Source of the DNA: Hydrogenophaga sp.
GTDB lineage: Bacteria > Pseudomonadota > Gammaproteobacteria > Burkholderiales > Burkholderiaceae_C
NCBI RefSeq assembly: GCF_011390835.1
Contig: NZ_JAABRQ010000006.1
Location: 21,508 to 85,507, forward strand
Direction: 5' to 3'
Length of the DNA stretch: 64,000 bases
The position numbers and the translations under genes were made by a program. Positions 1-64,000 of the stretch are shown here, in pieces. The number at the start of each line of letters is the position of its first letter. The stretch's first letter is position 1. The notes beneath the pieces were generated by a model that was given only the letters and a program-made list of their open reading frames with translations, was not told the DNA's origin and ran no database searches.

Positions 1-1
1 C

Positions 2-1051
2 GAAATGGACGGTTTTGAGACCAATGTCGGCGTGATCGTGGTGGCCGCCACCAACCGGCCAGACATTCTGGATGCCGCCCTGCTGCGCCCAGGCCGTTTC
101 GATCGCCAAGTCTATGTGACCCTGCCCGACATCCGCGGCCGCGAGCAGATCCTCAATGTGCACATGCGCAAGGTGCCGCTCGGTACCGATGTGAATGCAT
201 CCATCATCGCCCGTGGCACCCCTGGCATGAGCGGCGCCGACCTGGCCAACTTGTGCAATGAAGCCGCCCTCATGGCTGCACGCCGCAACGCTCGCACGGT
301 GGAGATGCAGGACTTCGAGAAGGCCAAGGACAAGATCTTCATGGGCCCCGAGCGCAAGAGCATGGTGATGCCCGAAGAAGAGCGTCGCAACACGGCGTAC
401 CACGAGTCGGGCCATGCGCTCATTGGTAAGCTGCTGCCCAAGTGCGACCCGGTTCACAAGGTCACTATTATTCCGCGTGGACGCGCGCTGGGCGTGACCA
501 TGAGCCTGCCGGCGCAAGATCGCTACAGCTACGACAAGGACTACATGCTGAACCAGATCAGCATGTTGTTCGGTGGTCGTATCGCAGAAGAGGTGTTCAT
601 GCACCAGATGACCACCGGCGCTTCGAACGACTTCGAGCGGGCCACCACCATTGCCCGCGACATGGTGATGCGCTACGGCATGACCGATGCCCTGGGCCCA
701 ATGGTGTATGCCGAGAATGAAGGCGAGGTGTTCCTGGGCCGTTCGGTGACCAAGACCACCAACATGAGCGAGCAGACCATGCAGAAGGTCGACGGCGAGG
801 TGCGCCGCATCATCGATCAGCAGTACAAACTGGCGCGGGACCTGATCGAAAAGAACAGCGACAAGATGCACGCGATGGCAAATGCCCTGCTGGAGTGGGA
901 AACCATCGACGCTGAGCAGATCGACGACATCATGGCAGGCAAGCCCCCACGCCCGCCCAAGGACTGGACGCCCCGCAACCCGCCGGTGGGCGGTGGTGGC
1001 AGCGGCGGCACGCCAGCCGTCACGCCTGATCCGGCGCCGACTGCGGCCTGA
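2..1051 (+). CDS. ftsH: FtsH ATP-dependent zinc metalloprotease, C-terminal part
   Basis: Membrane-anchored AAA+ protease that degrades membrane and short-lived cytosolic proteins. The gene is cut by the left window edge, so the N-terminal membrane segments and Walker A are absent. Visible are the end of the AAA module (AATNRPD, the arginine-finger region LRPGRFDRQ, then the lid helices) and the zinc-protease domain with HESGH at about residue 135 and a downstream Asp-containing helix. The C-terminal tail is Pro/Gly-rich (PPRPPKDW, GGGGSGG) and probably disordered. folP follows, an arrangement common in proteobacteria (ftsH-folP-glmM). The frame is open from base 2. Confidence 0.97.
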   Translation, partial: EMDGFETNVGVIVVAATNRPDILDAALLRPGRFDRQVYVTLPDIRGREQILNVHMRKVPLGTDVNASIIARGTPGMSGADLANLCNEAALMAARRNARTVEMQDFEKAKDKIFMGPERKSMVMPEEERRNTAYHESGHALIGKLLPKCDPVHKVTIIPRGRALGVTMSLPAQDRYSYDKDYMLNQISMLFGGRIAEEVFMHQMTTGASNDFERATTIARDMVMRYGMTDALGPMVYAENEGEVFLGRSVTKTTNMSEQTMQKVDGEVRRIIDQQYKLARDLIEKNSDKMHAMANALLEWETIDAEQIDDIMAGKPPRPPKDWTPRNPPVGGGGSGGTPAVTPDPAPTAA

Positions 1052-1068
1052 TCCGCTCATTCCATCCA

Positions 1069-1094
1069 CACACGGGGCCTTGCGCCCCGTTGTG
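1069..1094 (+). terminator. Hairpin between ftsH and folP
   Basis: CGGGGC (1073-1078) pairs with GCCCCG (1084-1089) around a five-base loop. CACA/TGTG extends the stem with one bulged base. No T-run follows, so this may be an attenuating or processing hairpin rather than a full intrinsic terminator. Confidence 0.4.
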
Positions 1095-1115
1095 CTGTCT
1101 GGAAAGCCCTATGTG

Positions 1116-1949
1116 ATGCGCTGGACCACCACCCGATTCGACATTGACCTGTCAAGGCCGCAGGTGATGGGCATCGTGAACGTCACGCCCGACTCGTTTT
1201 CGGACGGGGGTCAGTTCGACTCGCCAGCCGCAGCGCTGCGCCACTGCGAACAGCTGATCAAGGAGGGCGCTCAACTGCTGGATATCGGCGGGGAGTCAAC
1301 TCGTCCGGGCAGCCCGGCCCTGGCGCTGGAGGAGGAACTGGCGCGGGTGCTGCCGGTGGTGCGAGGTGCCTTGAGCCTGGGCGTGCCCGTCTCCATCGAT
1401 ACCTACAAGCCTGAGGTGATGCAAGCGGTGCTCGATCTGGGGGGAGACATTGTCAACGACGTTTGGGCCCTGCGCCGCGAGGGCGCGCTGGCGGTCGTGG
1501 CCGCGCATGCGCGCTGTGGCGTCTGCCTGATGCACATGCACCGCGACCCGCAGACGATGCAGGTGGCGCCGATGGCTGGTGATGTGGTGGCTCCCGTGAC
1601 GAACTTCCTGCGTGAGCGGACTGAAGCGCTGACCTCAGCGGGTGTGGACGCCGGGCGCATCGTGCTGGATCCGGGCATCGGTTTTGGCAAAACGGTGGCT
1701 CAGAACTTTAGCCTGCTGGCGCGGCAGGATGAATTGTTGGCGCTCGGCCTGCCCCTGCTGGCTGGCTGGTCGCGCAAGTCCTCGCTCGGCGCGGTGACCG
1801 GTCACGAACATCCGGCCGATCGGGTATCGGCCAGCGTGGCGGCGGCGCTGCTGGCGGTGGACCGCGGCGCCAGGGTGGTGCGGGTGCACGATGTACGCGA
1901 AACCGTGGACGCCTTGGCGATCTGGCAAGCCGCTTGCCCAGTGACGTGA
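1116..1949 (+). CDS. folP: Dihydropteroate synthase
   Basis: Condenses 6-hydroxymethyl-7,8-dihydropterin pyrophosphate with p-aminobenzoate in folate synthesis. The 277-residue length is normal for the family. Signature segments are GIVNVTPDSFSDGG near residue 18, DIGGESTRPG near residue 52, a central DIVNDV and LDPGIGFGK, and late GWSRKS. The start is the ATG at 1116, with GGAAAG about ten bases upstream. The open frame extends further upstream into ftsH, but that part does not resemble the family. A GTG directly before it (1113) is a minor alternative. It lies between ftsH and glmM and is probably co-transcribed with glmM. Confidence 0.96.
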   Translation: MRWTTTRFDIDLSRPQVMGIVNVTPDSFSDGGQFDSPAAALRHCEQLIKEGAQLLDIGGESTRPGSPALALEEELARVLPVVRGALSLGVPVSIDTYKPEVMQAVLDLGGDIVNDVWALRREGALAVVAAHARCGVCLMHMHRDPQTMQVAPMAGDVVAPVTNFLRERTEALTSAGVDAGRIVLDPGIGFGKTVAQNFSLLARQDELLALGLPLLAGWSRKSSLGAVTGHEHPADRVSASVAAALLAVDRGARVVRVHDVRETVDALAIWQAACPVT

Positions 1950-2045
1950 ACGTCCCAACCGATAATCATGGGGTTGGCGTACTTTGAAAGTGCGCAGGGT
2001 CTTCGCAGACCCGCACCACAAGAATCTATCCGGAGGCGTTTTCCC

Positions 2046-3380
2046 ATGACCCGCAAGCACTTTGGCACCGACGGCATCCGCGGCACGGTCGGCCAGGCGC
2101 CCATCACCCCCGACTTCGTGCTCAAGCTAGCTCACTCGGTGGGCCGCGTGCTGCGGCGCACCGAGGAGCGCCCGACGGTGTTGATCGGTAAGGACACGCG
2201 CATCTCCGGCTACATGCTGGAGTCTGCCCTGGAGTCGGGCTTCAATTCGGCGGGGGTGGACGTCGTGCTGTTGGGTCCCATTCCCACACCCGCCGTGGCC
2301 TACCTCACGCGGGCGCAGCGCGCCAGCCTGGGTGTGGTGATCAGCGCCAGCCACAACCCCTTTGCCGACAACGGTATCAAGTTTTTCAGTGCCCTCGGCA
2401 CCAAGTTGGACGACGCCTGGGAGGCTGCCGTCGAGACCGTGCTGGAGGAAGACCCGGTCTGGGTCGATGCCGCCAGCCTGGGAAAGGCCCGGCGCATGGA
2501 TGATGCGGCCGGCCGCTACATCGAGTTCTGCAAGAGCACCTGTTCGAACGTGTTCACGCTCAAGGGTTTGAAAATCGTAGTCGACGGGGCGCATGGCGCG
2601 GCGTATCACATCGCGCCCGATGTGTTCCACGAAATGGGTGCCGAAGTGGTGAGAATTGGCTGCGCACCCGATGGCCTGAACATCAATCAGGGCGTGGGAG
2701 CTACCCACCCTGAGGCACTCGTGGCCGCGGTGAAGGAGCACGGTGCCGACTACGGCGTAGCGCTGGATGGCGACGCCGACCGGTTGCAGATGGTGGATGC
2801 CAGCGGGCGCCTCTTCAATGGCGATGAGCTGCTGTATCTGATTGTGGCCGACCGCATTGCTCGAGACATCGACGTGCCAGGTGTGGTCGGCACGCTCATG
2901 ACCAACAAGGCGGTCGAGCTGGCTTTTCGGGCCAAGGGTGTGCAGTTTGTGCGCGCCAAGGTGGGTGACCGTTATGTGCTCGAAGAGCTGGAACGCCACC
3001 ACTGGACGCTGGGTGGCGAGGGCTCAGGCCACTTGCTGGTACTCGATCGCCACACCACCGGCGACGGTCTTGTGTCGGCCCTCCAGGTGTTGCACGCCTG
3101 TGTCGACAGCGGCAAGACCATGGCGCAGCTGCTGGCCGATGTGACGCTGTTTCCGCAAACGCTGATCAATGTGCGCCTGCAACCGGGGCAAGACTGGAAG
3201 TCCAACACTCTGCTTGCCAGTGAAACGCAGGCGGTGGAAGCCGAGCTGGGTGACCACGGCCGCGTGCTCATCCGCGCCAGCGGTACCGAGCCGCTACTGC
3301 GGGTGATGGTGGAAGCGCGTGACGCCGCGCAGTCACAGGCTTATGCCGAGCGGCTGGTCGCTGCGGTGGAGGCTGGCTGA
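2046..3380 (+). CDS. glmM: Phosphoglucosamine mutase
   Basis: Interconverts glucosamine-6-phosphate and glucosamine-1-phosphate, the step feeding UDP-GlcNAc for peptidoglycan and LPS. The protein has 444 residues, the normal length. It starts [13 protein letters not shown]. The catalytic phosphoserine motif ISASHNPF is present at about residue 100, the metal-binding loop DGDADR at about 243, and the sugar-phosphate loop [10 protein letters not shown] near the C-terminus. The ATG at 2046 follows a GGAGG at 2032-2036. The stop overlaps the next gene by one base (TGATG), so translational coupling is likely. Confidence 0.97.
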
Positions 3381-3889
3381 TGGCCGCCGCGTTCTCGGTG
3401 CGGCGTGCCGACTACGACTCGGCCAACGATGCGGCCGCCTTGGTGATGCTGCTCGACGCCTATGCCAGCGACCCGGCGGGCGGTGGCGAGCCATTGTCGG
3501 CTTACACCAAGACCCATCTGGTGTGCGAACTCGCGGCGCGCCCGCAGGCCTACAGCGTGCTCGCGTTTGACGGCGAAGCGCCTGTGGGCCTGGTGAATTG
3601 CATCGAAGGGTTCTCCAGCTTTGCCTGCAAGCCGCTGGTCAACGTGCACGACGTCGCGGTGCTGGCCAGTCACCGCGGTCGTGGCATTGCCGAGGCCATG
3701 CTGGCTGAGGCCGAGCGCATCGCTGTCGAGCGCGGTGCCATCAAGATGACCCTGGAAGTGCTCTCGGGCAATGCGCCTGCCGTGCGCTTGTACCAACGCG
3801 TCGGCTACGCGGGTTACCAGCTGGATCCGGCGATGGGCTCAGCTCAGTTCCTGCAGAAGCTGTTACCCCCCGCGCCGGGCTCTGAGTAA
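3380..3889 (+). CDS. GNAT family N-acetyltransferase
   Basis: Small acetyltransferase of 169 residues. The acetyl-CoA binding region is clear: a beta strand VNVHDVAVL followed by the pyrophosphate loop HRGRGIAEAML (R/Q-x-x-G-x-G/A type). The late helix and strand carry NAPAVRLYQRVGY, typical of GNAT domain ends. The substrate cannot be told from sequence. It starts within the stop of glmM (one-base overlap), so it is probably the last gene of the folP-glmM unit. It converges with the minus-strand NamZ gene across about 80 bases that contain a GC-rich extragenic sequence. Confidence 0.85.
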   Translation: MAAAFSVRRADYDSANDAAALVMLLDAYASDPAGGGEPLSAYTKTHLVCELAARPQAYSVLAFDGEAPVGLVNCIEGFSSFACKPLVNVHDVAVLASHRGRGIAEAMLAEAERIAVERGAIKMTLEVLSGNAPAVRLYQRVGYAGYQLDPAMGSAQFLQKLLPPAPGSE

Positions 3890-3972
3890 GCTCGTTACCC
3901 TCCCCCAGAGGGCGATGCGAGCTGCCCGGCGGAGCCGGTTCGGCTGCATCCTGCGACTTGGATCCTCGTTGC

Positions 3973-5175
3973 TCAGTAGAGCAGGTGGGGCTTGCGTTCC
4001 ACTTCCCAGGCAGCTTCGTCTGGCCTTGTGATCGCGTCGAGGTCTGCGGGCTTTGAGTTCGGGTCGTCCACCCATTCGCGCAGTACCGGCCCGCCATTGA
4101 TGAGGTCGATCGCGAGGCGATCGTGTTCGTATTCGTACGGGAAGTCTCGCCAAAGCGGGTAGCCTGGCGCCTGAGCGCGCAGGGCCTTGAAAGCCAGCGC
4201 CTGCAGTCGCCAAGGCCGAAAGGCCGCGTGATCGTAATGCGTGGGGTCTTCGACGTGGATCTGGATGCCGGCGCAAAGCTGGCCCGCGTGCTTGTGGAAG
4301 GTAGGCTCGAAGTAGCAGGGACGCAGCACGCAGCCAGCCATCCACTCGGGCGCCATGCGGCGCATGTCTCCCAGCAGGCGCACCGGGTCGATGTCGGGCG
4401 CGCCGAACAACTCCAGTGGCCGGGTGGTGCCGCGGCCTTCGCTGAGGGTCGTGCCCTCCAGCATCACGGTGCCGGCGTAGGCGCGCGCCATGGACAGGTT
4501 GGCCGCGTTGGGGCTGGGGTTGACCCAGCTGCGCTCTGTCGGCCAGCCATAGCCGAGTGCAGCGTCGGGCGACCAGCCGTCCATGGTGATCACCTGGTAA
4601 TCGAGTTTCAGCCCCAAGGTGGCGATGAACCAGTGGCCCAGTTCGCCCATGGTCATGCCGTGGCGCATGGGCATGGGACCAGCGCCCACGAAGCTTTCCC
4701 ACCCCTCGCGCAACAGCGTGCCTTCAACCGGCCGCCCCGCGGGGTTGGGCCGGTCCAGCACCCACACCACCTTGCCATGCGTCGCAGCCGCTTCCAGCAC
4801 GTAGCGCAGCGTGGTGATGAAGGTGTAGATGCGGCAGCCCAGGTCTTGAAGGTCGACCAGCAGCACATCGAAGCTGGCCATCATGGCGTCGGTGGGGCGG
4901 CGCACGCTGCCGTACAGGCTGTACACCGGGATGCCAAGGCGCGGGTCGAGGTAGTCGGGCGACTCCACCATGTTGTCCTGCTTGTCCCCGCGCAGGCCGT
5001 GCTGGGGACCGAATGCGGCCGAGAGCCGCACGTCGGGCAGGGCGGCGAGCGCATCGAGGCTGTGGGTCAGGTCGCGGGTGACCGAGGCCGGATGAGCGAG
5101 CAGGGCGACGCGCTGGCCGGCCAATGGGGCTCGCAGTGTCGGGTTTTGCAGCAGGCGTTCGATGCCGAATTGCAT
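3973..5175 (-). CDS. namZ: NamZ-like (DUF1343) exo-beta-N-acetylmuramidase
   Basis: DUF1343 family protein of 400 residues. Characterised members (NamZ) release N-acetylmuramic acid from the non-reducing end of peptidoglycan fragments. Family landmarks are LLAHPASVT near residue 25, FGPQHGLRGDKQDN near residue 55, VYSLYG, LLVDLQDLGCRIYTF and LDRPNPAGR. No clear signal peptide is visible at the chosen start, which is unusual for a wall enzyme; a recycling role in the cytoplasm is possible. The ATG at 5175 was chosen because homology begins there and the upstream frame overlaps the preceding gene. It lies five bases after the DOMON-like gene on the same strand. Confidence 0.85.
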   Translation of the reverse strand: MQFGIERLLQNPTLRAPLAGQRVALLAHPASVTRDLTHSLDALAALPDVRLSAAFGPQHGLRGDKQDNMVESPDYLDPRLGIPVYSLYGSVRRPTDAMMASFDVLLVDLQDLGCRIYTFITTLRYVLEAAATHGKVVWVLDRPNPAGRPVEGTLLREGWESFVGAGPMPMRHGMTMGELGHWFIATLGLKLDYQVITMDGWSPDAALGYGWPTERSWVNPSPNAANLSMARAYAGTVMLEGTTLSEGRGTTRPLELFGAPDIDPVRLLGDMRRMAPEWMAGCVLRPCYFEPTFHKHAGQLCAGIQIHVEDPTHYDHAAFRPWRLQALAFKALRAQAPGYPLWRDFPYEYEHDRLAIDLINGGPVLREWVDDPNSKPADLDAITRPDEAAWEVERKPHLLY

Positions 5176-5180
5176 GGCGT

Positions 5181-5747
5181 TCAGTTCTCTGGAAGCAGCA
5201 GTCGAAGCATGCGACTGGCGGGGTGGTGAAAATCGGGGCGCTCCCCGGGGTGGGTCAGTGCCCAGTAGCTGAGTTGGCCGTTGGCTTCCTCGATGACAGC
5301 GCTCAAGCCCAGGCACAACGCCGAGCCCCGAGCGGGCAAGACTACCCAGGCGAGATCGGTGGTGAGTGTGAACTGGTCTTGACCGAAACTGGTCTGGAAG
5401 ATAGGGGACACGGCAACATCAATGCCTTCAGACGAGCGGACGCGCTCACGCGCAAAGTCGTAGATTGCCCATTGGCCCGAGGGCGAGAAGTTGAATTCTC
5501 GGTAGGCATGATCGCCCTCGGTCGCCACAAAGGCTTCCAGGCAGGTGTGCTGCCACAAACCATCGGCTTGACTGGGCGCTGTGGCGCGTGGAATCTGCAG
5601 CTCAGCGATGTTTCCAGCCACCGTGTACACGAGCCGCAAGCCCGTGGCGGTAACGCTCGCGGCCACCGAGACGCTCAAACAGACGCCCGCCGGTGTGGCC
5701 GGGTGACATGGCAGCTGCAGCGTGGGGCCAGGGCCTGGGAGTTTCAC
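5181..5747 (-). CDS. DOMON-like domain protein of unknown function
   Basis: Protein of 188 residues resembling the DOMON-like family found beside DUF1343 genes in proteobacteria. It appears to be all beta: LYVTVAGNIAEL-like strands, then LWQHTCLEAFV and YREFNFSPSGQWAIYDF, a pattern shared with carbohydrate- or heme-binding DOMON folds. No signal peptide and no catalytic motif are visible. The start is a GTG at 5747 with GGAG close upstream. The adjacent NamZ gene suggests a role with cell-wall sugars. The 34-base gap to arsH on the same strand leaves open read-through from the arsenic operon. The function is unknown. Confidence 0.7.
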   Translation of the reverse strand: MKLPGPGPTLQLPCHPATPAGVCLSVSVAASVTATGLRLVYTVAGNIAELQIPRATAPSQADGLWQHTCLEAFVATEGDHAYREFNFSPSGQWAIYDFARERVRSSEGIDVAVSPIFQTSFGQDQFTLTTDLAWVVLPARGSALCLGLSAVIEEANGQLSYWALTHPGERPDFHHPASRMLRLLLPEN

Positions 5748-5781
5748 AGCTCCGTATTCTCTCAGGCGCTGGGGCGGGCGC

Positions 5782-6534
5782 TCAGAGGCGAGTCTGGTTG
5801 ACGCGCTTTATCAGTTCTTCGGCAGACTCCTTGCGCTCGCTGTAGCGGTCCAGCAGGTAGGGCGACACGTCGCGTGTGAGCCAGGTGAACTTCACCAGCT
5901 CCTCCAGCACGTCGACCACCCGGTCCAGGTAGGCCGAGGGCTTGATGCGGTCATGCTCATCGAATTCCTGAAACGCCTTGGCGATCGAGGACTGGTTGGG
6001 TATGGTCAGCATCCGCATCCAGCGTCCCAGCACCCGCATCTGGTTCACGGCATTGAACGACTGCGAGCCGCCGCACACCTGCATGAGCGCCAGCGTCTTG
6101 CCCTGCGTGGGGCGCACTGCGCCCAGGGCCAGCGGGATCCAGTCGATCTGGGTTTTCATGATGCCGGTCATGGCACCGTGGCGCTCCGGCGAGCACCACA
6201 CCATGCCTTCCGACCACGCCGCGAGTTCGCGCAGCGCGACCACCTTGGAGTGCGAGTCGGGGGCGTCATCGGGCAAGGGCAGGCCGCTGGGGTTGAAGAC
6301 GCGGGTTTCGGCGCCCATGGCGGTCAGCAGGCGCGCCGATTCTTCGACCAGCAGGCGGCTGAACGAGCGCTCTCGCAGGGAGCCATAAAGCAGCAGGATG
6401 CGCGGCGCATGCGTGGACATGGCCACCGGCCGCAGGCGCTGCGGATCGAACGGCTGGAAATGCTCGGAAGCGATCGGGGGTAGGCGGGTGTCTGCGGGGA
6501 GCCCCTTGACCTCAGGTCCGTTGGATTCGTTCAC
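5782..6534 (-). CDS. arsH: ArsH, NADPH-dependent FMN reductase / organoarsenical oxidase
   Basis: Flavoprotein of 250 residues in the ArsH branch of the NADPH-dependent FMN reductases. Characterised members oxidise trivalent organoarsenicals. The flavodoxin-like N-terminal strand and loop [14 protein letters not shown] (about residue 47), the [18 protein letters not shown] segment and [10 protein letters not shown] are typical of ArsH. It is the last recognisable arsenic gene of the operon and overlaps the end of the glutaredoxin-type arsC by 23 bases. A shorter start at an internal Met before STHAPR would remove the overlap, but ArsH proteins usually carry such an N-terminal extension. Confidence 0.93.
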
Positions 6535-6919
6535 CGTCTTCCTTTGTGAAATCGCTGCTTTGTGGCGACGGCAAGATCTCGAGTACCCGCTCAGAGGGCC
6601 GACACAACCGGGTGCCCAGCGGGGTGACCACGACTGGGCGGTTCATGAGCACGGGGTGCTGGCCGATGAAGTCGAGCAGCTGGTCGTCGCTCCAGTGGGT
6701 GGCGCCCAGGTCGAGCGCCTGGTACGGCGTGCCCTTCTCACGCAGCAGGTCGCGCACGGTGCCGCCCATGGCCGCGACCAGGGTGCGCAGTGTGTCGCGC
6801 GAGGGAGGCTGCTTGAGGTACTCGATCACCTCGGGCTCTTCGCCGCTGTTGCGGATCATGGCCAGGGTGTTGCGCGATGTGCCGCAGGCCGGGTTGTGGT
6901 AGATCGTGATCCGGCTCAT
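6512..6919 (-). CDS. arsC: Glutaredoxin-dependent arsenate reductase
   Basis: Reduces arsenate to arsenite with glutathione and glutaredoxin. The protein has 135 residues with the ArsC/Spx thioredoxin-like fold. The catalytic Cys is in the N-terminal [13 protein letters not shown]. Downstream are [12 protein letters not shown] and the arginine segment [19 protein letters not shown]. This is a different enzyme family from the second arsC in the same operon at 7965-8477. The start lies four bases after the acr3 stop, which indicates co-transcription. Confidence 0.95.
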
Positions 6920-6923
6920 GGGT

Positions 6924-7952
<1,029 letters not shown>

Positions 7953-7964
7953 GTGGTGTCGGTA

Positions 7965-8477
7965 TCAGGCGCTAGCGTTTTGATCTTGCCCGATCTGCTG
8001 TACTTCCTGGGTGAGCGCCAGTCGGCTGAGCTTTTCGATCGGCAGGCACATGAAGAGGGAAATGCGCCGCGAAAGAACGCTGAAGGCATCGTTGAACGCG
8101 CGGTGGACTTTTTCCGCGCCTCCTGTCACGGCGGCGGGATCAGCCACGCCCCAATGAGCCGAAATTGGCTGGCCGGGCCAGACTGGGCAGACCTCGGCCG
8201 CGGCTTGGTCGCAGACGGTGAACACAAAGTCCATCACCGGTGCGCCAGGTGCGGCGAACTCGTCCCAGCTTTTGCTGCGAAGACTATCCGTCTTGTAATG
8301 GTTGCGTTGCAGCAGTTCCAGCGCACCCGGGTTCACAGTGCCCACCGCGTGGCTGCCTGCGCTGAAGGCTCGAAAGCGCCCGGCTGACTGCGCGTTGAGG
8401 ATGGCTTCGGCCATGATGCTGCGCGCCGAGTTGCCAGTGCACAGGAAAAGCACGTTGTAGACCTTGGGTGCGTTCAT
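7965..8477 (-). CDS. arsC: Thioredoxin-type (low-MW phosphatase fold) arsenate reductase
   Basis: Arsenate reductase of 170 residues in the low-molecular-weight tyrosine phosphatase fold. The P-loop LFLCTGNSARSIMAE carries the nucleophilic Cys near residue 13. Further along are SAGSHAVG, a DEFAAPGAPVMDFVFTVCDQAA segment with a second Cys, and PVWPGQPISAHWG. Several relatives of this type use mycothiol, glutathione or thioredoxin; the donor cannot be fixed from sequence. A second, unrelated arsC in the same operon is a redundancy seen in other arsenic islands. Confidence 0.92.
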   Translation of the reverse strand: MNAPKVYNVLFLCTGNSARSIMAEAILNAQSAGRFRAFSAGSHAVGTVNPGALELLQRNHYKTDSLRSKSWDEFAAPGAPVMDFVFTVCDQAAAEVCPVWPGQPISAHWGVADPAAVTGGAEKVHRAFNDAFSVLSRRISLFMCLPIEKLSRLALTQEVQQIGQDQNASA

Positions 8478-8507
8478 GAAGGGGTCCTTTGCAGAGGTTG
8501 GAGGTGT

Positions 8508-9776
8508 TCAGGTGGTTTGGGGATTCGGTAAATCCAGCTTGGTGGGAAGCGCCAGGGTGAGCAGCCAGCAGGTGAACAGCATCAGGGCCGAGCCCACCAG
8601 CGCGTAGAGCAGGCCGCCCCACTGGTAGAGCAGGCCCGACATCAGCGTGCCGAAGAAGCGGCCCAGCGCATTGGCGGCGTAATAGAAGCCCACGTCTTCG
8701 GCGGCCTTCTCGCTGCCGGCGTAGGCCAGGATCAGGTAGGAGTGCACCGAAGAATTGACGGCGAAGGCAAAGCCGAACAGGCCCAGCCCGCCAACCACCC
8801 ACCATTGCATATGGGGCAGGTCCAGCACAACGGCCGCCGCGATGCCCACTGGAATCAGCGCCAGTGCCAGCGACCACCAGCGCGCGGCCGGCACTTCGGT
8901 GCTCAGACCGTCGAGGCTGCGTTTGACGAGGTTCGGTGCGAATGCCTGCACCAGGCCATAGCCGATGGTCCAGGCCGCCAGAAAGCCGCCGACCATGGTG
9001 AAGTTCCAGCCCTGCGAGTACAGGAATACCGGTACGCCGACCACGAACCACACGTCGCGGGCGCCAAACAGCGCCACGCGCGCGGCGGCCAGCCCGTTGA
9101 TGCCGGCGTTCTTGGCGAACAGCTCCTTGGCCGACTTAGAGGCCTTGGCCTTGCCCATCAAGGGCGGGACCGAGCTCACTACACCCACAAGCACCAGCAC
9201 CAGCAAGGCAGCCATGGCCCAGAGAGAGTGCTGGAAGCCCAGCGCCTGCAGCAACACGCCACCGAGGAAGAAGCCGAAGCCCTTCATGGCGTTCTTGCTG
9301 CCGGTGAACCACGCCACCCACTTGAAGAGCTGGTTGTGGCCGCCGTCTTCGGCCTTGGCCTGCGCCTGCGTGACCTTGATGGCCGACTTGCTGGCGGTTT
9401 TGGTCAGGTCCTTGGCCACGCCGCAGATGCCTTGCGCGACCACCACCCAGGCCACCGACATCGTCGCCGTCCAGGCCGGGTTGAGCAGCGAGAGCAAGGT
9501 GAAGCCGGTGATCTGCGTGACCAGGCCCACGGTCAGCATGCGCTGGATGCCGTAGCGCGTGGCCAGCCAGCCGCCAATCAGGTTAGCCAGCACGCCGGCC
9601 GCCTCGTACAGGAGGAACAGGAAGGCCAGCGTGAACGGCGAATAACCCAGCTTGTAGAAGTGCAGCAGCACCAGCATACGCAGCGCGCCGTCGGTGAGCG
9701 TGAAGCCCCAGTAGGCGGCGGTGACGATGGCGTAGTTGCGCACCGCGTGGCTGGTAGTGGTCGTCGAAGCGTTCAT
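8508..9776 (-). CDS. arsJ: ArsJ, MFS exporter of 1-arseno-3-phosphoglycerate
   Basis: Major facilitator protein of 422 residues with about twelve membrane helices. The N-terminus (VRNYAIVTAAYWGFTLTDGALRML) is characteristic of ArsJ, and GGWLATRYGIQR is the loop 2-3 signature. ArsJ exports the unstable arsenate ester made by the partner GAPDH, giving resistance to arsenate without reduction. The start overlaps the stop of the GAPDH gene by one base (TGATG), so the pair is translationally coupled, as expected for the two-component pathway. Confidence 0.95.
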   Translation of the reverse strand: MNASTTTTSHAVRNYAIVTAAYWGFTLTDGALRMLVLLHFYKLGYSPFTLAFLFLLYEAAGVLANLIGGWLATRYGIQRMLTVGLVTQITGFTLLSLLNPAWTATMSVAWVVVAQGICGVAKDLTKTASKSAIKVTQAQAKAEDGGHNQLFKWVAWFTGSKNAMKGFGFFLGGVLLQALGFQHSLWAMAALLVLVLVGVVSSVPPLMGKAKASKSAKELFAKNAGINGLAAARVALFGARDVWFVVGVPVFLYSQGWNFTMVGGFLAAWTIGYGLVQAFAPNLVKRSLDGLSTEVPAARWWSLALALIPVGIAAAVVLDLPHMQWWVVGGLGLFGFAFAVNSSVHSYLILAYAGSEKAAEDVGFYYAANALGRFFGTLMSGLLYQWGGLLYALVGSALMLFTCWLLTLALPTKLDLPNPQTT

Positions 9777-10819
9777 CAGATGCCGACGGATTCCAGATGA
9801 CAGGCCAGGTCCACCATGCGCGTGGCGTAGCCCATCTCGTTGTCGTACCAGGCGTAGACCTTGAGCAGCGTGCCATCGGTCACCATGGTGGAGAGCCCAT
9901 CGACGATGGAACTGCGCGTGTCGCGCGCGTAATCGGCGCTCACCAGCGGGCGGGTCTCATAGCCCAGGATGCCGGCCAGCGGGCCCTTGGCGGCGGCTTC
10001 GAACAGCGCGTTGATTTCCTCCGCCGTGGTCGCGCGGTTGAGCTCGAACACGCAGTCGGTCAGCGAGGCGTTGAGCGCCGGCACGCGCACCGCGTGGCCA
10101 TTGAGCTTGCCCTTGAGTTCGGGGTAGATCAGGGCGATGGCGGTGGCGCTGCCGGTGGTCGTGGGGGCCAGATTCACCATGGCGCTGCGCGCACGGCGCA
10201 GGTCCTTGTGCGGCGCGTCGACCACCAGATTGGTGTTGGTGGGGTTGTGCAGCGTGGTGATCTGGCCGTGTTGGATGCCGATGGCTTCGTGCACTACCTT
10301 TACCACCGGGGCCAGGCAGTTGGTGGTGCAGCTGGCGGCGGTCACGATGCGGTCGCGCGTCGGGTTGTACAGGTGTTCGTTCACACCCACCACGATGTTC
10401 AGCACATCGCCGACTTTAACGGGCGCGGCCACGATCACGCGTTTGGCGCCGCGGTCCAGGTGGCCCTGCAGAGTCTCAGGCGTGAGGAACTTGCCGGTGC
10501 ATTCGAGCACGACGTCCACGCCCAGATCGCCCCAGGGGATCTCCGCCGCGGTGGGGTGTTCGCTGAACGACAGGCGGCGGTCGTTGATGCGGATGGCGTC
10601 GCTTCCCTCAGCGGCAATGTCTGCGCGCCACTTGCCCTGCACCGTGTCAAAGGCCAGCAGGTGGGCGGTGGCGGCCGCGCCACCTTTGAGCTCGTTGAGG
10701 TGCACGACCTCCAGGCGGTTGCCGTTGCGCGGGTCGATGGCTTCGCGTTCGATCGCGCCACAAGCCGCGCGCAGGGCCAGGCGCCCCATACGGCCCATGC
10801 CGTTGATACCGACTTTCAT
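9776..10819 (-). CDS. gapdh: ArsJ-associated glyceraldehyde-3-phosphate dehydrogenase
   Basis: GAPDH of 347 residues: NAD-binding start [16 protein letters not shown], active-site Cys in [12 protein letters not shown], and [15 protein letters not shown] near the end. In ars operons this enzyme uses arsenate in place of phosphate and forms 1-arseno-3-phosphoglycerate for ArsJ. The ATG at 10819 was chosen because homology starts there and a purine-rich GAAAGAACAG precedes it; the frame is open further upstream across an operator-like site. It follows arsR after 177 bases that contain a second ArsR-type operator. Confidence 0.95.
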
Positions 10820-10873
10820 CTGTTCTTTCCTTCTGGTGTGCTGTTTGGGCATCTGTGCAGAGTGCGCCAATAT

Positions 10874-10889
10874 TTCAACATGTATTGAA
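10874..10889. promoter_or_regulatory. Second ArsR-type operator, upstream of GAPDH-arsJ
   Basis: The inverted repeat TTCAA-N6-TTGAA (10874-10889) lies 55 bases upstream of the GAPDH start on the minus strand. It has the same half-sites and spacing as the repeat in front of arsR at 11341-11356. It is probably an internal operator and promoter region for the structural ars genes. Binding is inferred. Confidence 0.65.
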
Positions 10890-10996
10890 TTGTTGGGTTT
10901 CTGCGTGACACGCTCATGACAGTGGTGGTCGCTTTGCGATGCCGCGTTGACAAGCAGGTGGGTGTGAAAAGGCTTCAAGGCCTTGCCACAGAGGGG

Positions 10997-11338
10997 TCAG
11001 CAGTCTTGGCAGAGGGGGGCGGGCATGAGTTCACAGGATTCGCCCGCGCAGCAATGCGCCGTGAGGTAGGCGAGCAAGTCGTTCATGCGGGCAAGCTGGG
11101 CCCGGTAGATCAGGTAGCGCCCCTGGGGCTCGGCACTCACGAGGTCGGCATGGGCCAACTCCTTGAGGTGAAAAGACAGCGCACTGGGCGAAACCCCGAG
11201 CTGCACCGACATGGCGCCAGGCGTCAACCCTTCGTGGCCTGCGACGACCAATGCGCGGAAGGCTCGCAATCGCTGCACCTGTGCCAGCGCCGAGAGCGCT
11301 CGGACAGCTTGCTGCTCGTCGGATGACATTGATTCCAT
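10997..11338 (-). CDS. arsR: ArsR-family arsenite-responsive repressor
   Basis: Winged-helix repressor of 113 residues. The recognition helix region is SVQLGVSPSALSFHLKELAHADLV and the wing is SAEPQGRYLIYRA. The usual ELCVCDL metal site is absent. Instead three Cys lie near the C-terminus (Cys96, Cys97 and Cys102 in AHCCAGESC), the arrangement known from the Acidithiobacillus-type ArsR. Two more Cys (CQDC) end the protein. An internal ATG at 11329 has a better-placed GGAATC and may be the true start, which would put the operator wholly outside the gene. It is first in the operon and probably autoregulated. Confidence 0.93.
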   Translation of the reverse strand: MESMSSDEQQAVRALSALAQVQRLRAFRALVVAGHEGLTPGAMSVQLGVSPSALSFHLKELAHADLVSAEPQGRYLIYRAQLARMNDLLAYLTAHCCAGESCELMPAPLCQDC

Positions 11339-11340
11339 TT

Positions 11341-11356
11341 TTCAATGATAGTTGAA
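11341..11356. promoter_or_regulatory. ArsR-type operator upstream of arsR
   Basis: Inverted repeat TTCAA-N6-TTGAA immediately upstream of the arsR start (minus strand). Its spacing is identical to the second copy at 10874-10889. It is a likely autoregulatory operator; no footprint evidence can be given here. Confidence 0.65.
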
Positions 11357-11478
11357 ATGAAAAAGCGCGCTTTGTGTTCGTTCAAACTGGCTGCAGCATC
11401 CAAAAAAACACAGCCATGGTCCGGTGGCCACAGACCAGAAAGTGGTGCGTGAGCGGACGATGCCTCGCGCTTCGACCC

Positions 11479-12396
11479 TCAATACAACTCGGGCACGACC
11501 ATCGATGTGGGCACCGGCTGGCGCAGGTAGTCGGGGTTGCGCACCCTCGCTGGCAGCACCACCTCGGGGCGCTGAACTTCGCGGTAGTCGAACTGGCCCA
11601 GCAGGTGATCGATGCAGTTGAGTCGCGCCTTTTTTTTGTCCACTGCCTGTACCACCCACCAGGGCGCTTCGGGGATGTGGGTGCGCTCCAGCATGGTTTC
11701 CTTGGCGCGCGTGTAGTCTTCCCAGCGACGCCGACTCTCCAGGTCCATGGGGCTGAGCTTCCATTGCTTGAGCGGGTCGTGAATGCGGCCCAGGAAGCGC
11801 AGGTGCTGTTCATCGTCGGTGATGGAGAACCAGTACTTGATGAGCCGGATGCCGCTGCGCACCAGCATGCGCTCGAACTCGGGCACAGAGCGGAAGAATT
11901 CTTCGTACTCGTCGTCGGTGCAAAAACCCATCACCCGTTCCACGCCGGCGCGGTTGTACCAGCTGCGGTCGAACAGCACCATTTCGCCAGCTGCAGGCAG
12001 CTGCGAAGCGTAGCGCTGGAAGTACCACTGCGTGCGCTCGCGGTCGTTGGGGGCGGGCAGGGCGACCACGCGGCAGATGCGAGGGTTCAGGCGCTGGGTG
12101 ATGCGCTTGATGACGCCGCCTTTTCCTGCGGCGTCTCGCCCTTCAAACAGGATCACTACCTTCTGCTTTTCGTGAGCCACCCAGTCCTGCAGCTTGACCA
12201 GTTCGCCCTGCAGGCGGAACAGTTCGCGGAAGTAAGCCATGCGTGCCTGTTTGTCCGCTGAGGTGCGCGGCGTGTCCAGGCCGTCGAGGGTGTCCGGAAG
12301 GTCGCGGTCCTCGATCTCCAGTTCCAGCTCTTCGTCGTAGCTGTCGAGCAGGTCGCGTTCGATACGTTGCACCAGGTCTTCGTGGTTGGGGCTCAT
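11479..12396 (-). CDS. ppk2: Polyphosphate kinase 2
   Basis: PPK2 family protein of 305 residues that transfers phosphate between polyphosphate and nucleotides. Walker A is in FEGRDAAGKGGVIKR (about residue 85). The lid/Walker B region reads FDRSWYNRAGVERVMGF, followed by WKLSPMDLESRRRWEDYTRAKE. The single-domain class I arrangement with an acidic N-terminal stretch (EELELEIEDRDLPD) is usual. Whether it makes GTP/ATP or polyphosphate cannot be told from sequence. It is divergent from the acyltransferase-PlcP-glycosyltransferase operon across about 180 bases containing a Pho box, which might serve both directions. Confidence 0.95.
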   Translation of the reverse strand: MSPNHEDLVQRIERDLLDSYDEELELEIEDRDLPDTLDGLDTPRTSADKQARMAYFRELFRLQGELVKLQDWVAHEKQKVVILFEGRDAAGKGGVIKRITQRLNPRICRVVALPAPNDRERTQWYFQRYASQLPAAGEMVLFDRSWYNRAGVERVMGFCTDDEYEEFFRSVPEFERMLVRSGIRLIKYWFSITDDEQHLRFLGRIHDPLKQWKLSPMDLESRRRWEDYTRAKETMLERTHIPEAPWWVVQAVDKKKARLNCIDHLLGQFDYREVQRPEVVLPARVRNPDYLRQPVPTSMVVPELY

Positions 12397-12494
12397 GGCA
12401 GGAGATGGCTGGACGGGAGCATGAGTTTAGGGTGGCTGTGTGACAAAGGCGTGTCCATGCAGGCTCTGTGCGGGTGTGTGGTGAGTCGCCAAAA

Positions 12495-12522
12495 CGTCAT
12501 GTGAACGCCATGTCGGCGTCAC
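12495..12522 (+). promoter_or_regulatory. Pho box upstream of the lipid-remodelling operon
   Basis: Half-sites CGTCAT (12495), CGCCAT (12506) and CGTCAC (12517) repeat with an exact 11-base period. A weaker fourth unit (AGTCGC, 12484) is in the same phase. This is the PhoB-binding pattern seen in front of pstS and ppk1 in this window. It lies about 55 bases upstream of the acyltransferase start. Confidence 0.65.
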
Positions 12523-12576
12523 GACCGATTTGCACACTGACGGCATCTCATGAAAACCCGAAAGAGGAGTCCCGTT

Positions 12577-13431
12577 GTGAAAGAACTGCCCATTCCCACC
12601 CTTGGCCTGTCTCCAGTCACCTTGACCCGGGGGTCGCTTCATCCGCGACCTCCTGCCCAGCCGGTTCCTGCGTTTCACCCGCAGCCCCAGTCTGAGGCCT
12701 CGCACGGCATCAGCGTCGGCTGGGCGCGCCATCTCGACGAGGTTCGTGAAGCACAGCGCCTGAGGCACGCGGTGTTCGCTGGCGAAATGGGCGCCACCCT
12801 GCCCAACACCGTGCCCGGCCACGACGTGGACCTGTTTGACGACTTCTGCGAGCACCTGCTGGTGCGTGACCAGCCCGGTGGCAAGGTGATAGGCACGTAC
12901 CGCGTGCTGACGCCGGCCCAGGCCAAGCGTGTTGGCAGCACCTACAGCGACACCGAGTTCGACCTCACCCGACTGCGCCATGTCCGCGAACGCATGGTGG
13001 AACTGGGCCGCAGCTGTGTGCACCGCGACCACCGCCAGGGCGGCGTGGTCATGGCGCTGTGGGGTGCGCTGGGCGAGTTCATGGTGCGCAACCAGCTCGA
13101 CACCATGATCGGCTGCGCCAGCATCCCGATGTGCACCCCGCACGTGGCTGGCGCTGGCCATGCCGCCGCCAGCATCTGGCGCCAGGTCAAGGACAAACAT
13201 CTGGCGTCGATCGAGTTCCATGTGCGCCCGCGCCTGCCGCTGCCGCTGGAGCGGCTGGATGACTCGCTCGATGTGGAACCACCTGCACTGATCAAAGGCT
13301 ATCTGCGGCTGGGCTCCAAGGTGCTGGGTCCACCGGCCTGGGATCCGGCCTTCAACGCCGCCGACCTGCCGCTCATGATGCGCCTGGCCGACCTGCCGGC
13401 TCGCTACCGCAAGCATTTTCTGGGCGCGTGA
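12577..13431 (+). CDS. GNAT-type acyltransferase, OlsB-like (ornithine lipid synthesis)
   Basis: Acyltransferase of 284 residues resembling the OlsB/autoinducer-synthase-like GNAT group. Landmarks are EAQRLRHAVFAGEMGA, DLFDDFCEHLLVRD, GKVIGTYRVLTPAQA and ELGRSCVHRDHRQGGVVMALW. OlsB attaches a 3-hydroxy fatty acid to ornithine, the first step of the phosphorus-free ornithine lipids. OlsA is not nearby, so another acyl acceptor is possible. The GTG start at 12577 is preferred because AGAGGAG lies seven bases upstream; an in-frame ATG at 12550 lacks a ribosome site. The stop overlaps the next gene by one base. A Pho box upstream suggests phosphate-starvation control. Confidence 0.7.
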   Translation: MKELPIPTLGLSPVTLTRGSLHPRPPAQPVPAFHPQPQSEASHGISVGWARHLDEVREAQRLRHAVFAGEMGATLPNTVPGHDVDLFDDFCEHLLVRDQPGGKVIGTYRVLTPAQAKRVGSTYSDTEFDLTRLRHVRERMVELGRSCVHRDHRQGGVVMALWGALGEFMVRNQLDTMIGCASIPMCTPHVAGAGHAAASIWRQVKDKHLASIEFHVRPRLPLPLERLDDSLDVEPPALIKGYLRLGSKVLGPPAWDPAFNAADLPLMMRLADLPARYRKHFLGA

Positions 13432-14345
13432 TGTTCCCCGCGCCCATCACCTTCAGGCAATGGGGCATGGATGACGGCGCGTTGGGAGGCGCCGTGCATT
13501 GGGCAGGGCTCATGCCGGAAGTTGATGAGCCAAACGCTTCTGCGACTGCCGATGCGGGACATGCCTACCGCGCGGTGTTCATCTCCGATGTCCACCTCGG
13601 GACCGCTGGCTGCCAGGCTGCGGCCTTGTTGGACTTCCTGCGCCACCACCCGAGCGACACGTTGTACCTGGTGGGCGACATCGTCGACGGCTGGCAGTTG
13701 CGGCGCAAGTGGTTCTGGCCGCAGGCGCACAACGACGTGGTGCAGAAGCTGCTGCGCCGCGCTCGAAAAGGCTGCCGGGTGGTGTTCGTGCCGGGCAACC
13801 ACGACGAGTTTGCACGCCAGTTCGACGGCCACAATTTCGGTGGCATCGAGGTGCGCAATGAGGCGGTTCACACCACCGCCACTGGCCAGCGCCTGTGGGT
13901 GGTGCACGGTGACCATTTCGACGGCGTGATCCAGTGCGCCAAGTGGTTGGCCTATGTGGGCGACAACATGTACGAGTTCACGCTGCGGCTCAACCGGCAC
14001 CTGAACTCGCTGCGCGCTCGGCTGGGCCTGCCCTACTGGTCACTCTCGCAGTACCTCAAGCACAAGGTCAAGAGCGCCCTCAATTACGTCACCGACTTTG
14101 AACGCGCCGTCGCCGCCGAGGCGAGGCAACGCGGTTTTGACGGCGTGGTTTGTGGCCATATTCACCGCGCCGAAATGCGCAGCATTGACGGCACGCTGTA
14201 CTGCAACGACGGCGACTGGGTCGAGAGCCTGACCGCCCTGGTCGAGCAGCGCGACGGCACGCTGGCGCTGGTGCAATGGCATCACGCCGCTGGTTCGGAC
14301 GCGCGTGTCGACCCTGCAGCGCCGCTCAACAAGGAGCTCGCATGA
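13431..14345 (+). CDS. plcP: PlcP-like metallophosphoesterase (phospholipase C of lipid remodelling)
   Basis: Calcineurin-type metallophosphoesterase of 304 residues. All metal-ligand motifs are present: SDVHLG (about residue 47), GDIVDGW, GNHDE, HGDHFD and CGHIHRAE. Such proteins are often labelled UDP-2,3-diacylglucosamine diphosphatase (LpxH), but the gene pair with a glycosyltransferase matches PlcP, which removes phospholipid headgroups to give diacylglycerol under phosphate starvation. The first 45 residues lie before the domain and have no recognisable function. It starts in the stop codon of the upstream acyltransferase and overlaps the downstream gene by four bases (ATGA). A GTG at 13428 is the alternative start. 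Confidence 0.78.
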   Translation: MFPAPITFRQWGMDDGALGGAVHWAGLMPEVDEPNASATADAGHAYRAVFISDVHLGTAGCQAAALLDFLRHHPSDTLYLVGDIVDGWQLRRKWFWPQAHNDVVQKLLRRARKGCRVVFVPGNHDEFARQFDGHNFGGIEVRNEAVHTTATGQRLWVVHGDHFDGVIQCAKWLAYVGDNMYEFTLRLNRHLNSLRARLGLPYWSLSQYLKHKVKSALNYVTDFERAVAAEARQRGFDGVVCGHIHRAEMRSIDGTLYCNDGDWVESLTALVEQRDGTLALVQWHHAAGSDARVDPAAPLNKELA

Positions 14346-15469
14346 AAATCGCTCTGGTGACCGATGCCTGGCAGCCCCAGGTCAACGGCGTGGTGACCAC
14401 GCTGGTGGAACTGGTTCGTGAACTGCAGGAGGCAGGCCATGAGGTGGTGGTCATCCAGCCCGGGCAGTTTCGAACCCGTCCCTGTCCGGGCTACGCTGGC
14501 ATTGATCTGGCCTTGTTTCCTGGCCGTGCCCTGGCCAGGATGCTGGACGCGGCCCAGGCCGACGCCATCCACATCGCCACTGAGGGGCCGCTGGGCTGGG
14601 CTGCGCGCCGCTACTGCCTGCGCCGCCAGCAGCCGTTCACCTCCGCCTTCCACACCAAGTTCCCCGAAATCCTCAACGCGGCGCTGGGCGTGCCGCTGAC
14701 CTGGGGCTATGCACTGTTCCGCCACTTCCACCGACCCAGCCAGGCGGTAATGGTGCCCACCTCGGGCGTGCTGGCCATGCTGCAGCAGCGGGGCTTTCAG
14801 CGTCTGAAGGAATGGACTCACGGGGTGGACACCCGGCTGTTTGCCCTGGCCGAGGCGCCGGTGGCGTACCCACCGCTGGGTGCCCTGGCCCGGCCGGTGA
14901 GCCTGTTCGTGGGGCGCGTTTCCTACGAGAAGAACATCGACGCCTTTCTCGACCTCGATGTGCCCGGCAGCAAGGTGGTCTGCGGCGTGGGGCCGCTGGA
15001 GACCGGGCTGCGCGAGCACTACCCCAACGTGCACTGGCTCGGTGTGTTGCCGCGCCACGAACTGGCCCGTGTCTACGCGGCGGCCGACGTGTTTGTCTTC
15101 CCCAGCCGCAGTGAGACCTTTGGCCTGGTGATGCTCGAAGCCATGGCCTGCGGCGTGCCGGTGGCCGCCTACCCGGTGGACGGGCCGCTGCAGGTGGTGG
15201 GCGAGAGTGGCGCCGGCGCCCTGCGCGAGGACCTGCGCGAGGCGTGGGGCGCCGCTCTGCGCATCCGGCGCAGCGAGGCGCGTGCGCGGGCGATGGAGTT
15301 TGGCTGGAAGCGCGCGGCTGACCTGTTCCTGTCGTTCCTGACGGTGCAGATCCCGGAGCCTGCCTCGCCGCGCCGCCGCGGACGTTCCCGGGCGGACGAG
15401 GACGGAGCGGCGCTTCCGGTGGTGAAGATGTCAGCCCTGTCACGCAAACGTCATTCAGTCGTTGAATAA
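14342..15469 (+). CDS. GT4 glycosyltransferase, probably glycosylates diacylglycerol
   Basis: GT-B glycosyltransferase of 375 residues, family 4. The N-terminus is IALVTDAWQPQVNGVVTT, the donor domain begins LFVGRVSYEKNI, and the E-x7-E motif is in ETFGLVMLEAMACGVPV. Next to PlcP this corresponds to the Agt-type enzymes that put a sugar or glucuronic acid onto diacylglycerol, replacing phospholipids. Alternatives are mannosyltransferases of the same family, since the sugar donor cannot be read from sequence. The C-terminal tail is Arg-rich (PRRRGRSRADED). The ATG at 14342 overlaps the PlcP stop. The last codons coincide with the Pho box of ppk1. Confidence 0.8.
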   Translation: MKIALVTDAWQPQVNGVVTTLVELVRELQEAGHEVVVIQPGQFRTRPCPGYAGIDLALFPGRALARMLDAAQADAIHIATEGPLGWAARRYCLRRQQPFTSAFHTKFPEILNAALGVPLTWGYALFRHFHRPSQAVMVPTSGVLAMLQQRGFQRLKEWTHGVDTRLFALAEAPVAYPPLGALARPVSLFVGRVSYEKNIDAFLDLDVPGSKVVCGVGPLETGLREHYPNVHWLGVLPRHELARVYAAADVFVFPSRSETFGLVMLEAMACGVPVAAYPVDGPLQVVGESGAGALREDLREAWGAALRIRRSEARARAMEFGWKRAADLFLSFLTVQIPEPASPRRRGRSRADEDGAALPVVKMSALSRKRHSVVE

Positions 15470-15476
15470 TCGTCAC
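15437..15476 (+). promoter_or_regulatory. Pho box upstream of ppk1
   Basis: Four units with an exact 11-base period: CTGTCAC (15437), ACGTCAT (15448), TCGTTGA (15459, weak) and TCGTCAC (15470). This is a good match to the PhoB direct-repeat consensus, about 62 bases upstream of the ppk1 start. The box overlaps the end of the glycosyltransferase gene. Confidence 0.8.
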
Positions 15477-15538
15477 AATGCGCGGGCAGTTCGGCGGCCA
15501 AAGGGATCGGTCGCCCCCTGCGCACCTTGACGGGTACC

Positions 15539-17638
15539 ATGAGCGACATCGCCACAAACACCAGCCCCTCCGGTCGCTTGAACTTCCTTGACCGGGATCG
15601 CAGCATCCTCGCCTTCAACGCGCGGGTGATGGACTGGGCTCGCCGGCCCGACGTCCCGCTGCTCGAACGCCTGCGCTACCTCGGCATCGTCTCCAGCAAC
15701 CTCGACGAGTTTTTCGAGGTGCGCATGGCGCCGCAACTCAGCGCTCACAAGACCAATGAGCAGCGCGGCGACTACACCGCACCGGGCTACCACGCTCTAT
15801 CCGCCGAGGTTCATTCGCTGGTGGCACAGCAGTACGCGATCTACAACGATGAGTTGCTGCCGCTGCTGGAGAAGAAGGGCATCAAGCTGGTGGCACATGG
15901 CGAGCGCAATCAGCGCCAGCGCCGCTGGGTCAAGGATTTTTTCCAGCGCGAGGTGCAGCCGCTGCTCATGCCGGTGGGTCTGGACCCTTCTCACCCATTC
16001 CCGCAGGTGGCCAACAAGTCGCTCAACTTCATCGTGCGGCTGACCGGCAAGGACGCTTTCGGCCGGGAAAACGAGATCGCGATCGTCAAGGTGCCTCGCA
16101 TCCTGCCTCGCTTTTTCAGCATGCCTCCCATCAAGGGCTCCAAGCAGACCCACTTCGTCTCCATTTCCAGCCTGATCCGATCGCACCTGGCCGACTTGTT
16201 TCCCGGCCGCCAGGTCACCGAGTTCTCGCAGTTCCGCGTTACCCGCCACTCCGATCTGGCGCTGGATGAAGAAGAGGTGAAAAACTTGCGCACCGCGCTG
16301 CGCAAGGGGCTGCAGGAGCGCCACTACGGTGAAGCGCTGCGGTTGGAAGTTTCCGCAGGCTGTTCCGAGTACCTGTCCAACTTTCTGCGCGCCCAGTTCG
16401 ACTTGCCCGAAGCGGCGCTGTACCGCGTGCCCGGCCCGGTCAACCTGGTGCGTCTCAACCAGCTGATCGACCAGGTCGAGGCACCCGCGCTGCGCTTTCC
16501 CCGTTACCTGGCTGGCTGGCCGGTTCAGCTCACGCCCGGGCAGTCGTTTTTCGACCGCCTGCAGCAAGGCGATGTGCTCATTCACCAGCCATACGAGAGT
16601 TTTGATGCGGTGCTCGCGTTCCTGCGCGAGGCGGTGGCCGACCCGGACGTGCTGGCCATCAAACAGACCATTTACCGCGCAGGCGCCAAGTCCGAGCTGA
16701 TGGAGTTGCTGCGCGATGCGGTGCGCCGCGGCAAAGAGGTGACGGCAGTGGTGGAACTCAAGGCGCGCTTCGATGAAGAGGCCAACATCAGCTACGCCGA
16801 ACGCCTGGAATCGGTGGGTGCACAGGTGGTGTACGGCGTGGTCGGGCTCAAGACCCACGCCAAGATGCTGCTGGTGACCCGTCGCGAGGGCACCCGGCTG
16901 CGGCGCTATGCGCACGTGTCCACCGGCAATTACAACGCCGGCACCGCCAAGCTCTACACCGACATCAGCTACCTGAGCGCAGACGAAGCGCTCACTGCCG
17001 ATCTCGACCAGGTCTTCCTGCACCTAGCCAGCCAGAACCGGCTGGCCAAGCTCAACAAGGTGCTGATCGCGCCGTTCCAGCTGCACAAGGCGATGCTGGA
17101 GCGCGTCGATGCCGCGGCGGCAGCGGCGAAAGCCGGGCATGAGGCCCGCATCATCCTCAAGATGAACGCGCTGACCGACGAGCCGCTGTCGCGCGCCCTG
17201 GCGCATGCCTCGCAGCAGGGCGTGAAGATCGACCTGATCGTGCGCGGCGCCTGCATCCTGCCGGCGCAGGTGCCGGGCGTCACCGACAACGTGCGCGTGC
17301 GCTCGGTCATTGGCCGCTTGCTGGAGCATTCCCGCGTCTTCTATTTTCGGGTCAACGGGGTGGAAGAGCTGTGGCTCTCCAGCGCCGACTGGATGAACCG
17401 CAACATGCTGCGCCGTGTCGAGCTCGCCTGGCCGGTGACCGATCCAGCACTGCGCCACCGGTTGGTGGACGAATGCCTAATGGCTTACCTGCACGACACC
17501 CGCGATGCCTGGCTGCTGCAGCCCGATGGCACCTATGTGCCTGCGGCTGGCGCCAGCGGACGCGGCGGACGCAAGAGCCGCGCCGAGACCTTGTCGGCGC
17601 AGACCAGTCTCATGGACCGCTACGGCAGCAAGGCCTGA
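15539..17638 (+). CDS. ppk1: Polyphosphate kinase 1
   Basis: Makes inorganic polyphosphate from ATP via a phosphohistidine intermediate. The protein has 699 residues, the typical length. The N-terminal domain starts NRDRS-like (LDRDRSILAFNARVMDWA) and contains the ERLRYLGIVSSNLDEFFEVR helix bundle. The catalytic His is in GLKTHAKMLLV, and STGNYN follows. The second phospholipase-D-like segment ends SSADWMNRNMLRRVE. The ATG at 15539 is chosen over an in-frame TTG four codons upstream. A four-unit Pho box precedes the gene. sixA follows within 15 bases. Confidence 0.97.
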   Translation: MSDIATNTSPSGRLNFLDRDRSILAFNARVMDWARRPDVPLLERLRYLGIVSSNLDEFFEVRMAPQLSAHKTNEQRGDYTAPGYHALSAEVHSLVAQQYAIYNDELLPLLEKKGIKLVAHGERNQRQRRWVKDFFQREVQPLLMPVGLDPSHPFPQVANKSLNFIVRLTGKDAFGRENEIAIVKVPRILPRFFSMPPIKGSKQTHFVSISSLIRSHLADLFPGRQVTEFSQFRVTRHSDLALDEEEVKNLRTALRKGLQERHYGEALRLEVSAGCSEYLSNFLRAQFDLPEAALYRVPGPVNLVRLNQLIDQVEAPALRFPRYLAGWPVQLTPGQSFFDRLQQGDVLIHQPYESFDAVLAFLREAVADPDVLAIKQTIYRAGAKSELMELLRDAVRRGKEVTAVVELKARFDEEANISYAERLESVGAQVVYGVVGLKTHAKMLLVTRREGTRLRRYAHVSTGNYNAGTAKLYTDISYLSADEALTADLDQVFLHLASQNRLAKLNKVLIAPFQLHKAMLERVDAAAAAAKAGHEARIILKMNALTDEPLSRALAHASQQGVKIDLIVRGACILPAQVPGVTDNVRVRSVIGRLLEHSRVFYFRVNGVEELWLSSADWMNRNMLRRVELAWPVTDPALRHRLVDECLMAYLHDTRDAWLLQPDGTYVPAAGASGRGGRKSRAETLSAQTSLMDRYGSKA

Positions 17639-17652
17639 TCGGGAGGCAGCAG

Positions 17653-18135
17653 ATGGACCTGATTCTCTGGCGCCACGCCGAAGCCCAGGACCATCCTGAC
17701 CCCGTGCTCGGGCGCCAGGGCGACGCGCAAGATCTGGCGCGGCGACTCACCCCGCGCGGCGAGAAACACGCCGCGCGCATGGCCACCTGGCTGGACCGGC
17801 AGTTGCCCAGCGGTGCCCGTGTCTTCGCCAGCCCAGCCCAGCGCAGCGAGCAGACCGCGCTCGCCCTGGGGCGCAAGTTCAAGATGCGCGACGAGCTCGC
17901 GCCTGGCGGGGATCCGCTGGCCTTGCTTGAACTGGTGCAGTGGCCCGAGGGCAAAGGCCCGGTGCTGGTGGTGGGCCATCAGCCCACGCTCGGGCAAGTG
18001 GTGGCACGCTTGCTGGGCCTGAGCGAAGAAGAGTGCGCGGTGAAGAAAGGCGCTGTCTGGTGGCTGCACCACCGCGAGCGCGATGGAAAGCAGCAGACCG
18101 TGCTGCTCACGGTGCAGACGCCCGAGCTGCTGTAG
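17653..18135 (+). CDS. sixA: SixA-type phosphohistidine phosphatase
   Basis: Histidine-phosphatase superfamily protein of 160 residues with the catalytic His near the start (LILWRHAEAQD). It has FASPAQRSEQTA (second Arg) and the late VGHQPTLGQVV His. SixA dephosphorylates phosphohistidine on HPt domains or on NPr of the nitrogen PTS. A hybrid kinase with an HPt domain is encoded convergently next door (18284-21244), which makes it a possible partner, though this is inferred from position only. GGGAGG lies 7-12 bases upstream of the ATG. It is probably co-transcribed with ppk1. Confidence 0.9.
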   Translation: MDLILWRHAEAQDHPDPVLGRQGDAQDLARRLTPRGEKHAARMATWLDRQLPSGARVFASPAQRSEQTALALGRKFKMRDELAPGGDPLALLELVQWPEGKGPVLVVGHQPTLGQVVARLLGLSEEECAVKKGAVWWLHHRERDGKQQTVLLTVQTPELL

Positions 18136-18283
18136 GCACGCGCAACGGTGGGGGCTTTGGTCTCTCCATGTTGGCAACGGATCAACGACTTGCATGCGTC
18201 AAGCGCCTGGGCGCCGCGGCTAAGCCCTCAGATTGGGCAAACCTGAAGCGCGCGCATCTGGTCGGCCCGCTCGCGCCCCGGCT

Positions 18284-21244
18284 TCAGGCCCAGGGTTTGA
18301 GCGCTTCGCGTGTGCGCTCAATGGTCTTGCGCCAGGTGCTGGAATTCCAGGAAATTCTGGCACCAGCCGACTGCTCCAGCCGCGCGCACAGAGCACTCAA
18401 ACGATCGGCGCCCACATTGCCTGCCGAGCCAGCCAGCGAATGTGCCAGTTCGCGCAAAGCATCGTCCCTGTTCTGCTCGATGGCCTGCTCGATGGCGGCG
18501 GCGCGGGTGTCTAGGTTCTGCAGGAATCCCTGCACAATCTCGCGTCGCAGGCTTCCCTGTTCGTCGTCCATGGCCGCAAACTGGGCCCAGCGTTCGCCGT
18601 CGACCCAAGGTGGCTCAACGTCCTGGGTGCTTGCCAGACCGGTGTTGGAAGGATGTTCGGTGGGAGCGCTGGGGTGGGGTGGCAGTGGTCTGGACGGTCC
18701 TTGTTTTTGCCAGTGGGCCAGCGTGTCGCCCAGCACTTTGAGGGACAGGGGCTTGGTGAGGTAGTCCTCCATGCCAGCATCAAGACAGCGCTGGCGGTCC
18801 TGCCAGAGGCTGGAGGCCGAAACGCCGATCACCGTGGGACCTTTGCTGCCCCAGCGTTGCCGAAGAACGCGAGCCACCGCCAGACCGTCGAGCCCGGGCA
18901 TGTGGGCATCAAGCAGCAACAAGTCGAACGGCTGATCTCGGCTTTGCGCCTGCTCCACCGCCTCGATCGCGGCCTGTCCGTCCGCCAGCGTCGTGAAAAC
19001 GTGACCTAGTCGTTTCAGCATGGCCGCAGCGACCTTGAGGTTGATCGGGTTGTCATCCACCACCAGCACATGCAGACGCTGATCTTCGGGCACGCTTTGC
19101 GGCAAGCCTTCGCTGTCGAGATCAGCCACGTCGGCCCGTGTGGCCAGGATGCTGAAATCAAAACGGCTGCCACGGCCAGGCGCGCTGCCGACCTCGATGG
19201 CGCCGCCCATGAGCTCCACCAGGTGTTTGCAAATCATCAGACCCAGCCCTGTGCCGCCGTAGACCCGTGCGGTTGAGGTATCGCCCTGAGCAAAGGGCTG
19301 GAACAGTGAGCCCATGCGGTCAGGTGAAATGCCCACGCCGGTGTCGGTGACGCTGAAGCCCAGGCGCAGCGTCGGGTGGGTAGCCACCACCCGTACCGCC
19401 AGCGTGACGGCGCCTTCGCCAGTGAACTTGATGGCGTTGGACAGCAGGTTGAGCAGCACCTGCCGCAGTCGGGTGATGTCGCCCGCCACGGCGCGCGGCA
19501 CATCTGGCTCCAGCGTGAGCACCAGGTCCAGCCCGCCGTCTGCGGCACGAGGCCGCATCAGATCGCAAACCCCCCGCACCGCTTGCTGAAGGTCGAATGG
19601 CCGATGTTCCAGCGTCAGCTTGCCGGCCTCGATCTTGGAGAAGTCAAGAATGTCATCGACCACCGAACGCAATTGGTCGCTGGACATCTGCAACACGTCC
19701 AGCATGTCGCGCTGTGCGGGCGTGAGCGCCGTGTCCTGCAACAGCTCACCCATGCCCACCAGTCCGTTGAGCGGCGTGCGAATCTCATGGCTCATGACCG
19801 CCAGAAAGCCCGCCTTGGCCTGGACCGCCGCCAGGGCCTGCTCACGCGAAGCCAGCAGCTCGGTGGTGCGCTCGCGAACCCGCCGTTCCAGCAACAGGGC
19901 GGCATCGCGCAGAGCCTCGTTTTTTTGCTGGATTTCCTGGGTGTAGGTCTGCAGCTTTTGCGCACTCTGGTGCATCACCTCGGACAGGTGATGCACCTCG
20001 CGCAGCTGGGCGCGGTGCTGCACCTCGGGCACCTGGCCTTGCCCGAGGGCCGTGGCAGAGGCGTTGAGCCGGCTGAACTGACCCGACAAGCTGCGTGCCA
20101 GCATGAGAGCGAGCAGTGTGCCCAAGGCGATCAGGACCGCCATCGCGGCCAGCGCCCATTGCCGGGCCTCAAGCACCCGGCGCGTGAAGTCTTGCTCTGG
20201 TGCCACCACGACCAATTGCCAGGCCAGGCCGTAGCGTTCGCCAAACGGGCGCTGCAGCGCGATCAGTCGATTGGAGCTGAGTCCCAGCCGCTCCCACCAG
20301 CTGCTGCTGCCGTCCAGGCGGACCACACCGGTCTGCGCTGCCGCTGCCGCTGCCGATGGCGTTGTCCGCTGGCCTAGGCGCTCGTGGGACATCCGAACCA
20401 ATGCGTCGCGGCTTTGCGCCGGGGTGATGCGCTGCGATTTGCCATCGATCATCTGGCTCAGAGGCTCGTCCACCGAAGAGGCCACCAGCAACCCGGCCCG
20501 GTCGACCAAGTAGGTCACTGCGCCTTCGCTGATCCGGGTGCTACGGATCAGTTCGGTGAGGCGTGCCAGGCTCATGTCGACGGCCAACACCCCCATCACG
20601 GTGCTGTTGTCGGTGGCGAAGATGGGTTGGGCTAGCGTGAGGTCGAACTGGGGCTTGACCGCCGAGCGGTAGACCTCGGTGAAGGTGCGCTCGCCACGCA
20701 GAATCGCCAGCTGATACCAGGGACGCACTCGCGGGTCATACACCGTGGCCTCGGTCTTGAGCAGCTGGGTTCGGTCACCGGGCTGCTGGAGCAGATGATG
20801 GGTTCGCCCTGGTTCACCCGGTCTGATCTGGCGCACCACAAAGCCGCGGTCCTCGCGCTCCAGCCCAAAGAAGCTGCCGTCGGCTGCGCCGATGTAAAGA
20901 TAGGGCACGTTGGGTGACTGCTGGGTGAGCGCAAATGCCATGCGTTCGAAGGCATCGGTATCATGCAGCCAGCCGCGGGCACGATCTCCCTCAGTGCCCG
21001 TTGGCTTGAACGGCGGTAGCAACGCGTTGACTACCGTGTGCGCTTCGCCCAGATGGGCCAGGGCGCCGACGTCGACCCGCTGTGCCGCCTGCGCCATGGC
21101 GCTTGCGGCCAGGGTGTCGATGGCCTCTGCGCTGTTGGAGGACAGCACCCAGGCCACGAGCAGCGCAGGCGTCAGAGCAGAAAACACCAGCGCGCCCAGC
21201 AGGGCCGGACCCAGTGGCAGGCGCCAGGGCGCCTTGTCGCTCAT
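18284..21244 (-). CDS. Membrane hybrid sensor histidine kinase with receiver and HPt domains
   Basis: Sensor of 986 residues. Order of parts: membrane helix near residues 12-35, a large periplasmic dCache-like sensor domain (about 40-360, with [15 protein letters not shown] and [10 protein letters not shown]), a second membrane helix near 365-390, HAMP/coiled coil, HisKA with [15 protein letters not shown], HATPase with [18 protein letters not shown], receiver with [11 protein letters not shown] and [12 protein letters not shown], and a C-terminal HPt with [18 protein letters not shown]. This is a full phosphorelay on one chain. The start overlaps by four bases the stop of the cyclase-like response regulator, so the two are co-translated and probably act together. 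The signal is unknown. Confidence 0.93.
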
Positions 21245-22389
21245 GGCCTAGGGCCGGATGCGGAGTCTGGGGCAGCGCGCAAGGGCATCAGACAACTCAC
21301 ATCCATCGATTTGCCCCGTTGGGGAAGCTCCAGCCATAGACGCGGTTGAGTTTGCACGACGCCGGTCACGCTGCGCAAAACCTCCACGGAGGCGACTGGG
21401 TAGGTGGCTTCGTGCAGGTCTGGGTGGCGCGCCAATGCCACCGCGTTGTCCACCGTCTCGCCCACCGGAATCAGCTGGGCCGCACCGCCGAGCAAGCCGT
21501 CGAGCCGCATCATGGCCACGGGGCCGCTGTGGAGTGCGCTGCCGACTTCCAGCGGAGGCGGGGCGTGATCGACCCACCTTGCCTCAGCGAAGGCTTGCAG
21601 GCCGGCCAACGAGTTGCGAACGCCAAACGCCGCACGCACCGCGCGCAAGGGATGGGACGCTGGGGCGTCGTTTTCAACGTCCGCGAACACCGCCACCAGC
21701 ACGTCACCCAGGAACTGCAGCGTGGTTGCGCCAAACAGAAACACGGTGTCGCCACAGGCCTGGTGAAAGCGCCGCAGCAAAACGCTGAGATCGGCGGCAG
21801 GCAGCGCACTGGACCAGGCCGCATGGTTGCGCAAACAGACTGCCAGTACCGTGGCCTGCTCATGGCCACCTTGCACATCCTGGGCGTTGGCGGTGGGCCA
21901 TTGCTGGTTCAGCGCCAGCGCCAGACGGTCTTCGAAAGCGTCGCCCAGGGTGCGCAACTGCTTTTCGAGTTCGGCTGTGAGGGTCGAACGGATGGTCAAG
22001 TCCTGAGCTACTTGCCGTATCTGCTGCTTGTTGAGCTGTGCCATCACGGCATCTCGGAGCTCTCGCGTCTGAAATGGCTTGGTCAGATAGTCGTCAGCGC
22101 CCTGGCGCATGCCCTGTCGCATGTGCTCCCGTTCCTGCAGGGAGGTCAGCAGGATCAGCGGGGTAGCGCCCAACGTGGGGTGGCCGCGCAGCGCATCAAG
22201 CAAATCAAAGCCGCTCATGCGCGGCATATGGATGTCGCTGACCACCAGTTCGGGCGCGTGGGCGGTGATGAGGTCCCAGGCGGCCGCGCCGTCAGGGGCC
22301 GCGAGCACCTCGTGCCCGATGTTCTTCAGAACCACCGAGATCAGCTTCAGGGTACCGGGGTCGTCCTCTGCGACGGCGATCAGGGCCAT
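21241..22389 (-). CDS. Response regulator with degenerate class III cyclase-like domain
   Basis: Protein of 382 residues. The N-terminal receiver domain has VAEDDPGTL, phosphoacceptor Asp52 in [10 protein letters not shown] and YLTKPF. A linker helix follows, then a nucleotide-cyclase homology domain recognisable by [33 protein letters not shown] and [13 protein letters not shown]. In active enzymes the first strand carries a metal-binding Asp (ADIRGFT type), but here it reads [10 protein letters not shown] with no Asp. The VNxAxR-type segment is also altered. The domain is therefore probably catalytically dead and regulatory, or strongly divergent. It precedes the hybrid kinase with an ATGA overlap. 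No DNA-binding domain is present. Confidence 0.8.
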
Positions 22390-22548
22390 GGGGCTTGATT
22401 CTAGGGGTGTGACACCGGCCAGGATGGACGATTACGGGTCATCCTAGGGTGAGTTGGTCCTGCTCTGGCGCCAGCGTCGCCCGACCCGTGGAGAAACCAG
22501 CGCATGCCGTGATTCCGTCACACGGCTATGGTTTGTTGTCAACGGATG

Positions 22549-24033
22549 TCAACGGATGTCAGCGCTGAACTTCCAGTCCGATTTCTGCCAGGCCAACACC
22601 TCCTCCCCCAGCAGCCAGGCCGATTGCGGGTAACGCCGCGCCCAGCCCGGGTTCGTGACCAGCTTGAAGGCGCCTGACTTGTAGCTCAGCCGCAGGGACT
22701 CGTGCTCCGGCATCTTGCGCGCGTGGCACAGCAGCACCGCCAGGCGCAGGCACATCAGCTGCTTGGCGAACAGCTCATCGCCCAGCGACAGCTCCAGTTT
22801 CTTGAGCTTGCCGCGCTGACCCAGCACCAGCTGACTCATGCGGTGCAGCTCGGGCAGGGAGAAGCCGGGCGCATCCACGTTGTCCAGGATGTAGGCGCCG
22901 TGATGGTAGGAGCGGTCGTGGGAGATGTGGGTGCCAATCTCATGCAGCCGCGCGGCCCAGGCCAGTTTCTGGGAGTAGCGCTCATTCTGCGGATCCACCG
23001 CAGCCACCTGGGCAAACAGGGCGGTGGCCACGGCGCTGACGCGCTGGGCATGGGCTTCGTCGGCGGAAAATCGGTGGGCCAGCCAGCGCACCGTGCGCTC
23101 GCGCACGTCGCCGCCCTCGCTCTCGCGTTCAATCAGGTCGTACAGGGCGCCCTGGCGCAAAGCACCCTGCGCTGGCAACATTTGCTGGATGTCGAACAGG
23201 TCGAAAATAGCGTGCAGAACCGCCACGCCGCCGGCCAATACCGGGCGACGATCGTCTTTCAGACCATCGAGCCGCAGGCTCTCCTGATGACCCGCCTTGA
23301 CCATGCGTTCGACCAGCCAGTCCAGACCGCTGCGGGTGACCAGGCCCGTGGCCCAGCCGTTGGCGCCCAGGATATCGGCCACCGCACTCACGGTGCCCGA
23401 GGAGCCGTAGGCGACTGCCCAGTCGGCCGGCGGAAAACTGTCCAGTGCCTGGTCGAGCACCGCCTTGGCGGCCACCTCGGCGGTCTTGAAGGCAGCGGGC
23501 GTGAATTCGCCGCGTCCGAAATACTTCTGCGTCCAGGCCACGCTGCCCAGCCGGTACGACTCCATGCTGTGGGCTTGGTAGCCCTGGCCAAGAATCATTT
23601 CAGTGGATCGCCCGCCGATATCGACCACCAGCCGCTTCTCGTCGGACTGGGGCAGTAGGCGCGATACGCCCTGGTAGATCAGCCGTGCCTCTTCCTGACC
23701 AGAGACCACTTCGATCGCAAAACCCAGAATCGTGTGTGCCTGTTTGAGGAACTCGTCGCGATTCTTGGCTTCGCGCAGGGTCTGCGTGGCCACGGCGCGC
23801 ACCTGCTGTTTCTTGAAGCCGTGCAGTCGTTCGGCAAAGCGGGCCAGACAGTCCCAGCCACGTTGCATGGCCGCTGGGCTCAGGACCTTGTTCTCATCCA
23901 GGCCAGCGCCCTGGCGCACCGTTTCCTTGAGGTACTCCATGCGCTCGATGTGACCGCCCTGGTAGCGGCCGATTTCGAGGCGGAAGCTGTTGGAGCCGAG
24001 ATCGATCGCAGCGAGGAGGGTTCCGTTTTGCAT
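22549..24033 (-). CDS. ppx: Exopolyphosphatase (Ppx/GppA family)
   Basis: Degrades polyphosphate processively, or hydrolyses pppGpp in GppA relatives. The protein has 494 residues. The ASKHA-fold phosphate loop is LAAIDLGSNSFRLEIGRY at the N-terminus. The second loop is LVVDIGGRSTEMILGQG, followed by AYGSSGTVSAVADIL. The C-terminal HD-like region reads WAARLHEIGTHISHDRSYHHGAYI. The ATG at 24033 was chosen because homology begins there; the open frame upstream is unrelated. It is divergent from the thioredoxin-like gene. A 10-base tandem repeat (GTCAACGGAT) overlaps its stop codon. Confidence 0.95.
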   Translation of the reverse strand: MQNGTLLAAIDLGSNSFRLEIGRYQGGHIERMEYLKETVRQGAGLDENKVLSPAAMQRGWDCLARFAERLHGFKKQQVRAVATQTLREAKNRDEFLKQAHTILGFAIEVVSGQEEARLIYQGVSRLLPQSDEKRLVVDIGGRSTEMILGQGYQAHSMESYRLGSVAWTQKYFGRGEFTPAAFKTAEVAAKAVLDQALDSFPPADWAVAYGSSGTVSAVADILGANGWATGLVTRSGLDWLVERMVKAGHQESLRLDGLKDDRRPVLAGGVAVLHAIFDLFDIQQMLPAQGALRQGALYDLIERESEGGDVRERTVRWLAHRFSADEAHAQRVSAVATALFAQVAAVDPQNERYSQKLAWAARLHEIGTHISHDRSYHHGAYILDNVDAPGFSLPELHRMSQLVLGQRGKLKKLELSLGDELFAKQLMCLRLAVLLCHARKMPEHESLRLSYKSGAFKLVTNPGWARRYPQSAWLLGEEVLAWQKSDWKFSADIR

Positions 24034-24281
24034 GGGGAAGGGTGGATTCGGGGCACCTGGGTGCCCAGGCGCCGCTGGGGCGCGGGCAACAGATGAAACG
24101 GTCAGATTGTGACGCATGCAAGTTCCGGCGGGCTGACACCATGGACCGCCTGACGCCGCCAGGACAGCCCCCGTTCCCGCGCTGCCAGGAACGCGCGATA
24201 CTGGTGGAGGTAGCGCCATGGGTGCCGTTGGCGCCGGTTGCCCCCCCTTTTTTTTTGCTCTTGTTGGTCCAGGAGTCCGGT

Positions 24282-24878
24282 ATGCCATCTACTGCTCGTC
24301 CCACATCCCAAAGCCCCACCGGCGAGTCGCGCGAACCGGCGCCCTCCTGGTCCCGCCGGCGCTGGCTGCAGTCCACAGGCGCCGCCAGCGCGCTGGCTGT
24401 GATGCCCAGCCTGCAGGCACAACCGGCGTCTGCGGCGGCCGAAGAGGCCCAGGCGCCACCCATGCCCGCCGTGGGCTCGGTGCTCAACCTGCCACGCATC
24501 ACCCTGCTCGATGGCCGGGTGGTGGATCCCGCTGGCACCGCCGGCAAACCGTTGCTGCTGTACTGGTGGTCCAGCACCTGCCCGTTCTGCGCCCAGCAAA
24601 GCCCGAGCATGGACCAGTTCTGGCAGGCGCAAAAGGGACGTGGCTTGCAGATGGTGGCTCTGTCCATCGACAAGAAGCCGGAGGACGCTCAGGCCTACCT
24701 GGCGCGCAAGGGCTACCAGTTCCCCGCGGCCTGGGCCAGCCCGGACTGGCGCAAGAGTTTCCCCAAGCCCAAGGGCTTGCCCATCACGCTGCTGCGCGGT
24801 CGTGAAGGTCGGCTGCTGCTGGCCGAGCGCGGGCAGATGTTCGCTGAAGATGTGGAGGCAATGGCCCAGCTGCTGTGA
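24282..24878 (+). CDS. Tat-secreted TlpA-like thiol-disulfide oxidoreductase
   Basis: Periplasmic thioredoxin-fold protein of 198 residues. A twin-arginine signal is visible near residue 25 (SRRRWLQSTGAASALAV), followed by an Ala-rich region and a likely cleavage after QAQPASA. The redox motif is WWSSTCPFCAQQSP. The remainder matches TlpA/ResA-like reductases (ALSIDKKPEDAQAYL, GLPITLL). It may keep cysteines of periplasmic or cytochrome proteins reduced; the client is unknown. AGGAG at 24271-24275 supports the ATG at 24282. A C7T9 homopolymer tract lies 26 bases upstream. Confidence 0.85.
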   Translation: MPSTARPTSQSPTGESREPAPSWSRRRWLQSTGAASALAVMPSLQAQPASAAAEEAQAPPMPAVGSVLNLPRITLLDGRVVDPAGTAGKPLLLYWWSSTCPFCAQQSPSMDQFWQAQKGRGLQMVALSIDKKPEDAQAYLARKGYQFPAAWASPDWRKSFPKPKGLPITLLRGREGRLLLAERGQMFAEDVEAMAQLL

Positions 24879-24971
24879 ACGCTGGTGGGCAGGGCGCTCG
24901 GTGCGCAGCCCCCAGAAGAATGCGTAATGCTTAAAAAGCAGGATGTTTGGGCCTCAGCTCCGTTTGTGTGA

Positions 24972-24989
24972 CTGTCACATTGATGTCAC
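24972..24989 (+). promoter_or_regulatory. Pho box upstream of pstS
   Basis: CTGTCAC (24972) and ATGTCAC (24983) are 11 bases apart with A/T-rich spacers, matching the PhoB consensus. Weaker in-phase units flank them. The box lies 57 bases before the pstS start. Confidence 0.85.
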
Positions 24990-25045
24990 ACAAGCCCCCT
25001 AGAGTCTCGTTTGTGAACCATTTTTCACCAACCGAGAGGACTCTC

Positions 25046-26077
25046 ATGAACACCAAACGCACTCTGCTCAAAACCGTGGCTGCTGCCGCTTTCGCATCGC
25101 TGGCCATGGGCAGCGCCCTGGCCGCCGACATCACCGGCGCTGGCGCCACTTTTCCCTTCCCCATCTACGCCAAGTGGGCCGAGGCCTACAAGAAAGAAAC
25201 CGGAATCGGCCTGAACTACCAGTCCATTGGTTCGTCTGGTGGCCTGCGCCAGATCCGCGCCAAGACCGTGGCCTTCGGCGCTTCCGACGCCCCGGTAAAG
25301 GGCGCTGACCTGGACAAGGACGGCATGGTGCAATTCCCTGCGATCATCGGCGGCACCGTCCCGGTGTTCAACGTCGAGGGCTTTGCCCAGGGCGAAATGC
25401 GCATCACTGGCCCGGTTTTGGCCGACATGTTCTTGGGCACCATCAGCAAGTGGAACGACCCCAGGATCGCCGCGTTGAACCCCGGCAAGACACTGCCTGA
25501 CCAGGCGATCACTGTGGTGCACCGCGCCGATGGTTCGGGCACCACCTTCAACTGGACCGACTACCTCTCCGCCGTGAGCAAGCCCTGGGCCGACACCGTG
25601 GGCAAGGGCTCTGCCGTCAAGTGGCCTGCCGCTACCAGCGTGGGTGGCAAGGGCAACGAGGGCGTGGCCGCCAACGTGACCCGCATCAAGGGCGCAGTGG
25701 GCTACGTGGAATACGCCTACGCCAAGAAGAACAACATTCCCTACATGGCGCTGCAAAACAAGGACGGCAACTTTGTGCGCCCTGACGACAAGACGTTTGC
25801 CGCTTCCGCTGCGGGTGTGGACTGGTTCAGCGTGCCCGGCATGGGCGTGTCCATGGTCAACGCAGCCGGTGCCGACGCCTGGCCGGTCTCCACCGCCTCG
25901 TTCATCCTGATGTACAAGGACCCCGCTGACAAGGCGCAATCCGCTGAGGTCCTGAAGTTCTTTGACTGGGCCTTCAAGAATGGCCAGAAGATGGCTCTGG
26001 AACTTGATTACGTGCCGCTGCCGGACAAGCTGACCGCCGACATCCGCTCCAAGGTCTGGTCGCAGATCGCCAAGTAA
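25046..26077 (+). CDS. pstS: Periplasmic phosphate-binding protein PstS
   Basis: High-affinity phosphate receptor for the Pst ABC importer. The protein has 343 residues with a Sec signal peptide (TLLKTVAAAAFASLAMGSALA), cleaved before ADITGAGATFPFPIY. Phosphate-contacting segments are visible: GAGATFP, SIGSSGG, FGASDAP and HRADGSGTTFNWTDYL. The ATG at 25046 follows GAGAGGA. It is the first gene of pstSCAB-phoUBR, controlled by the upstream Pho box. A strong hairpin separates it from pstC. Confidence 0.97.
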   Translation: MNTKRTLLKTVAAAAFASLAMGSALAADITGAGATFPFPIYAKWAEAYKKETGIGLNYQSIGSSGGLRQIRAKTVAFGASDAPVKGADLDKDGMVQFPAIIGGTVPVFNVEGFAQGEMRITGPVLADMFLGTISKWNDPRIAALNPGKTLPDQAITVVHRADGSGTTFNWTDYLSAVSKPWADTVGKGSAVKWPAATSVGGKGNEGVAANVTRIKGAVGYVEYAYAKKNNIPYMALQNKDGNFVRPDDKTFAASAAGVDWFSVPGMGVSMVNAAGADAWPVSTASFILMYKDPADKAQSAEVLKFFDWAFKNGQKMALELDYVPLPDKLTADIRSKVWSQIAK

Positions 26078-26097
26078 GGTAAAAGGCTCTTGCGCAT

Positions 26098-26130
26098 CCG
26101 CCCCGCGTCAGCTCAGCTGTCGCGGGGCGG
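26098..26130 (+). promoter_or_regulatory. Strong intercistronic hairpin between pstS and pstC
   Basis: CCGCCCCGCG (26098-26107) is perfectly complementary to CGCGGGGCGG (26121-26130). An inner CAGC/GCTG stem with a TCA loop continues it across a single T-T mismatch. No T-run follows. It is most likely an mRNA-stabilising or partial termination element that makes pstS more abundant than the permease genes. Confidence 0.7.
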
Positions 26131-26166
26131 TCGCTTAGAGCCTCCGCAGCCACTGGAGGAGACCTC

Positions 26167-27165
26167 ATGAACATGGAAACCACCATGGAATCTAGGATCA
26201 TGCCCGCTGAGACGGGCAACCCCAACATGCAGGTGATTGCTCGCCGGCAGCGTTGGCAGGACGTCATCTTCCACCGCGGCACCCAGGGCTTCTCGCTGCT
26301 GGTGCTGATTGCCTTGGTGGGCATCATCGTGTCCCTGCTCATCAACGCCTGGCCGGCATTCGAGAAGTTCGGTGTCGGCTTCGTCTGGCGGGTGGAATGG
26401 GACGTGGTGAACGATGAGTTCGGTGCTGCGATTGCCATCACCGGCACCTTGTTGAGCGCAGGCATTGCGATGTTGATCGCGGTGCCGTTGGCCTTCGGCA
26501 TCGCGCTGTTTCTCACCGAGACCTGCCCGGTCTGGCTGCGCCGTCCGCTGGGCACCGCCATCGAACTGCTGGCGGCAGTGCCCTCCATCATCTACGGCAT
26601 GTTTGGCCTGTTTGTGTTTGCACCGCTGTTTGCGGACTATTTTCAGATTCCGGTGCAGGAGCTGATTGGCGGCATGCCGCTGGTTGGCTGGATGTTCGGC
26701 GGAGCCACCAACGGCATCGGCATCATGGCCGCTGGCGTGGTGCTCGCCTTCATGGTGCTGCCATTTGTGGCCGCGGTGATGCGCGACGTGTTTGAAATCG
26801 TGCCCCCCATCCTGCGCGAATCCGCCTACGGCGTGGGCTGCACGACCTGGGAGGTGGTGCAGGGCGTGGTGCTGCCCTACACCCAGAAGGGCGTGATCGG
26901 TGGTGTGATGCTGGGCCTGGGACGTGCCCTGGGTGAAACCATGGCGGTGACCTTTGTGATCGGCAATGCCAACCGCATGCCCACTTCGCTTTTCTCGCCG
27001 GGCACCTCGATCGCCTCCACTCTGGCCAACGAGTTCGGCGAAGCGGTGGATTTCCACGTGTCCACCCTGTATGCCCTCGGCTTCCTGCTGTTCGTCATCA
27101 CCTTTGTGGTGCTGGCCACAGCCAAGATCATGCTGGTGCGCGCCGAGCGCGCCAAGGGCTTCTGA
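26167..27165 (+). CDS. pstC: Phosphate ABC transporter permease PstC
   Basis: Inner-membrane subunit of the phosphate importer, 332 residues with about six helices. The first helix is near residues 38-60 ([19 protein letters not shown]). The coupling-helix region that contacts PstB is [17 protein letters not shown], followed by [17 protein letters not shown], typical of PstC. GGAGGA sits just upstream of the ATG. It pairs with PstA, which follows after 21 bases. Confidence 0.96.
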
Positions 27166-27186
27166 GCCGTCTGACGCGAGAACAAC

Positions 27187-28041
27187 ATGGAAATGAATGC
27201 CGCCCTCTACAAGAAGCGCCTGCGCACCAACGCCATTGGCCTGACCCTGTCCATGACCGCCATGGTGTTGGGGCTGGCGGTACTGCTGTGGATCCTTTTC
27301 GTGCTGTTTTCCAACGGCTTTAAGGCGCTGGACTGGAACATCCTCACCCAGTCCACCCCGGCGCCCGGCACCGAAGGCGGGGGCCTGGCCAACGCCATCG
27401 TCGGCAGTCTGATGATGGTGGGCTTCGCCGTGCTGGTGTCCACGCCCATCGGCGTCCTGGCTGGCGTGTACCTGGCCGAGTATGGCGACACCAGCAAGAC
27501 CGCCGAGGTCACCCGATTCGTGACGGACATCATGCTGTCGGCGCCGTCTATCGTGCTTGGCCTGTTTGTCTACGCCATCGCGGTGGCCACGGTGGGCCAT
27601 TTTTCGGGCTGGGCGGGCAGCCTGGCCCTGTCCCTGATCGCCATCCCCGTGGTGGTTCGCACCACGGAGAACATGCTGCGGCTGGTGCCGGGAACCTTGC
27701 GGGAAGCCGCCTTTGCTCTGGGTGCGCCGCGCTGGAAGGTGTCGATCAAGGTGACCTTGCGCGCGGCAAAAAGCGGCGTGATGACTGGTTTGCTGCTGGC
27801 CATCGCCCGCATCACCGGAGAAACCGCTCCGCTGTTGTTCACCGCGCTCAACAACCAGTTCTTCAGCACCGACATGAGTGGACCAATGGCCAATCTGCCG
27901 ATCGTGATCTACCAGTTTGCGCTCAGCCCTTACGACAACTGGATCCGTCTGGCCTGGGGTGGTGCGCTACTGATCACGCTCTCCGTGCTGGTGCTCAACA
28001 TCCTGGCCCGCGTCATCCTCCGCGAGAAAACCCCGGTTTGA
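27187..28041 (+). CDS. pstA: Phosphate ABC transporter permease PstA
   Basis: Second inner-membrane subunit of the Pst importer, 284 residues with about six helices. Landmarks are [19 protein letters not shown], the coupling-helix [19 protein letters not shown] and [15 protein letters not shown]. The ATG at 27187 is followed by a second in-frame ATG two codons later. It lies 21 bases after pstC and 44 bases before pstB. Confidence 0.96.
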
Positions 28042-28085
28042 CCAGACGCCCACCACATCCCGATACAACCCTTGTGCACACAACC

Positions 28086-28862
28086 ATGAGCGAAACTTCT
28101 ACCCCCGTAAACAACGCACTTGAACTGCGCAACCTGAACTTCTTCTACGGCAAGTTCCAGGGTCTCAAGGATGTGAACCTCGACATCGAAGAGCGCAAGG
28201 TCACCGCGTTCATCGGTCCTTCAGGCTGCGGCAAGTCCACCCTGCTGCGCACGCTCAACCGCATGTACAGTCTCTACCCGGGCCAGCGCGCCGAAGGCAC
28301 CATCAATTTCTACGGCCAGAACATCCTGGACCCGAAGCAAGACATCAATCTGCTGCGCGCGCGCATCGGCATGGTGTTCCAGAAGCCCACGCCGTTTCCC
28401 ATGTCGATTTACGACAACATAGCCTTCGGCGTGAAGCTCTACGAAAACCTGAGCGCCGGTGAGATGGACGACCGCGTTGAATGGGCACTGACCAAGGCCG
28501 CTTTGTGGAACGAGGTCAAGGATAAGCTCGGTCAAAGTGGTCTGTCTCTCTCTGGCGGCCAGCAACAGCGCCTGTGCATCGCACGCAGCGTGGCGGTCAA
28601 GCCCCTGGTGTTGCTGCTCGATGAACCCACCTCGGCGCTGGACCCGATCTCCACCGGCAAGGTGGAAGAACTGGTGCACGAGCTCAAGCAGGACTACACG
28701 ATTGCCATCGTCACCCACAACATGCAGCAGGCGGCGCGGTGCAGCGACTACACCGCCTACATGTACCTGGGGGAAATGATCGAGTTCGGTGCCACCGAGC
28801 AGATTTTTTTCAAGCCCAGCAAGAGCGCGACCGAAGACTACATCACAGGAAGGTTTGGTTGA
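28086..28862 (+). CDS. pstB: Phosphate ABC transporter ATPase PstB
   Basis: ATPase of the phosphate importer, 258 residues. Walker A is [12 protein letters not shown], the Q-loop region is [17 protein letters not shown], the signature is [14 protein letters not shown], and Walker B is [14 protein letters not shown], followed by [13 protein letters not shown]. The ATG at 28086 was preferred to upstream non-ATG codons because homology and a normal length start there. The stop is one base before the phoU start. Confidence 0.98.
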
Positions 28863-28863
28863 C

Positions 28864-29565
28864 ATGCCCGAAAAACACATCTCCAGCCAGTTCGACGCCG
28901 AGCTCAACTCCATCTCCACCCATGTGCTGGAGATGGGTGGCTTGGTCGAGTCGCAGCTGCACCAGGCAGTCTACGCCCTGGTTCACATGAGTCAAGAGTC
29001 CGCGGATCAGGTGCTCGAAAACGAAGCGAAGATCAATAAGATGGAGGTGCTGATCGATCAAGAGATCATCTCTACCATTGGCCGGCGCCAGCCCACTGCT
29101 CGCGACCTGCGCTTCCTCATGGCGATTTCGCGCACAACCCAGAACCTGGAGCGCGCGGGTGACGAGGTGGCGCGCATCGCCCGCATGGTCAAGTCCATCG
29201 CTGACAGCGGCTCGCCACGCAACCTGCCGAGCTCGGAGCTGCGCGTGGCCGCCGATATGGCCTCAGCGCTGCTGCGCAAGAGCCTGGACTCGTTCGCCCG
29301 GCTGGATACCGCGATGGCGGTGACCATCATCAGGGAAGATGACCACATCGACCACGAGTACAACGGCTTCATACGCAAGCTCATCACCTACATGATGGAA
29401 GACCCGCGCACCATCTCTGCCAGCCTTGACCTGATGTTTCTGGCGAAGTCCATTGAGCGCGTGGGTGACCACGCGAAAAACATTGCTGAGCAGATCATCT
29501 TCATCGTCAAGGGCGAAGACGTGCGCCACACGTCGATGGAAAACGTGGAGTCGGTGGTCCGATGA
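28864..29565 (+). CDS. phoU: Phosphate signalling regulator PhoU
   Basis: Helical regulator of 233 residues with two PhoU repeats. It links the Pst transporter to the PhoR kinase and keeps the Pho regulon off in high phosphate. Repeat metal sites are visible as ERAGDEVARIARM (about residue 97) and ERVGDHAKNIAEQI (about 199). It starts MPEKHISSQFDAEL directly after pstB (TGACATG), so it is tightly co-transcribed. A second protein with a PhoU-like C-terminus is encoded at 46946-48886 in the accessory segment. Confidence 0.97.
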   Translation: MPEKHISSQFDAELNSISTHVLEMGGLVESQLHQAVYALVHMSQESADQVLENEAKINKMEVLIDQEIISTIGRRQPTARDLRFLMAISRTTQNLERAGDEVARIARMVKSIADSGSPRNLPSSELRVAADMASALLRKSLDSFARLDTAMAVTIIREDDHIDHEYNGFIRKLITYMMEDPRTISASLDLMFLAKSIERVGDHAKNIAEQIIFIVKGEDVRHTSMENVESVVR

Positions 29566-29626
29566 GCGTCTTGATGCCACGTGAGCCCCAGCCGCGCGCC
29601 GCTCCCTGGCGCTGCGGGGTGTTCGC

Positions 29627-30358
29627 ATGAGGAAACTGCCCCGCGTGCTGGTGGTGGAGGATGAGCCCGCCATCGCCGAGCTGATCGCCGTCAACCTGCG
29701 GCACAACGGCTTTGCGCCCACGGTGGTGTTCGACGGTGCCGCCGCCCGGCGCGAGGTGGACGCGGTGCTGCCCGATGTGATCCTGCTTGACTGGATGTTG
29801 CCCGGCGAGAGCGGCGCTTCACTGGCGCGCCAGTGGCGAAAGCACGACCGGACCAAGACGGTGCCCATCCTCATGCTGACCGCGCGCAGCGACGAGTCGG
29901 ACAAGGTGCAGGGGCTGGACGCTGGTGCCGACGACTACATCACCAAGCCGTTCTCCACCCAGGAACTGCTCGCGCGCATCCGCGCCGTGCTGCGCCGTCG
30001 TGCGCCCGAGATCGTCAATGACTCCGTGCAGGTGGGTGAGCTGGCGCTCGACGCGGGCACCTACCGGGTGAGCTTCCGTGGCAACGAACTCAAGGTCGGA
30101 CCGACCGAATTCAAGCTCCTTCACTACCTCATGAAGCACGCTGAACGCGTGCACACCCGTGGTACGCTGCTCGACAAGATCTGGGGAGACCATGTCTTCA
30201 TCGAGGAGCGAACCGTGGATGTGCATGTGAAGCGTTTGAGGGAATCCTTGGGTGAAGCCGCCAGCATGGTGGAGACGGTGCGCGGCGCTGGCTACCGCCT
30301 GACGGGGCTCAACAACACCGGACGACCCGCGCAAGGCTCCAGCACCGCCGCAGCATGA
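29627..30358 (+). CDS. phoB: Phosphate regulon response regulator PhoB
   Basis: OmpR-class regulator of 243 residues. The receiver has VVEDEPAIAEL, phosphoacceptor Asp in LLDWMLPGESG, LTARSDE and YITKPFS. The C-terminal winged helix has VGPTEFKLLHYLMKHAE and RTVDVHVKRLRESL. It binds 11-base direct repeats (Pho boxes), of which three clear examples occur in this window. The start follows phoU by 61 bases. The stop overlaps phoR by four bases. Confidence 0.97.
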   Translation: MRKLPRVLVVEDEPAIAELIAVNLRHNGFAPTVVFDGAAARREVDAVLPDVILLDWMLPGESGASLARQWRKHDRTKTVPILMLTARSDESDKVQGLDAGADDYITKPFSTQELLARIRAVLRRRAPEIVNDSVQVGELALDAGTYRVSFRGNELKVGPTEFKLLHYLMKHAERVHTRGTLLDKIWGDHVFIEERTVDVHVKRLRESLGEAASMVETVRGAGYRLTGLNNTGRPAQGSSTAAA

Positions 30359-31674
30359 CGCGTCGGGCTCTCGAGCTGCTGTGCCTGGTGGCACTGGGTG
30401 CGGTATGGGGCTGGGCCAACGATTCGCCACCCTGGACGTTTGCCGGTGCTTTGCTGGGAGCGCTGGTCTGGGCCATCTTCGATGGCTTGCGCGCGCGCGA
30501 GTTGCTCAACTGGATCGCCAAAGGCGAAGCGTCTCGTGCACCCAGTTTGTCCGGCACTTGGGGTGAGCTGGTTGAACGCTGCCGCAAGCTGATCAAGAAG
30601 CTGGAAAAAAAGGCCCAAAACAGCGACGCTCGTCTGGAGGACTTTCTGGCGGCGATCCAGGCCTCTCCCAACGGCGTGGTGCTGCTGGATGCGACCGGTC
30701 GCATCGAATGGGCCAACCTGACTGCGGCCAACCACCTCGGCTTTGACCCGCAGCGCGATCTGGGCCAGTACGTGCGCAACATGGTGCGCGCACCCGCCTT
30801 CACCGCCTACCTCAACGCTGCTGACTTCTCCTACGAAATCCAGGTCGACGGGCCTGGCCCCCGGCCCTCACAACCGTCCAAGATCTCGCTGCAGATTCAC
30901 CCCTACGGCAAGAAACGCAAACTCATGCTCACGCGCGATGTGACCGCGCTGCAACTGGCCGAGACCATGCGTCGGGATTTTGTGGCCAACGTGTCGCATG
31001 AAATCCGCACGCCGCTGACCGTGCTCAGCGGCTTCGTCGAGACCATGCAGAGCATTCCGCTGGAGGCGGCTGACCGCGAGCGCTACCTGGCCCTGATGAG
31101 CCAGCAGGCCCAGCGCATGCAGACGCTGGTCAGCGATCTGCTCACGCTCTCGCGGCTGGAAGGCAGCCCGGCGCCTGGCGCGGGCGAATGGGTGGATGGC
31201 GATGAGCTGCTCAGCCATGTGCTGCAGGAAGCGCGCGGCCTCACCCAGGCCATCGCACACCCGCCTCACCAGATCGAGGTGTCTGAGCACGCAGCGCTGC
31301 TGGTCTCCGGGGCCAAGACCGAGCTGCTGAGCGCGATGTCCAATCTCATGAGCAATGCGGTGCGTTACACACCGGGTGGCGGCAACATCCGCGCGGGCTG
31401 GCGAAGCACACCCGACGGGGGGGCGCAGTTTTTTGTCGAAGACACCGGCCCGGGTATTGCGGCCGAGCACCTGCCGCGTCTGACCGAACGCTTTTACCGG
31501 GTGGACCGCAGCCGCTCCCGCGAAACGGGCGGTACCGGACTCGGGCTGGCCATCGTCAAACACGTGGCCCAGCGCCACGGTGGGCAGGTTGAGGTGCAGA
31601 GCACGCCTGGGCAGGGATCGACCTTCATGATCCACCTGCCAGCCTCCCGCATCCGGCAACGCTCGATCGCCTGA
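30355..31674 (+). CDS. phoR: Phosphate regulon sensor histidine kinase PhoR
   Basis: Membrane kinase of 439 residues. Two short N-terminal helices without a periplasmic domain (LLCLVALGAVWGWA; FAGALLGALVWAIF) fit PhoR, which senses the transporter through PhoU. A PAS domain follows (IQASPNGVVLLDATGRIEWAN). HisKA is [20 protein letters not shown], then the ATPase core SNAVRYTPGGGNI, DTGPGIAAEHL and GGTGLGLAIVKHV. It overlaps phoB by ATGA and closes the operon. It converges with the membrane glycosyltransferase gene 22 bases downstream. Confidence 0.97.
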   Translation: MTRRALELLCLVALGAVWGWANDSPPWTFAGALLGALVWAIFDGLRARELLNWIAKGEASRAPSLSGTWGELVERCRKLIKKLEKKAQNSDARLEDFLAAIQASPNGVVLLDATGRIEWANLTAANHLGFDPQRDLGQYVRNMVRAPAFTAYLNAADFSYEIQVDGPGPRPSQPSKISLQIHPYGKKRKLMLTRDVTALQLAETMRRDFVANVSHEIRTPLTVLSGFVETMQSIPLEAADRERYLALMSQQAQRMQTLVSDLLTLSRLEGSPAPGAGEWVDGDELLSHVLQEARGLTQAIAHPPHQIEVSEHAALLVSGAKTELLSAMSNLMSNAVRYTPGGGNIRAGWRSTPDGGAQFFVEDTGPGIAAEHLPRLTERFYRVDRSRSRETGGTGLGLAIVKHVAQRHGGQVEVQSTPGQGSTFMIHLPASRIRQRSIA

Positions 31675-31696
31675 CCTAGCGCAGGCTGCTAGTGAC

Positions 31697-33427
31697 TCAG
31701 TTGCCCAGGCGCTGGTAGACCAGCAAGCGCTCTTTCTGGTCGGTAAGCCGGAACACCGTGGCCTTGAAGGCCCATTGCGTGAGTTCCACGCGCTCGTCCA
31801 GCGTCTCTTGTCCCTCGGGCGTGACCACCAGCGTGCGGCAGCCAGGATCCGCTTGTGGATCGGTGCGGTACAGGGTGAGCTGACCGTGGTACTGCAGGGC
31901 TGCAATCTGTGCCTGAGACAAACCGTCGGCCAGCACACAGGTCTGCGCCGGCACCATGCGCGCGATGCTGCGCGAAATCGGCCCGTAGCTGCGCCCGTGG
32001 TCGAGCAGGGGCAACCACAGCGTCATCAGCAGCAGCCAGCTCAGCGTGGCGCCTGCCGCGGGCAGCACCAGGCTCTTCCACATCGCCTCACGGTGCCGAC
32101 CGACCCGCCAAGCCACCAGCCAGATCCAGGCCAGCGTGGCGACGGCGGCGATGAGGAATAACACCAGCGAAAACTCGGGTTGAAAACCTGGCGCCAGCTT
32201 GGCCACGTTGGCAGCCGGCTTTGCCGGCACACCGGTCTGCATGGCGACCCAGATGACCCAGATCACGAGGGCGCAGCCAGTGAAGAAGAGCAGGGTGAAC
32301 CAATCGATCAGCGCCGAGACGCTTCGCCTTAACGTAGGCAATGCGAACGCTGCCAATGCCGCCAGGGCGGGCAATGCCAGCAGCAGGGCGCGGTCCCGCT
32401 CTCCCGATAGTGCGCTGTCGCCCAAGCTCACCAGCACCGACCACAGCGGCAAGGCCACATGCGGACTGCTCCACTGCCGACGCCAGCGCCACAGCGTCCA
32501 GAGCACCAGCGGCCAGGCCGGCCAGCTGAACCAGACCAGCAAACGGCCCCAGTTGCCCCAGTCCATGCCAACGCGCTGGGCCAGAGGCGAAGGCCAGGGC
32601 ATCCAGCCCAGCGCCAGTGCAGCAGCCAGCACCAGCGCCAACACGCTACCCGCCACGAGCACGGGGAACCACCTTGCGGCTGGCGCTGCCGCCACCTCCC
32701 AGTTGCTCGCCACCGCCTCGACCTGGCCGCGGGACCAGCCAGCCAACACCAGCCAGCCCACTCCCAGCAACAGCGTGATCCACGGCGCGCCGCTCAGCAC
32801 CAAGGCGGCGGCGGCAGTGCCCCACAGGATGAGCACGCGGGTGAGGGACCGACTACTTCCCTGGGCCAGCCGGGTGGCGGCGTAGAGCAGCGTGGCGACC
32901 ATGGCCAGGCGGGCCAGATCGGGCGTGGTTTCGTGCGACAGCTGGGCGAGACCGAGGCAGGCGATTAGGGCCAACAATCCCGCGTCGGCCAGCGCCCGCG
33001 CGTAGTCTTTGGGGTTGGCTTCACCGCCAAAGGCGAAGCTCAGCGGCTGGGCAGCCGGCTGGCGTGCCAGTTGGTACACCGTGTACCAGGTGCTCGCCAG
33101 CGTGAGGGCCAGCAGGCCGCCAAATGGAATGCGCGCGGCGAACTCGGGTGACAAGAAAGGCAGCCAGCGAATGAAAGCTGCGCCCAGCCAGTAAGGCAAG
33201 GGACCCGCTTCTTCCACCGCCATACCCAACACCTGCGGTTGCCACCAACCGCTGTGGCCGGCCGCCATTTCCAGCATTACGCCGAACGCGGTGACATCTG
33301 CGACCTTCCACGGTTCGCGGCCCAGGAAGCCGGGCAGCACGTAGGCCACGCAAAACAGGATCAACGCCAGTCGCGGCAGGCGGCGCACGGCAGTCTGACT
33401 CACGAGGGCGGGGGTGACAGCATTCAC
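31697..33427 (-). CDS. GT39/ArnT-like polytopic membrane glycosyltransferase
   Basis: Hydrophobic protein of 576 residues with about 11-12 predicted membrane helices. The first periplasmic loop has GREPWKVADVTAFGVMLEMA, the acidic-residue pattern of GT-C enzymes related to ArnT and protein mannosyltransferases that use polyprenyl-phosphate sugars. The C-terminal 90 residues form a soluble domain (VLADGLSQAQIAALQY, LTDQKERLLVYQR). The acceptor may be lipid A or another envelope glycan; this is not determinable from sequence. The start is uncertain because only GTG codons (33427 or 33469) are available. Confidence 0.7.
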   Translation of the reverse strand: MNAVTPALVSQTAVRRLPRLALILFCVAYVLPGFLGREPWKVADVTAFGVMLEMAAGHSGWWQPQVLGMAVEEAGPLPYWLGAAFIRWLPFLSPEFAARIPFGGLLALTLASTWYTVYQLARQPAAQPLSFAFGGEANPKDYARALADAGLLALIACLGLAQLSHETTPDLARLAMVATLLYAATRLAQGSSRSLTRVLILWGTAAAALVLSGAPWITLLLGVGWLVLAGWSRGQVEAVASNWEVAAAPAARWFPVLVAGSVLALVLAAALALGWMPWPSPLAQRVGMDWGNWGRLLVWFSWPAWPLVLWTLWRWRRQWSSPHVALPLWSVLVSLGDSALSGERDRALLLALPALAALAAFALPTLRRSVSALIDWFTLLFFTGCALVIWVIWVAMQTGVPAKPAANVAKLAPGFQPEFSLVLFLIAAVATLAWIWLVAWRVGRHREAMWKSLVLPAAGATLSWLLLMTLWLPLLDHGRSYGPISRSIARMVPAQTCVLADGLSQAQIAALQYHGQLTLYRTDPQADPGCRTLVVTPEGQETLDERVELTQWAFKATVFRLTDQKERLLVYQRLGN

Positions 33428-33489
33428 TGCGGGGACTATACAAGGGCCTTCGTTGTGTGTGCAGGGCACACGCTCAGATACAGGCGGGC

Positions 33490-33519
33490 AAAAAAAAGCA
33501 GCCGGTCGGGCCGGCTGCT
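33490..33519 (-). terminator. Intrinsic terminator of rpmE2
   Basis: Nine-base perfect stem (33497-33505 with 33511-33519, core AGCAGCCGG/CCGGCTGCT) with a five-base loop. On the minus strand a run of eight T follows at 33497-33490. It lies 53 bases after the rpmE2 stop. Confidence 0.92.
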
Positions 33520-33571
33520 GATCGGGTGTCTGGCAGGTGCATGCACCCGGCAGGACAGGCGGGAGATCGCC

Positions 33572-33832
33572 TTATTTCGCCGCAGGCGTCTTGCCGTAAC
33601 GGTTGCGGAAACGCTCAACGCGTCCACCCATGTTGTCCACGCTTTTCTGGGTGCCGGTGTAGAAGGGATGCGACTCGCTGGAAGTATCCAGCTTGAAGAG
33701 CGGCAACTCGCGGCCGTCTTCCATCTTGATCATCTCTTTCGTGTTCGCGCAGGAGCGGGTCACGAACTTGAAGTTGTTCGACAGGTCCACGAAGCAGACG
33801 TCGCGGTAATTGGGGTGAATGCCGTCTTTCAT
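33572..33832 (-). CDS. rpmE2: 50S ribosomal protein L31 type B
   Basis: Ribosomal protein of 86 residues starting MKDGIHPNYRDVCFVDLSNN. It has the type B form: no CxxC zinc ribbon, and a longer C-terminus (DNMGGRVERFRNRYGKTPAAK). Type B proteins can replace zinc-containing L31 during zinc limitation. In many betaproteobacteria it is the only copy; this window cannot decide that. It lies downstream of rho and ends at a strong intrinsic terminator. Confidence 0.97.
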   Translation of the reverse strand: MKDGIHPNYRDVCFVDLSNNFKFVTRSCANTKEMIKMEDGRELPLFKLDTSSESHPFYTGTQKSVDNMGGRVERFRNRYGKTPAAK

Positions 33833-33908
33833 GACGATTCCTTGGGGTTCAGGTGCGGCAGCCGCAGCGAAACCATTTCGCTGTACTTACTGCAAATTAC
33901 AACCTTCC

Positions 33909-33914
33909 ATTATA
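33909..33914 (-). promoter_or_regulatory. Likely -10 box of rpmE2
   Basis: A perfect TATAAT on the minus strand, 77 bases upstream of the rpmE2 start. The matching -35 element is not clear. Confidence 0.5.
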
Positions 33915-34033
33915 GCCTGGGAAAAGAGCAGCCGGAGCGGGCTGTTTGAACCCCAAGGCACCGCCGATATGGCTTTGCCAGTCGGCCAGTGCCGCCGCCA
34001 CGGGGGAGTGACGCCGAAGGCGGAGCGGGGGGT

Positions 34034-35296
34034 TTAGCCTCCCCTGCGCATCATGTCAAAGAACTCCGAGTTGTTTTTCGTCGCCTTCATGCTCTTGAGC
34101 ACCATTTCCATGGCCTCGATCTCGTCCATGTTGTACATGAACTGGCGCAGGATGCGGGTCTTCTGCAGGATTTCAGGCTGCAGCAACAGCTCTTCGCGGC
34201 GGGTACCGCTGCGGTTGAGCTGGATCGAGGGGAAAACGCGCTTTTCGTAAAGGCGGCGGTCCAGGTGGATTTCGCAGTTGCCGGTGCCCTTGAATTCTTC
34301 AAAGATCACCTCGTCCATGCGCGAGCCGGTGTCGACCAGCGCAGTGGCGATGATGGTCAGCGAACCGCCTTCTTCAATCTTGCGGGCGGCGCCGAAGAAT
34401 CGCTTGGGGCGTTGCAGGGCGTTGGCGTCCACACCACCGGTCAGCACCTTGCCCGAAGAGGGCAGCACGTTGTTGTAGGCGCGGGCCAGGCGCGTGATCG
34501 AGTCGAGCATGATGACCACGTCCTTTTTCAGCTCGACCAGTCGCTTGGCGCGTTCGATCACCATCTCGGCCACGTGCACGTGGCGCGCGGCGGGTTCGTC
34601 GAAGGTGGAGGCGATGACCTCACCACGCACGGTGCGCTGCATCTCGGTCACTTCCTCTGGGCGCTCATCCACGAGCAGCACCATGAGTTCCACCTCGGGG
34701 TGGTTTGCAGCGATAGCGTGGCAGATGTGCTGCATCATCACCGTCTTGCCGCTCTTGGGCGGCGCCACGATCAGGGCGCGCTGGCCGCGGCCGATGGGCG
34801 CGATGATGTCAATGACGCGACCGGTGATGTTCTCGTCACTCTTGATGTCTCGTTCCAGGCGCATCTGTTCCTTGGGGAACAGCGGCGTCAGGTTCTCGAA
34901 CATGATCTTGTGCTTGTTGTCCTCGGGGGGCAAGCCGTTGATCTTGTCGAGTTTGTTGAGTGCGAAGTAGCGCTCACCGTCTTTGGGGATGCGCACCTCG
35001 CCTTCGATCATGTCGCCGGTGTGCAGGTTGAAGCGGCGGATCTGGCTGGGCGAGATGTAGATGTCATCCGTGCTCGCGGTGTAGCTGGTGTCGGGCGCGC
35101 GCAGGAAACCAAACCCGTCGGGCAGCACCTCCAGCACGCCGTCCGCGTTCACCAGTTCGCCGCCCTTGGCTCGCTTCTTGATGATGGCGAACATCAGCTC
35201 CTGCTTGCGCATGCGGCCGGTGTTTTCGATCTCAAGCGCTTCAGCCTGCTTGAGGACTTCAGACACGTGAAGTGCCTTGAGTTCGTTGAGGTGCAT
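34034..35296 (-). CDS. rho: Transcription termination factor Rho
   Basis: Hexameric RNA helicase that ends transcription. The protein has 420 residues. The N-terminal helical domain begins [16 protein letters not shown], the cold-shock RNA-binding fold contains [12 protein letters not shown], Walker A is [12 protein letters not shown], Walker B is [16 protein letters not shown], and the Q-loop region is [20 protein letters not shown]. The ATG at 35296 (three codons inside the longest frame) has GGAG eight bases upstream and matches the family start. Confidence 0.98.
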
Positions 35297-35443
35297 GGAA
35301 TTCACTCCGGGAAGGAGTTGGAATCGGAAGTCGGGGGAGGGGCGCTGGCGTCCGGTTGGCGGACGGTGCGCGGTGGCGGGGAAGCAGGCTTGTGTCTAAC
35401 CTGAACCTATGGAGATTATGACAGGAAAAATCCGGAGCCTGAG

Positions 35444-35467
35444 AAAAAGCCGGGCATTGCACCCGGC
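35444..35467 (-). terminator. Intrinsic terminator of trxA
   Basis: GCCGGG (35449-35454) pairs with CCCGGC (35462-35467). Five T follow on the minus strand. It lies 26 bases after the trxA stop. Confidence 0.85.
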
Positions 35468-35492
35468 CCAGGGCCCAGGCCTATCGGGTGGG

Positions 35493-35825
35493 TCAGGCGA
35501 TCTGCTGGTCGATGAAGGCGGTGAGTTGCGCCTTGCTCAGGGCGCCGACCTTGGTGGCAGCCAGCTGACCGTCCTTGAACAGCATCAGCGTAGGAATGCC
35601 GCGGATGCCAAATTTGGCCGGCACATCGCGGTTGTCGTCCACATTCATCTTGGCGATCTTGAGCTTGCCGTCGTAAGAGCCGGCGACCTCGTCGAGGATG
35701 GGCGCGATCATCTTGCAGGGGCCGCACCATTCGGCCCAGAAGTCCACCAACACTGGTGCCTTGGCTTCGAGCACATCGGCCTGGAAGCTGGCGTCGGATA
35801 CGTGTTTGATCAGGTCGCTGGCCAT
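35493..35825 (-). CDS. trxA: Thioredoxin 1
   Basis: Thioredoxin of 110 residues with the redox site [14 protein letters not shown] near residue 33. The buried Asp and cis-Pro segments ([15 protein letters not shown]) are intact. It reduces disulfides in cytosolic enzymes and can serve the thioredoxin-type reductases, possibly including the arsenate reductase at 7965-8477. The trxA-rho order is common in betaproteobacteria. It is divergent from the addB-like gene. Confidence 0.98.
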
Positions 35826-35946
35826 GATTTTTCCTATTGGGGTTGAAGGCAGAGGTTAAAGTTTGGTCACGCGCAACGCAGGGGAAAAGCTCAGGGTCTT
35901 TCGCCGGGGGCGTGGTGCCTTCCATTGTGACAGAAACGCCCGATCC

Positions 35947-38589
35947 ATGACGACGCCCGCTCCTCCGCCTGCCCAGTCCAGCCCAGACACACCGCTATTG
36001 GCCAGCAGCAGTGACGCCGTGTTCAGCGTCTGGCCTGCTTGGCTGGACCAGATCGATCACGCCTTGCGCGAGACCGGTGTGCGACCACAGCGCGCGGTGG
36101 TGCTGGTGCCCTACGCGCAGTTGATGGAAGTCGGGCGATGCGCCTGGGCACAGCGGCACCACAGCGGCTTTGCACCTCGTTTCGAGTCCTCGCGCAACTG
36201 GGCCCAGACCCTGATGCCTCACGTGCCCGCGCCCACCGATCTGCACGGGGCGATGGCGCACGACAGCCTGGTGGCAGCGGCGTTCATCGACCGGGTGGCG
36301 CCTCGTCGCATCGATGCGGCTCTGCGGGCGGTGATGGTGACGCGCCTGGTCGAAGCCGCTCGCCAGCTGGCCCCCATCGCGGCGGCTCGGTCACCCGAGC
36401 GGCGGCAAGCTTGGGCCGATGCGCTGCGCGAATCGATCGCGCCCCGGCAACTCGCGCTGCATTGGGAGGCCTTGCTGCAGTCGCTGGCGCTGGCCTGGGC
36501 GGGCAGCTCGGGCTACGCCACCGATGTGCTGTGGTCCGAGCTGGCTGCGCCGGGCGCTGATGCCGATCTGCTGCTGGTTTTGCCAGGCTTCCAGCCGGAC
36601 CCGCTGGTTGAAGCGCTGACGCAACGCTGGGGCACACATGCGCGTGTGCTTCAACGTGAACCGCATCGGTTGCCTGTCGCACCTTTGCCAAGGCTGCATG
36701 CCTGCGACGATACCGAGGACGAAGCGCAGCGCGCGGCGGCCTGCGTGCTGGCGCGGGTGCAGGCGGGCGAGACCCCTGTCGCCCTGGTGGCTAACGACCG
36801 CATGCTGACACGCCGGGTCAGCGCGCTCTTGACCAGCGCCGGTGTGGCGGTGCACGACGAGACCGGCTGGAAGCTGTCCACGACCCGCGCCGCCGCTCGC
36901 CTCATGAGCCTGCTGCGGGCGGCTTCGCCGCGTGCACGCATGGACGATGTGCTCGATTTCCTCAAGCAGACAACGGTCTGGAAAGCCGCTGAGGTGCAGG
37001 CCTTGGAACAGTGGGCGCGAGATGTGGGTGTCTCGCGCTGGCGGGCGGAGCCTGCCCTTGTCGCCGGTGTCTGTCCCGCTGAGCTGCCGGCCTTGCTCGA
37101 AGCCTTGCAGTTCCCACGGCCGCTGGCTGCCTGGCTCGATGCGTTGGCCAATGCCCTGGCGGCCGCAGAACTCTGGTCGCCGCTGCAGGCCGATGCTGCC
37201 GGGCAGCAAATCCTGCGAGCGCTGCGCCTGGGGCCTGATGCGGCCCAGTCTTTGCACGCCCTGGCGCATGCGCTCTTGCCCGAGAGTGAGGCCGACGGCG
37301 CGCGCGCGCCCCCTCTGACGCTGGCCGCGTTCACCGCCTGGGTGCGTGAGGTGCTGGAAGGCGAAAGCTTCCAGCCGCGCAGCCCGGCCGCGGCCGAGGT
37401 GGTGACGCTGCCGCTGGCCCAGCTGCTGGGCCGCACCGTGGGGGCGATAGTGATCCCAGGTTGTGACGAGGCCCACCTGAGTCCCAGCCCGGAACCGCCC
37501 GGTCATTGGACCGCCGCGCAGCGCGAGGCGATTGGCCTGCCCAGCCGCGATGCTCTGGCCCTGGCCGCGTCGCACGCCTGGCACGGTGCTCTGCGTCACC
37601 CGAGCGTAGATGTGCTTTGGCGCACTCAGGAGCGCGGCGAAACCTTGCTGCCCGGCGCCTGGGTTCAGGCACTCGACGCGGCTGCCTCTGGGCCCGCCAC
37701 CGACCCGCGGGTCCTGCGTGAACTGCCGCCAAGCTTGCAGAGTCGTCCGCTGCCTTCTGCGCGCGATTTGCTGCCCGACGCTCTTTCTGCCAGTGCCTAC
37801 CAGGACCTGCGCCATTGCCCGTACCGTTTTTTTGCCCTGCGCCAGCTGCGTCTGCAGGATGCACCCGAGCTCGAAACCGAGCCTGATCAGCGCGATCTGG
37901 GCAACTGGTTGCACGCAGTGTTGCGCGCCTTCCATGAAGCGCGGGGCGATCAGCGACCGGGCTGGGAGGCAGACCGTGCAGCGTTGGATGCACAGGCCGA
38001 TCGAACTACCGAGGCCATGGGCCTGCAGGCCGGGGAGGGCGGAGCCGGCTTTCTGCCTTACCTGGCTACCTGGCCGGCGTTGCGCGACGGTTACCTGAGC
38101 TGGCTGGTCGGCTTCGAAGCCGCCGAATATGCACCTGGTCCCCGCTTCGTGAGTGCTGAGCAGGCGCTCACGCAACGTGTGGACGGCTGGACGCTGCTCG
38201 GCAAGCTGGATCGCATCGATGAGCAGCCCAGCCCGGAAGGTGCGATATCCATCGTGATCGACTACAAGACTGAGAGCCGAACCAAGACCCTGGCGCGCGT
38301 CAAGCAGCCGCTGGAAGACACGCAGCTGGCTTTCTACGCCGCCCTGTTGCCGGCCGAAACCCTGCGCGCCGCCTACCTCAGCATCACCGACAGCCGAGAT
38401 GGCGACGCCACACGCCTGATTGAACAGCCCGAGATTCTCGCGGCGCGAGAACAGTTGCTGACCGGCCTGGTGCACGACCTCACCCGCATCGCAGCCGGTG
38501 CCACTCTGCCCGCGCTGGGTGAAGGTGCGGTGTGCGATTTCTGCGCGGCGCGGGGTTTGTGCCGCAAAGATCAGTGGGGTGCGCCATGA
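35947..38589 (+). CDS. addB: AddB-like PD-(D/E)XK nuclease/helicase subunit
   Basis: Double-strand-break repair nuclease subunit of 880 residues, similar to the exonuclease subunits paired with UvrD-like helicases in betaproteobacteria. The N-terminal half is an inactivated helicase-like region. The C-terminal nuclease has YQDLRHCPYRFFALRQL, IVIDYKTESRTK (catalytic Asp and Lys) and the trailing Cys cluster CDFCAARGLC. With the Cys in RHCPYRF this would form an iron-sulfur cluster, as in AddB. The ATG at 35947 has a weak ribosome site. The stop overlaps the helicase gene by four bases. Confidence 0.88.
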   Translation: MTTPAPPPAQSSPDTPLLASSSDAVFSVWPAWLDQIDHALRETGVRPQRAVVLVPYAQLMEVGRCAWAQRHHSGFAPRFESSRNWAQTLMPHVPAPTDLHGAMAHDSLVAAAFIDRVAPRRIDAALRAVMVTRLVEAARQLAPIAAARSPERRQAWADALRESIAPRQLALHWEALLQSLALAWAGSSGYATDVLWSELAAPGADADLLLVLPGFQPDPLVEALTQRWGTHARVLQREPHRLPVAPLPRLHACDDTEDEAQRAAACVLARVQAGETPVALVANDRMLTRRVSALLTSAGVAVHDETGWKLSTTRAAARLMSLLRAASPRARMDDVLDFLKQTTVWKAAEVQALEQWARDVGVSRWRAEPALVAGVCPAELPALLEALQFPRPLAAWLDALANALAAAELWSPLQADAAGQQILRALRLGPDAAQSLHALAHALLPESEADGARAPPLTLAAFTAWVREVLEGESFQPRSPAAAEVVTLPLAQLLGRTVGAIVIPGCDEAHLSPSPEPPGHWTAAQREAIGLPSRDALALAASHAWHGALRHPSVDVLWRTQERGETLLPGAWVQALDAAASGPATDPRVLRELPPSLQSRPLPSARDLLPDALSASAYQDLRHCPYRFFALRQLRLQDAPELETEPDQRDLGNWLHAVLRAFHEARGDQRPGWEADRAALDAQADRTTEAMGLQAGEGGAGFLPYLATWPALRDGYLSWLVGFEAAEYAPGPRFVSAEQALTQRVDGWTLLGKLDRIDEQPSPEGAISIVIDYKTESRTKTLARVKQPLEDTQLAFYAALLPAETLRAAYLSITDSRDGDATRLIEQPEILAAREQLLTGLVHDLTRIAAGATLPALGEGAVCDFCAARGLCRKDQWGAP

Positions 38590-41500
38590 GCACGGTCACA
38601 CCAGCGGCATACCGCATCGACGGCCAGACGGCCACGCGCGAAGCCTTTTATGCCGTGGCCTGCGATCCAGCGCACAGCGTCGCCGTGGAAGCCTGTGCCG
38701 GCGCCGGTAAGACCTGGATGTTGGTGTCGCGCATCGCGCGCGCGCTGCTCGACGGTGTTGCGCCGCAAGACATTCTCGCCATCACTTTCACCAAGAAGGC
38801 GGCTGGCGAAATGCGCCAGCGCCTGGATGAGCAGCTGCGCTCTTTCTCGGGCATGAGCGATGCCGAGCGGGTACAGGCGCTGGTGGACCGCGGCATGAGC
38901 GACGAACAAGCCCAGCGGCGCGCCCCTGAATTGCTCACGCTGTACAGCCGTTCGGTTGGCCTAGGCCGGCCGGTACAGGTGCGCACCTTTCACAGCTGGT
39001 TTGCCGCGCTGCTGCGCGGCGCGCCGCTTTCGGTGTTGCAGGAGCTGGAGCTGCCTGCGCAGTACGAGCTGCTGGAAGACGACCAGCCCGCTGTGGACCT
39101 GGTCTGGCCGCGCTTCTACATTGCGCTCGCCACCGACGCCAGTGCCTACCAGGACTTCGTAGAGAGCGCCGCTGAAATCGGCCGGTTCCAGACTCAGGCT
39201 GCCTTGAAAAAGGCCTTGCAGAAGCGCATCGAATTCAGCCTGGCCGATCGCGCAGGCAAGTTAGACGACTCGGTCGACACTTTTGGAGAGGCGTACCCGG
39301 CGCTCGCGCACCTGGCCGAACCACAAGCCTTTTTTGAAGCCGCGTCCGAAGTGCCCAGCCTTTGGTGGGACGCAGCGCGTGCCTTGGGTCAGGCGAGCGC
39401 GGTGACGTTTGCCGCCAAGGGCGTTGAGCTGGAGCAGGCGCTGAGCGCGCGCAGTTTCCCCGGCGTGATGAATGCGCTGTTGACCCAGAAGCGAGAGCCC
39501 CGCAAGTTTGGTGAAAGGATCGCGGGTATCACGCAGGTGCGCGAGGCTCAGACCCAGGCGCTGGAATTGCTGAGTGCCGTCAACCAGCACCAGGCTTGGC
39601 AGCACCACCAGCGCATGACACGGCTGAGCCGCGTCCTGCTGCGCTGCTTCGCCGAGCTCAAGCGCGAACGCGGCTGGGTCGACATGAACGATGTGGAGAC
39701 CGCCGCGCTGCGGCTGCTGGGCGATGCCGAGCTCTCGGGCTGGATGCAGCAGCGGCTGGATGCCCGCATTCGCCACCTGCTGATCGACGAGTTCCAGGAC
39801 ACCAATCCCTTGCAATGGCAGGCCTTGTACGGCTGGCTGTCGGCCTACGCGGGCGCCGGTTCGGGCGAAGCTCCCCGGGTGTTTCTGGTGGGCGATCCCA
39901 AGCAGTCTATCTACCGATTTCGACGCGCCGAACCCCAGGTGTTTCGCGCGGCGCAGCAGTTTGTGGTCGATGGCTTGAGCGGCCGCTTGCTCAGCTGCGA
40001 CCACACGCGCCGCTGCGCGCCGCCGGTGGTGGCCGTGCTGAACCAGGCCATGCTGGCGGCGGTGGAGGCTGGCGACTACAGCGCGCATTACCGCGCCCAC
40101 ACCACAGAAAGCACAGCGCCAGGCCGCGTGATCGCCTTGCCCACCATTGCGCGCGATGCACGCGACAGCGCTGGCCAGGCACAAGGTCTGGAGTGGCGCG
40201 ACAGCCTGAACACGCCACTGGTCGAGCTTGAGGACGGCTACTCAGCGCGAGAAGCCCAACAAGCCGCCGACTGGATCGCCGCCGAGGTAGACGCCGGGAG
40301 GCTTCGGGCGGACGACATCATGGTGTTGGCGCGACGGCGCGAGCGCCTGGGCTGGATGCACGAGGCACTGCTGGCGCGTGGCATTCCGAGCGAACAGCCG
40401 GAGAAGCTGGAGCTCGCGGAGGCACCTGCGGTGCAGGATGTGATCGCACTGCTCGACGTGCTGGTCTCGCAGCGCCACCACCTGAGCCTGGCCCGTGCGC
40501 TCAAGTCCCCCTTGTTCGGCTGGAGCGACGCCATGCTGGCGCAGGTGGCGCGGCTTCGCCAACACTGGACAGAACGCGCCCCTGAGGATGTGAGCGTCAA
40601 GCTCGTGCCCCTTTCCTGGTGGGCCGTGCTGCTGCGCTTCGCTGCCTTGCCCGCTGATGAACAGCGCAGCGTGTGGGTCGAAATCTGCCCTGCTGGCGAA
40701 GCAGCAAACGCTGCCGGGATTGCAGCCTTGCTGGAAACCGTGGAGCGTCTGCAGCGGTACCACGGCTGGTTGCAAACCCTGCCACCCCACGATGCCTTGT
40801 CTGCCATTTACGACGATGGCGATGTGTTGGCCCGCTTTGGGTGCGCGGTCCCCTCCAGCCAGCGGCCTGCGGTGCTCGCCCAACTGCGCGATCTGCTGAC
40901 CCACTCGCTCGCCATCGAAGGCGGTCGCTTTCTTACACCGTACCGTTTCGTGCGCGCGCTCAAGGCCGGTGGCATCAAAGCCTCGGCCAGCCAGACCCCA
41001 GGCGCCGTGCGGCTGCTCACCATCCACGGCGCCAAGGGCCTGGAGGCTCATACCGTGCTCCTGCTCGACACGGCGACTGGATCGTCACGGCCAGAGAGCA
41101 TGGGCGTGCTGGTGGACTGGCCTGGCGACGACGCGCACCCGCGTCGTTTCGTGTTTCTCGCCAGTGAAAAAACGCCACCGGCTTGCGCAGTGGACGCCTT
41201 GCAGGTGGAGCAGCAAGCGCGGTCACTCGAAGAGCTCAATGCGCTGTACGTGGCGTTGACGCGCGCCGAGTCGCAACTCGTCATTTCCAGTTTTGAACCA
41301 CACCAGCGCGGCAGTTCACCCAGCTGGCACGATCGTTTGCACACCCTGGCCCCAGAGGTGGAGGCTCCACCGGTGGTGGCAGACCTCCAAGCTCAGATCG
41401 AGCCCAGTTTCGAGCTGGTCACCCTGCCGGCGCTGACCCGTTCGGCACGCCCGGCGCCCGAACTGCAGACGCCCGTGGTCGAGGTGTCTGCCTTCACGCA

Positions 41501-41978
41501 AGACGATGAGCGCCGTCGGTTTGGTCTGGCGGTACACCGCCTGCTTCAGTGGTATCCGACTCTGCCCGATCGGTTTGCCTGGAGCGATACCCATGTGCAC
41601 GCCGTGGCTGCGGAGTTTGAGCTGCTGGCCGAGCGCGCGAGCGAAGCCCGCGCCATGGCCGAGCGCATGGTGAGCGCAGAGGCCGCCTGGGCCTGGGACC
41701 CGGAGCGCGTGGCCGAATGGAGCAACGAGGTGGTGCTGGTTCACGAGGGCGAGCAGCTGAGGCTGGACCGGCTGGTGCGCACGTGCGATTCAGGTGGCGA
41801 TCTGGCCACCTGGTGGGTGCTGGACTTCAAGACCGCCACCCAACCCCAGCAGCAGGTCGGTTTGCTGCGCCAGATGGCCAGCTACCGAGCCGCTGTGGCC
41901 GCCGCCCATCCCGGCGAGCCGCTTCGCGTGGCCTTCATCAATGCCGATGGCCGTTTGATCGAGCTGCCTTCACTATGA
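38586..41978 (+). CDS. addA: AddA-like UvrD/Rep helicase-nuclease
   Basis: Superfamily 1 helicase of 1130 residues. Walker A is EACAGAGKTWMLVSR, motif Ia is ITFTKKAAGEMRQRL, motif II is LLIDEFQDTNPLQW, motif III-IV region is VGDPKQSIYRFRRAEP, and motif V-VI is TIHGAKGLEAHTVLL and LYVALTRAESQLVI. The C-terminal PD-(D/E)XK nuclease has WVLDFKTATQPQQQ. With the preceding AddB-like subunit it forms a RecBCD-type enzyme that processes DNA ends for RecA. It starts ATGA inside the stop of the partner and ends overlapping the flavoprotein gene. Confidence 0.92.
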   Translation: MSTVTPAAYRIDGQTATREAFYAVACDPAHSVAVEACAGAGKTWMLVSRIARALLDGVAPQDILAITFTKKAAGEMRQRLDEQLRSFSGMSDAERVQALVDRGMSDEQAQRRAPELLTLYSRSVGLGRPVQVRTFHSWFAALLRGAPLSVLQELELPAQYELLEDDQPAVDLVWPRFYIALATDASAYQDFVESAAEIGRFQTQAALKKALQKRIEFSLADRAGKLDDSVDTFGEAYPALAHLAEPQAFFEAASEVPSLWWDAARALGQASAVTFAAKGVELEQALSARSFPGVMNALLTQKREPRKFGERIAGITQVREAQTQALELLSAVNQHQAWQHHQRMTRLSRVLLRCFAELKRERGWVDMNDVETAALRLLGDAELSGWMQQRLDARIRHLLIDEFQDTNPLQWQALYGWLSAYAGAGSGEAPRVFLVGDPKQSIYRFRRAEPQVFRAAQQFVVDGLSGRLLSCDHTRRCAPPVVAVLNQAMLAAVEAGDYSAHYRAHTTESTAPGRVIALPTIARDARDSAGQAQGLEWRDSLNTPLVELEDGYSAREAQQAADWIAAEVDAGRLRADDIMVLARRRERLGWMHEALLARGIPSEQPEKLELAEAPAVQDVIALLDVLVSQRHHLSLARALKSPLFGWSDAMLAQVARLRQHWTERAPEDVSVKLVPLSWWAVLLRFAALPADEQRSVWVEICPAGEAANAAGIAALLETVERLQRYHGWLQTLPPHDALSAIYDDGDVLARFGCAVPSSQRPAVLAQLRDLLTHSLAIEGGRFLTPYRFVRALKAGGIKASASQTPGAVRLLTIHGAKGLEAHTVLLLDTATGSSRPESMGVLVDWPGDDAHPRRFVFLASEKTPPACAVDALQVEQQARSLEELNALYVALTRAESQLVISSFEPHQRGSSPSWHDRLHTLAPEVEAPPVVADLQAQIEPSFELVTLPALTRSARPAPELQTPVVEVSAFTQDDERRRFGLAVHRLLQWYPTLPDRFAWSDTHVHAVAAEFELLAERASEARAMAERMVSAEAAWAWDPERVAEWSNEVVLVHEGEQLRLDRLVRTCDSGGDLATWWVLDFKTATQPQQQVGLLRQMASYRAAVAAAHPGEPLRVAFINADGRLIELPSL

Positions 41979-43336
41979 CTCGCAGCGAAACCCCGATGTC
42001 TGCTTTGAACTCCGATTTGCAAGTCGACGTTGCCGTGATCGGCGGCGGGCCGGCCGGCCTGATGGCGGCCGAGGTGGTCTCGCGCGCAGGGCACGCGGTG
42101 CATGTGTTCGACGCCATGCCTTCGGTTGGCCGCAAGTTTTTGCTCGCCGGCAAGGGCGGCATGAACCTCACCCACGCCGAGCCCATGGCGCCCTTTGTCC
42201 AGCGTTACGCCGAGCGCGCCGAGTTGGTGGGCCCGCTGCTGCAGCGCTTCGGCCCGCAAGCCGTGCGCGACTGGGCTGCTGGCCTCGGCATCGATACGTT
42301 TGTTGGCACCTCGTCGCGCGTATTTCCGACTGACATGAAGGCCGCTCCTCTGCTGCGGGCCTGGCTGCACCGGCTGCGCCATCCCGATGCGGGTGGCGCG
42401 CCGGTGAACTTTCACATGCGGCATCGATGGCAAGGATGGGTAAACCCCGCCGAGAGCAGCGAAGGCGACGCCTTGCGCTTCAACACACCACACGGAGTGC
42501 TCACCATGCGCGCCCGCGCCACCGTGCTGGCGCTCGGGGGGGCCAGCTGGGCGCGGCTCGGGTCTGACGGCGCCTGGGCGCCTTGGCTGCAAGGGGCAGG
42601 TGTGGCCGTGGCGCCGCTGCAGCCGAGCAACTGCGGTTTTGATGTGGCCGCATCCGGGGTGCATGCAGAGGAAGAAGGCTGGAGTGCGTTTTTCCAAGAG
42701 CGCTTTGCGGGGCAGCCGCTCAAATCCGTCGTCCTGGACTTCACCGACAGCCTGGGTCGCCACTTCAAGCGGCGCGGGGAATTCGTGGTCACCGCCGGCG
42801 GTGTTGAAGGCAGCCTGATGTATGCCGCTTCCGCCCTGATTCGCGATCAGATTGCGCGCAGTGGGCGGGCAATCATCCACCTGGACCTGTTGCCCGATCA
42901 AAGCGCCGAGCAGGTCGCCGCGCACACCGCACATCCGCGAGGCTCACGCAGCCTATCGGCCCACCTCAAGAGCCGCCTGGGCCTGGGTGGCATCAAGATG
43001 GCGCTGCTCAATGAGCTGCTGGACAAAGCCACGCTGCACGATCCCCAAGCACTGGCCAAACTACTCAAGGCCTTGCCGCTTACGCTGTTGCGCCCACGCC
43101 CGATTGACGAAGCTATCAGCACCGCGGGTGGCGTGGCCTTTGACTCATTGGACGAACAGCTGATGGTGCGCGAGCGGCCCGGCCTGTTCTGCGCCGGTGA
43201 AATGCTGGATTGGGAAGCGCCCACCGGCGGTTACCTGCTGACTGCTTGCCTCAGCAGCGGCGTGGCGGCGGGTGAGGGTGTGGTGCGGTGGCTGGCGACC
43301 ACAAGGTCCGACGCAGCTGGCTTGCCGATGACTTGA
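41975..43336 (+). CDS. HI0933-like (TIGR03862-type) flavoprotein
   Basis: FAD-dependent protein of 453 residues. The Rossmann dinucleotide motif is VAVIGGGPAGLMAAEVVSRAG, and the family block RKFLLAGKGGMNLTH follows. It has LALGGASWARLGSDG and the C-terminal GLFCAGEMLDWEAPTGGYLL (second FAD contact). Members are of unknown function, possibly modifying tRNA or reducing small molecules. The ATG at 41975 overlaps the helicase stop (ATGA); an ATG at 41996 is the alternative. It is the last conserved housekeeping gene before the accessory segment. Confidence 0.85.
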   Translation: MTRSETPMSALNSDLQVDVAVIGGGPAGLMAAEVVSRAGHAVHVFDAMPSVGRKFLLAGKGGMNLTHAEPMAPFVQRYAERAELVGPLLQRFGPQAVRDWAAGLGIDTFVGTSSRVFPTDMKAAPLLRAWLHRLRHPDAGGAPVNFHMRHRWQGWVNPAESSEGDALRFNTPHGVLTMRARATVLALGGASWARLGSDGAWAPWLQGAGVAVAPLQPSNCGFDVAASGVHAEEEGWSAFFQERFAGQPLKSVVLDFTDSLGRHFKRRGEFVVTAGGVEGSLMYAASALIRDQIARSGRAIIHLDLLPDQSAEQVAAHTAHPRGSRSLSAHLKSRLGLGGIKMALLNELLDKATLHDPQALAKLLKALPLTLLRPRPIDEAISTAGGVAFDSLDEQLMVRERPGLFCAGEMLDWEAPTGGYLLTACLSSGVAAGEGVVRWLATTRSDAAGLPMT

Positions 43337-43669
43337 AATGCAAATGAGCCTGTCCCAGGGCAGTCCCGTGAGGGTGCATATTCCAGTCGCCTAAAGTGCA
43401 TTGCACTGCTGACCAGTGTTCTGTGCGGCGAGAACTCGGAAAGGACTCGGTATCCCGCCCTCGACGAATAGCAGCTCTGCTCGCAAAAAATGACAGAAGT
43501 CACAAATCGGCTGGGATCCAACCGGTCATTCGCAGAACAAGGCCCCAAGCGACCGGTTGATCACCCAGACTGGTCATTCGACCGGAGTCGAACAGACCAA
43601 GGCCCGGGAACGACTGCTAACTCCAAGGATGAAATGGTGTTCCCGCTCATGAGTACCATTCAGTCTGCA
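43337..43669. other. Non-coding boundary between the flavoprotein gene and the accessory segment
   Basis: 333 bases without a supportable gene. They hold an imperfect direct repeat: ACCGGTCATTCG (43521) with AGAACAAGGCCC (43534), and again ACTGGTCATTCG (43569) with AGACCAAGGCCC (43594). Nothing resembling the 3' end of ffs (a possible attachment sequence) was seen here. No terminator or promoter is clear. Confidence 0.6.
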
Positions 43670-45208
43670 TCAGTGCGCTATCTTTCCATCGGATCGACCG
43701 GCAAGCACACCCTGCAGAAACGTGATCAGGCTGGCATCCACGTTGAGTGATTGCAGCAGCGTGATGGCTTGTTGTAAGTCTCTGTCCGCACCCACGCGGG
43801 TTTGAATAGCGGTCGCTTTTCGTGCCAACTTGGAGCCGGTTTCTGGAGGGAGTACATCACCCAGCATTTCTGCTGCATAACGAGCACGCTTGGCCTGAAG
43901 GCGGGATCTATGGATCAGCTCGACAGGGGCCCCGGGTTCGTTGCTGCTTTTTAGCGTGCGCTCGAGGCGCCGTCGCAGAGTTGTCATGCGTTCGTTTGCC
44001 CATTGGCTCGTTTGCGCCTTCTTCCCCTTCTTCTTTCGAACGACCGCATGCGTGCTTTGCACACCAGCGAGTTCGAACATCGCTTGCGATAAACCGACAA
44101 GCGCAGCACCTGTCGCAGGCGAAGCCAGTTGAGACCTGAGCTGGACGCGACGCTGTGATCGGGCTTTGTCTATCTGAGCAATTGCCTTGTTGACGATGCA
44201 CAGGCGCTCGTTTCCGCTGTCAAGGAATGTGGGCAACCACGATGCCAAGGTGTCGTATCGCAGCACATCCAGATCTCGGAGCAGCCCCAGTGCGTTCAAC
44301 AACGGTTTCAACCCCTCAAATTCAGGCATTCGGGGCAGCCAGGCTGAAAACAGCCACTTTGCGCTGCGCCAGCGCCTCCATCCCACCCTGGCTTGATGAA
44401 CCAGTTCTGGATCGTCTGAATCTGTCAGTCCCGACAGGTTGCGCGTGAGGTGCTCATACGTTTCCGCGAAGGCTGCTTGGGCGGCTTCAAGTGGGCTGGC
44501 CCGTTTGTCCAGATGGATCATTTTCGCCCGTCTGGGAGCTTGGGCGTGGCCTCGCGTGAGTTGATAGCCGCGCTCTGCCTTGCTGGCATCGCAGGGCAAA
44601 ACTGCGATGGAGTGTGCAATCGTTTGTGCCAACTCAAACAATGATTCGGCTGGTCCGCTCTTGAGTTCAAGCTCAAGTTCCAGTATCGGAAGGTTCCGTT
44701 CTCCTGCGACTATTTCGCCCACATCGAGTGCGACCTCGATCGAGGCGCCCTGGTAGCGCTGCAGCTGCCAAGTAGTGCGGCGGCAGCGGGTATCGAAACA
44801 AGGGCAAAGGGCGGCGAAAAGATGGCCTTCGGCATCCAGATGGCTCCACGGCGTCTTACGCAGAGCGGTTTCGTTGAGCGACCCGATGGTCACGCGGCTT
44901 TCCCATTCACCTCTTTCACTCAAGCCACCCAGGGAAGTCCCCGCAGACTTGAACGTTTGAATCCATTCACCGTCTGGCGCGAAGCCTGGTATGGCGCTCC
45001 TCCAAGGCGTGTCGCTCACACAACGCAAGCGAAGCGCGCTGCGTTGCGCGCGCAATGTTTCCTCTGGCGTGTCGAAATAGCAGTTCCACAGCCATTGGCT
45101 TTGTGACTTGCGGCGTGCCAAGACTGGAAGACTGCGCAATCGGCCCTCAATGTCCGAGGCATCTGCCCCAGGCAACAGGAGTTTGAGCTCGATCTCAGTG
45201 TTCGACAT
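43670..45208 (-). CDS. CYTH-CHAD domain protein (triphosphatase / polyphosphate-binding)
   Basis: Protein of 512 residues. The N-terminal CYTH domain carries the EIELKLLLPG signature (ExExK) and cleaves triphosphate-type substrates in characterised members. The C-terminal CHAD domain (about 240-500) is helical with many conserved Arg/His/Lys (HQARVGWRRWRSAKW; LIHRSRLQAKRARYAAEML). CHAD domains bind polyphosphate and target proteins to its granules. The ATG at 45208 matches the family start. It is last in a minus-strand operon with an orphan ParA and an AT-hook protein, an unusual partnership. Confidence 0.9.
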   Translation of the reverse strand: MSNTEIELKLLLPGADASDIEGRLRSLPVLARRKSQSQWLWNCYFDTPEETLRAQRSALRLRCVSDTPWRSAIPGFAPDGEWIQTFKSAGTSLGGLSERGEWESRVTIGSLNETALRKTPWSHLDAEGHLFAALCPCFDTRCRRTTWQLQRYQGASIEVALDVGEIVAGERNLPILELELELKSGPAESLFELAQTIAHSIAVLPCDASKAERGYQLTRGHAQAPRRAKMIHLDKRASPLEAAQAAFAETYEHLTRNLSGLTDSDDPELVHQARVGWRRWRSAKWLFSAWLPRMPEFEGLKPLLNALGLLRDLDVLRYDTLASWLPTFLDSGNERLCIVNKAIAQIDKARSQRRVQLRSQLASPATGAALVGLSQAMFELAGVQSTHAVVRKKKGKKAQTSQWANERMTTLRRRLERTLKSSNEPGAPVELIHRSRLQAKRARYAAEMLGDVLPPETGSKLARKATAIQTRVGADRDLQQAITLLQSLNVDASLITFLQGVLAGRSDGKIAH

Positions 45209-45281
45209 CGCTAACCCTTGAAATACAGCAGCAGTCTGGACAGTTGACAGCGGCTGGCGTGTCTTTGACGATTTGGCCTGG

Positions 45282-45908
45282 CTACAAAATATCGACCCAC
45301 TGCAGCAAAGGTTGCCAGTCTTCCCTTTCGCGCGCTGCCAAAGATGGGCTGACATCGAAAATGCTCGCTCCTGCTTCAGCCACCCGACCATACAACTGGG
45401 TAGGTCGGATCATCGTCAAAGTCTCGAAGCCTTGCGCTGCCAGAAACTCACGCAGCTGAGTGGCCGCCAGGGTACGGGGATCCACCCGAACGCCCACCAG
45501 TGCCACTTCGGCTTTGCCACGGCTGACGGCTTTGATCGCCTCTAGTTGGTCCAAAAACAGCTTGGTGGCCCAAAGGTCAAAGGGCGAAGCCTGAACCGGC
45601 ACGATGATGCGGGCTGACACCTTGACAATCTGCGCCAGCGATTTGCCCGACAACCCGGCTGGCGTGTCAAGGATCGCATGGGTGACCCCTTTGGGTGGGC
45701 GTGCTACATCGTCCGCTCCGATTTGCCAAGTTTCAATGGAAGCCATGCCCCGGTGCCGGCTCTGGAGCCATCGCCGGGAAGACTGCTGAGTGTCCACATC
45801 ACCGAGTAGGACAGCAGGGCTGCGCTGGGCGAAATAGCCCGCCAGATTGGTGGCCAGTGTTGATTTACCCGAGCCACCTTTCGGATTGATGATGCTGATG
45901 GCCTTCAT
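45282..45908 (-). CDS. Orphan ParA/MinD-type ATPase
   Basis: Deviant Walker ATPase of 208 residues: IINPKGGSGKSTLATNL at the N-terminus, GDVDTQQSSRRW (Walker A'), and HAILDTPAGLSGK (Walker B). It lacks the N-terminal DNA-binding domain of chromosomal/plasmid ParA of the long type. No ParB and no parS repeats are nearby, so plasmid partition is unlikely. Such solitary ATPases (McdA, PpfA, ParC) position protein cargos over the nucleoid. It sits between the polyphosphate-type CHAD gene (73 bases) and a basic DNA-binding protein (40 bases). Confidence 0.88.
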   Translation of the reverse strand: MKAISIINPKGGSGKSTLATNLAGYFAQRSPAVLLGDVDTQQSSRRWLQSRHRGMASIETWQIGADDVARPPKGVTHAILDTPAGLSGKSLAQIVKVSARIIVPVQASPFDLWATKLFLDQLEAIKAVSRGKAEVALVGVRVDPRTLAATQLREFLAAQGFETLTMIRPTQLYGRVAEAGASIFDVSPSLAAREREDWQPLLQWVDIL

Positions 45909-45948
45909 TCCACAGCCATCTGCAAAATCTGGCCGCTGCGTCCAACGC

Positions 45949-46548
45949 TCACTTCTTCGGACGACCTGTTTTCAGCTTTTCAACGTCGGCAACGGCAGCA
46001 ATCAGTTTTTCATTGTCCAAAGCAAACAGCATCCCGATAGCGGCCCGAACCAGCTCTCCCTTTTTCACTTCTGTGCCCAAGGCGATCAGGCGCTTCTTGA
46101 GTTCAACCAGGCGCTTGTGTTCGGACTCAGGAAAAGTGAAGCTGTCACGAACCATCTTGATTATCGGCGCACGATGTGCTGCCTTGCCTTTTGCTCCCTT
46201 TGCCTTTTTTTGTTTTAGAACAGGTGTCTTGTCGGCAACGGGGGTGCTCTTTTCAACACTGGCGCTCTTCTCCGCGACTTTGGCAACCTGCTTGTTGATA
46301 GTGGGCTTTGGCGGGGTGTTTACACCGGTCTTGCTTGGGATGGGCGCGCTCGGGGTAGCGCTAGCCGCCTTCTTGGCTGCGGGCTTGCTGCCACGGTTGG
46401 TGGCGGCTTGTGCCGGCACCTTTAGAGTCGCCTCAGGCTTGGGTTTTGCCTGCAATGCTCGCGTCTTGACAGGTGCAGCAGGGAGAACAGGCGCACTGGG
46501 AGCGATAGTGGCAGAAACAGCGGATTGGGTTGAGGCATCAGTGGGCAT
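45949..46548 (-). CDS. Lys/Ala/Pro-rich protein with C-terminal DNA-binding-like domain and AT-hook
   Basis: Basic protein of 199 residues. Residues 1-125 are low-complexity Ala, Pro, Lys and Thr, histone H1-like and probably disordered. Residues 128-190 are conserved-looking and helical (IIKMVRDSFTFPESEHKRL, KGELVRAAIGMLFAL), with a strand-helix-helix start suggestive of ribbon-helix-helix proteins. The extreme C-terminus KTGRPKK is an AT-hook core. It could bind DNA and act as the adaptor of the neighbouring ParA. Three ATAAAC/GTTTAT half-sites just upstream suggest autoregulation. No homologue is recognised with certainty. Confidence 0.7.
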   Translation of the reverse strand: MPTDASTQSAVSATIAPSAPVLPAAPVKTRALQAKPKPEATLKVPAQAATNRGSKPAAKKAASATPSAPIPSKTGVNTPPKPTINKQVAKVAEKSASVEKSTPVADKTPVLKQKKAKGAKGKAAHRAPIIKMVRDSFTFPESEHKRLVELKKRLIALGTEVKKGELVRAAIGMLFALDNEKLIAAVADVEKLKTGRPKK

Positions 46549-46573
46549 AAATTCTCTTGAAAATTTTAATAAT

Positions 46574-46597
46574 ATAAACAGTTTATACCAAATAAAC
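46574..46597. promoter_or_regulatory. Palindromic ATAAAC repeats, candidate operator
   Basis: A perfect palindrome ATAAAC-A-GTTTAT (46574-46586) and a third half-site ATAAAC (46592-46597) lie 26-49 bases upstream of the AT-hook protein start. They overlap TATTAT/TATAAA promoter-like sequence on the minus strand. Confidence 0.45.
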
Positions 46598-46832
46598 GAT
46601 GTTGAGAATTGATTTGGCCAGAAGCGAGTGCCGGCGACAGGTGTTTCCCGAGGGGCTGAAGCTCACCTCAACGGTCTGGGAGCAACCTTCACCGGAAAGT
46701 GTCCCAAGCCACTTCGCGTTGGGACACGCCATATGCTGTACGTCTTCCTCGGCCCGGACGTTGGCGTTCTGCCTCTCCAGCCGGCTTGTGTCTCGATGAG
46801 AGATTCGTGACAACCCTGAGATGCGCCGTTGA

Positions 46833-46846
46833 TTGATCTGGATCAA
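46833..46846 (+). promoter_or_regulatory. FNR/Anr-type binding site
   Basis: TTGAT-CTGG-ATCAA is a perfect match to the FNR/Anr/CRP-FNR consensus TTGAT-N4-ATCAA. It is centred 106 bases upstream of the DUF47-fusion start, leaving room for a class II promoter (start near 46880) with a leader. It suggests induction of the operon under low oxygen. Confidence 0.7.
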
Positions 46847-46945
46847 AAGTAGAGCGCCATCAGACAATTTTCTGGCCCTATTTGTCACCAGATCGAAACT
46901 CAGAACAAACAAGATCTATAGCAAGCTCATCACTGGAAGCCTTGC

Positions 46946-48886
46946 ATGGAAAAAGAAAAAGCCGTTGCTTCGCTGGGGAAGCCGACCTTGTTGTTGCCGG
47001 CTTGGATCAAAGCTGCGCTTCGAGCCAACGATCGCCTCAAGTTGTACCTGTCGGTGTTGCAGTCTGCCTTGCAACATGCAGGCAACCCTGCCGGCGGCTT
47101 GCACGACTGGACTCATGAAATCGCCCATCTCGGGCTGACCAACGCGCTCTGGATCAAAGACCTCGTCACCACCAGCTATCTGCAGGACGAGATCCTGATC
47201 GTTCCCAACCTGGGACAGTGGCTTGGCGCGCTGGCCGCCGATCTCAGCTTGATGGCGCGTCCGCTCTGCGATCTGGACGGACATAGGGATCGCACACTGA
47301 GCGAGCGTCGGGATCATTGGCTTCGACGTATTGAGGAGATGGAAAGCGAAGAGGGCTTAGACCCCCAGGCGCTGGGCGACCTGACTCGCGGCGACCGACG
47401 CGGCACCGACAGCTTTCATTTGCTGGTCATGGATTTGCACAGAGGTTTGAACGCGATGGCAGTCGAGCTGTCGACCGAAGACATTGACGGTGCCCATGTC
47501 TGGCAGATCGACGATCAAGACCGGCCGTTGATCGAGGCTTTCATGCGGGGACTGTCACGTACCGCTCCACTGAAGTTCAACCATCCTGGACTCGACACGG
47601 CGGCCACCAGAAATGGGAAAACGCTGTTGATCCAGAATGACATTGGCACCAACGACGCGCACGTCTTGGTGATTGAAGTCGAGGCGCTGAAGATTTCGTT
47701 AACCTATTCTGATCTGCATCCTGCCCGCTTTGATTTCTTCAAGCAACTGCTGGAGCGCCATGGATTCTCATGGGATGTCTTCAGTCCCCGCACGACCGAG
47801 GGACTCAACCAAGGTAAGCCCTACACGGTTGGTCATGCGGAGCTTGATGCTCGCGACCTTGCTGCGCTGCTGCAAGGCCTAGAAGCGGTGGCTTCTCGGA
47901 TCGTGTTTGTGATTGACTGGAACCGCGCGCGAAAACGGCTCCAGCCTTTTGTGCGCAAATCGGTGGCCATCGCGGTGCTCAAACAAGCTGCTGACGAAGA
48001 TGTTGGTCACATGGCATGGCTGTTGGCTGGCGGCGAGAAGCTGGTATTCGAGGCAATGCAATCGGTGGACGGCGAAGCCTTTCGCATCGGCGATCGCTTG
48101 GATCAGGTGTTGGGCGACGCAGCCGCCCAAGATTTTTTAAGCAACCTGCTGCGGCTGGCCAGCATCAAACTGCGGGAGCAGCAGCCAGCGGCACTGGTCG
48201 CAGACGAGGCACGGTTGCTGCTTGCGCGGGTACTGCAGCGGCGCACGTTCGAGTTCGATCTTTTGGCCGAGCATGCGGCGTATTGCCACGCCTTGGCTCA
48301 GTTGTTGAGTGAACTCATCGATGCTCGGCTTCCTGCAGAAGAAGCCACACAACGTGCCAAGGAATGGGAGCGTAAGGCGGACCAGGTGTTGACGGAGGCG
48401 CGGCGCCGAGCCGAGCGCCAACCTCGCTGGTTGCCAATGGTGGAATTGCTCGACCGGATGGACGATATCGCTGACGACCTGGAGGAAGCTACTTTCGTCT
48501 ACAGCATGATTCAGATGGTGCCTTCGAACTCCCTGCCAGCCACAGTGGCTAGCGTCTTGGGGCGCTTGGCGGATACGACGCTGGCGGCGATCCAAGACCA
48601 GATCAAGGCGATTGAGATTGCCCGCGATATGAGCGACCACAGTGAATCCACGGATAGCGATGTGTTTTTGCAAACCCTTTGGCGCATCTTGAGAGCTGAG
48701 CGAGTATGCGATGAACAGTTGAGAGACGCCCGCAAAGAGATCGTACGCACTCTGGGGAAGCATCCACCGCTGTTCGCGTTAGCCAATGAGTTGGCCGTCA
48801 CGATAGAGCGGGCTAGTGACAGCCTGCTCTCGGTAGGCTATGGGCTTCGCAAGCTTGTTTTCAAGAAATCTGGCATGTCGGCATAG
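46946..48886 (+). CDS. Large protein with C-terminal DUF47/PhoU-like domain
   Basis: Protein of 646 residues. The C-terminal part (about 430-640) looks like DUF47/PhoU-like helical repeats: ERKADQVLTEARRRAE, LLDRMDDIADDLEEATFVY, LADTTLAAIQDQIKAIE and ANELAVTIERASDSLL. DUF47 proteins bind metal or phosphate-linked ligands and often work with Pit transporters, but none is encoded here. The first 420 residues are not recognised: a helical start (ANDRLKLYLSVLQSAL), then a mixed alpha-beta region with VIDWNRARKRL. No signal peptide or membrane helix is seen. GGAAG precedes the ATG. It heads the FNR-site operon, 53 bases before the PPDK-like gene. Confidence 0.65.
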   Translation: MEKEKAVASLGKPTLLLPAWIKAALRANDRLKLYLSVLQSALQHAGNPAGGLHDWTHEIAHLGLTNALWIKDLVTTSYLQDEILIVPNLGQWLGALAADLSLMARPLCDLDGHRDRTLSERRDHWLRRIEEMESEEGLDPQALGDLTRGDRRGTDSFHLLVMDLHRGLNAMAVELSTEDIDGAHVWQIDDQDRPLIEAFMRGLSRTAPLKFNHPGLDTAATRNGKTLLIQNDIGTNDAHVLVIEVEALKISLTYSDLHPARFDFFKQLLERHGFSWDVFSPRTTEGLNQGKPYTVGHAELDARDLAALLQGLEAVASRIVFVIDWNRARKRLQPFVRKSVAIAVLKQAADEDVGHMAWLLAGGEKLVFEAMQSVDGEAFRIGDRLDQVLGDAAAQDFLSNLLRLASIKLREQQPAALVADEARLLLARVLQRRTFEFDLLAEHAAYCHALAQLLSELIDARLPAEEATQRAKEWERKADQVLTEARRRAERQPRWLPMVELLDRMDDIADDLEEATFVYSMIQMVPSNSLPATVASVLGRLADTTLAAIQDQIKAIEIARDMSDHSESTDSDVFLQTLWRILRAERVCDEQLRDARKEIVRTLGKHPPLFALANELAVTIERASDSLLSVGYGLRKLVFKKSGMSA

Positions 48887-48939
48887 TCGCCCGGCCCTCG
48901 CCAGAAACCTGTTCGCAACGACTTGAACGGAGCAATCAA

Positions 48940-50592
48940 ATGAGCACCTTGCCACATTGGCCCAAACATTTTTACTTGGTTGCACGCGATGCTACGCCGG
49001 TACACCATCAGCCCACGAAGGAAAACATGGGCTCCAAAGCACACAACCTGCTTCGCATGACGGGCATCGGCTTGCCGGTACCGCCAGCATTGGTCATCGG
49101 AACTCATTTCACGCGCGCGCCTGAAGATGCCATGCTCCCCCTGTTCAGCGTGGGGCTGCCTGAACTCGAAACCGTTACTGGCTTGAAGTTCGGCGATGTG
49201 CGCCAGCCACTGATCTTATCGGTGCGCTCGGGCGCGCCGGTGTCCATGCCAGGCATGATGGAAACCTTGCTCAATGTGGGCCTTTGTGATGCCACGTTAC
49301 CGGGACTGCTTCGCCAGACCGGGAACCCTCGTTTGGTTTGGGATGCATACCGTCGATTGATTGCGACCTATGGCGAAGTGGTGGCGGGGGTATCGGGGGC
49401 ATTGTTCGAAGACGCCATCACCGCCAAGACACAAGGGCGGGATGAGCGCACACTTGATTTCAGTGAACTGCGCGATTTGGTTCAGCAGTTTTTGGTGATT
49501 TACCGTGAACTGGCAGGAGAGCCGTTTCCCCAAGACGTGAACACCCAATTGAGCGGCGCTGTGGCAGCCGTGTTTGCTTCGTGGGATCAGCCCAAAGCCA
49601 TCACGTATCGAGGGATTCACAACATTGATGAGCGTATGGGCACTGCGGTGACGGTGCAGCAAATGGTGTTCGGCAATTCGGGTGGACATGCAGGAGCCGG
49701 TGTGGGTTTCACCCGTAACCCGACCACCGGCGAGCCTGGCCTCTGGGTCGACTTTCTGGTGAATGCTCAAGGTGAAGACGTGGTGTCGGGTCAACGCAAT
49801 GCCCATGGCCATGCCGCGCTTGAGCAAGTGGCGCCATTGGCCTGGCAGGAGTTGCAGAACGTAGCGACCCGCCTAGAGCAGCATTTTGAGGACATGCAAG
49901 ATTTTGAGTTCACTGTGCAAGATGGCGAGCTCTACATGTTGCAAACGCGATCGGGCAAGCGCACACCTTTGGCGACTGCGCGTATCGCCCTCGATCTGTG
50001 TGACGACGGCATTATCGACACAAACACAGCGTTGGAGCGCACCGCTGCATTGCGACACCAAGATCTCGCCACGCTACATCTGGTAGCTCAAGGAACAAAC
50101 ACGAGCATCATCGAACCCTTGGCGTCTGCCCTGCCGGCCTGCAATGGTGTGGTTTCCGGTGAAATCGCGCTGGACGCTGCGCGTGCGCAAGAGCGTCAGG
50201 CCCTCGGTGTTTCGGCGGTATTGGTGCGACAGGACGCCCAGACCAGCGATATTGCTGCACTGCAATCAGTGGGCGGTCTGTTGACACAACGCGGTGCCCG
50301 AACATCTCATGCCGCGGTGGTTGCGCGCCAGATGGGCAAGGTGTGTCTGGTCGCCTGCAGTACCCTGCGCATCGATGAGCCCAGCCGATGCATACAGCTG
50401 GGGGCCCAAACCCTGTTCGAGGGCGATGTCATCACGCTGGACGGAAACGAAGGGCAGGTCTATGCCGGGAAGGTCGAGACCATGAGCGTCGCTGATGAGG
50501 CGCTCATCGAGCGCCTCCGAATACTCAGGGCAAAACCCGCAGACAAACGGCACCCTGAAAGCAATGCACCAAGAATTGAGGTCCCTTCATGA
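48940..50592 (+). CDS. PPDK-like protein lacking the PEP/pyruvate barrel
   Basis: Protein of 550 residues. It has the ATP-grasp nucleotide domain of pyruvate phosphate dikinase (NMGSKAHNLLRMTGIGLPVPPA, LSVRSGAPVSMPGMMETLLNVG, GTAVTVQQMVFGN, DFEFTVQDGELYMLQTR) and the swivelling phosphohistidine domain (TQRGARTSHAAVVARQMGK, phosphorylated His in TSHAA). Full PPDK has about 870 residues. The C-terminal TIM barrel that binds PEP/pyruvate is missing, and no separate barrel gene is in the window. It might phosphorylate another acceptor, as rifampin phosphotransferase does, or need a distant partner. The stop overlaps fabI by four bases. Confidence 0.82.
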   Translation: MSTLPHWPKHFYLVARDATPVHHQPTKENMGSKAHNLLRMTGIGLPVPPALVIGTHFTRAPEDAMLPLFSVGLPELETVTGLKFGDVRQPLILSVRSGAPVSMPGMMETLLNVGLCDATLPGLLRQTGNPRLVWDAYRRLIATYGEVVAGVSGALFEDAITAKTQGRDERTLDFSELRDLVQQFLVIYRELAGEPFPQDVNTQLSGAVAAVFASWDQPKAITYRGIHNIDERMGTAVTVQQMVFGNSGGHAGAGVGFTRNPTTGEPGLWVDFLVNAQGEDVVSGQRNAHGHAALEQVAPLAWQELQNVATRLEQHFEDMQDFEFTVQDGELYMLQTRSGKRTPLATARIALDLCDDGIIDTNTALERTAALRHQDLATLHLVAQGTNTSIIEPLASALPACNGVVSGEIALDAARAQERQALGVSAVLVRQDAQTSDIAALQSVGGLLTQRGARTSHAAVVARQMGKVCLVACSTLRIDEPSRCIQLGAQTLFEGDVITLDGNEGQVYAGKVETMSVADEALIERLRILRAKPADKRHPESNAPRIEVPS

Positions 50593-51365
50593 ACGATCGA
50601 AAACCATCTGGCCTGTCGGGAAAAAAGGGACTCATCTTGGGCCTGGCCAATGAGCACAGCATCGCCTGGGGATGTGTCAAAAATGCGCGCGAGCAAGGTG
50701 CCGATCTCGTGGCTGTTTGCCTCAATGACAAGGCTCGCACCTATGTCGAGCCACTGACGAATCCGCTGGACATCACATTGTTGAACTGCGATGTGGAAGA
50801 CGACGGTGCGCTTGAGCAAGCCGTTGAGCAGGCGGCCGCGCAAATGGGGCGAATCGACTTTGTCGTGCATTCGATCGCGTGGGCGCCGTTGGTTGACTTG
50901 CACGGCCCTGTGGTTGCTAGCAGTCGCGCCGGATTTGCACGCGCGATGGACGTGTCTTGCCATTCGTTTGCGCGCTTGGCGCGGCTATGTGCGCCGCACA
51001 TGTCGGCCGGCGGAAGCCTGGTCACCATGAGCTATCTCGGCGCAGACGAGGCGGTGCCTCACTATGGACTGATGGGCCCGGTCAAGGCGGCGCTGGAGTC
51101 GCTGGTGCGCTACATGGCGGTTGAGTTAGGGCCACAGGGTATCCGCGTGCACGCAGTGTCACCGGGGCCAATCCAGACGCGGTCAGCTTCGGGCATCAAT
51201 CACTTTGATGAGTTGATGTCGCACGCACAGCAAAAGGCTCCGCGGGGACGCTTGGTGACGCTCGATGAGATCGCAGGTCTGTGCAGCTTTCTCTGCAGCG
51301 ACGCGGCAACGGGCATGACCGGCCAGACGATTTACGTGGACGCTGGTTGTCACGCCGTGGCTTGA
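50589..51365 (+). CDS. fabI: FabI-type enoyl-ACP reductase
   Basis: Short-chain dehydrogenase of the FabI group, 258 residues: GLILGLANEHSIAWGCVKNA at the N-terminus, VHSIAWAP, and the catalytic Tyr-x6-Lys in HYGLMGPVKAALE. The C-terminus has SPGPIQTRSASGI and GQTIYVDAGCHAVA. It is probably a second, accessory copy rather than the essential fatty-acid enzyme, judging by its place in the accessory operon. With the following MaoC-Pta fusion and PhaC it fits a group of genes tied to polyhydroxyalkanoate metabolism. It starts ATGA in the PPDK-like stop. Confidence 0.88.
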   Translation: MNDRKPSGLSGKKGLILGLANEHSIAWGCVKNAREQGADLVAVCLNDKARTYVEPLTNPLDITLLNCDVEDDGALEQAVEQAAAQMGRIDFVVHSIAWAPLVDLHGPVVASSRAGFARAMDVSCHSFARLARLCAPHMSAGGSLVTMSYLGADEAVPHYGLMGPVKAALESLVRYMAVELGPQGIRVHAVSPGPIQTRSASGINHFDELMSHAQQKAPRGRLVTLDEIAGLCSFLCSDAATGMTGQTIYVDAGCHAVA

Positions 51366-51402
51366 ACCCGTTCGGTTGAGTTTGAACCCGAAAGCACCCC
51401 AA

Positions 51403-52821
51403 ATGCGCTTGACACCAATAGCCCAAGAAGCGGCCTCAACCAGTGAGTGGATCGAGAACCTCACTTTTGACGAACTCTCAATAGGTCAGAGTGGCCAACT
51501 TGTGCGCAAGCTAAAGCCCAGCGATATCGAGGCTTTTGCCGCCGTATCGGGCGATGTCAATCCGGCCCACCTGAACGCAGACTACGCCAACGCGTCGATG
51601 TTTCATGGCCTCATCGCGCATGGCATGTGGGGCGGCGCCCTGATCTCTGCTCTGCTCGGAACCCAGTTTCCCGGCCCGGGCACCATTTACCTTGAGCAGG
51701 TCCTGCATTTCAGCAAGCCCGTTCGCATCGGCGACACGCTTACGGTGCTGGCCACGGTCAGCGCCAAAGATGCCGAAAAGAATCGCATTGAGTTGGATTG
51801 TCAGGTATTGAATCAGCGCGGCGAAAGGGTATTGCACGGCTTGGCCCGCGTTATCGCCCCGACACAAAAAGTTCGACTGCCTCGCATGCACGCACCGCAG
51901 ATCGGATTGTTCGATCCGCTGGCCAGGTTCCGGGAGTTGCTGGCATTGGGCGATGGTCTGCCACCGGTGCGATGCGCTGTGGTGCATCCCTGCGATGCCG
52001 ACTCACTCAAGGGGGTGCTGGATGCCACTCGACATGGCGTGATTGAGCCACTGTTGGTCGGTCCCGAATTCCGGCTCCGAGCGATCGCCGAAGAAATAGG
52101 GATGGATTTGCAGGGCATCACAATGATTCCTGCTGCACACAGTCACGACGCTGCAGAACAAGCCGTGGCACTCGCGGTGCAAGGGCAGGTGCAGTCCCTG
52201 ATAAAAGGTAGCCTGTCCACCGGCGAATTGATCCACGCGGTTCAGGCAAGTGCCGCTATGCGCACTGGTCGTCTGCTCTCACATGTGTACCGTTTTGATG
52301 TGCCGCTCTACGCCAAGCCCTTGCTGATCACAGATACGGTGCTCAACATGCGGCCTGACCTGGAACAGAAGGCTGACATTCTGCGCAACGCCATTCAGTG
52401 CGCCCACGCGGTCGGCCTGGAGGTGCCCCGGGTGGCAGTATTGTCCGCAGTCGAAATTGTCAATCCGGCGGTAGCTTCATCGATCGATGCGGCGGCGCTG
52501 TGCAAGATGGCCGAGCGGGGGCAGATCACCGGTTGCTTGATCGACGGACCGCTGACCTTTGACGACGCCATCTCCATCCAGGCTACTCATCTGCGCCAAA
52601 TCGATTCGGCCGTTGCAGGACAGGCCGATGTACTGCTGTCGCCGGACTTCGAAAGCGGCAATATGCTCGCTCGACAATTGCAAACGTTTGGAGGAGCGAC
52701 CGCTTCGGGAGTGGTGTTGGGCGCCCGGGTGCCCATTGCACTGAGCAGCCGTTCCGAAGGACCAAAGGCCCGGGTGGCTTCGGCCGTATTGGCCCAACTG
52801 GTGGCGCATCGAATGTCGTAA
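51403..52821 (+). CDS. Bifunctional MaoC-like hydratase / phosphotransacetylase
   Basis: Fusion protein of 472 residues. Residues 20-150 form an R-specific enoyl-CoA hydratase (MaoC) domain with FAAVSGDVNPAHLNADYA and MFHGLIAHGMWGG (catalytic Asp and His). Residues 165-470 are a phosphate acetyl/butyryltransferase domain (VVHPCDADSLKGVLDA, LIKGSLSTGELIHAV, VVLGARVPIALSSRSE). Together they can provide R-3-hydroxyacyl-CoA and handle acyl-phosphates. No acetate kinase gene follows, although one often does. The ATG at 51403 was chosen; a TTG at 51376 would add nine residues. It converges with phaC. Confidence 0.88.
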   Translation: MRLTPIAQEAASTSEWIENLTFDELSIGQSGQLVRKLKPSDIEAFAAVSGDVNPAHLNADYANASMFHGLIAHGMWGGALISALLGTQFPGPGTIYLEQVLHFSKPVRIGDTLTVLATVSAKDAEKNRIELDCQVLNQRGERVLHGLARVIAPTQKVRLPRMHAPQIGLFDPLARFRELLALGDGLPPVRCAVVHPCDADSLKGVLDATRHGVIEPLLVGPEFRLRAIAEEIGMDLQGITMIPAAHSHDAAEQAVALAVQGQVQSLIKGSLSTGELIHAVQASAAMRTGRLLSHVYRFDVPLYAKPLLITDTVLNMRPDLEQKADILRNAIQCAHAVGLEVPRVAVLSAVEIVNPAVASSIDAAALCKMAERGQITGCLIDGPLTFDDAISIQATHLRQIDSAVAGQADVLLSPDFESGNMLARQLQTFGGATASGVVLGARVPIALSSRSEGPKARVASAVLAQLVAHRMS

Positions 52822-52915
52822 ACCATCGCCGACGTTAACGTTCTCAGTCCGGCGTAGCGACGGGCAGATCGAAGCGGCCGGCGTGTAAGCTGGCGTAGCC
52901 CGTGATCTGCAGTGC

Positions 52916-54724
52916 TCAATCCTGGTAGCGGACCATCACAAAACGGCCAGGTGCGGGGCCCAGCTCAGGATCTTTGAAGGGGACGCGTGCCTCGATCAAA
53001 GTCTGAGACCCTGAAGCCACCAGCCAATCGCTCCATGCCGGCCACCAACTACCCGCATGCTTGGCGGCCGAGTTCATCCACTGGTCAGGTGATGGCTGAT
53101 CTATTGAGGTATCTGTGCAATGCATCTGGTAGTGCCGGCCGGTATGCCCAGGCTCGGAAACGATGCCAGCATTGTGCCCACCGCTGGTCAAAACAAAGGT
53201 GATGGGAGTTGGCACAAGTTGATGGATCTTGAATACAGACCTCCATGGCGAGACGTGATCTTTCTCTGTGCCGATCACAAACACGGGCACACGGATGGCG
53301 TGCAGAGAAATCAGCTGGCCCTCAAATGTGTAGCGACCTTCTGCAAGATCGTTGTTCAGGTACATGTGGCGCAGGTATTCGCTGTGCATCACGGCCGGCA
53401 GGCGGGTGACGTCAGCGTTCCAGGTCATCAGGTCGTTGCTGAACGCTGGCTCACCCATCAACACCAAGTGTGTGCGCTGAGACCAGATGAGCTCCCGGGA
53501 ATGCAGGAATTGGAACGACGCGGCCATCTGCTGTCCGCTCAGGAAGCCCTGTGCTGCAGTCAGAGCTTCGAGTTGCTCGACCTGCGCCTGATCGATAAGC
53601 ACGCTCATTTCACCGGGCTCGGAAAAGTCCGTCTCGGCTGCCATCAAGGTCAGGCTGGCCATCTGTGGACCGCCGGCATCGAATGACTGGGTTTGCGCCG
53701 CCAGTGCCGCTGCAGCAATGGATGCGAAGGTGCCGCCCAGACAATAGCCAGCAAGGTGTACCGGTTCTTGTGTCGCCGCGTGAACATGGGTCATCGGGCT
53801 GAGCACACCCAGGCGCACGTAGTCGTCCATGTCCAGAAGCGCGTCATCATGGCTAGGATTGCGCCAAGAAACCATGTAGACAGTGTGCCCCTGTGCGACC
53901 AACCAGCGAACCATGGAGTTTGCCGGTGACAGGTCCAGAATGTAAAACTTCATGATGCACGAGGGTATGATCAAGACTGGGTTAAGTCGCACCTGAGCCG
54001 TGCTCGGCTGGTACTGAACCAGCTCGATCAATTCGTTGCGCATCACCACTTGGCCCAGTGTGGTGGCCAAGGCTTTTCCGGGTCCCAGATCGTTCTCTGC
54101 TTCATTCGGCGGCAGCAGACCATGTTTGCGGGACCACTCGTTTCGTGCGTTGATCAGACCCGCAAGCAAACTGGTGCCGCTGGTCTCAGCAGCGCGTTGG
54201 AGCGCTTCGGGGTTGGACAACAGCCAATTGCAAGGCGACATCATGTCAACGGTTTGTTTGGCATAAAACCGCATCTGCTCTTTGGAATGGGGTTCCATGC
54301 CGTCAAGTGCTGTGGCTTCTTGCCACCAGATTTCTAGGGCCTTGTTGCCCGCCGCCAGCATGCTCCACGGAAACTGGTGCCATGTAGGACTGCTGAACCT
54401 GGTGTCATTGGCGATCGCTGCAGAAAGCGCAAGGGAGGGATACTCACCTTCGTGAGCGGAGACCCGTGTGCTGGCATTTGACACAACGGGCTTGAGTGAC
54501 AGGAGCGATTCGGCGATCCACTGATCAAACAGAAACTTGCCGTCCAGGGCGAGTCTGGCTTGAGCACCCGGAGATTCGGCCAAGTTGAGGATCCAATCGC
54601 TCATCGCACGCAACAATGAAATCGGTGATATCCCACCATTGCTTTGGGCTATCGCAGCTTTGAAAAGACGGTCCAGATCCTTCAATGCTTGCACTGGAAT
54701 TGCGGGTGAAGTTGCTGTTTTCAT
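52916..54724 (-). CDS. phaC: Polyhydroxyalkanoate synthase PhaC
   Basis: PHA synthase of 602 residues in the class I/II size range. The lipase-like box has the catalytic Cys (HLAGYCLGGTFAS, about residue 322). Catalytic Asp is in GTEKDHVSPWRSV and His in TSGGHNAGIVSEPG. The N-terminal region begins with an Ala/Pro-rich stretch. It polymerises 3-hydroxyacyl-CoA into storage granules. It is probably not the main phaCAB locus, because no phaA, phaB or phasin gene is adjacent; FabI and MaoC-Pta are the convergent neighbours. The integrase fragment lies 25 bases upstream. Confidence 0.93.
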   Translation of the reverse strand: MKTATSPAIPVQALKDLDRLFKAAIAQSNGGISPISLLRAMSDWILNLAESPGAQARLALDGKFLFDQWIAESLLSLKPVVSNASTRVSAHEGEYPSLALSAAIANDTRFSSPTWHQFPWSMLAAGNKALEIWWQEATALDGMEPHSKEQMRFYAKQTVDMMSPCNWLLSNPEALQRAAETSGTSLLAGLINARNEWSRKHGLLPPNEAENDLGPGKALATTLGQVVMRNELIELVQYQPSTAQVRLNPVLIIPSCIMKFYILDLSPANSMVRWLVAQGHTVYMVSWRNPSHDDALLDMDDYVRLGVLSPMTHVHAATQEPVHLAGYCLGGTFASIAAAALAAQTQSFDAGGPQMASLTLMAAETDFSEPGEMSVLIDQAQVEQLEALTAAQGFLSGQQMAASFQFLHSRELIWSQRTHLVLMGEPAFSNDLMTWNADVTRLPAVMHSEYLRHMYLNNDLAEGRYTFEGQLISLHAIRVPVFVIGTEKDHVSPWRSVFKIHQLVPTPITFVLTSGGHNAGIVSEPGHTGRHYQMHCTDTSIDQPSPDQWMNSAAKHAGSWWPAWSDWLVASGSQTLIEARVPFKDPELGPAPGRFVMVRYQD

Positions 54725-54749
54725 AGCAAGAGGCTACGGGCTAGATGTG

Positions 54750-55409
54750 TCAAGCGTTTGAACAGGAGTTCGCGAGTGAATATGATTGCGTGGGAGTTGC
54801 CGCTGAAACCAGTAGTGGCAGGCTGCGCCGAGTGAAAGTTCTCGCTGGTGCCCAAGGTCGGCATTTGGTCCGCACCCCCATGGCGTACCGCATGTGCAGT
54901 CCCGTGGAAAACAACTTCTTCAGTTCGTCATCGGTGAATGAGCGACGGCGGGCCGATGTCTTGGCCTTGATGTCCAGATCCTCCCACTTATGGTGCTCGG
55001 CCCACTCCAGATCACGGGAGGCGTACTTCAACAACGAGTTGATGCCCGCGAGCCGATCCCGCGCAGTCTTGGGCGTCTTGCAGGTCTCCAGCAGCCACGT
55101 ACGGTAGAGGTATTCCATGCCTCGCGAGATGTCCCTAAGGGGCACCCCAGGGTGCTGCGTTTCAAAGTGCCGCAGGGTGCGTTCCAGGTTGAGCTGGCGG
55201 GCCTTGTCATCGAACTCAGCGAGGAGGGCAGCGCGGGCTTCTGTGCCCAGCCTGTCGGCTTCCTTGCGGTCCGTGGTGTTGAGGCTTCGGATGAGCTTGC
55301 TGCGGCCCTCGTAGGCGGGCTGCAGAGCGAGGGGGATCATCACGCGGACCTGGTACACACCAGCGCGGAGAAATAGGCCAAGAGGTTTTGCAACGCATGG
55401 TTTGGTCAT
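54750..55409 (-). pseudogene. Truncated tyrosine-recombinase (phage integrase) gene
   Basis: Open frame of 219 residues that matches an integrase only at its N-terminal part: an arm-type start (GVYQVRVMIPLALQPAY, RSKLIRSLNTTDRKEADRLG) and a core-binding domain (AGINSLLKYASRDLEWAEH, RRRSFTDDELKKLF). After about residue 175 the sequence no longer fits. The catalytic domain with its Arg, His and Tyr is missing, so the protein must be inactive. It starts about 100 bases downstream of ffs on the same strand. That is the usual position of an integrase next to its attachment site and marks a former element end. Confidence 0.85.
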
Positions 55410-55511
55410 GTGGGTTTCTCAAAGTGACACACCACACTGACACACAAACCGCCTCGGACCCCGCATAAACGCTGGAGACCGCGCCCCGCTTGGCTTTGCG
55501 AGTGATAAGGT

Positions 55512-55606
55512 GACGAGCCTTGACCCCGGCACTGGCTACACAGTTAGGGCTGCTTGGTTCCCCACCTGACCCGGTTGGCCGCTTCACCATGCGGGAAGGC
55601 CCGTCC
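55512..55606 (-). ncRNA. ffs: Signal recognition particle 4.5S RNA
   Basis: The conserved SRP core on the minus strand is GGTCAGGT, then GG-GGAA-CC as tetraloop stem, then AAGCAGCC. The two base pairs closing the loop are swapped relative to E. coli but still complementary. The 5' GACGGGCCTT and 3' AAGGCTCGTC ends pair with one G-T wobble, giving about 95 bases, the bacterial 4.5S size. Placement next to dnaX is common. The exact ends are estimated to within a few bases. It is divergent from dnaX, and the integrase fragment lies downstream. Confidence 0.88.
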
Positions 55607-55612
55607 CCGCTG

Positions 55613-55618
55613 ATTGTA
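55613..55618 (-). promoter_or_regulatory. ffs promoter -10 box
   Basis: TACAAT on the minus strand lies seven to ten bases before the predicted 5' end of ffs. A TCGACG about 18 bases further upstream is a fair -35. Confidence 0.6.
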
Positions 55619-55677
55619 GGCCATCGGTGCACGAAGCGTCGAGGGGAAGCCCAGGGGCGCCGCTTAGAATCGGTGCC

Positions 55678-57615
55678 ATGTCTTACCTTGTCCTGGCCCG
55701 CAAATACCGTCCGCGCAATTTTGCGGAAATGGTGGGCCAGGCGCATGTGGTGCAGGCCTTGTCGAACGCGCTCACTAGCCAGCGCCTGCACCACGCCTAC
55801 CTCTTCACCGGCACGCGCGGCGTTGGCAAAACGACGGTGTCGCGCATTCTGGCCAAATCGCTCAACTGCCTGGGCGCCGACGGCCAGGGCGGCATCACCG
55901 CCGAGCCCTGCGGTGTGTGTCAGGCCTGCACCGACATCGATGCCGGTCGCTTTGTGGATTACACCGAGCTCGATGCGGCGTCCAACCGGGGTGTGGACGA
56001 GGTGCAGTCGCTCTTGGAGCAGGCGGTCTACAAACCGGTGCAGGGGCGCTTCAAGGTCTTCATGATCGACGAGGTGCACATGCTGACCAACACCGCGTTC
56101 AACGCGATGTTGAAGACGCTGGAAGAACCGCCCGAGTACCTCAAGTTCGTGCTGGCCACGACCGACCCGCAAAAGGTGCCGGTCACGGTGCTCTCGCGCT
56201 GCCTGCAGTTCAACCTGCGGCCCATGCCGCCGGAGACGGTGCTGGATCACCTCCAGCAGGTGCTCGCGGCCGAAGCAGTGCCGGCAGAGCTGCAGGCGCT
56301 GCGCCTGATCGCGCGCGCGGCGCGCGGGTCGATGCGCGATGCGCTTTCCCTCACAGACCAGGCCATTGCCTTTGGCGACGGCCAGTTGCAGGAGGCGGGT
56401 GTGCGCCAGATGCTGGGAGCGGTGGACCGCGCCTATGTGTTCCGGCTCATCGACGCGCTGGCGCGAGCCGACGGCGCCGCGCTGATGGAAACAATCGACA
56501 GCCTGCGCACGCATGGGCTGAACGCGGCGTCGACATTGGAAGAAATGACGGGACTGCTGCAGCGGATGGCGGTGTTGCAGGCGGTTCCTTCGCGCAGCCA
56601 TGAAGGCGAGGCCGATGACCCCGATGCGGCTGAAATTCAACGCCTGGCCGACGCCTTGCCGGCCGACGAGACCCAGCTGCTTTACAGCCTGTGCCTGCAC
56701 GGGCGGGCCGAGCTGGGCCTGGCGCCGGACGAGTACGCGGCCCTCAGCATGGTGCTGCTGCGGCTGCTGGCCTTCAAGCCACCCGGTGCCGCGACCGCGG
56801 CTGCTGCGGAAAAAAAAACCCTGAAATCCGGGCCTGAGCCCGTCCGTACCCCTTCGCCAGCGCCGGCGGCGCTGCGTGTCTCAGCACCCAGGCCCGTGGC
56901 TGTTGCATCTGCGCCTGACCGGATCGCGGCGGGTGCTCGACCCGGCCCGCAGCCTCCGGCGTCACCCATGCGCGCATCAGCCCCGGTGCTCTCGGCAGCA
57001 TTCAGGCCTGCGCCCGCAGGCGGCGCGGCTGGCGACGATGACCGCCTGGACCCCGATGCCGCACCTTCGCCGCCGCCTTGGGACGATGAACCGCCGAGCG
57101 CACCCATGCCGGCGCCTTTTCCTCAGCGTGTGCTGGCGGTGCCCGTGCGCGACCACGGTCCCTCCGACCGACTGGATCAGCGGCGCGAGGCGCCAGTAGG
57201 CGACGCCAATGCCGAGCCAGAAACCACGGCCGAGGGCGACTTCTGGCTGGTCACGGTGCAAGCCTTGGTGCAGGCCGAAGCGGTAACCGCGCTGGCCCGC
57301 GAGCTGGCGCTGCAATCTCAGCTGGTGGCGCGCGATGCTGGGCGCTGGGTGCTGCGAGTCGAGCGCGAGTCACTCACACAGGGCGGCAGCCGGGATCGCC
57401 TGAGCGCAGCTTTGCGGGCCTATGGCCACGGCGTTGAACTGGCGATTGAGGTTGGGCCCGTCAGGGACTCACCGGCGCGTCGGCTGGCCGCTGCCGCCAG
57501 TGCCCGCCAGCGAGAAGCCGAGCGCCTGATTCTGGACGATCCTTTCGTGCAAAGCATGGTGCGCGACTTTGGCGGCAAAATCGTGCCAGGCACGCTGAAA
57601 GCGTCGGCGCCTTGA
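55678..57615 (+). CDS. dnaX: DNA polymerase III subunits tau/gamma
   Basis: Clamp-loader ATPase of 645 residues. Walker A is GTRGVGKTTVSRI, the zinc module has CLGA...CGVCQAC, the Walker B region is MIDEVHML, and sensor 1 is ATTDPQKVPVTVLSRCLQF. After domain III an Ala/Pro-rich linker begins near residue 375, followed by the tau-specific domains (WLVTVQALVQAEAVTAL). A run of nine A (56810-56818) at codons 378-381 would, after slippage in either direction, meet TGA within seven codons and give a gamma-like short form. The ATG at 55678 matches the family start (SYLVLARKYRP). Confidence 0.96.
   Translation: MSYLVLARKYRPRNFAEMVGQAHVVQALSNALTSQRLHHAYLFTGTRGVGKTTVSRILAKSLNCLGADGQGGITAEPCGVCQACTDIDAGRFVDYTELDAASNRGVDEVQSLLEQAVYKPVQGRFKVFMIDEVHMLTNTAFNAMLKTLEEPPEYLKFVLATTDPQKVPVTVLSRCLQFNLRPMPPETVLDHLQQVLAAEAVPAELQALRLIARAARGSMRDALSLTDQAIAFGDGQLQEAGVRQMLGAVDRAYVFRLIDALARADGAALMETIDSLRTHGLNAASTLEEMTGLLQRMAVLQAVPSRSHEGEADDPDAAEIQRLADALPADETQLLYSLCLHGRAELGLAPDEYAALSMVLLRLLAFKPPGAATAAAAEKKTLKSGPEPVRTPSPAPAALRVSAPRPVAVASAPDRIAAGARPGPQPPASPMRASAPVLSAAFRPAPAGGAAGDDDRLDPDAAPSPPPWDDEPPSAPMPAPFPQRVLAVPVRDHGPSDRLDQRREAPVGDANAEPETTAEGDFWLVTVQALVQAEAVTALARELALQSQLVARDAGRWVLRVERESLTQGGSRDRLSAALRAYGHGVELAIEVGPVRDSPARRLAAAASARQREAERLILDDPFVQSMVRDFGGKIVPGTLKASAP
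56810..56818 (+). promoter_or_regulatory. A9 slippery run in dnaX
   Basis: Nine consecutive A after GCGG at the end of domain III. The +1 frame reads CCC TGA at once. The -1 frame stops at a TGA at 56832-56834. A small GGGC-CTGA-GCCC hairpin follows at about 56828-56839. This is a candidate site of programmed frameshift or transcriptional slippage. Confidence 0.6.
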
Positions 57616-57657
57616 GGCGCCACCATTTGTTTTCGATTCACATACAAGGATCTCCCC

Positions 57658-57990
57658 ATGTTCAACAAAGGACAACTCGCCGGATTGATGAAGCAGGCTC
57701 AGGCTATGCAGGACAATCTAAAAAAGGCTCAGGACGAGCTCGCCTTCATCGAGGTCACCGGTGAGTCCGGTGCCGGTCTGGTCACCGTGCTCATGACCTG
57801 CAAGCACGACGTCAAGCGCGTCACCATCGATCCCAGCTTGCTGACCGACGACAAGGACATGCTGGAAGACCTGGTGGCCGCCGCCTTCAACGCTGCGGTG
57901 CGCAAGGCCGAAGAGACCACCACCGAAAAGATGGGCAAGCTCACCGCCGGCATGCCCGGTCTGCCTGGTGGCATGAAAATGCCGTTTTGA
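57658..57990 (+). CDS. ybaB: YbaB/EbfC nucleoid-associated protein
   Basis: Small dimeric DNA-binding protein of 110 residues. It starts [20 protein letters not shown], a helix typical of YbaB, has a middle beta sheet ([25 protein letters not shown]) and a Gly/Met/Pro-rich C-terminus ([12 protein letters not shown]). It is always found between dnaX and recR in proteobacteria; the exact role is debated (nucleoid structure, gene control). AAGGAT precedes the ATG. Confidence 0.97.
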
Positions 57991-58035
57991 CAGCGCGTTT
58001 GATCGCAAAGCGCCGCGCTGTGTGGCGAAACTGCC

Positions 58036-58641
58036 ATGGCCGACAACCACTCCCTTGAACTGCTGGTGCAGGCGCTCAAACGGCTGCCGGGCGTGGGCGT
58101 GAAATCGGCGCAGCGCATGGCCTTTCACTTGCTGCAGCATGACCGCGACGGTGCGCTGCAGCTCGCCCAGGCCTTGCAGAACGCCACCACCTCGGTGCGG
58201 CACTGCACCCTGTGTCACACCTTCACCGAAGGCGAGATCTGCACCACCTGCGCCGACGCGCGGCGCGACCGCAGCCAGCTTTGTGTGGTGGAAACGCCGG
58301 CCGACCAGTCGGCGCTGGAGCGCACCGGGGCCTACAAGGGCTTGTACTTTGTGTTGATGGGCAAACTCAGCCCTCTGGACGGCGTGGGCCCACGCGACAT
58401 CGGTCTGCAAAAGCTGTTTGACCGGGTCGATGCAGAGGTGGATGGCTCGCGCGAGGTGCGCGAAGTGATTCTGGCCACCAACTTCACCGCCGAGGGCGAA
58501 ACTACGGCCCATGTGATTTCGCAAGGACTCAAGCAGCGTGGGCTGGCGGTGACGCGGCTGGCGCGCGGCGTACCGGTGGGCAGCGAGCTTGAGTACGTGG
58601 ACCTGGGCACCATTGCGCACGCCCTGGTGGACCGGCGCTGA
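58036..58641 (+). CDS. recR: Recombination mediator RecR
   Basis: RecFOR pathway protein of 201 residues. The helix-hairpin-helix is [20 protein letters not shown]. The zinc finger is [16 protein letters not shown]. The Toprim domain has [17 protein letters not shown] and [16 protein letters not shown]. It loads RecA at gaps with RecO. It follows ybaB by 45 bases. Confidence 0.97.
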
Positions 58642-58674
58642 GCTGGCGTTTCATATTTTTTCCGAAAGCATTGG

Positions 58675-59079
58675 ATGAAACTCGCGGGATTGACCGTGGC
58701 CTATTGGGCTGTGCTGGTGGCCGCTTTGTTGCCCATCGTGTGTGCCGGTATTGCCAAATGGGGCGCGTTCGGGCGATCGCGGCGAGATGGCGGTTACGAC
58801 AACCACGACCCGCGCGCCTGGCTGGCACGCCAGAGCGACTGGCGGGCGCGCGCCAACGGAGCCCAGGCCAACAGCTTTGAGGCCCTGCCATTCTTCATTG
58901 GCGCGGTCATCATCGCCCACCAGACCGGTGCCATGCAGCTGCGGCTGGATGTGATGGCCTTTGTCTGGGTGGTGCTGCGCCTGACCTACATCTTGCTCTA
59001 CGTGGCTGATCTGGCCAGCGCGCGCAGCCTGGTTTGGACGCTGGCCTTGACGGTCAACATCGCCATCCTTTTCATCTGA
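58675..59079 (+). CDS. MAPEG family membrane protein
   Basis: Membrane protein of 134 residues with four predicted helices. The family pattern is visible: YDNHDPRAWLARQSDWRARANGAQANSFEALPFF, in which the Asn-Pro/Arg segment and ANxxE resemble the glutathione-binding region. MAPEG relatives act as glutathione transferases or eicosanoid enzymes in eukaryotes; the bacterial role is unknown. It lies 33 bases after recR and ends at an intrinsic terminator. Confidence 0.88.
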   Translation: MKLAGLTVAYWAVLVAALLPIVCAGIAKWGAFGRSRRDGGYDNHDPRAWLARQSDWRARANGAQANSFEALPFFIGAVIIAHQTGAMQLRLDVMAFVWVVLRLTYILLYVADLASARSLVWTLALTVNIAILFI

Positions 59080-59098
59080 ACGGTTCGGTCTCCCGCCC

Positions 59099-59126
59099 AG
59101 GGGTAACGTACCCCTCGCTTTTGTTT
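59099..59126 (+). terminator. Intrinsic terminator after the dnaX-ybaB-recR-MAPEG operon
   Basis: AGGGGTA (59099-59105) pairs perfectly with TACCCCT (59109-59115) around a three-base loop. A T-rich tail (TTTTGTTTT) follows. It is 20 bases after the MAPEG stop. Confidence 0.85.
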
Positions 59127-59235
59127 TCGTGTCCCTCGGTGAAAACCCGCTCGGGAGAGGTCCCGATGCGATGAATCGAGCTCTGCCCTAGGCTCAAGGG
59201 CAGATCAAGAACATCGAAGCATCAAGGGACGTGAC

Positions 59236-60279
59236 ATGTGGAACCGGCGCGAATGGGGCGTGGCTCTGGCCACTGCCTGCTGGGCAGCGGGCGCGCCGGT
59301 CGTGCGCGCGCAGCCCAGGCGGGTGTCAGAGCGGGCGCGCCTCACCGTGGCAATCGACCGCAGGTCGGCGCTGTGCTACCTGCCCCTGACCATTGCCGAG
59401 CGGCTGTCTTACTTCACCATCGAAGGCTTGGACGTGCAGGTGCGCGAGTACCCGAGCCTGGCGCAAGCACAGCAGGCGGTGCTGGGCAACGAAGCCCAGG
59501 TTCTATGTGGTCCCTACAGCGCCTTGCTCGACCTGCAGTCGCGCGGCCACAGCCTGCGCTCACTGGTGCTGCTGGGGCGAGCGCCGCAGGTGGTGATGGG
59601 CATCTCCCAGCGGACCCTGGCCAGCTACCGCGGGCCGTTTGATTTGCGAGGGCGCAAGATCGGTGTGATGGCGCTGGGCTCGTCCTCGCATCGGGTGGCA
59701 CGCATGATGGTGGCGCGAGGCCGGGTGCCTGATCAGGAGGTTCAGTACCTGCCGTTGCCGCAAGGCGATGCGGCAGTGGCGGCGTTGCGCTCTGGCCAGA
59801 TCGATGCCCTGTGCCACGCCGACCTGGCGATCACCGAGCTGGAGCAGGGTGGGGACATGCGGGTGGTGGCCGACCTGCGCACGGTGCGTGGCAACGCCGA
59901 CCTGTTTGGAGGCCCGTGGCCGTCGGCTTGCCTGAGCATTCCACCGGACTTCGCCTCGGCCAAAGCGCCTCAGACCCAGGCCCTGGCGCACGCGCTGGTG
60001 CACGCACTGAAATGGTTGCAGACAGCCGGTCCCTCGGACCTGATCAGGGCGGTACCGGAAGCCTATTTCCAGGGTGATCGGGCGCTCTACATCGCGGCGT
60101 TTGGCCGGGCGCGGGAAGCGTGGACCAGCGATGGCCTGATGCCCGCTGACGGGCCTCAGACGGTGGTGCGCGCACTGAGCAGGCTGGCGGAGTCGGGCGG
60201 TGGCCTGCCGCGCGTGGAGCTGGCCCAGACCTTTACCAATGACTTTGCGCTGCGCGCTAAGGCCAAGTTCAAGGCTTGA
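59236..60279 (+). CDS. NitT/TauT-type ABC transporter substrate-binding protein
   Basis: Periplasmic binding protein of 347 residues in the nitrate/sulfonate/taurine-like group. The signal peptide is WGVALATACWAAGAPVVRA, with cleavage probably after VRAQ. Typical segments are CYLPLTIAERLSYFTIEGLDVQV, VLGNEAQVLCGPYSALLDL, LRGRKIGVMALGSSSHRVA and ALRSGQIDALCHADLA. The usual permease and ATPase genes are not adjacent, so this is an orphan receptor in this window; the ligand is unknown. It converges with mltD. Confidence 0.88.
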   Translation: MWNRREWGVALATACWAAGAPVVRAQPRRVSERARLTVAIDRRSALCYLPLTIAERLSYFTIEGLDVQVREYPSLAQAQQAVLGNEAQVLCGPYSALLDLQSRGHSLRSLVLLGRAPQVVMGISQRTLASYRGPFDLRGRKIGVMALGSSSHRVARMMVARGRVPDQEVQYLPLPQGDAAVAALRSGQIDALCHADLAITELEQGGDMRVVADLRTVRGNADLFGGPWPSACLSIPPDFASAKAPQTQALAHALVHALKWLQTAGPSDLIRAVPEAYFQGDRALYIAAFGRAREAWTSDGLMPADGPQTVVRALSRLAESGGGLPRVELAQTFTNDFALRAKAKFKA

Positions 60280-60316
60280 GGCCGCCAGTCGCTGCAGTAC
60301 CCGCGAGACCCGTTGC

Positions 60317-61993
60317 TCACTTGCCGTTGCTGGCCGCTACTTTGGTGGGCGCTTTCTTGGCCGCTACCCGGTTGCTCGATTTTTGGCTTGCCGCGGTCTT
60401 GGCGCTGGAGTTGGCCACTGCCCGCTTGTTGTCTTTGCCATTGCTGCGAGCCGCCGACTGGGTGCGTTTCTTGCCGTTGCTCTTGGCCACAGGGCGTTTC
60501 GCGCTGCTGCCAGAGGCGAGGGCAGGCTTGCGCGGCAACATCAGGGTGATGCGCTGACCAGGCTTGAGCGCCGCGTTCACCGCCAGCTTGTTCCAGCCAG
60601 CGGCACTCACAGGGCTGACGCCGTAGCGGTTGGCCAGCTTGGTGAGGTTTTCACCTTTGCGAGCCTTGACGCTCACGCGCTTGAGGATCACCTCGGGCTG
60701 CAGGCTGAGGTGGCCGTTGTCCGCCACGTGCTCGGCCACATCCCGGTTGTGTTGCCCGGTGCGCGGCACCAGCAGACTGGAGCCTGCACGCAGCTTCATG
60801 CGCGGCGGGATGTTGTTGAGGCGGCGCAGCTCGGATTCGCTCAGACCCGCCTGCTTGGCCGCCTGGGCAACGGTCATGGTGCTGGGCACGACCCACGCGG
60901 TCCAGCTGGCCAGGCGACCATCATGGGCCTGCAGGTTGCGCTGGAACACTGTGGCACTGTCCCAGGGCAGCAGGATGTTGGGCGTGCCCGCCGCCATCAC
61001 GATCGGCTGGTTGATGGATGGGTTGAGCGCACGGAAATCGGCCTCGCTGATTTCCGACAGGCGCGCGATGAGGGCCACGTCCATGTCGCGCTCGATCACC
61101 ACCGTGTCGAAGAACGGGTGGTTGCCGATCAGGGGCAGCGCGGCGCTGAAGGCTTCGGGCCGCGCGATGATGTTTTTTACCGCTTGCAGCTTGGGCACGT
61201 ACATGCGCGTTTCCATCGGCATGGTGAGGTCGGTGTAGCCGGTGGGCAGACCTTCGCGCAGGTTGCGCGTGATGGCTCGGTTCACGCTGCCCTGGCCCCA
61301 GTTGTAGGCCGCCAGGGCGAGGTGCCAGTCGCCGAAGCGGCTGTGCAGCTGCTGCAGGTAGTCGAGCGCGGCCCGGGTGGAGGCGAGTACATCTCGCCGG
61401 TCATCGCGAAACATGTTCTGCTTGAGGTCGAAGGACTGGCCGGTGGCGGGCATGAACTGCCACATGCCGGCGGCGCGTGCGCTTGATACCGCCTGCGGGT
61501 TGAAGGCGCTTTCGATGAAGGGCAGCAAGGCCAGCTCCATCGGCATGTTGCGACGCTCGATCTCTTCGACGATGTGGAACAGGTAGCGACTGGAGCGCTC
61601 GGTCATGCGCTGGATGTAGTCGGGCCGCGTGGCGTACCACTGCTCACGATCGCGCACCAGGTCGTTGTCCAGGTCGGTCATGGCAAAGCCGCGGCGGATG
61701 CGATCCCACAGGTCGGTCGGCGCAGCGAGCGTGGCCACCGGTGCCCGCGCAGCGGGAGCGGTTCCAATTTCGCTTAGCGGCCCCTGCACAATCATGGGCG
61801 GAGAGGCTGGCCGGGTGGCGGGCGGGACGGCTTGCGGCGTCTGGACCTGAACCGTGGGCGCCGACGGGTTGACCTCAGGCAGCGTGGTCGTGGCGCAGCC
61901 GCCGAGTACCAGAGCGCCGAGCGCCAGCAACACGCCGCCAGCGCGATGGCGCAGCGGTTGGTTGGACGCAGAAAACCGGAGGGTGAGATTCAT
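60317..61993 (-). CDS. mltD: Membrane-bound lytic transglycosylase D
   Basis: Cleaves the glycan strands of peptidoglycan. The protein has 558 residues. The lipoprotein signal ends in LVLGGCATTTL (lipobox). The SLT domain has the catalytic Glu in ALLPFIESAFNPQAVS, then GMWQFMPATGQSFDL and YNWGQGSVNRAI. LysM-like segments follow (VPSTMTVAQAAKQAGLSESEL; RKGENLTKLANRYGVSP). The last 70 residues are a Lys/Ala/Ser-rich basic tail, unusual in length. The ATG at 61993 overlaps the gloB stop by one base. Confidence 0.93.
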   Translation of the reverse strand: MNLTLRFSASNQPLRHRAGGVLLALGALVLGGCATTTLPEVNPSAPTVQVQTPQAVPPATRPASPPMIVQGPLSEIGTAPAARAPVATLAAPTDLWDRIRRGFAMTDLDNDLVRDREQWYATRPDYIQRMTERSSRYLFHIVEEIERRNMPMELALLPFIESAFNPQAVSSARAAGMWQFMPATGQSFDLKQNMFRDDRRDVLASTRAALDYLQQLHSRFGDWHLALAAYNWGQGSVNRAITRNLREGLPTGYTDLTMPMETRMYVPKLQAVKNIIARPEAFSAALPLIGNHPFFDTVVIERDMDVALIARLSEISEADFRALNPSINQPIVMAAGTPNILLPWDSATVFQRNLQAHDGRLASWTAWVVPSTMTVAQAAKQAGLSESELRRLNNIPPRMKLRAGSSLLVPRTGQHNRDVAEHVADNGHLSLQPEVILKRVSVKARKGENLTKLANRYGVSPVSAAGWNKLAVNAALKPGQRITLMLPRKPALASGSSAKRPVAKSNGKKRTQSAARSNGKDNKRAVANSSAKTAASQKSSNRVAAKKAPTKVAASNGK

Positions 61994-62763
61994 CAGAAGT
62001 GGTTCTTCCATTCGCGCAAGGTGGCAAACACCTCGGTGACATCGGATCCGCAAGCGGGGTTGTACGCGCGGGCAGATGCAGCCACGGCACCCACGTCGGC
62101 ACGCAGAAAAGGGTTGATTCGCCGCTCCAAGTCGATGCTGCTGGGCAGCGTGGGCTGATGCTGTGCTCGCAGTTGTCGACAGTGATCGGCGTGCCGCACC
62201 AGATCGCTGTTGCCGGGCTCCACTGCGAGCGCAAACCGCAGGTTGGCCAGGGTGTATTCGTGGGTGCAGCAGACGCGGGTGTTACCGGGCAAGGCGGCCA
62301 GGCGGGAGAGCGACCGCAGCATTTGCGCCGGTGTGCCTTCAAAGAGGCGACCGCAGCCCGCAGAAAACAGCGTGTCGCCGCAAAACAGCAGCGGCGCATT
62401 GTCCACCGCTGGGCAGTGGTAAGCGATATGGCCCAGGGTGTGGCCGGGCACGCTGATGACCTCAAATCGCAGACCGAGCACGTCGATGGCGTCGCCATCG
62501 TGCACCCGCTGCAGCGGCTCGGGCATGGGCTCGCTTGCGGGGCCGACCACTTGCGCGCCAGTTGCTTCACGCAGCTCGGCCACGCCGCCGGTGTGGTCGC
62601 CATGGTGGTGGGTGATGAGGATGGTGTCGAGTACCAACTGGTGCTCGCGCACATACGCGGCAACGCCGCTGGCCTCACCCGGATCGACCACCAGCGCGCG
62701 CGCGCCGTCGTGCAGGATCCAGATGTAGTTGTCGTTGAAAGCCGGAATGGGAAACAGGTGCAT
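61993..62763 (-). CDS. gloB: Hydroxyacylglutathione hydrolase (glyoxalase II)
   Basis: Hydrolyses S-lactoylglutathione in methylglyoxal detoxification. The protein has 256 residues with the metallo-beta-lactamase motif ITHHHGDHTGG near residue 53. Further metal ligands are in VPGHTLGHIAYH, LFCGDTLFSAGCGRLF and CCTHEYTLANL. It begins MHLFPIPAFNDNYIW, the family start. It is divergent from the methyltransferase gene; the gloB-methyltransferase-rnhA order is like E. coli gloB-yafS-rnhA. Confidence 0.97.
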   Translation of the reverse strand: MHLFPIPAFNDNYIWILHDGARALVVDPGEASGVAAYVREHQLVLDTILITHHHGDHTGGVAELREATGAQVVGPASEPMPEPLQRVHDGDAIDVLGLRFEVISVPGHTLGHIAYHCPAVDNAPLLFCGDTLFSAGCGRLFEGTPAQMLRSLSRLAALPGNTRVCCTHEYTLANLRFALAVEPGNSDLVRHADHCRQLRAQHQPTLPSSIDLERRINPFLRADVGAVAASARAYNPACGSDVTEVFATLREWKNHF

Positions 62764-62867
62764 GGCGTCGGGGGATTGCGCGGGACGTGTAGAGTCCGGA
62801 GGAACCGCCTGATCCTATCGGTAGCCCGTGTGGAACAGGAACCCGAACCGCCTGTCAGACACAAGCA

Positions 62868-63713
62868 ATGAGCGATCCAATTATAGGCTTGACCGAGTGG
62901 CTGCAGACCGCGCCTGGGCAATACCTGCTCGGCTGGGAGCAGGCCCAGTTCGACTTGACGGTGGCCGATCTGTTTGGCTACAACGCCTTGCAGCTCGGCC
63001 TGCCCGAGCTCGACACCTTGCGCGCCAACCGCATGCCCCACCGCTGGCAGGCCTTGCCCGAGGAAGCATCGCGCTCGGGCGTCCCGCAGGCCGAGGTCGC
63101 CCTGCCGGTGGCGCCCGACAAAGATCTGAACGGCGAGGCGGCCCGCCCCAGGGTGGCGCGTGTGCACCTGGTGACCAACGCCGCGGCCTTGCCGTTTCCC
63201 GCCGCCAGCCTGGATCTGCTGGTGCTGCCGCACACACTGGAGCTCAGCGCCGACCCGCACCACGTGTTGCGCGAGGTGGAGCGGGTGCTGGTGCCCGAAG
63301 GCCGGGTGGTGATCTCCGGTCTGAACCCGGCCAGCCTTTGGGGCTTTCGCCAGGGGCGCGGCCACCTTTGGTCGCGGCTGCGCCTGCCGGGCGCCACACC
63401 ACCCAAGCTCTACCTGCCCGAAGCGGGCGATTTCATCGGGCCCTGGCGGCTGCGCGACTGGCTGAGGCTGCTGAGTTTTGAAGTAGAGTCGGATCGCTAT
63501 GGCTGCTACCGGCCCGCGGTGAGCACCGAAAAATGGTTGCAGCGCACCGCCTGGATGGACCGCGCCGGCGCCCGCTGGTGGCCCATATTTGGCGCCGTCT
63601 ACTTCGTGGTGGCGGTCAAGCGGGTACGCGGTGTGCGCCTGCTCGGCCCGGCCTGGAAACCGCGTCGCGCCGGCGCCACCGCCAGCCCGGTGCCGGTCGC
63701 GAACCGCCACTGA
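62868..63713 (+). CDS. SAM-dependent methyltransferase, YafS-like
   Basis: Class I methyltransferase of 281 residues. It starts with a conserved [19 protein letters not shown]. The late motif region [20 protein letters not shown] and [21 protein letters not shown] follows. The usual glycine motif I is poorly conserved here, as in YafS relatives. The C-terminus is basic. The substrate is unknown. The conserved place between gloB and rnhA supports the assignment. A GGCGCC-TTCG-GGCGCC hairpin (63725-63740) follows the stop. Confidence 0.85.
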
Positions 63714-63724
63714 GCAACATCTCT

Positions 63725-63740
63725 GGCGCCTTCGGGCGCC
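63725..63740 (+). terminator. UUCG-loop hairpin between the methyltransferase gene and rnhA
   Basis: GGCGCC pairs with GGCGCC around TTCG. No T-run follows, so this is a weak terminator or a stabilising hairpin. Confidence 0.35.
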
Positions 63741-63766
63741 TTCGCCATTCTGGAAACATTGAAGCC

Positions 63767-64000
63767 ATGAGCCTTGACCATGTGATCCTCTACACCGACG
63801 GCGCCTGCAAGGGTAACCCTGGGCCGGGTGGCTGGGGCGTGTACCTGAAGGCGGGCGGACATGAGAAAGAGCTCTGGGGGGGCGAGCGCAACACCACCAA
63901 CAACCGCATGGAGCTCACCGCGGTGATCGAAGGCCTGGCGGCGCTCAAGCGGCCGTGTCGCGTGGCCGTCTACCTGGACAGCGAGTACGTGCGCAAGGGC
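63767..64000 (+). CDS. rnhA: Ribonuclease HI, N-terminal part
   Basis: Degrades the RNA of RNA-DNA hybrids. The gene is cut by the right window edge; 78 codons are visible. Catalytic Asp is in [18 protein letters not shown], the Glu in [15 protein letters not shown], and the second Asp in [12 protein letters not shown]. It starts [12 protein letters not shown]. Confidence 0.97.

Follow-up and report, generated by a model that had tools for sequence, protein, structure and literature searches.

The locus considered here lies in a 64,000-nucleotide window of a Hydrogenophaga sp. genome (contig NZ_JAABRQ010000006.1, positions 21,508 to 85,507) and consists of two consecutive genes on the plus strand. 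The first (46946..48886) encodes a 646-residue protein, hereafter the partner, in which an N-terminal alpha/beta domain (residues ~1-410) is fused to a PhoU/DUF47 domain (~415-642). The second (48940..50592) encodes a barrel-less PPDK of 550 residues, hereafter the kinase, with an ATP-grasp domain (PPDK_N) and a swivel domain. Domain scans of both open reading frames bear out the description given in an earlier note on this DNA, namely an unrecognised N-terminal part with a DUF47-like C-terminus, followed by an ATP-grasp and phosphohistidine protein that has no barrel.

In a Pfam scan of the kinase, PPDK_N and PEP-utilizers both score above their cut-offs, and the protein stops where the PPDK barrel would start, with no match to the barrel family PF02896 at E<=0.1. 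It scores 508.2 bits against the PPDK equivalog model TIGR01828, below the cut-off of 843.45, and 399.5 against NF004531, a 534-position model with a cut-off of 456. Residues 29-529 align with PPDK 1kbl, including the catalytic residues that we checked: K22, R92, E323, Q335, R337 and H455 of 1kbl, which we take to be catalytic residues of C. symbiosum PPDK, correspond to K33, R96, E323, Q335, R337 and H457 of the kinase. His457, the counterpart of the catalytic His in the alignment with C. symbiosum PPDK, is encoded at 50308..50310 (plus strand). Across 79 loci these six kinase residues are invariant in 79, 78, 77, 77, 77 and 75 non-gap rows, respectively, and R139, which aligns with R135 of C. 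symbiosum PPDK, presumably an active-site Arg, is replaced by His in 2 of 77 rows. All 74 closed kinase ORFs continue for 39-201 residues after the His and then end.

We considered whether a barrel might be supplied from elsewhere, a finding that the earlier note had recognised would count against its reading. In the organism's own genome, which is 99.3% complete, PF02896 has only two matches, in ORFs of 590 and 803 aa that are read as PTS enzyme I (PtsI) and PEP synthase (PpsA), respectively, and the same search found no freestanding barrel gene. Thus, normal PPDK cannot be rebuilt from one. The 803 aa PEP synthase ORF also contains the sole genome match to PPDK_N outside the pair. It is unlikely that PtsI or PpsA lends its barrel to the kinase.

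Structure prediction gives the C-terminus of the partner a clear PhoU fold. The profile matches are marginal: PF01865 (PhoU_div) covers partner residues 437-601 (48254..48748, plus strand) at 24.6 bits against a gathering threshold of 24.4, and TIGR00153 reaches 17.3 bits, below its cut-off of 104.3. E/DxxxD motifs, following the E(D)xxxD definition for PhoU given in PMC5686610, occur at E475-D479, D506-D510 and E585-D589, with a further one, E621-D625, beyond the PF01865 match. In the 21-row alignment of partner sequences E475, D479, D510, E585, D589, E621 and D625 are invariant, and D506 is at least 90% conserved.

The N-terminal ~410 residues of the partner have no Pfam or NCBIfam match in a profile scan. 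In this N-domain (46946..48193, plus strand; 416 aa as modelled alone), 31 residues of polar or aromatic type (letters HDENQRKTSYWC) show conservation of 97% or more across 64 rows, a figure that describes the N-domain alone, the PhoU part having invariant acidic motifs too. Its conserved residues include H158, D163, H165, N231, D237, H239, D256, H258, D324, N326, R329 and K330. Among the matches listed for the predicted structure of the domain, modelled by itself, we saw none for the fold of the whole domain. Because the rifampin-binding fold is also absent among the matches listed, the argument for a substrate-binding role is one from conservation. The invariant His, Asp, Arg and Asn of the N-domain suggest to us a catalytic site rather than a docking face. 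The earlier note had suggested that the DUF47 partner might bind the phosphate acceptor; we retain the partner in that putative role and, because of the conserved polar residues, regard its N-domain as a better candidate for the acceptor site than the DUF47 part.

Surveyed across genomes, as the earlier note had proposed, the pairing of the two genes is conserved in many proteobacteria. A protein search in which 7999 candidates were scored gave at least 2290 relatives of the partner, and a scan with the 21-row alignment found 527 partner-matching stretches in a one-genome-per-species collection of 84,980 species. In 79 of the best 80 of these 527 loci the kinase gene comes next, in the same orientation; these 80 are the closest relatives (49-73% identity over the best segment), include many short contigs and are not independent. 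At the one exception (L088) the contig ends 163 bases past the partner. The kinase gene also adjoins the partner in all eight further, more divergent genomes (G180, G058, G030, G083, G230, G420, G428 and G395), where partner identity is 33-50%. The distribution of the partner is patchy, with matches in 5 of 200 genomes of its own order and credible matches in 2 of 200 genomes sampled from the phylum, four marginal ones having been dropped and its own genome being included in both counts, and in 4 of 142 genomes of the class to which G230 belongs. Three plasmid records have a partner match, and both of the two examined carry the pair, labelling the partner a phosphate transport regulator or DUF47 protein and the kinase a PEP/pyruvate-binding protein. 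Ordinary decay, leaving a truncated and useless PPDK beside a chance neighbour, would account for the missing barrel, but it is contradicted by the conserved pair, the conserved catalytic residues and the single supported group that the kinases form, and we give it practically no credence.

That group emerges in an unrooted tree of 27 rows, where a 100/100 branch separates 20 pair kinases from seven other PPDK rows. Three of these seven are full PPDKs; the other four are actinobacterial and barrel-less, taken from plasmid records, all without PF02896 and three of them long-branched. Relative to these seven rows, the pair kinases are a new group. A close published counterpart is VadK (Rv1127c) of mycobacteria, which is described in PMC13400623 (2026) as a barrel-less PPDK that undergoes ATP-dependent autophosphorylation on His422, is needed for growth on propionate, has the operonic partner Rv1126c, and is found in Burkholderia ambifaria too. 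A regulatory phosphohistidine relay of the kind proposed for VadK could operate here as well, with the autophosphorylated kinase controlling acyl or PHA enzymes, the PhoU partner acting as a sensor, and the N-domain serving as a protein-docking or ligand-sensing module. We regard this as unlikely, although it is the strongest of the rivals, since the pair kinases separate at 100/100 from the actinobacterial barrel-less and full PPDKs, in a tree that does not include VadK, and since the invariant His, Asp, Arg and Asn of the N-domain look more catalytic than docking.

The pair sits in a stretch of low GC (43300-55507; ~0.58 vs 0.66) that resembles an integrative island inserted at the SRP RNA gene ffs (55509-55605, minus strand, RF00169). 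In a genome of the same genus (G049) and one of the same family (G093) similarity starts at 55507, at the end of ffs, and extends rightward; G049 has no matches to the partner. A DUF6538/integrase-like ORF (54750-55409) lies beside the ffs end. Comparison of two stretches did not reveal the left flank, which leaves the left edge of the island provisional, and a repeat of the ffs end was likewise not detected there.

The genes next to the pair in this window suggest a link with acyl-CoA, acyl-phosphate and PHA (bioplastic storage) metabolism. A FabI-type enoyl reductase gene (NF005717; 50589..51365, plus strand) shares 4 bases with the end of the kinase gene and is followed by a MaoC-phosphotransacylase fusion (MaoC-PTA; NF006045; 51376..52821, plus strand) and, on the minus strand, by a class I-like PHA synthase, PhaC (52916..54724), which at 462.7 bits is below the TIGR01838 cut-off of 622.65. 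PhaC_N matches twice in this genome, in the window gene at 52916-54724 and at G000:C27. Upstream of the pair are a CYTH-CHAD gene (43670..45391, minus strand) and a ParA-like ATPase gene (45282-45908) adjoining a lysine/alanine-rich 199 aa ORF without a Pfam match (45949-46548); the last two, which may serve in plasmid or granule partition, are also found close to the pair in L020 and L022. In Halomonas (L085:7359-8825), the ORF directly upstream of the pair, on the opposite strand, combines a CHAD with a histidine-phosphatase domain.

This context is not universal. In tblastn searches of the best 80 of the 527 loci, matches were found to MaoC-PTA in 26 (some partial), to PhaC in 16, to FabI in 15 and to CHAD in 9, and 15 ORFs from 15 loci, which group into one sequence cluster, look like acetate kinase, judged by the start of the cluster's representative. 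Scans of 20 chosen neighbour ORFs identified PF00871, the acetate kinase family, near the pair in L040 and L061, others being unrelated (for example iPGM, bactofilin, cation ATPase and MFS proteins). In Methylocella tundrae, genes for a thiolase, a hydroxyacyl-CoA dehydrogenase, an acyl-CoA dehydrogenase and an enoyl-CoA hydratase precede the pair. The link of the pair to acyl metabolism is suggestive, then, and not constant across loci.

Two further explanations bear on these neighbours. In one, the partner would hold polyphosphate or pyrophosphate with which the swivel His swaps phosphate, and the system would turn AMP into ATP under oxygen or energy shortage. PPDK chemistry is reversible, the partner has a predicted PhoU fold, and a CYTH-CHAD gene lies in the window, with CHAD matches in 9 of the best 80 loci; however, most of the 80 loci, many of them short contigs, have no such match, and the partner belongs to no known polyphosphate-enzyme family at the Pfam or NCBIfam level, so that we consider this idea improbable. 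In the other, the swivel His would use acyl phosphate from the adjoining phosphotransacylase, so that the pair stands in for acetate kinase (AckA). The organism's own genome, 99.3% complete, has no PF00871 match, yet MaoC-PTA adjoins the pair, and MaoC-PTA matches, some partial, occur in 26 of the best 80 loci. AckA is present in 129 of 200 sampled genomes of the order and in all four of the other order genomes that carry the pair, and it lies in the same neighbourhood as the pair in L040 and L061. With AckA found alongside the pair in other genomes, its replacement cannot be the general role, and we hold this explanation to be very improbable.

We return to the reading that we prefer, with moderate confidence, in which the two proteins together make up a two-component dikinase with a small-molecule substrate. 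As the intact residues and the precedent of VadK suggest, the kinase would bind ATP and phosphorylate its own swivel His457. Because the kinase lacks the PEP/pyruvate barrel, the swivel would then carry the phosphoryl group to a substrate bound in the N-domain of the partner. The two proteins would form a complex, in which the PhoU domain may dock the kinase or tune it to phosphate or metal; correlated distances in the pair would arise from shared descent as well. The wide variation of neighbours among loci, the His at R139 in 2 of 77 rows and the placement of the swivel on the ATP-grasp chain, unlike in HpeHI, argue against a dikinase of this type. More tentatively, and with considerable doubt, we suggest that the N-domain is a new type of acceptor domain fused to PhoU, that the metabolite phosphorylated belongs to acyl-CoA or PHA metabolism, and that the pair represents a PPDK-derived class of Pseudomonadota that arose apart from HpeHI and VadK.

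The significance of the pair follows from its relation to dikinases in which the PEP barrel has been swapped for another acceptor, and which have proved to drive the catabolism of aromatics, the inactivation of antibiotics and the control of metabolism. The pair is widespread, and its partner holds an active-site-like domain without a name; identifying the substrate of the pair would establish a new phosphorylation step and a role for the PhoU fold within an enzyme. The earlier note had called the pair an undescribed two-protein phosphotransfer unit. The pair is real and conserved; it was not found in the open-licence literature searched, and to that extent it is undescribed, whereas barrel loss (VadK, PMC13400623) and split dikinases (HpeHI, PMC12167813) are already published. 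As far as we searched, what is new is the partner, the fixed pairing and the separate kinase group.

Comparison with individual systems makes these distinctions more precise. PPDK aligns with the kinase over residues 29-529; the kinase lacks the C-terminal barrel and falls below the TIGR01828 cut-off. Known PhoU/DUF47 proteins (BT4638, 3l39; SO_3770, 2olt) differ from the partner in that the latter bears an N-domain of 410 aa and is encoded together with a kinase; a scan of nine window ORFs showed no phosphate transporter among them. VadK (PMC13400623) resembles the pair kinase in having an ATP-grasp and a swivel His with no PEP/pyruvate barrel and no free barrel gene, and in its operon partner and link to acyl-CoA metabolism; the term PhoU is absent from that paper, in contrast to the PhoU partner here. 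The pair kinases are apart from the four actinobacterial barrel-less rows. In single-sequence tests, the two small ORFs that neighbour actinobacterial barrel-less PPDKs in L104 and L107 did not resemble the 646 aa partner. The 'PPDK' of Rhodococcus oxybenzonivorans (L104:4938-7445, 835 aa) has an ATP-grasp and swivel followed by ~330 residues without a Pfam match, which are therefore not the barrel, and a Rhodococcus plasmid cluster (L105:310-6350), a possible further unusual dikinase, encodes in a row a 412 aa swivel protein, an acyl-CoA dehydrogenase, an AMP-binding protein and a PPDK of 463 aa that lacks the barrel.

Other parallels are the two-component small-molecule dikinases, defined in PMC12167813 (2025) by HpeHI together with CreHI and PpsAB, and extended to aniline by PasAB in PMC7500099. 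Like the pair, these systems consist of two proteins with an ATP-grasp, a swivel His and an acceptor domain that is not the PPDK barrel, the last being a candidate in the pair. HpeHI carries the swivel on the acceptor chain, whereas in the pair the 550 aa protein has both ATP-grasp and swivel, and PhoU is joined to the candidate acceptor domain. Rifampin phosphotransferase (PMC4844700) likewise joins an ATP-grasp and a swivel His to an alternative substrate domain, in one chain where the pair uses two.
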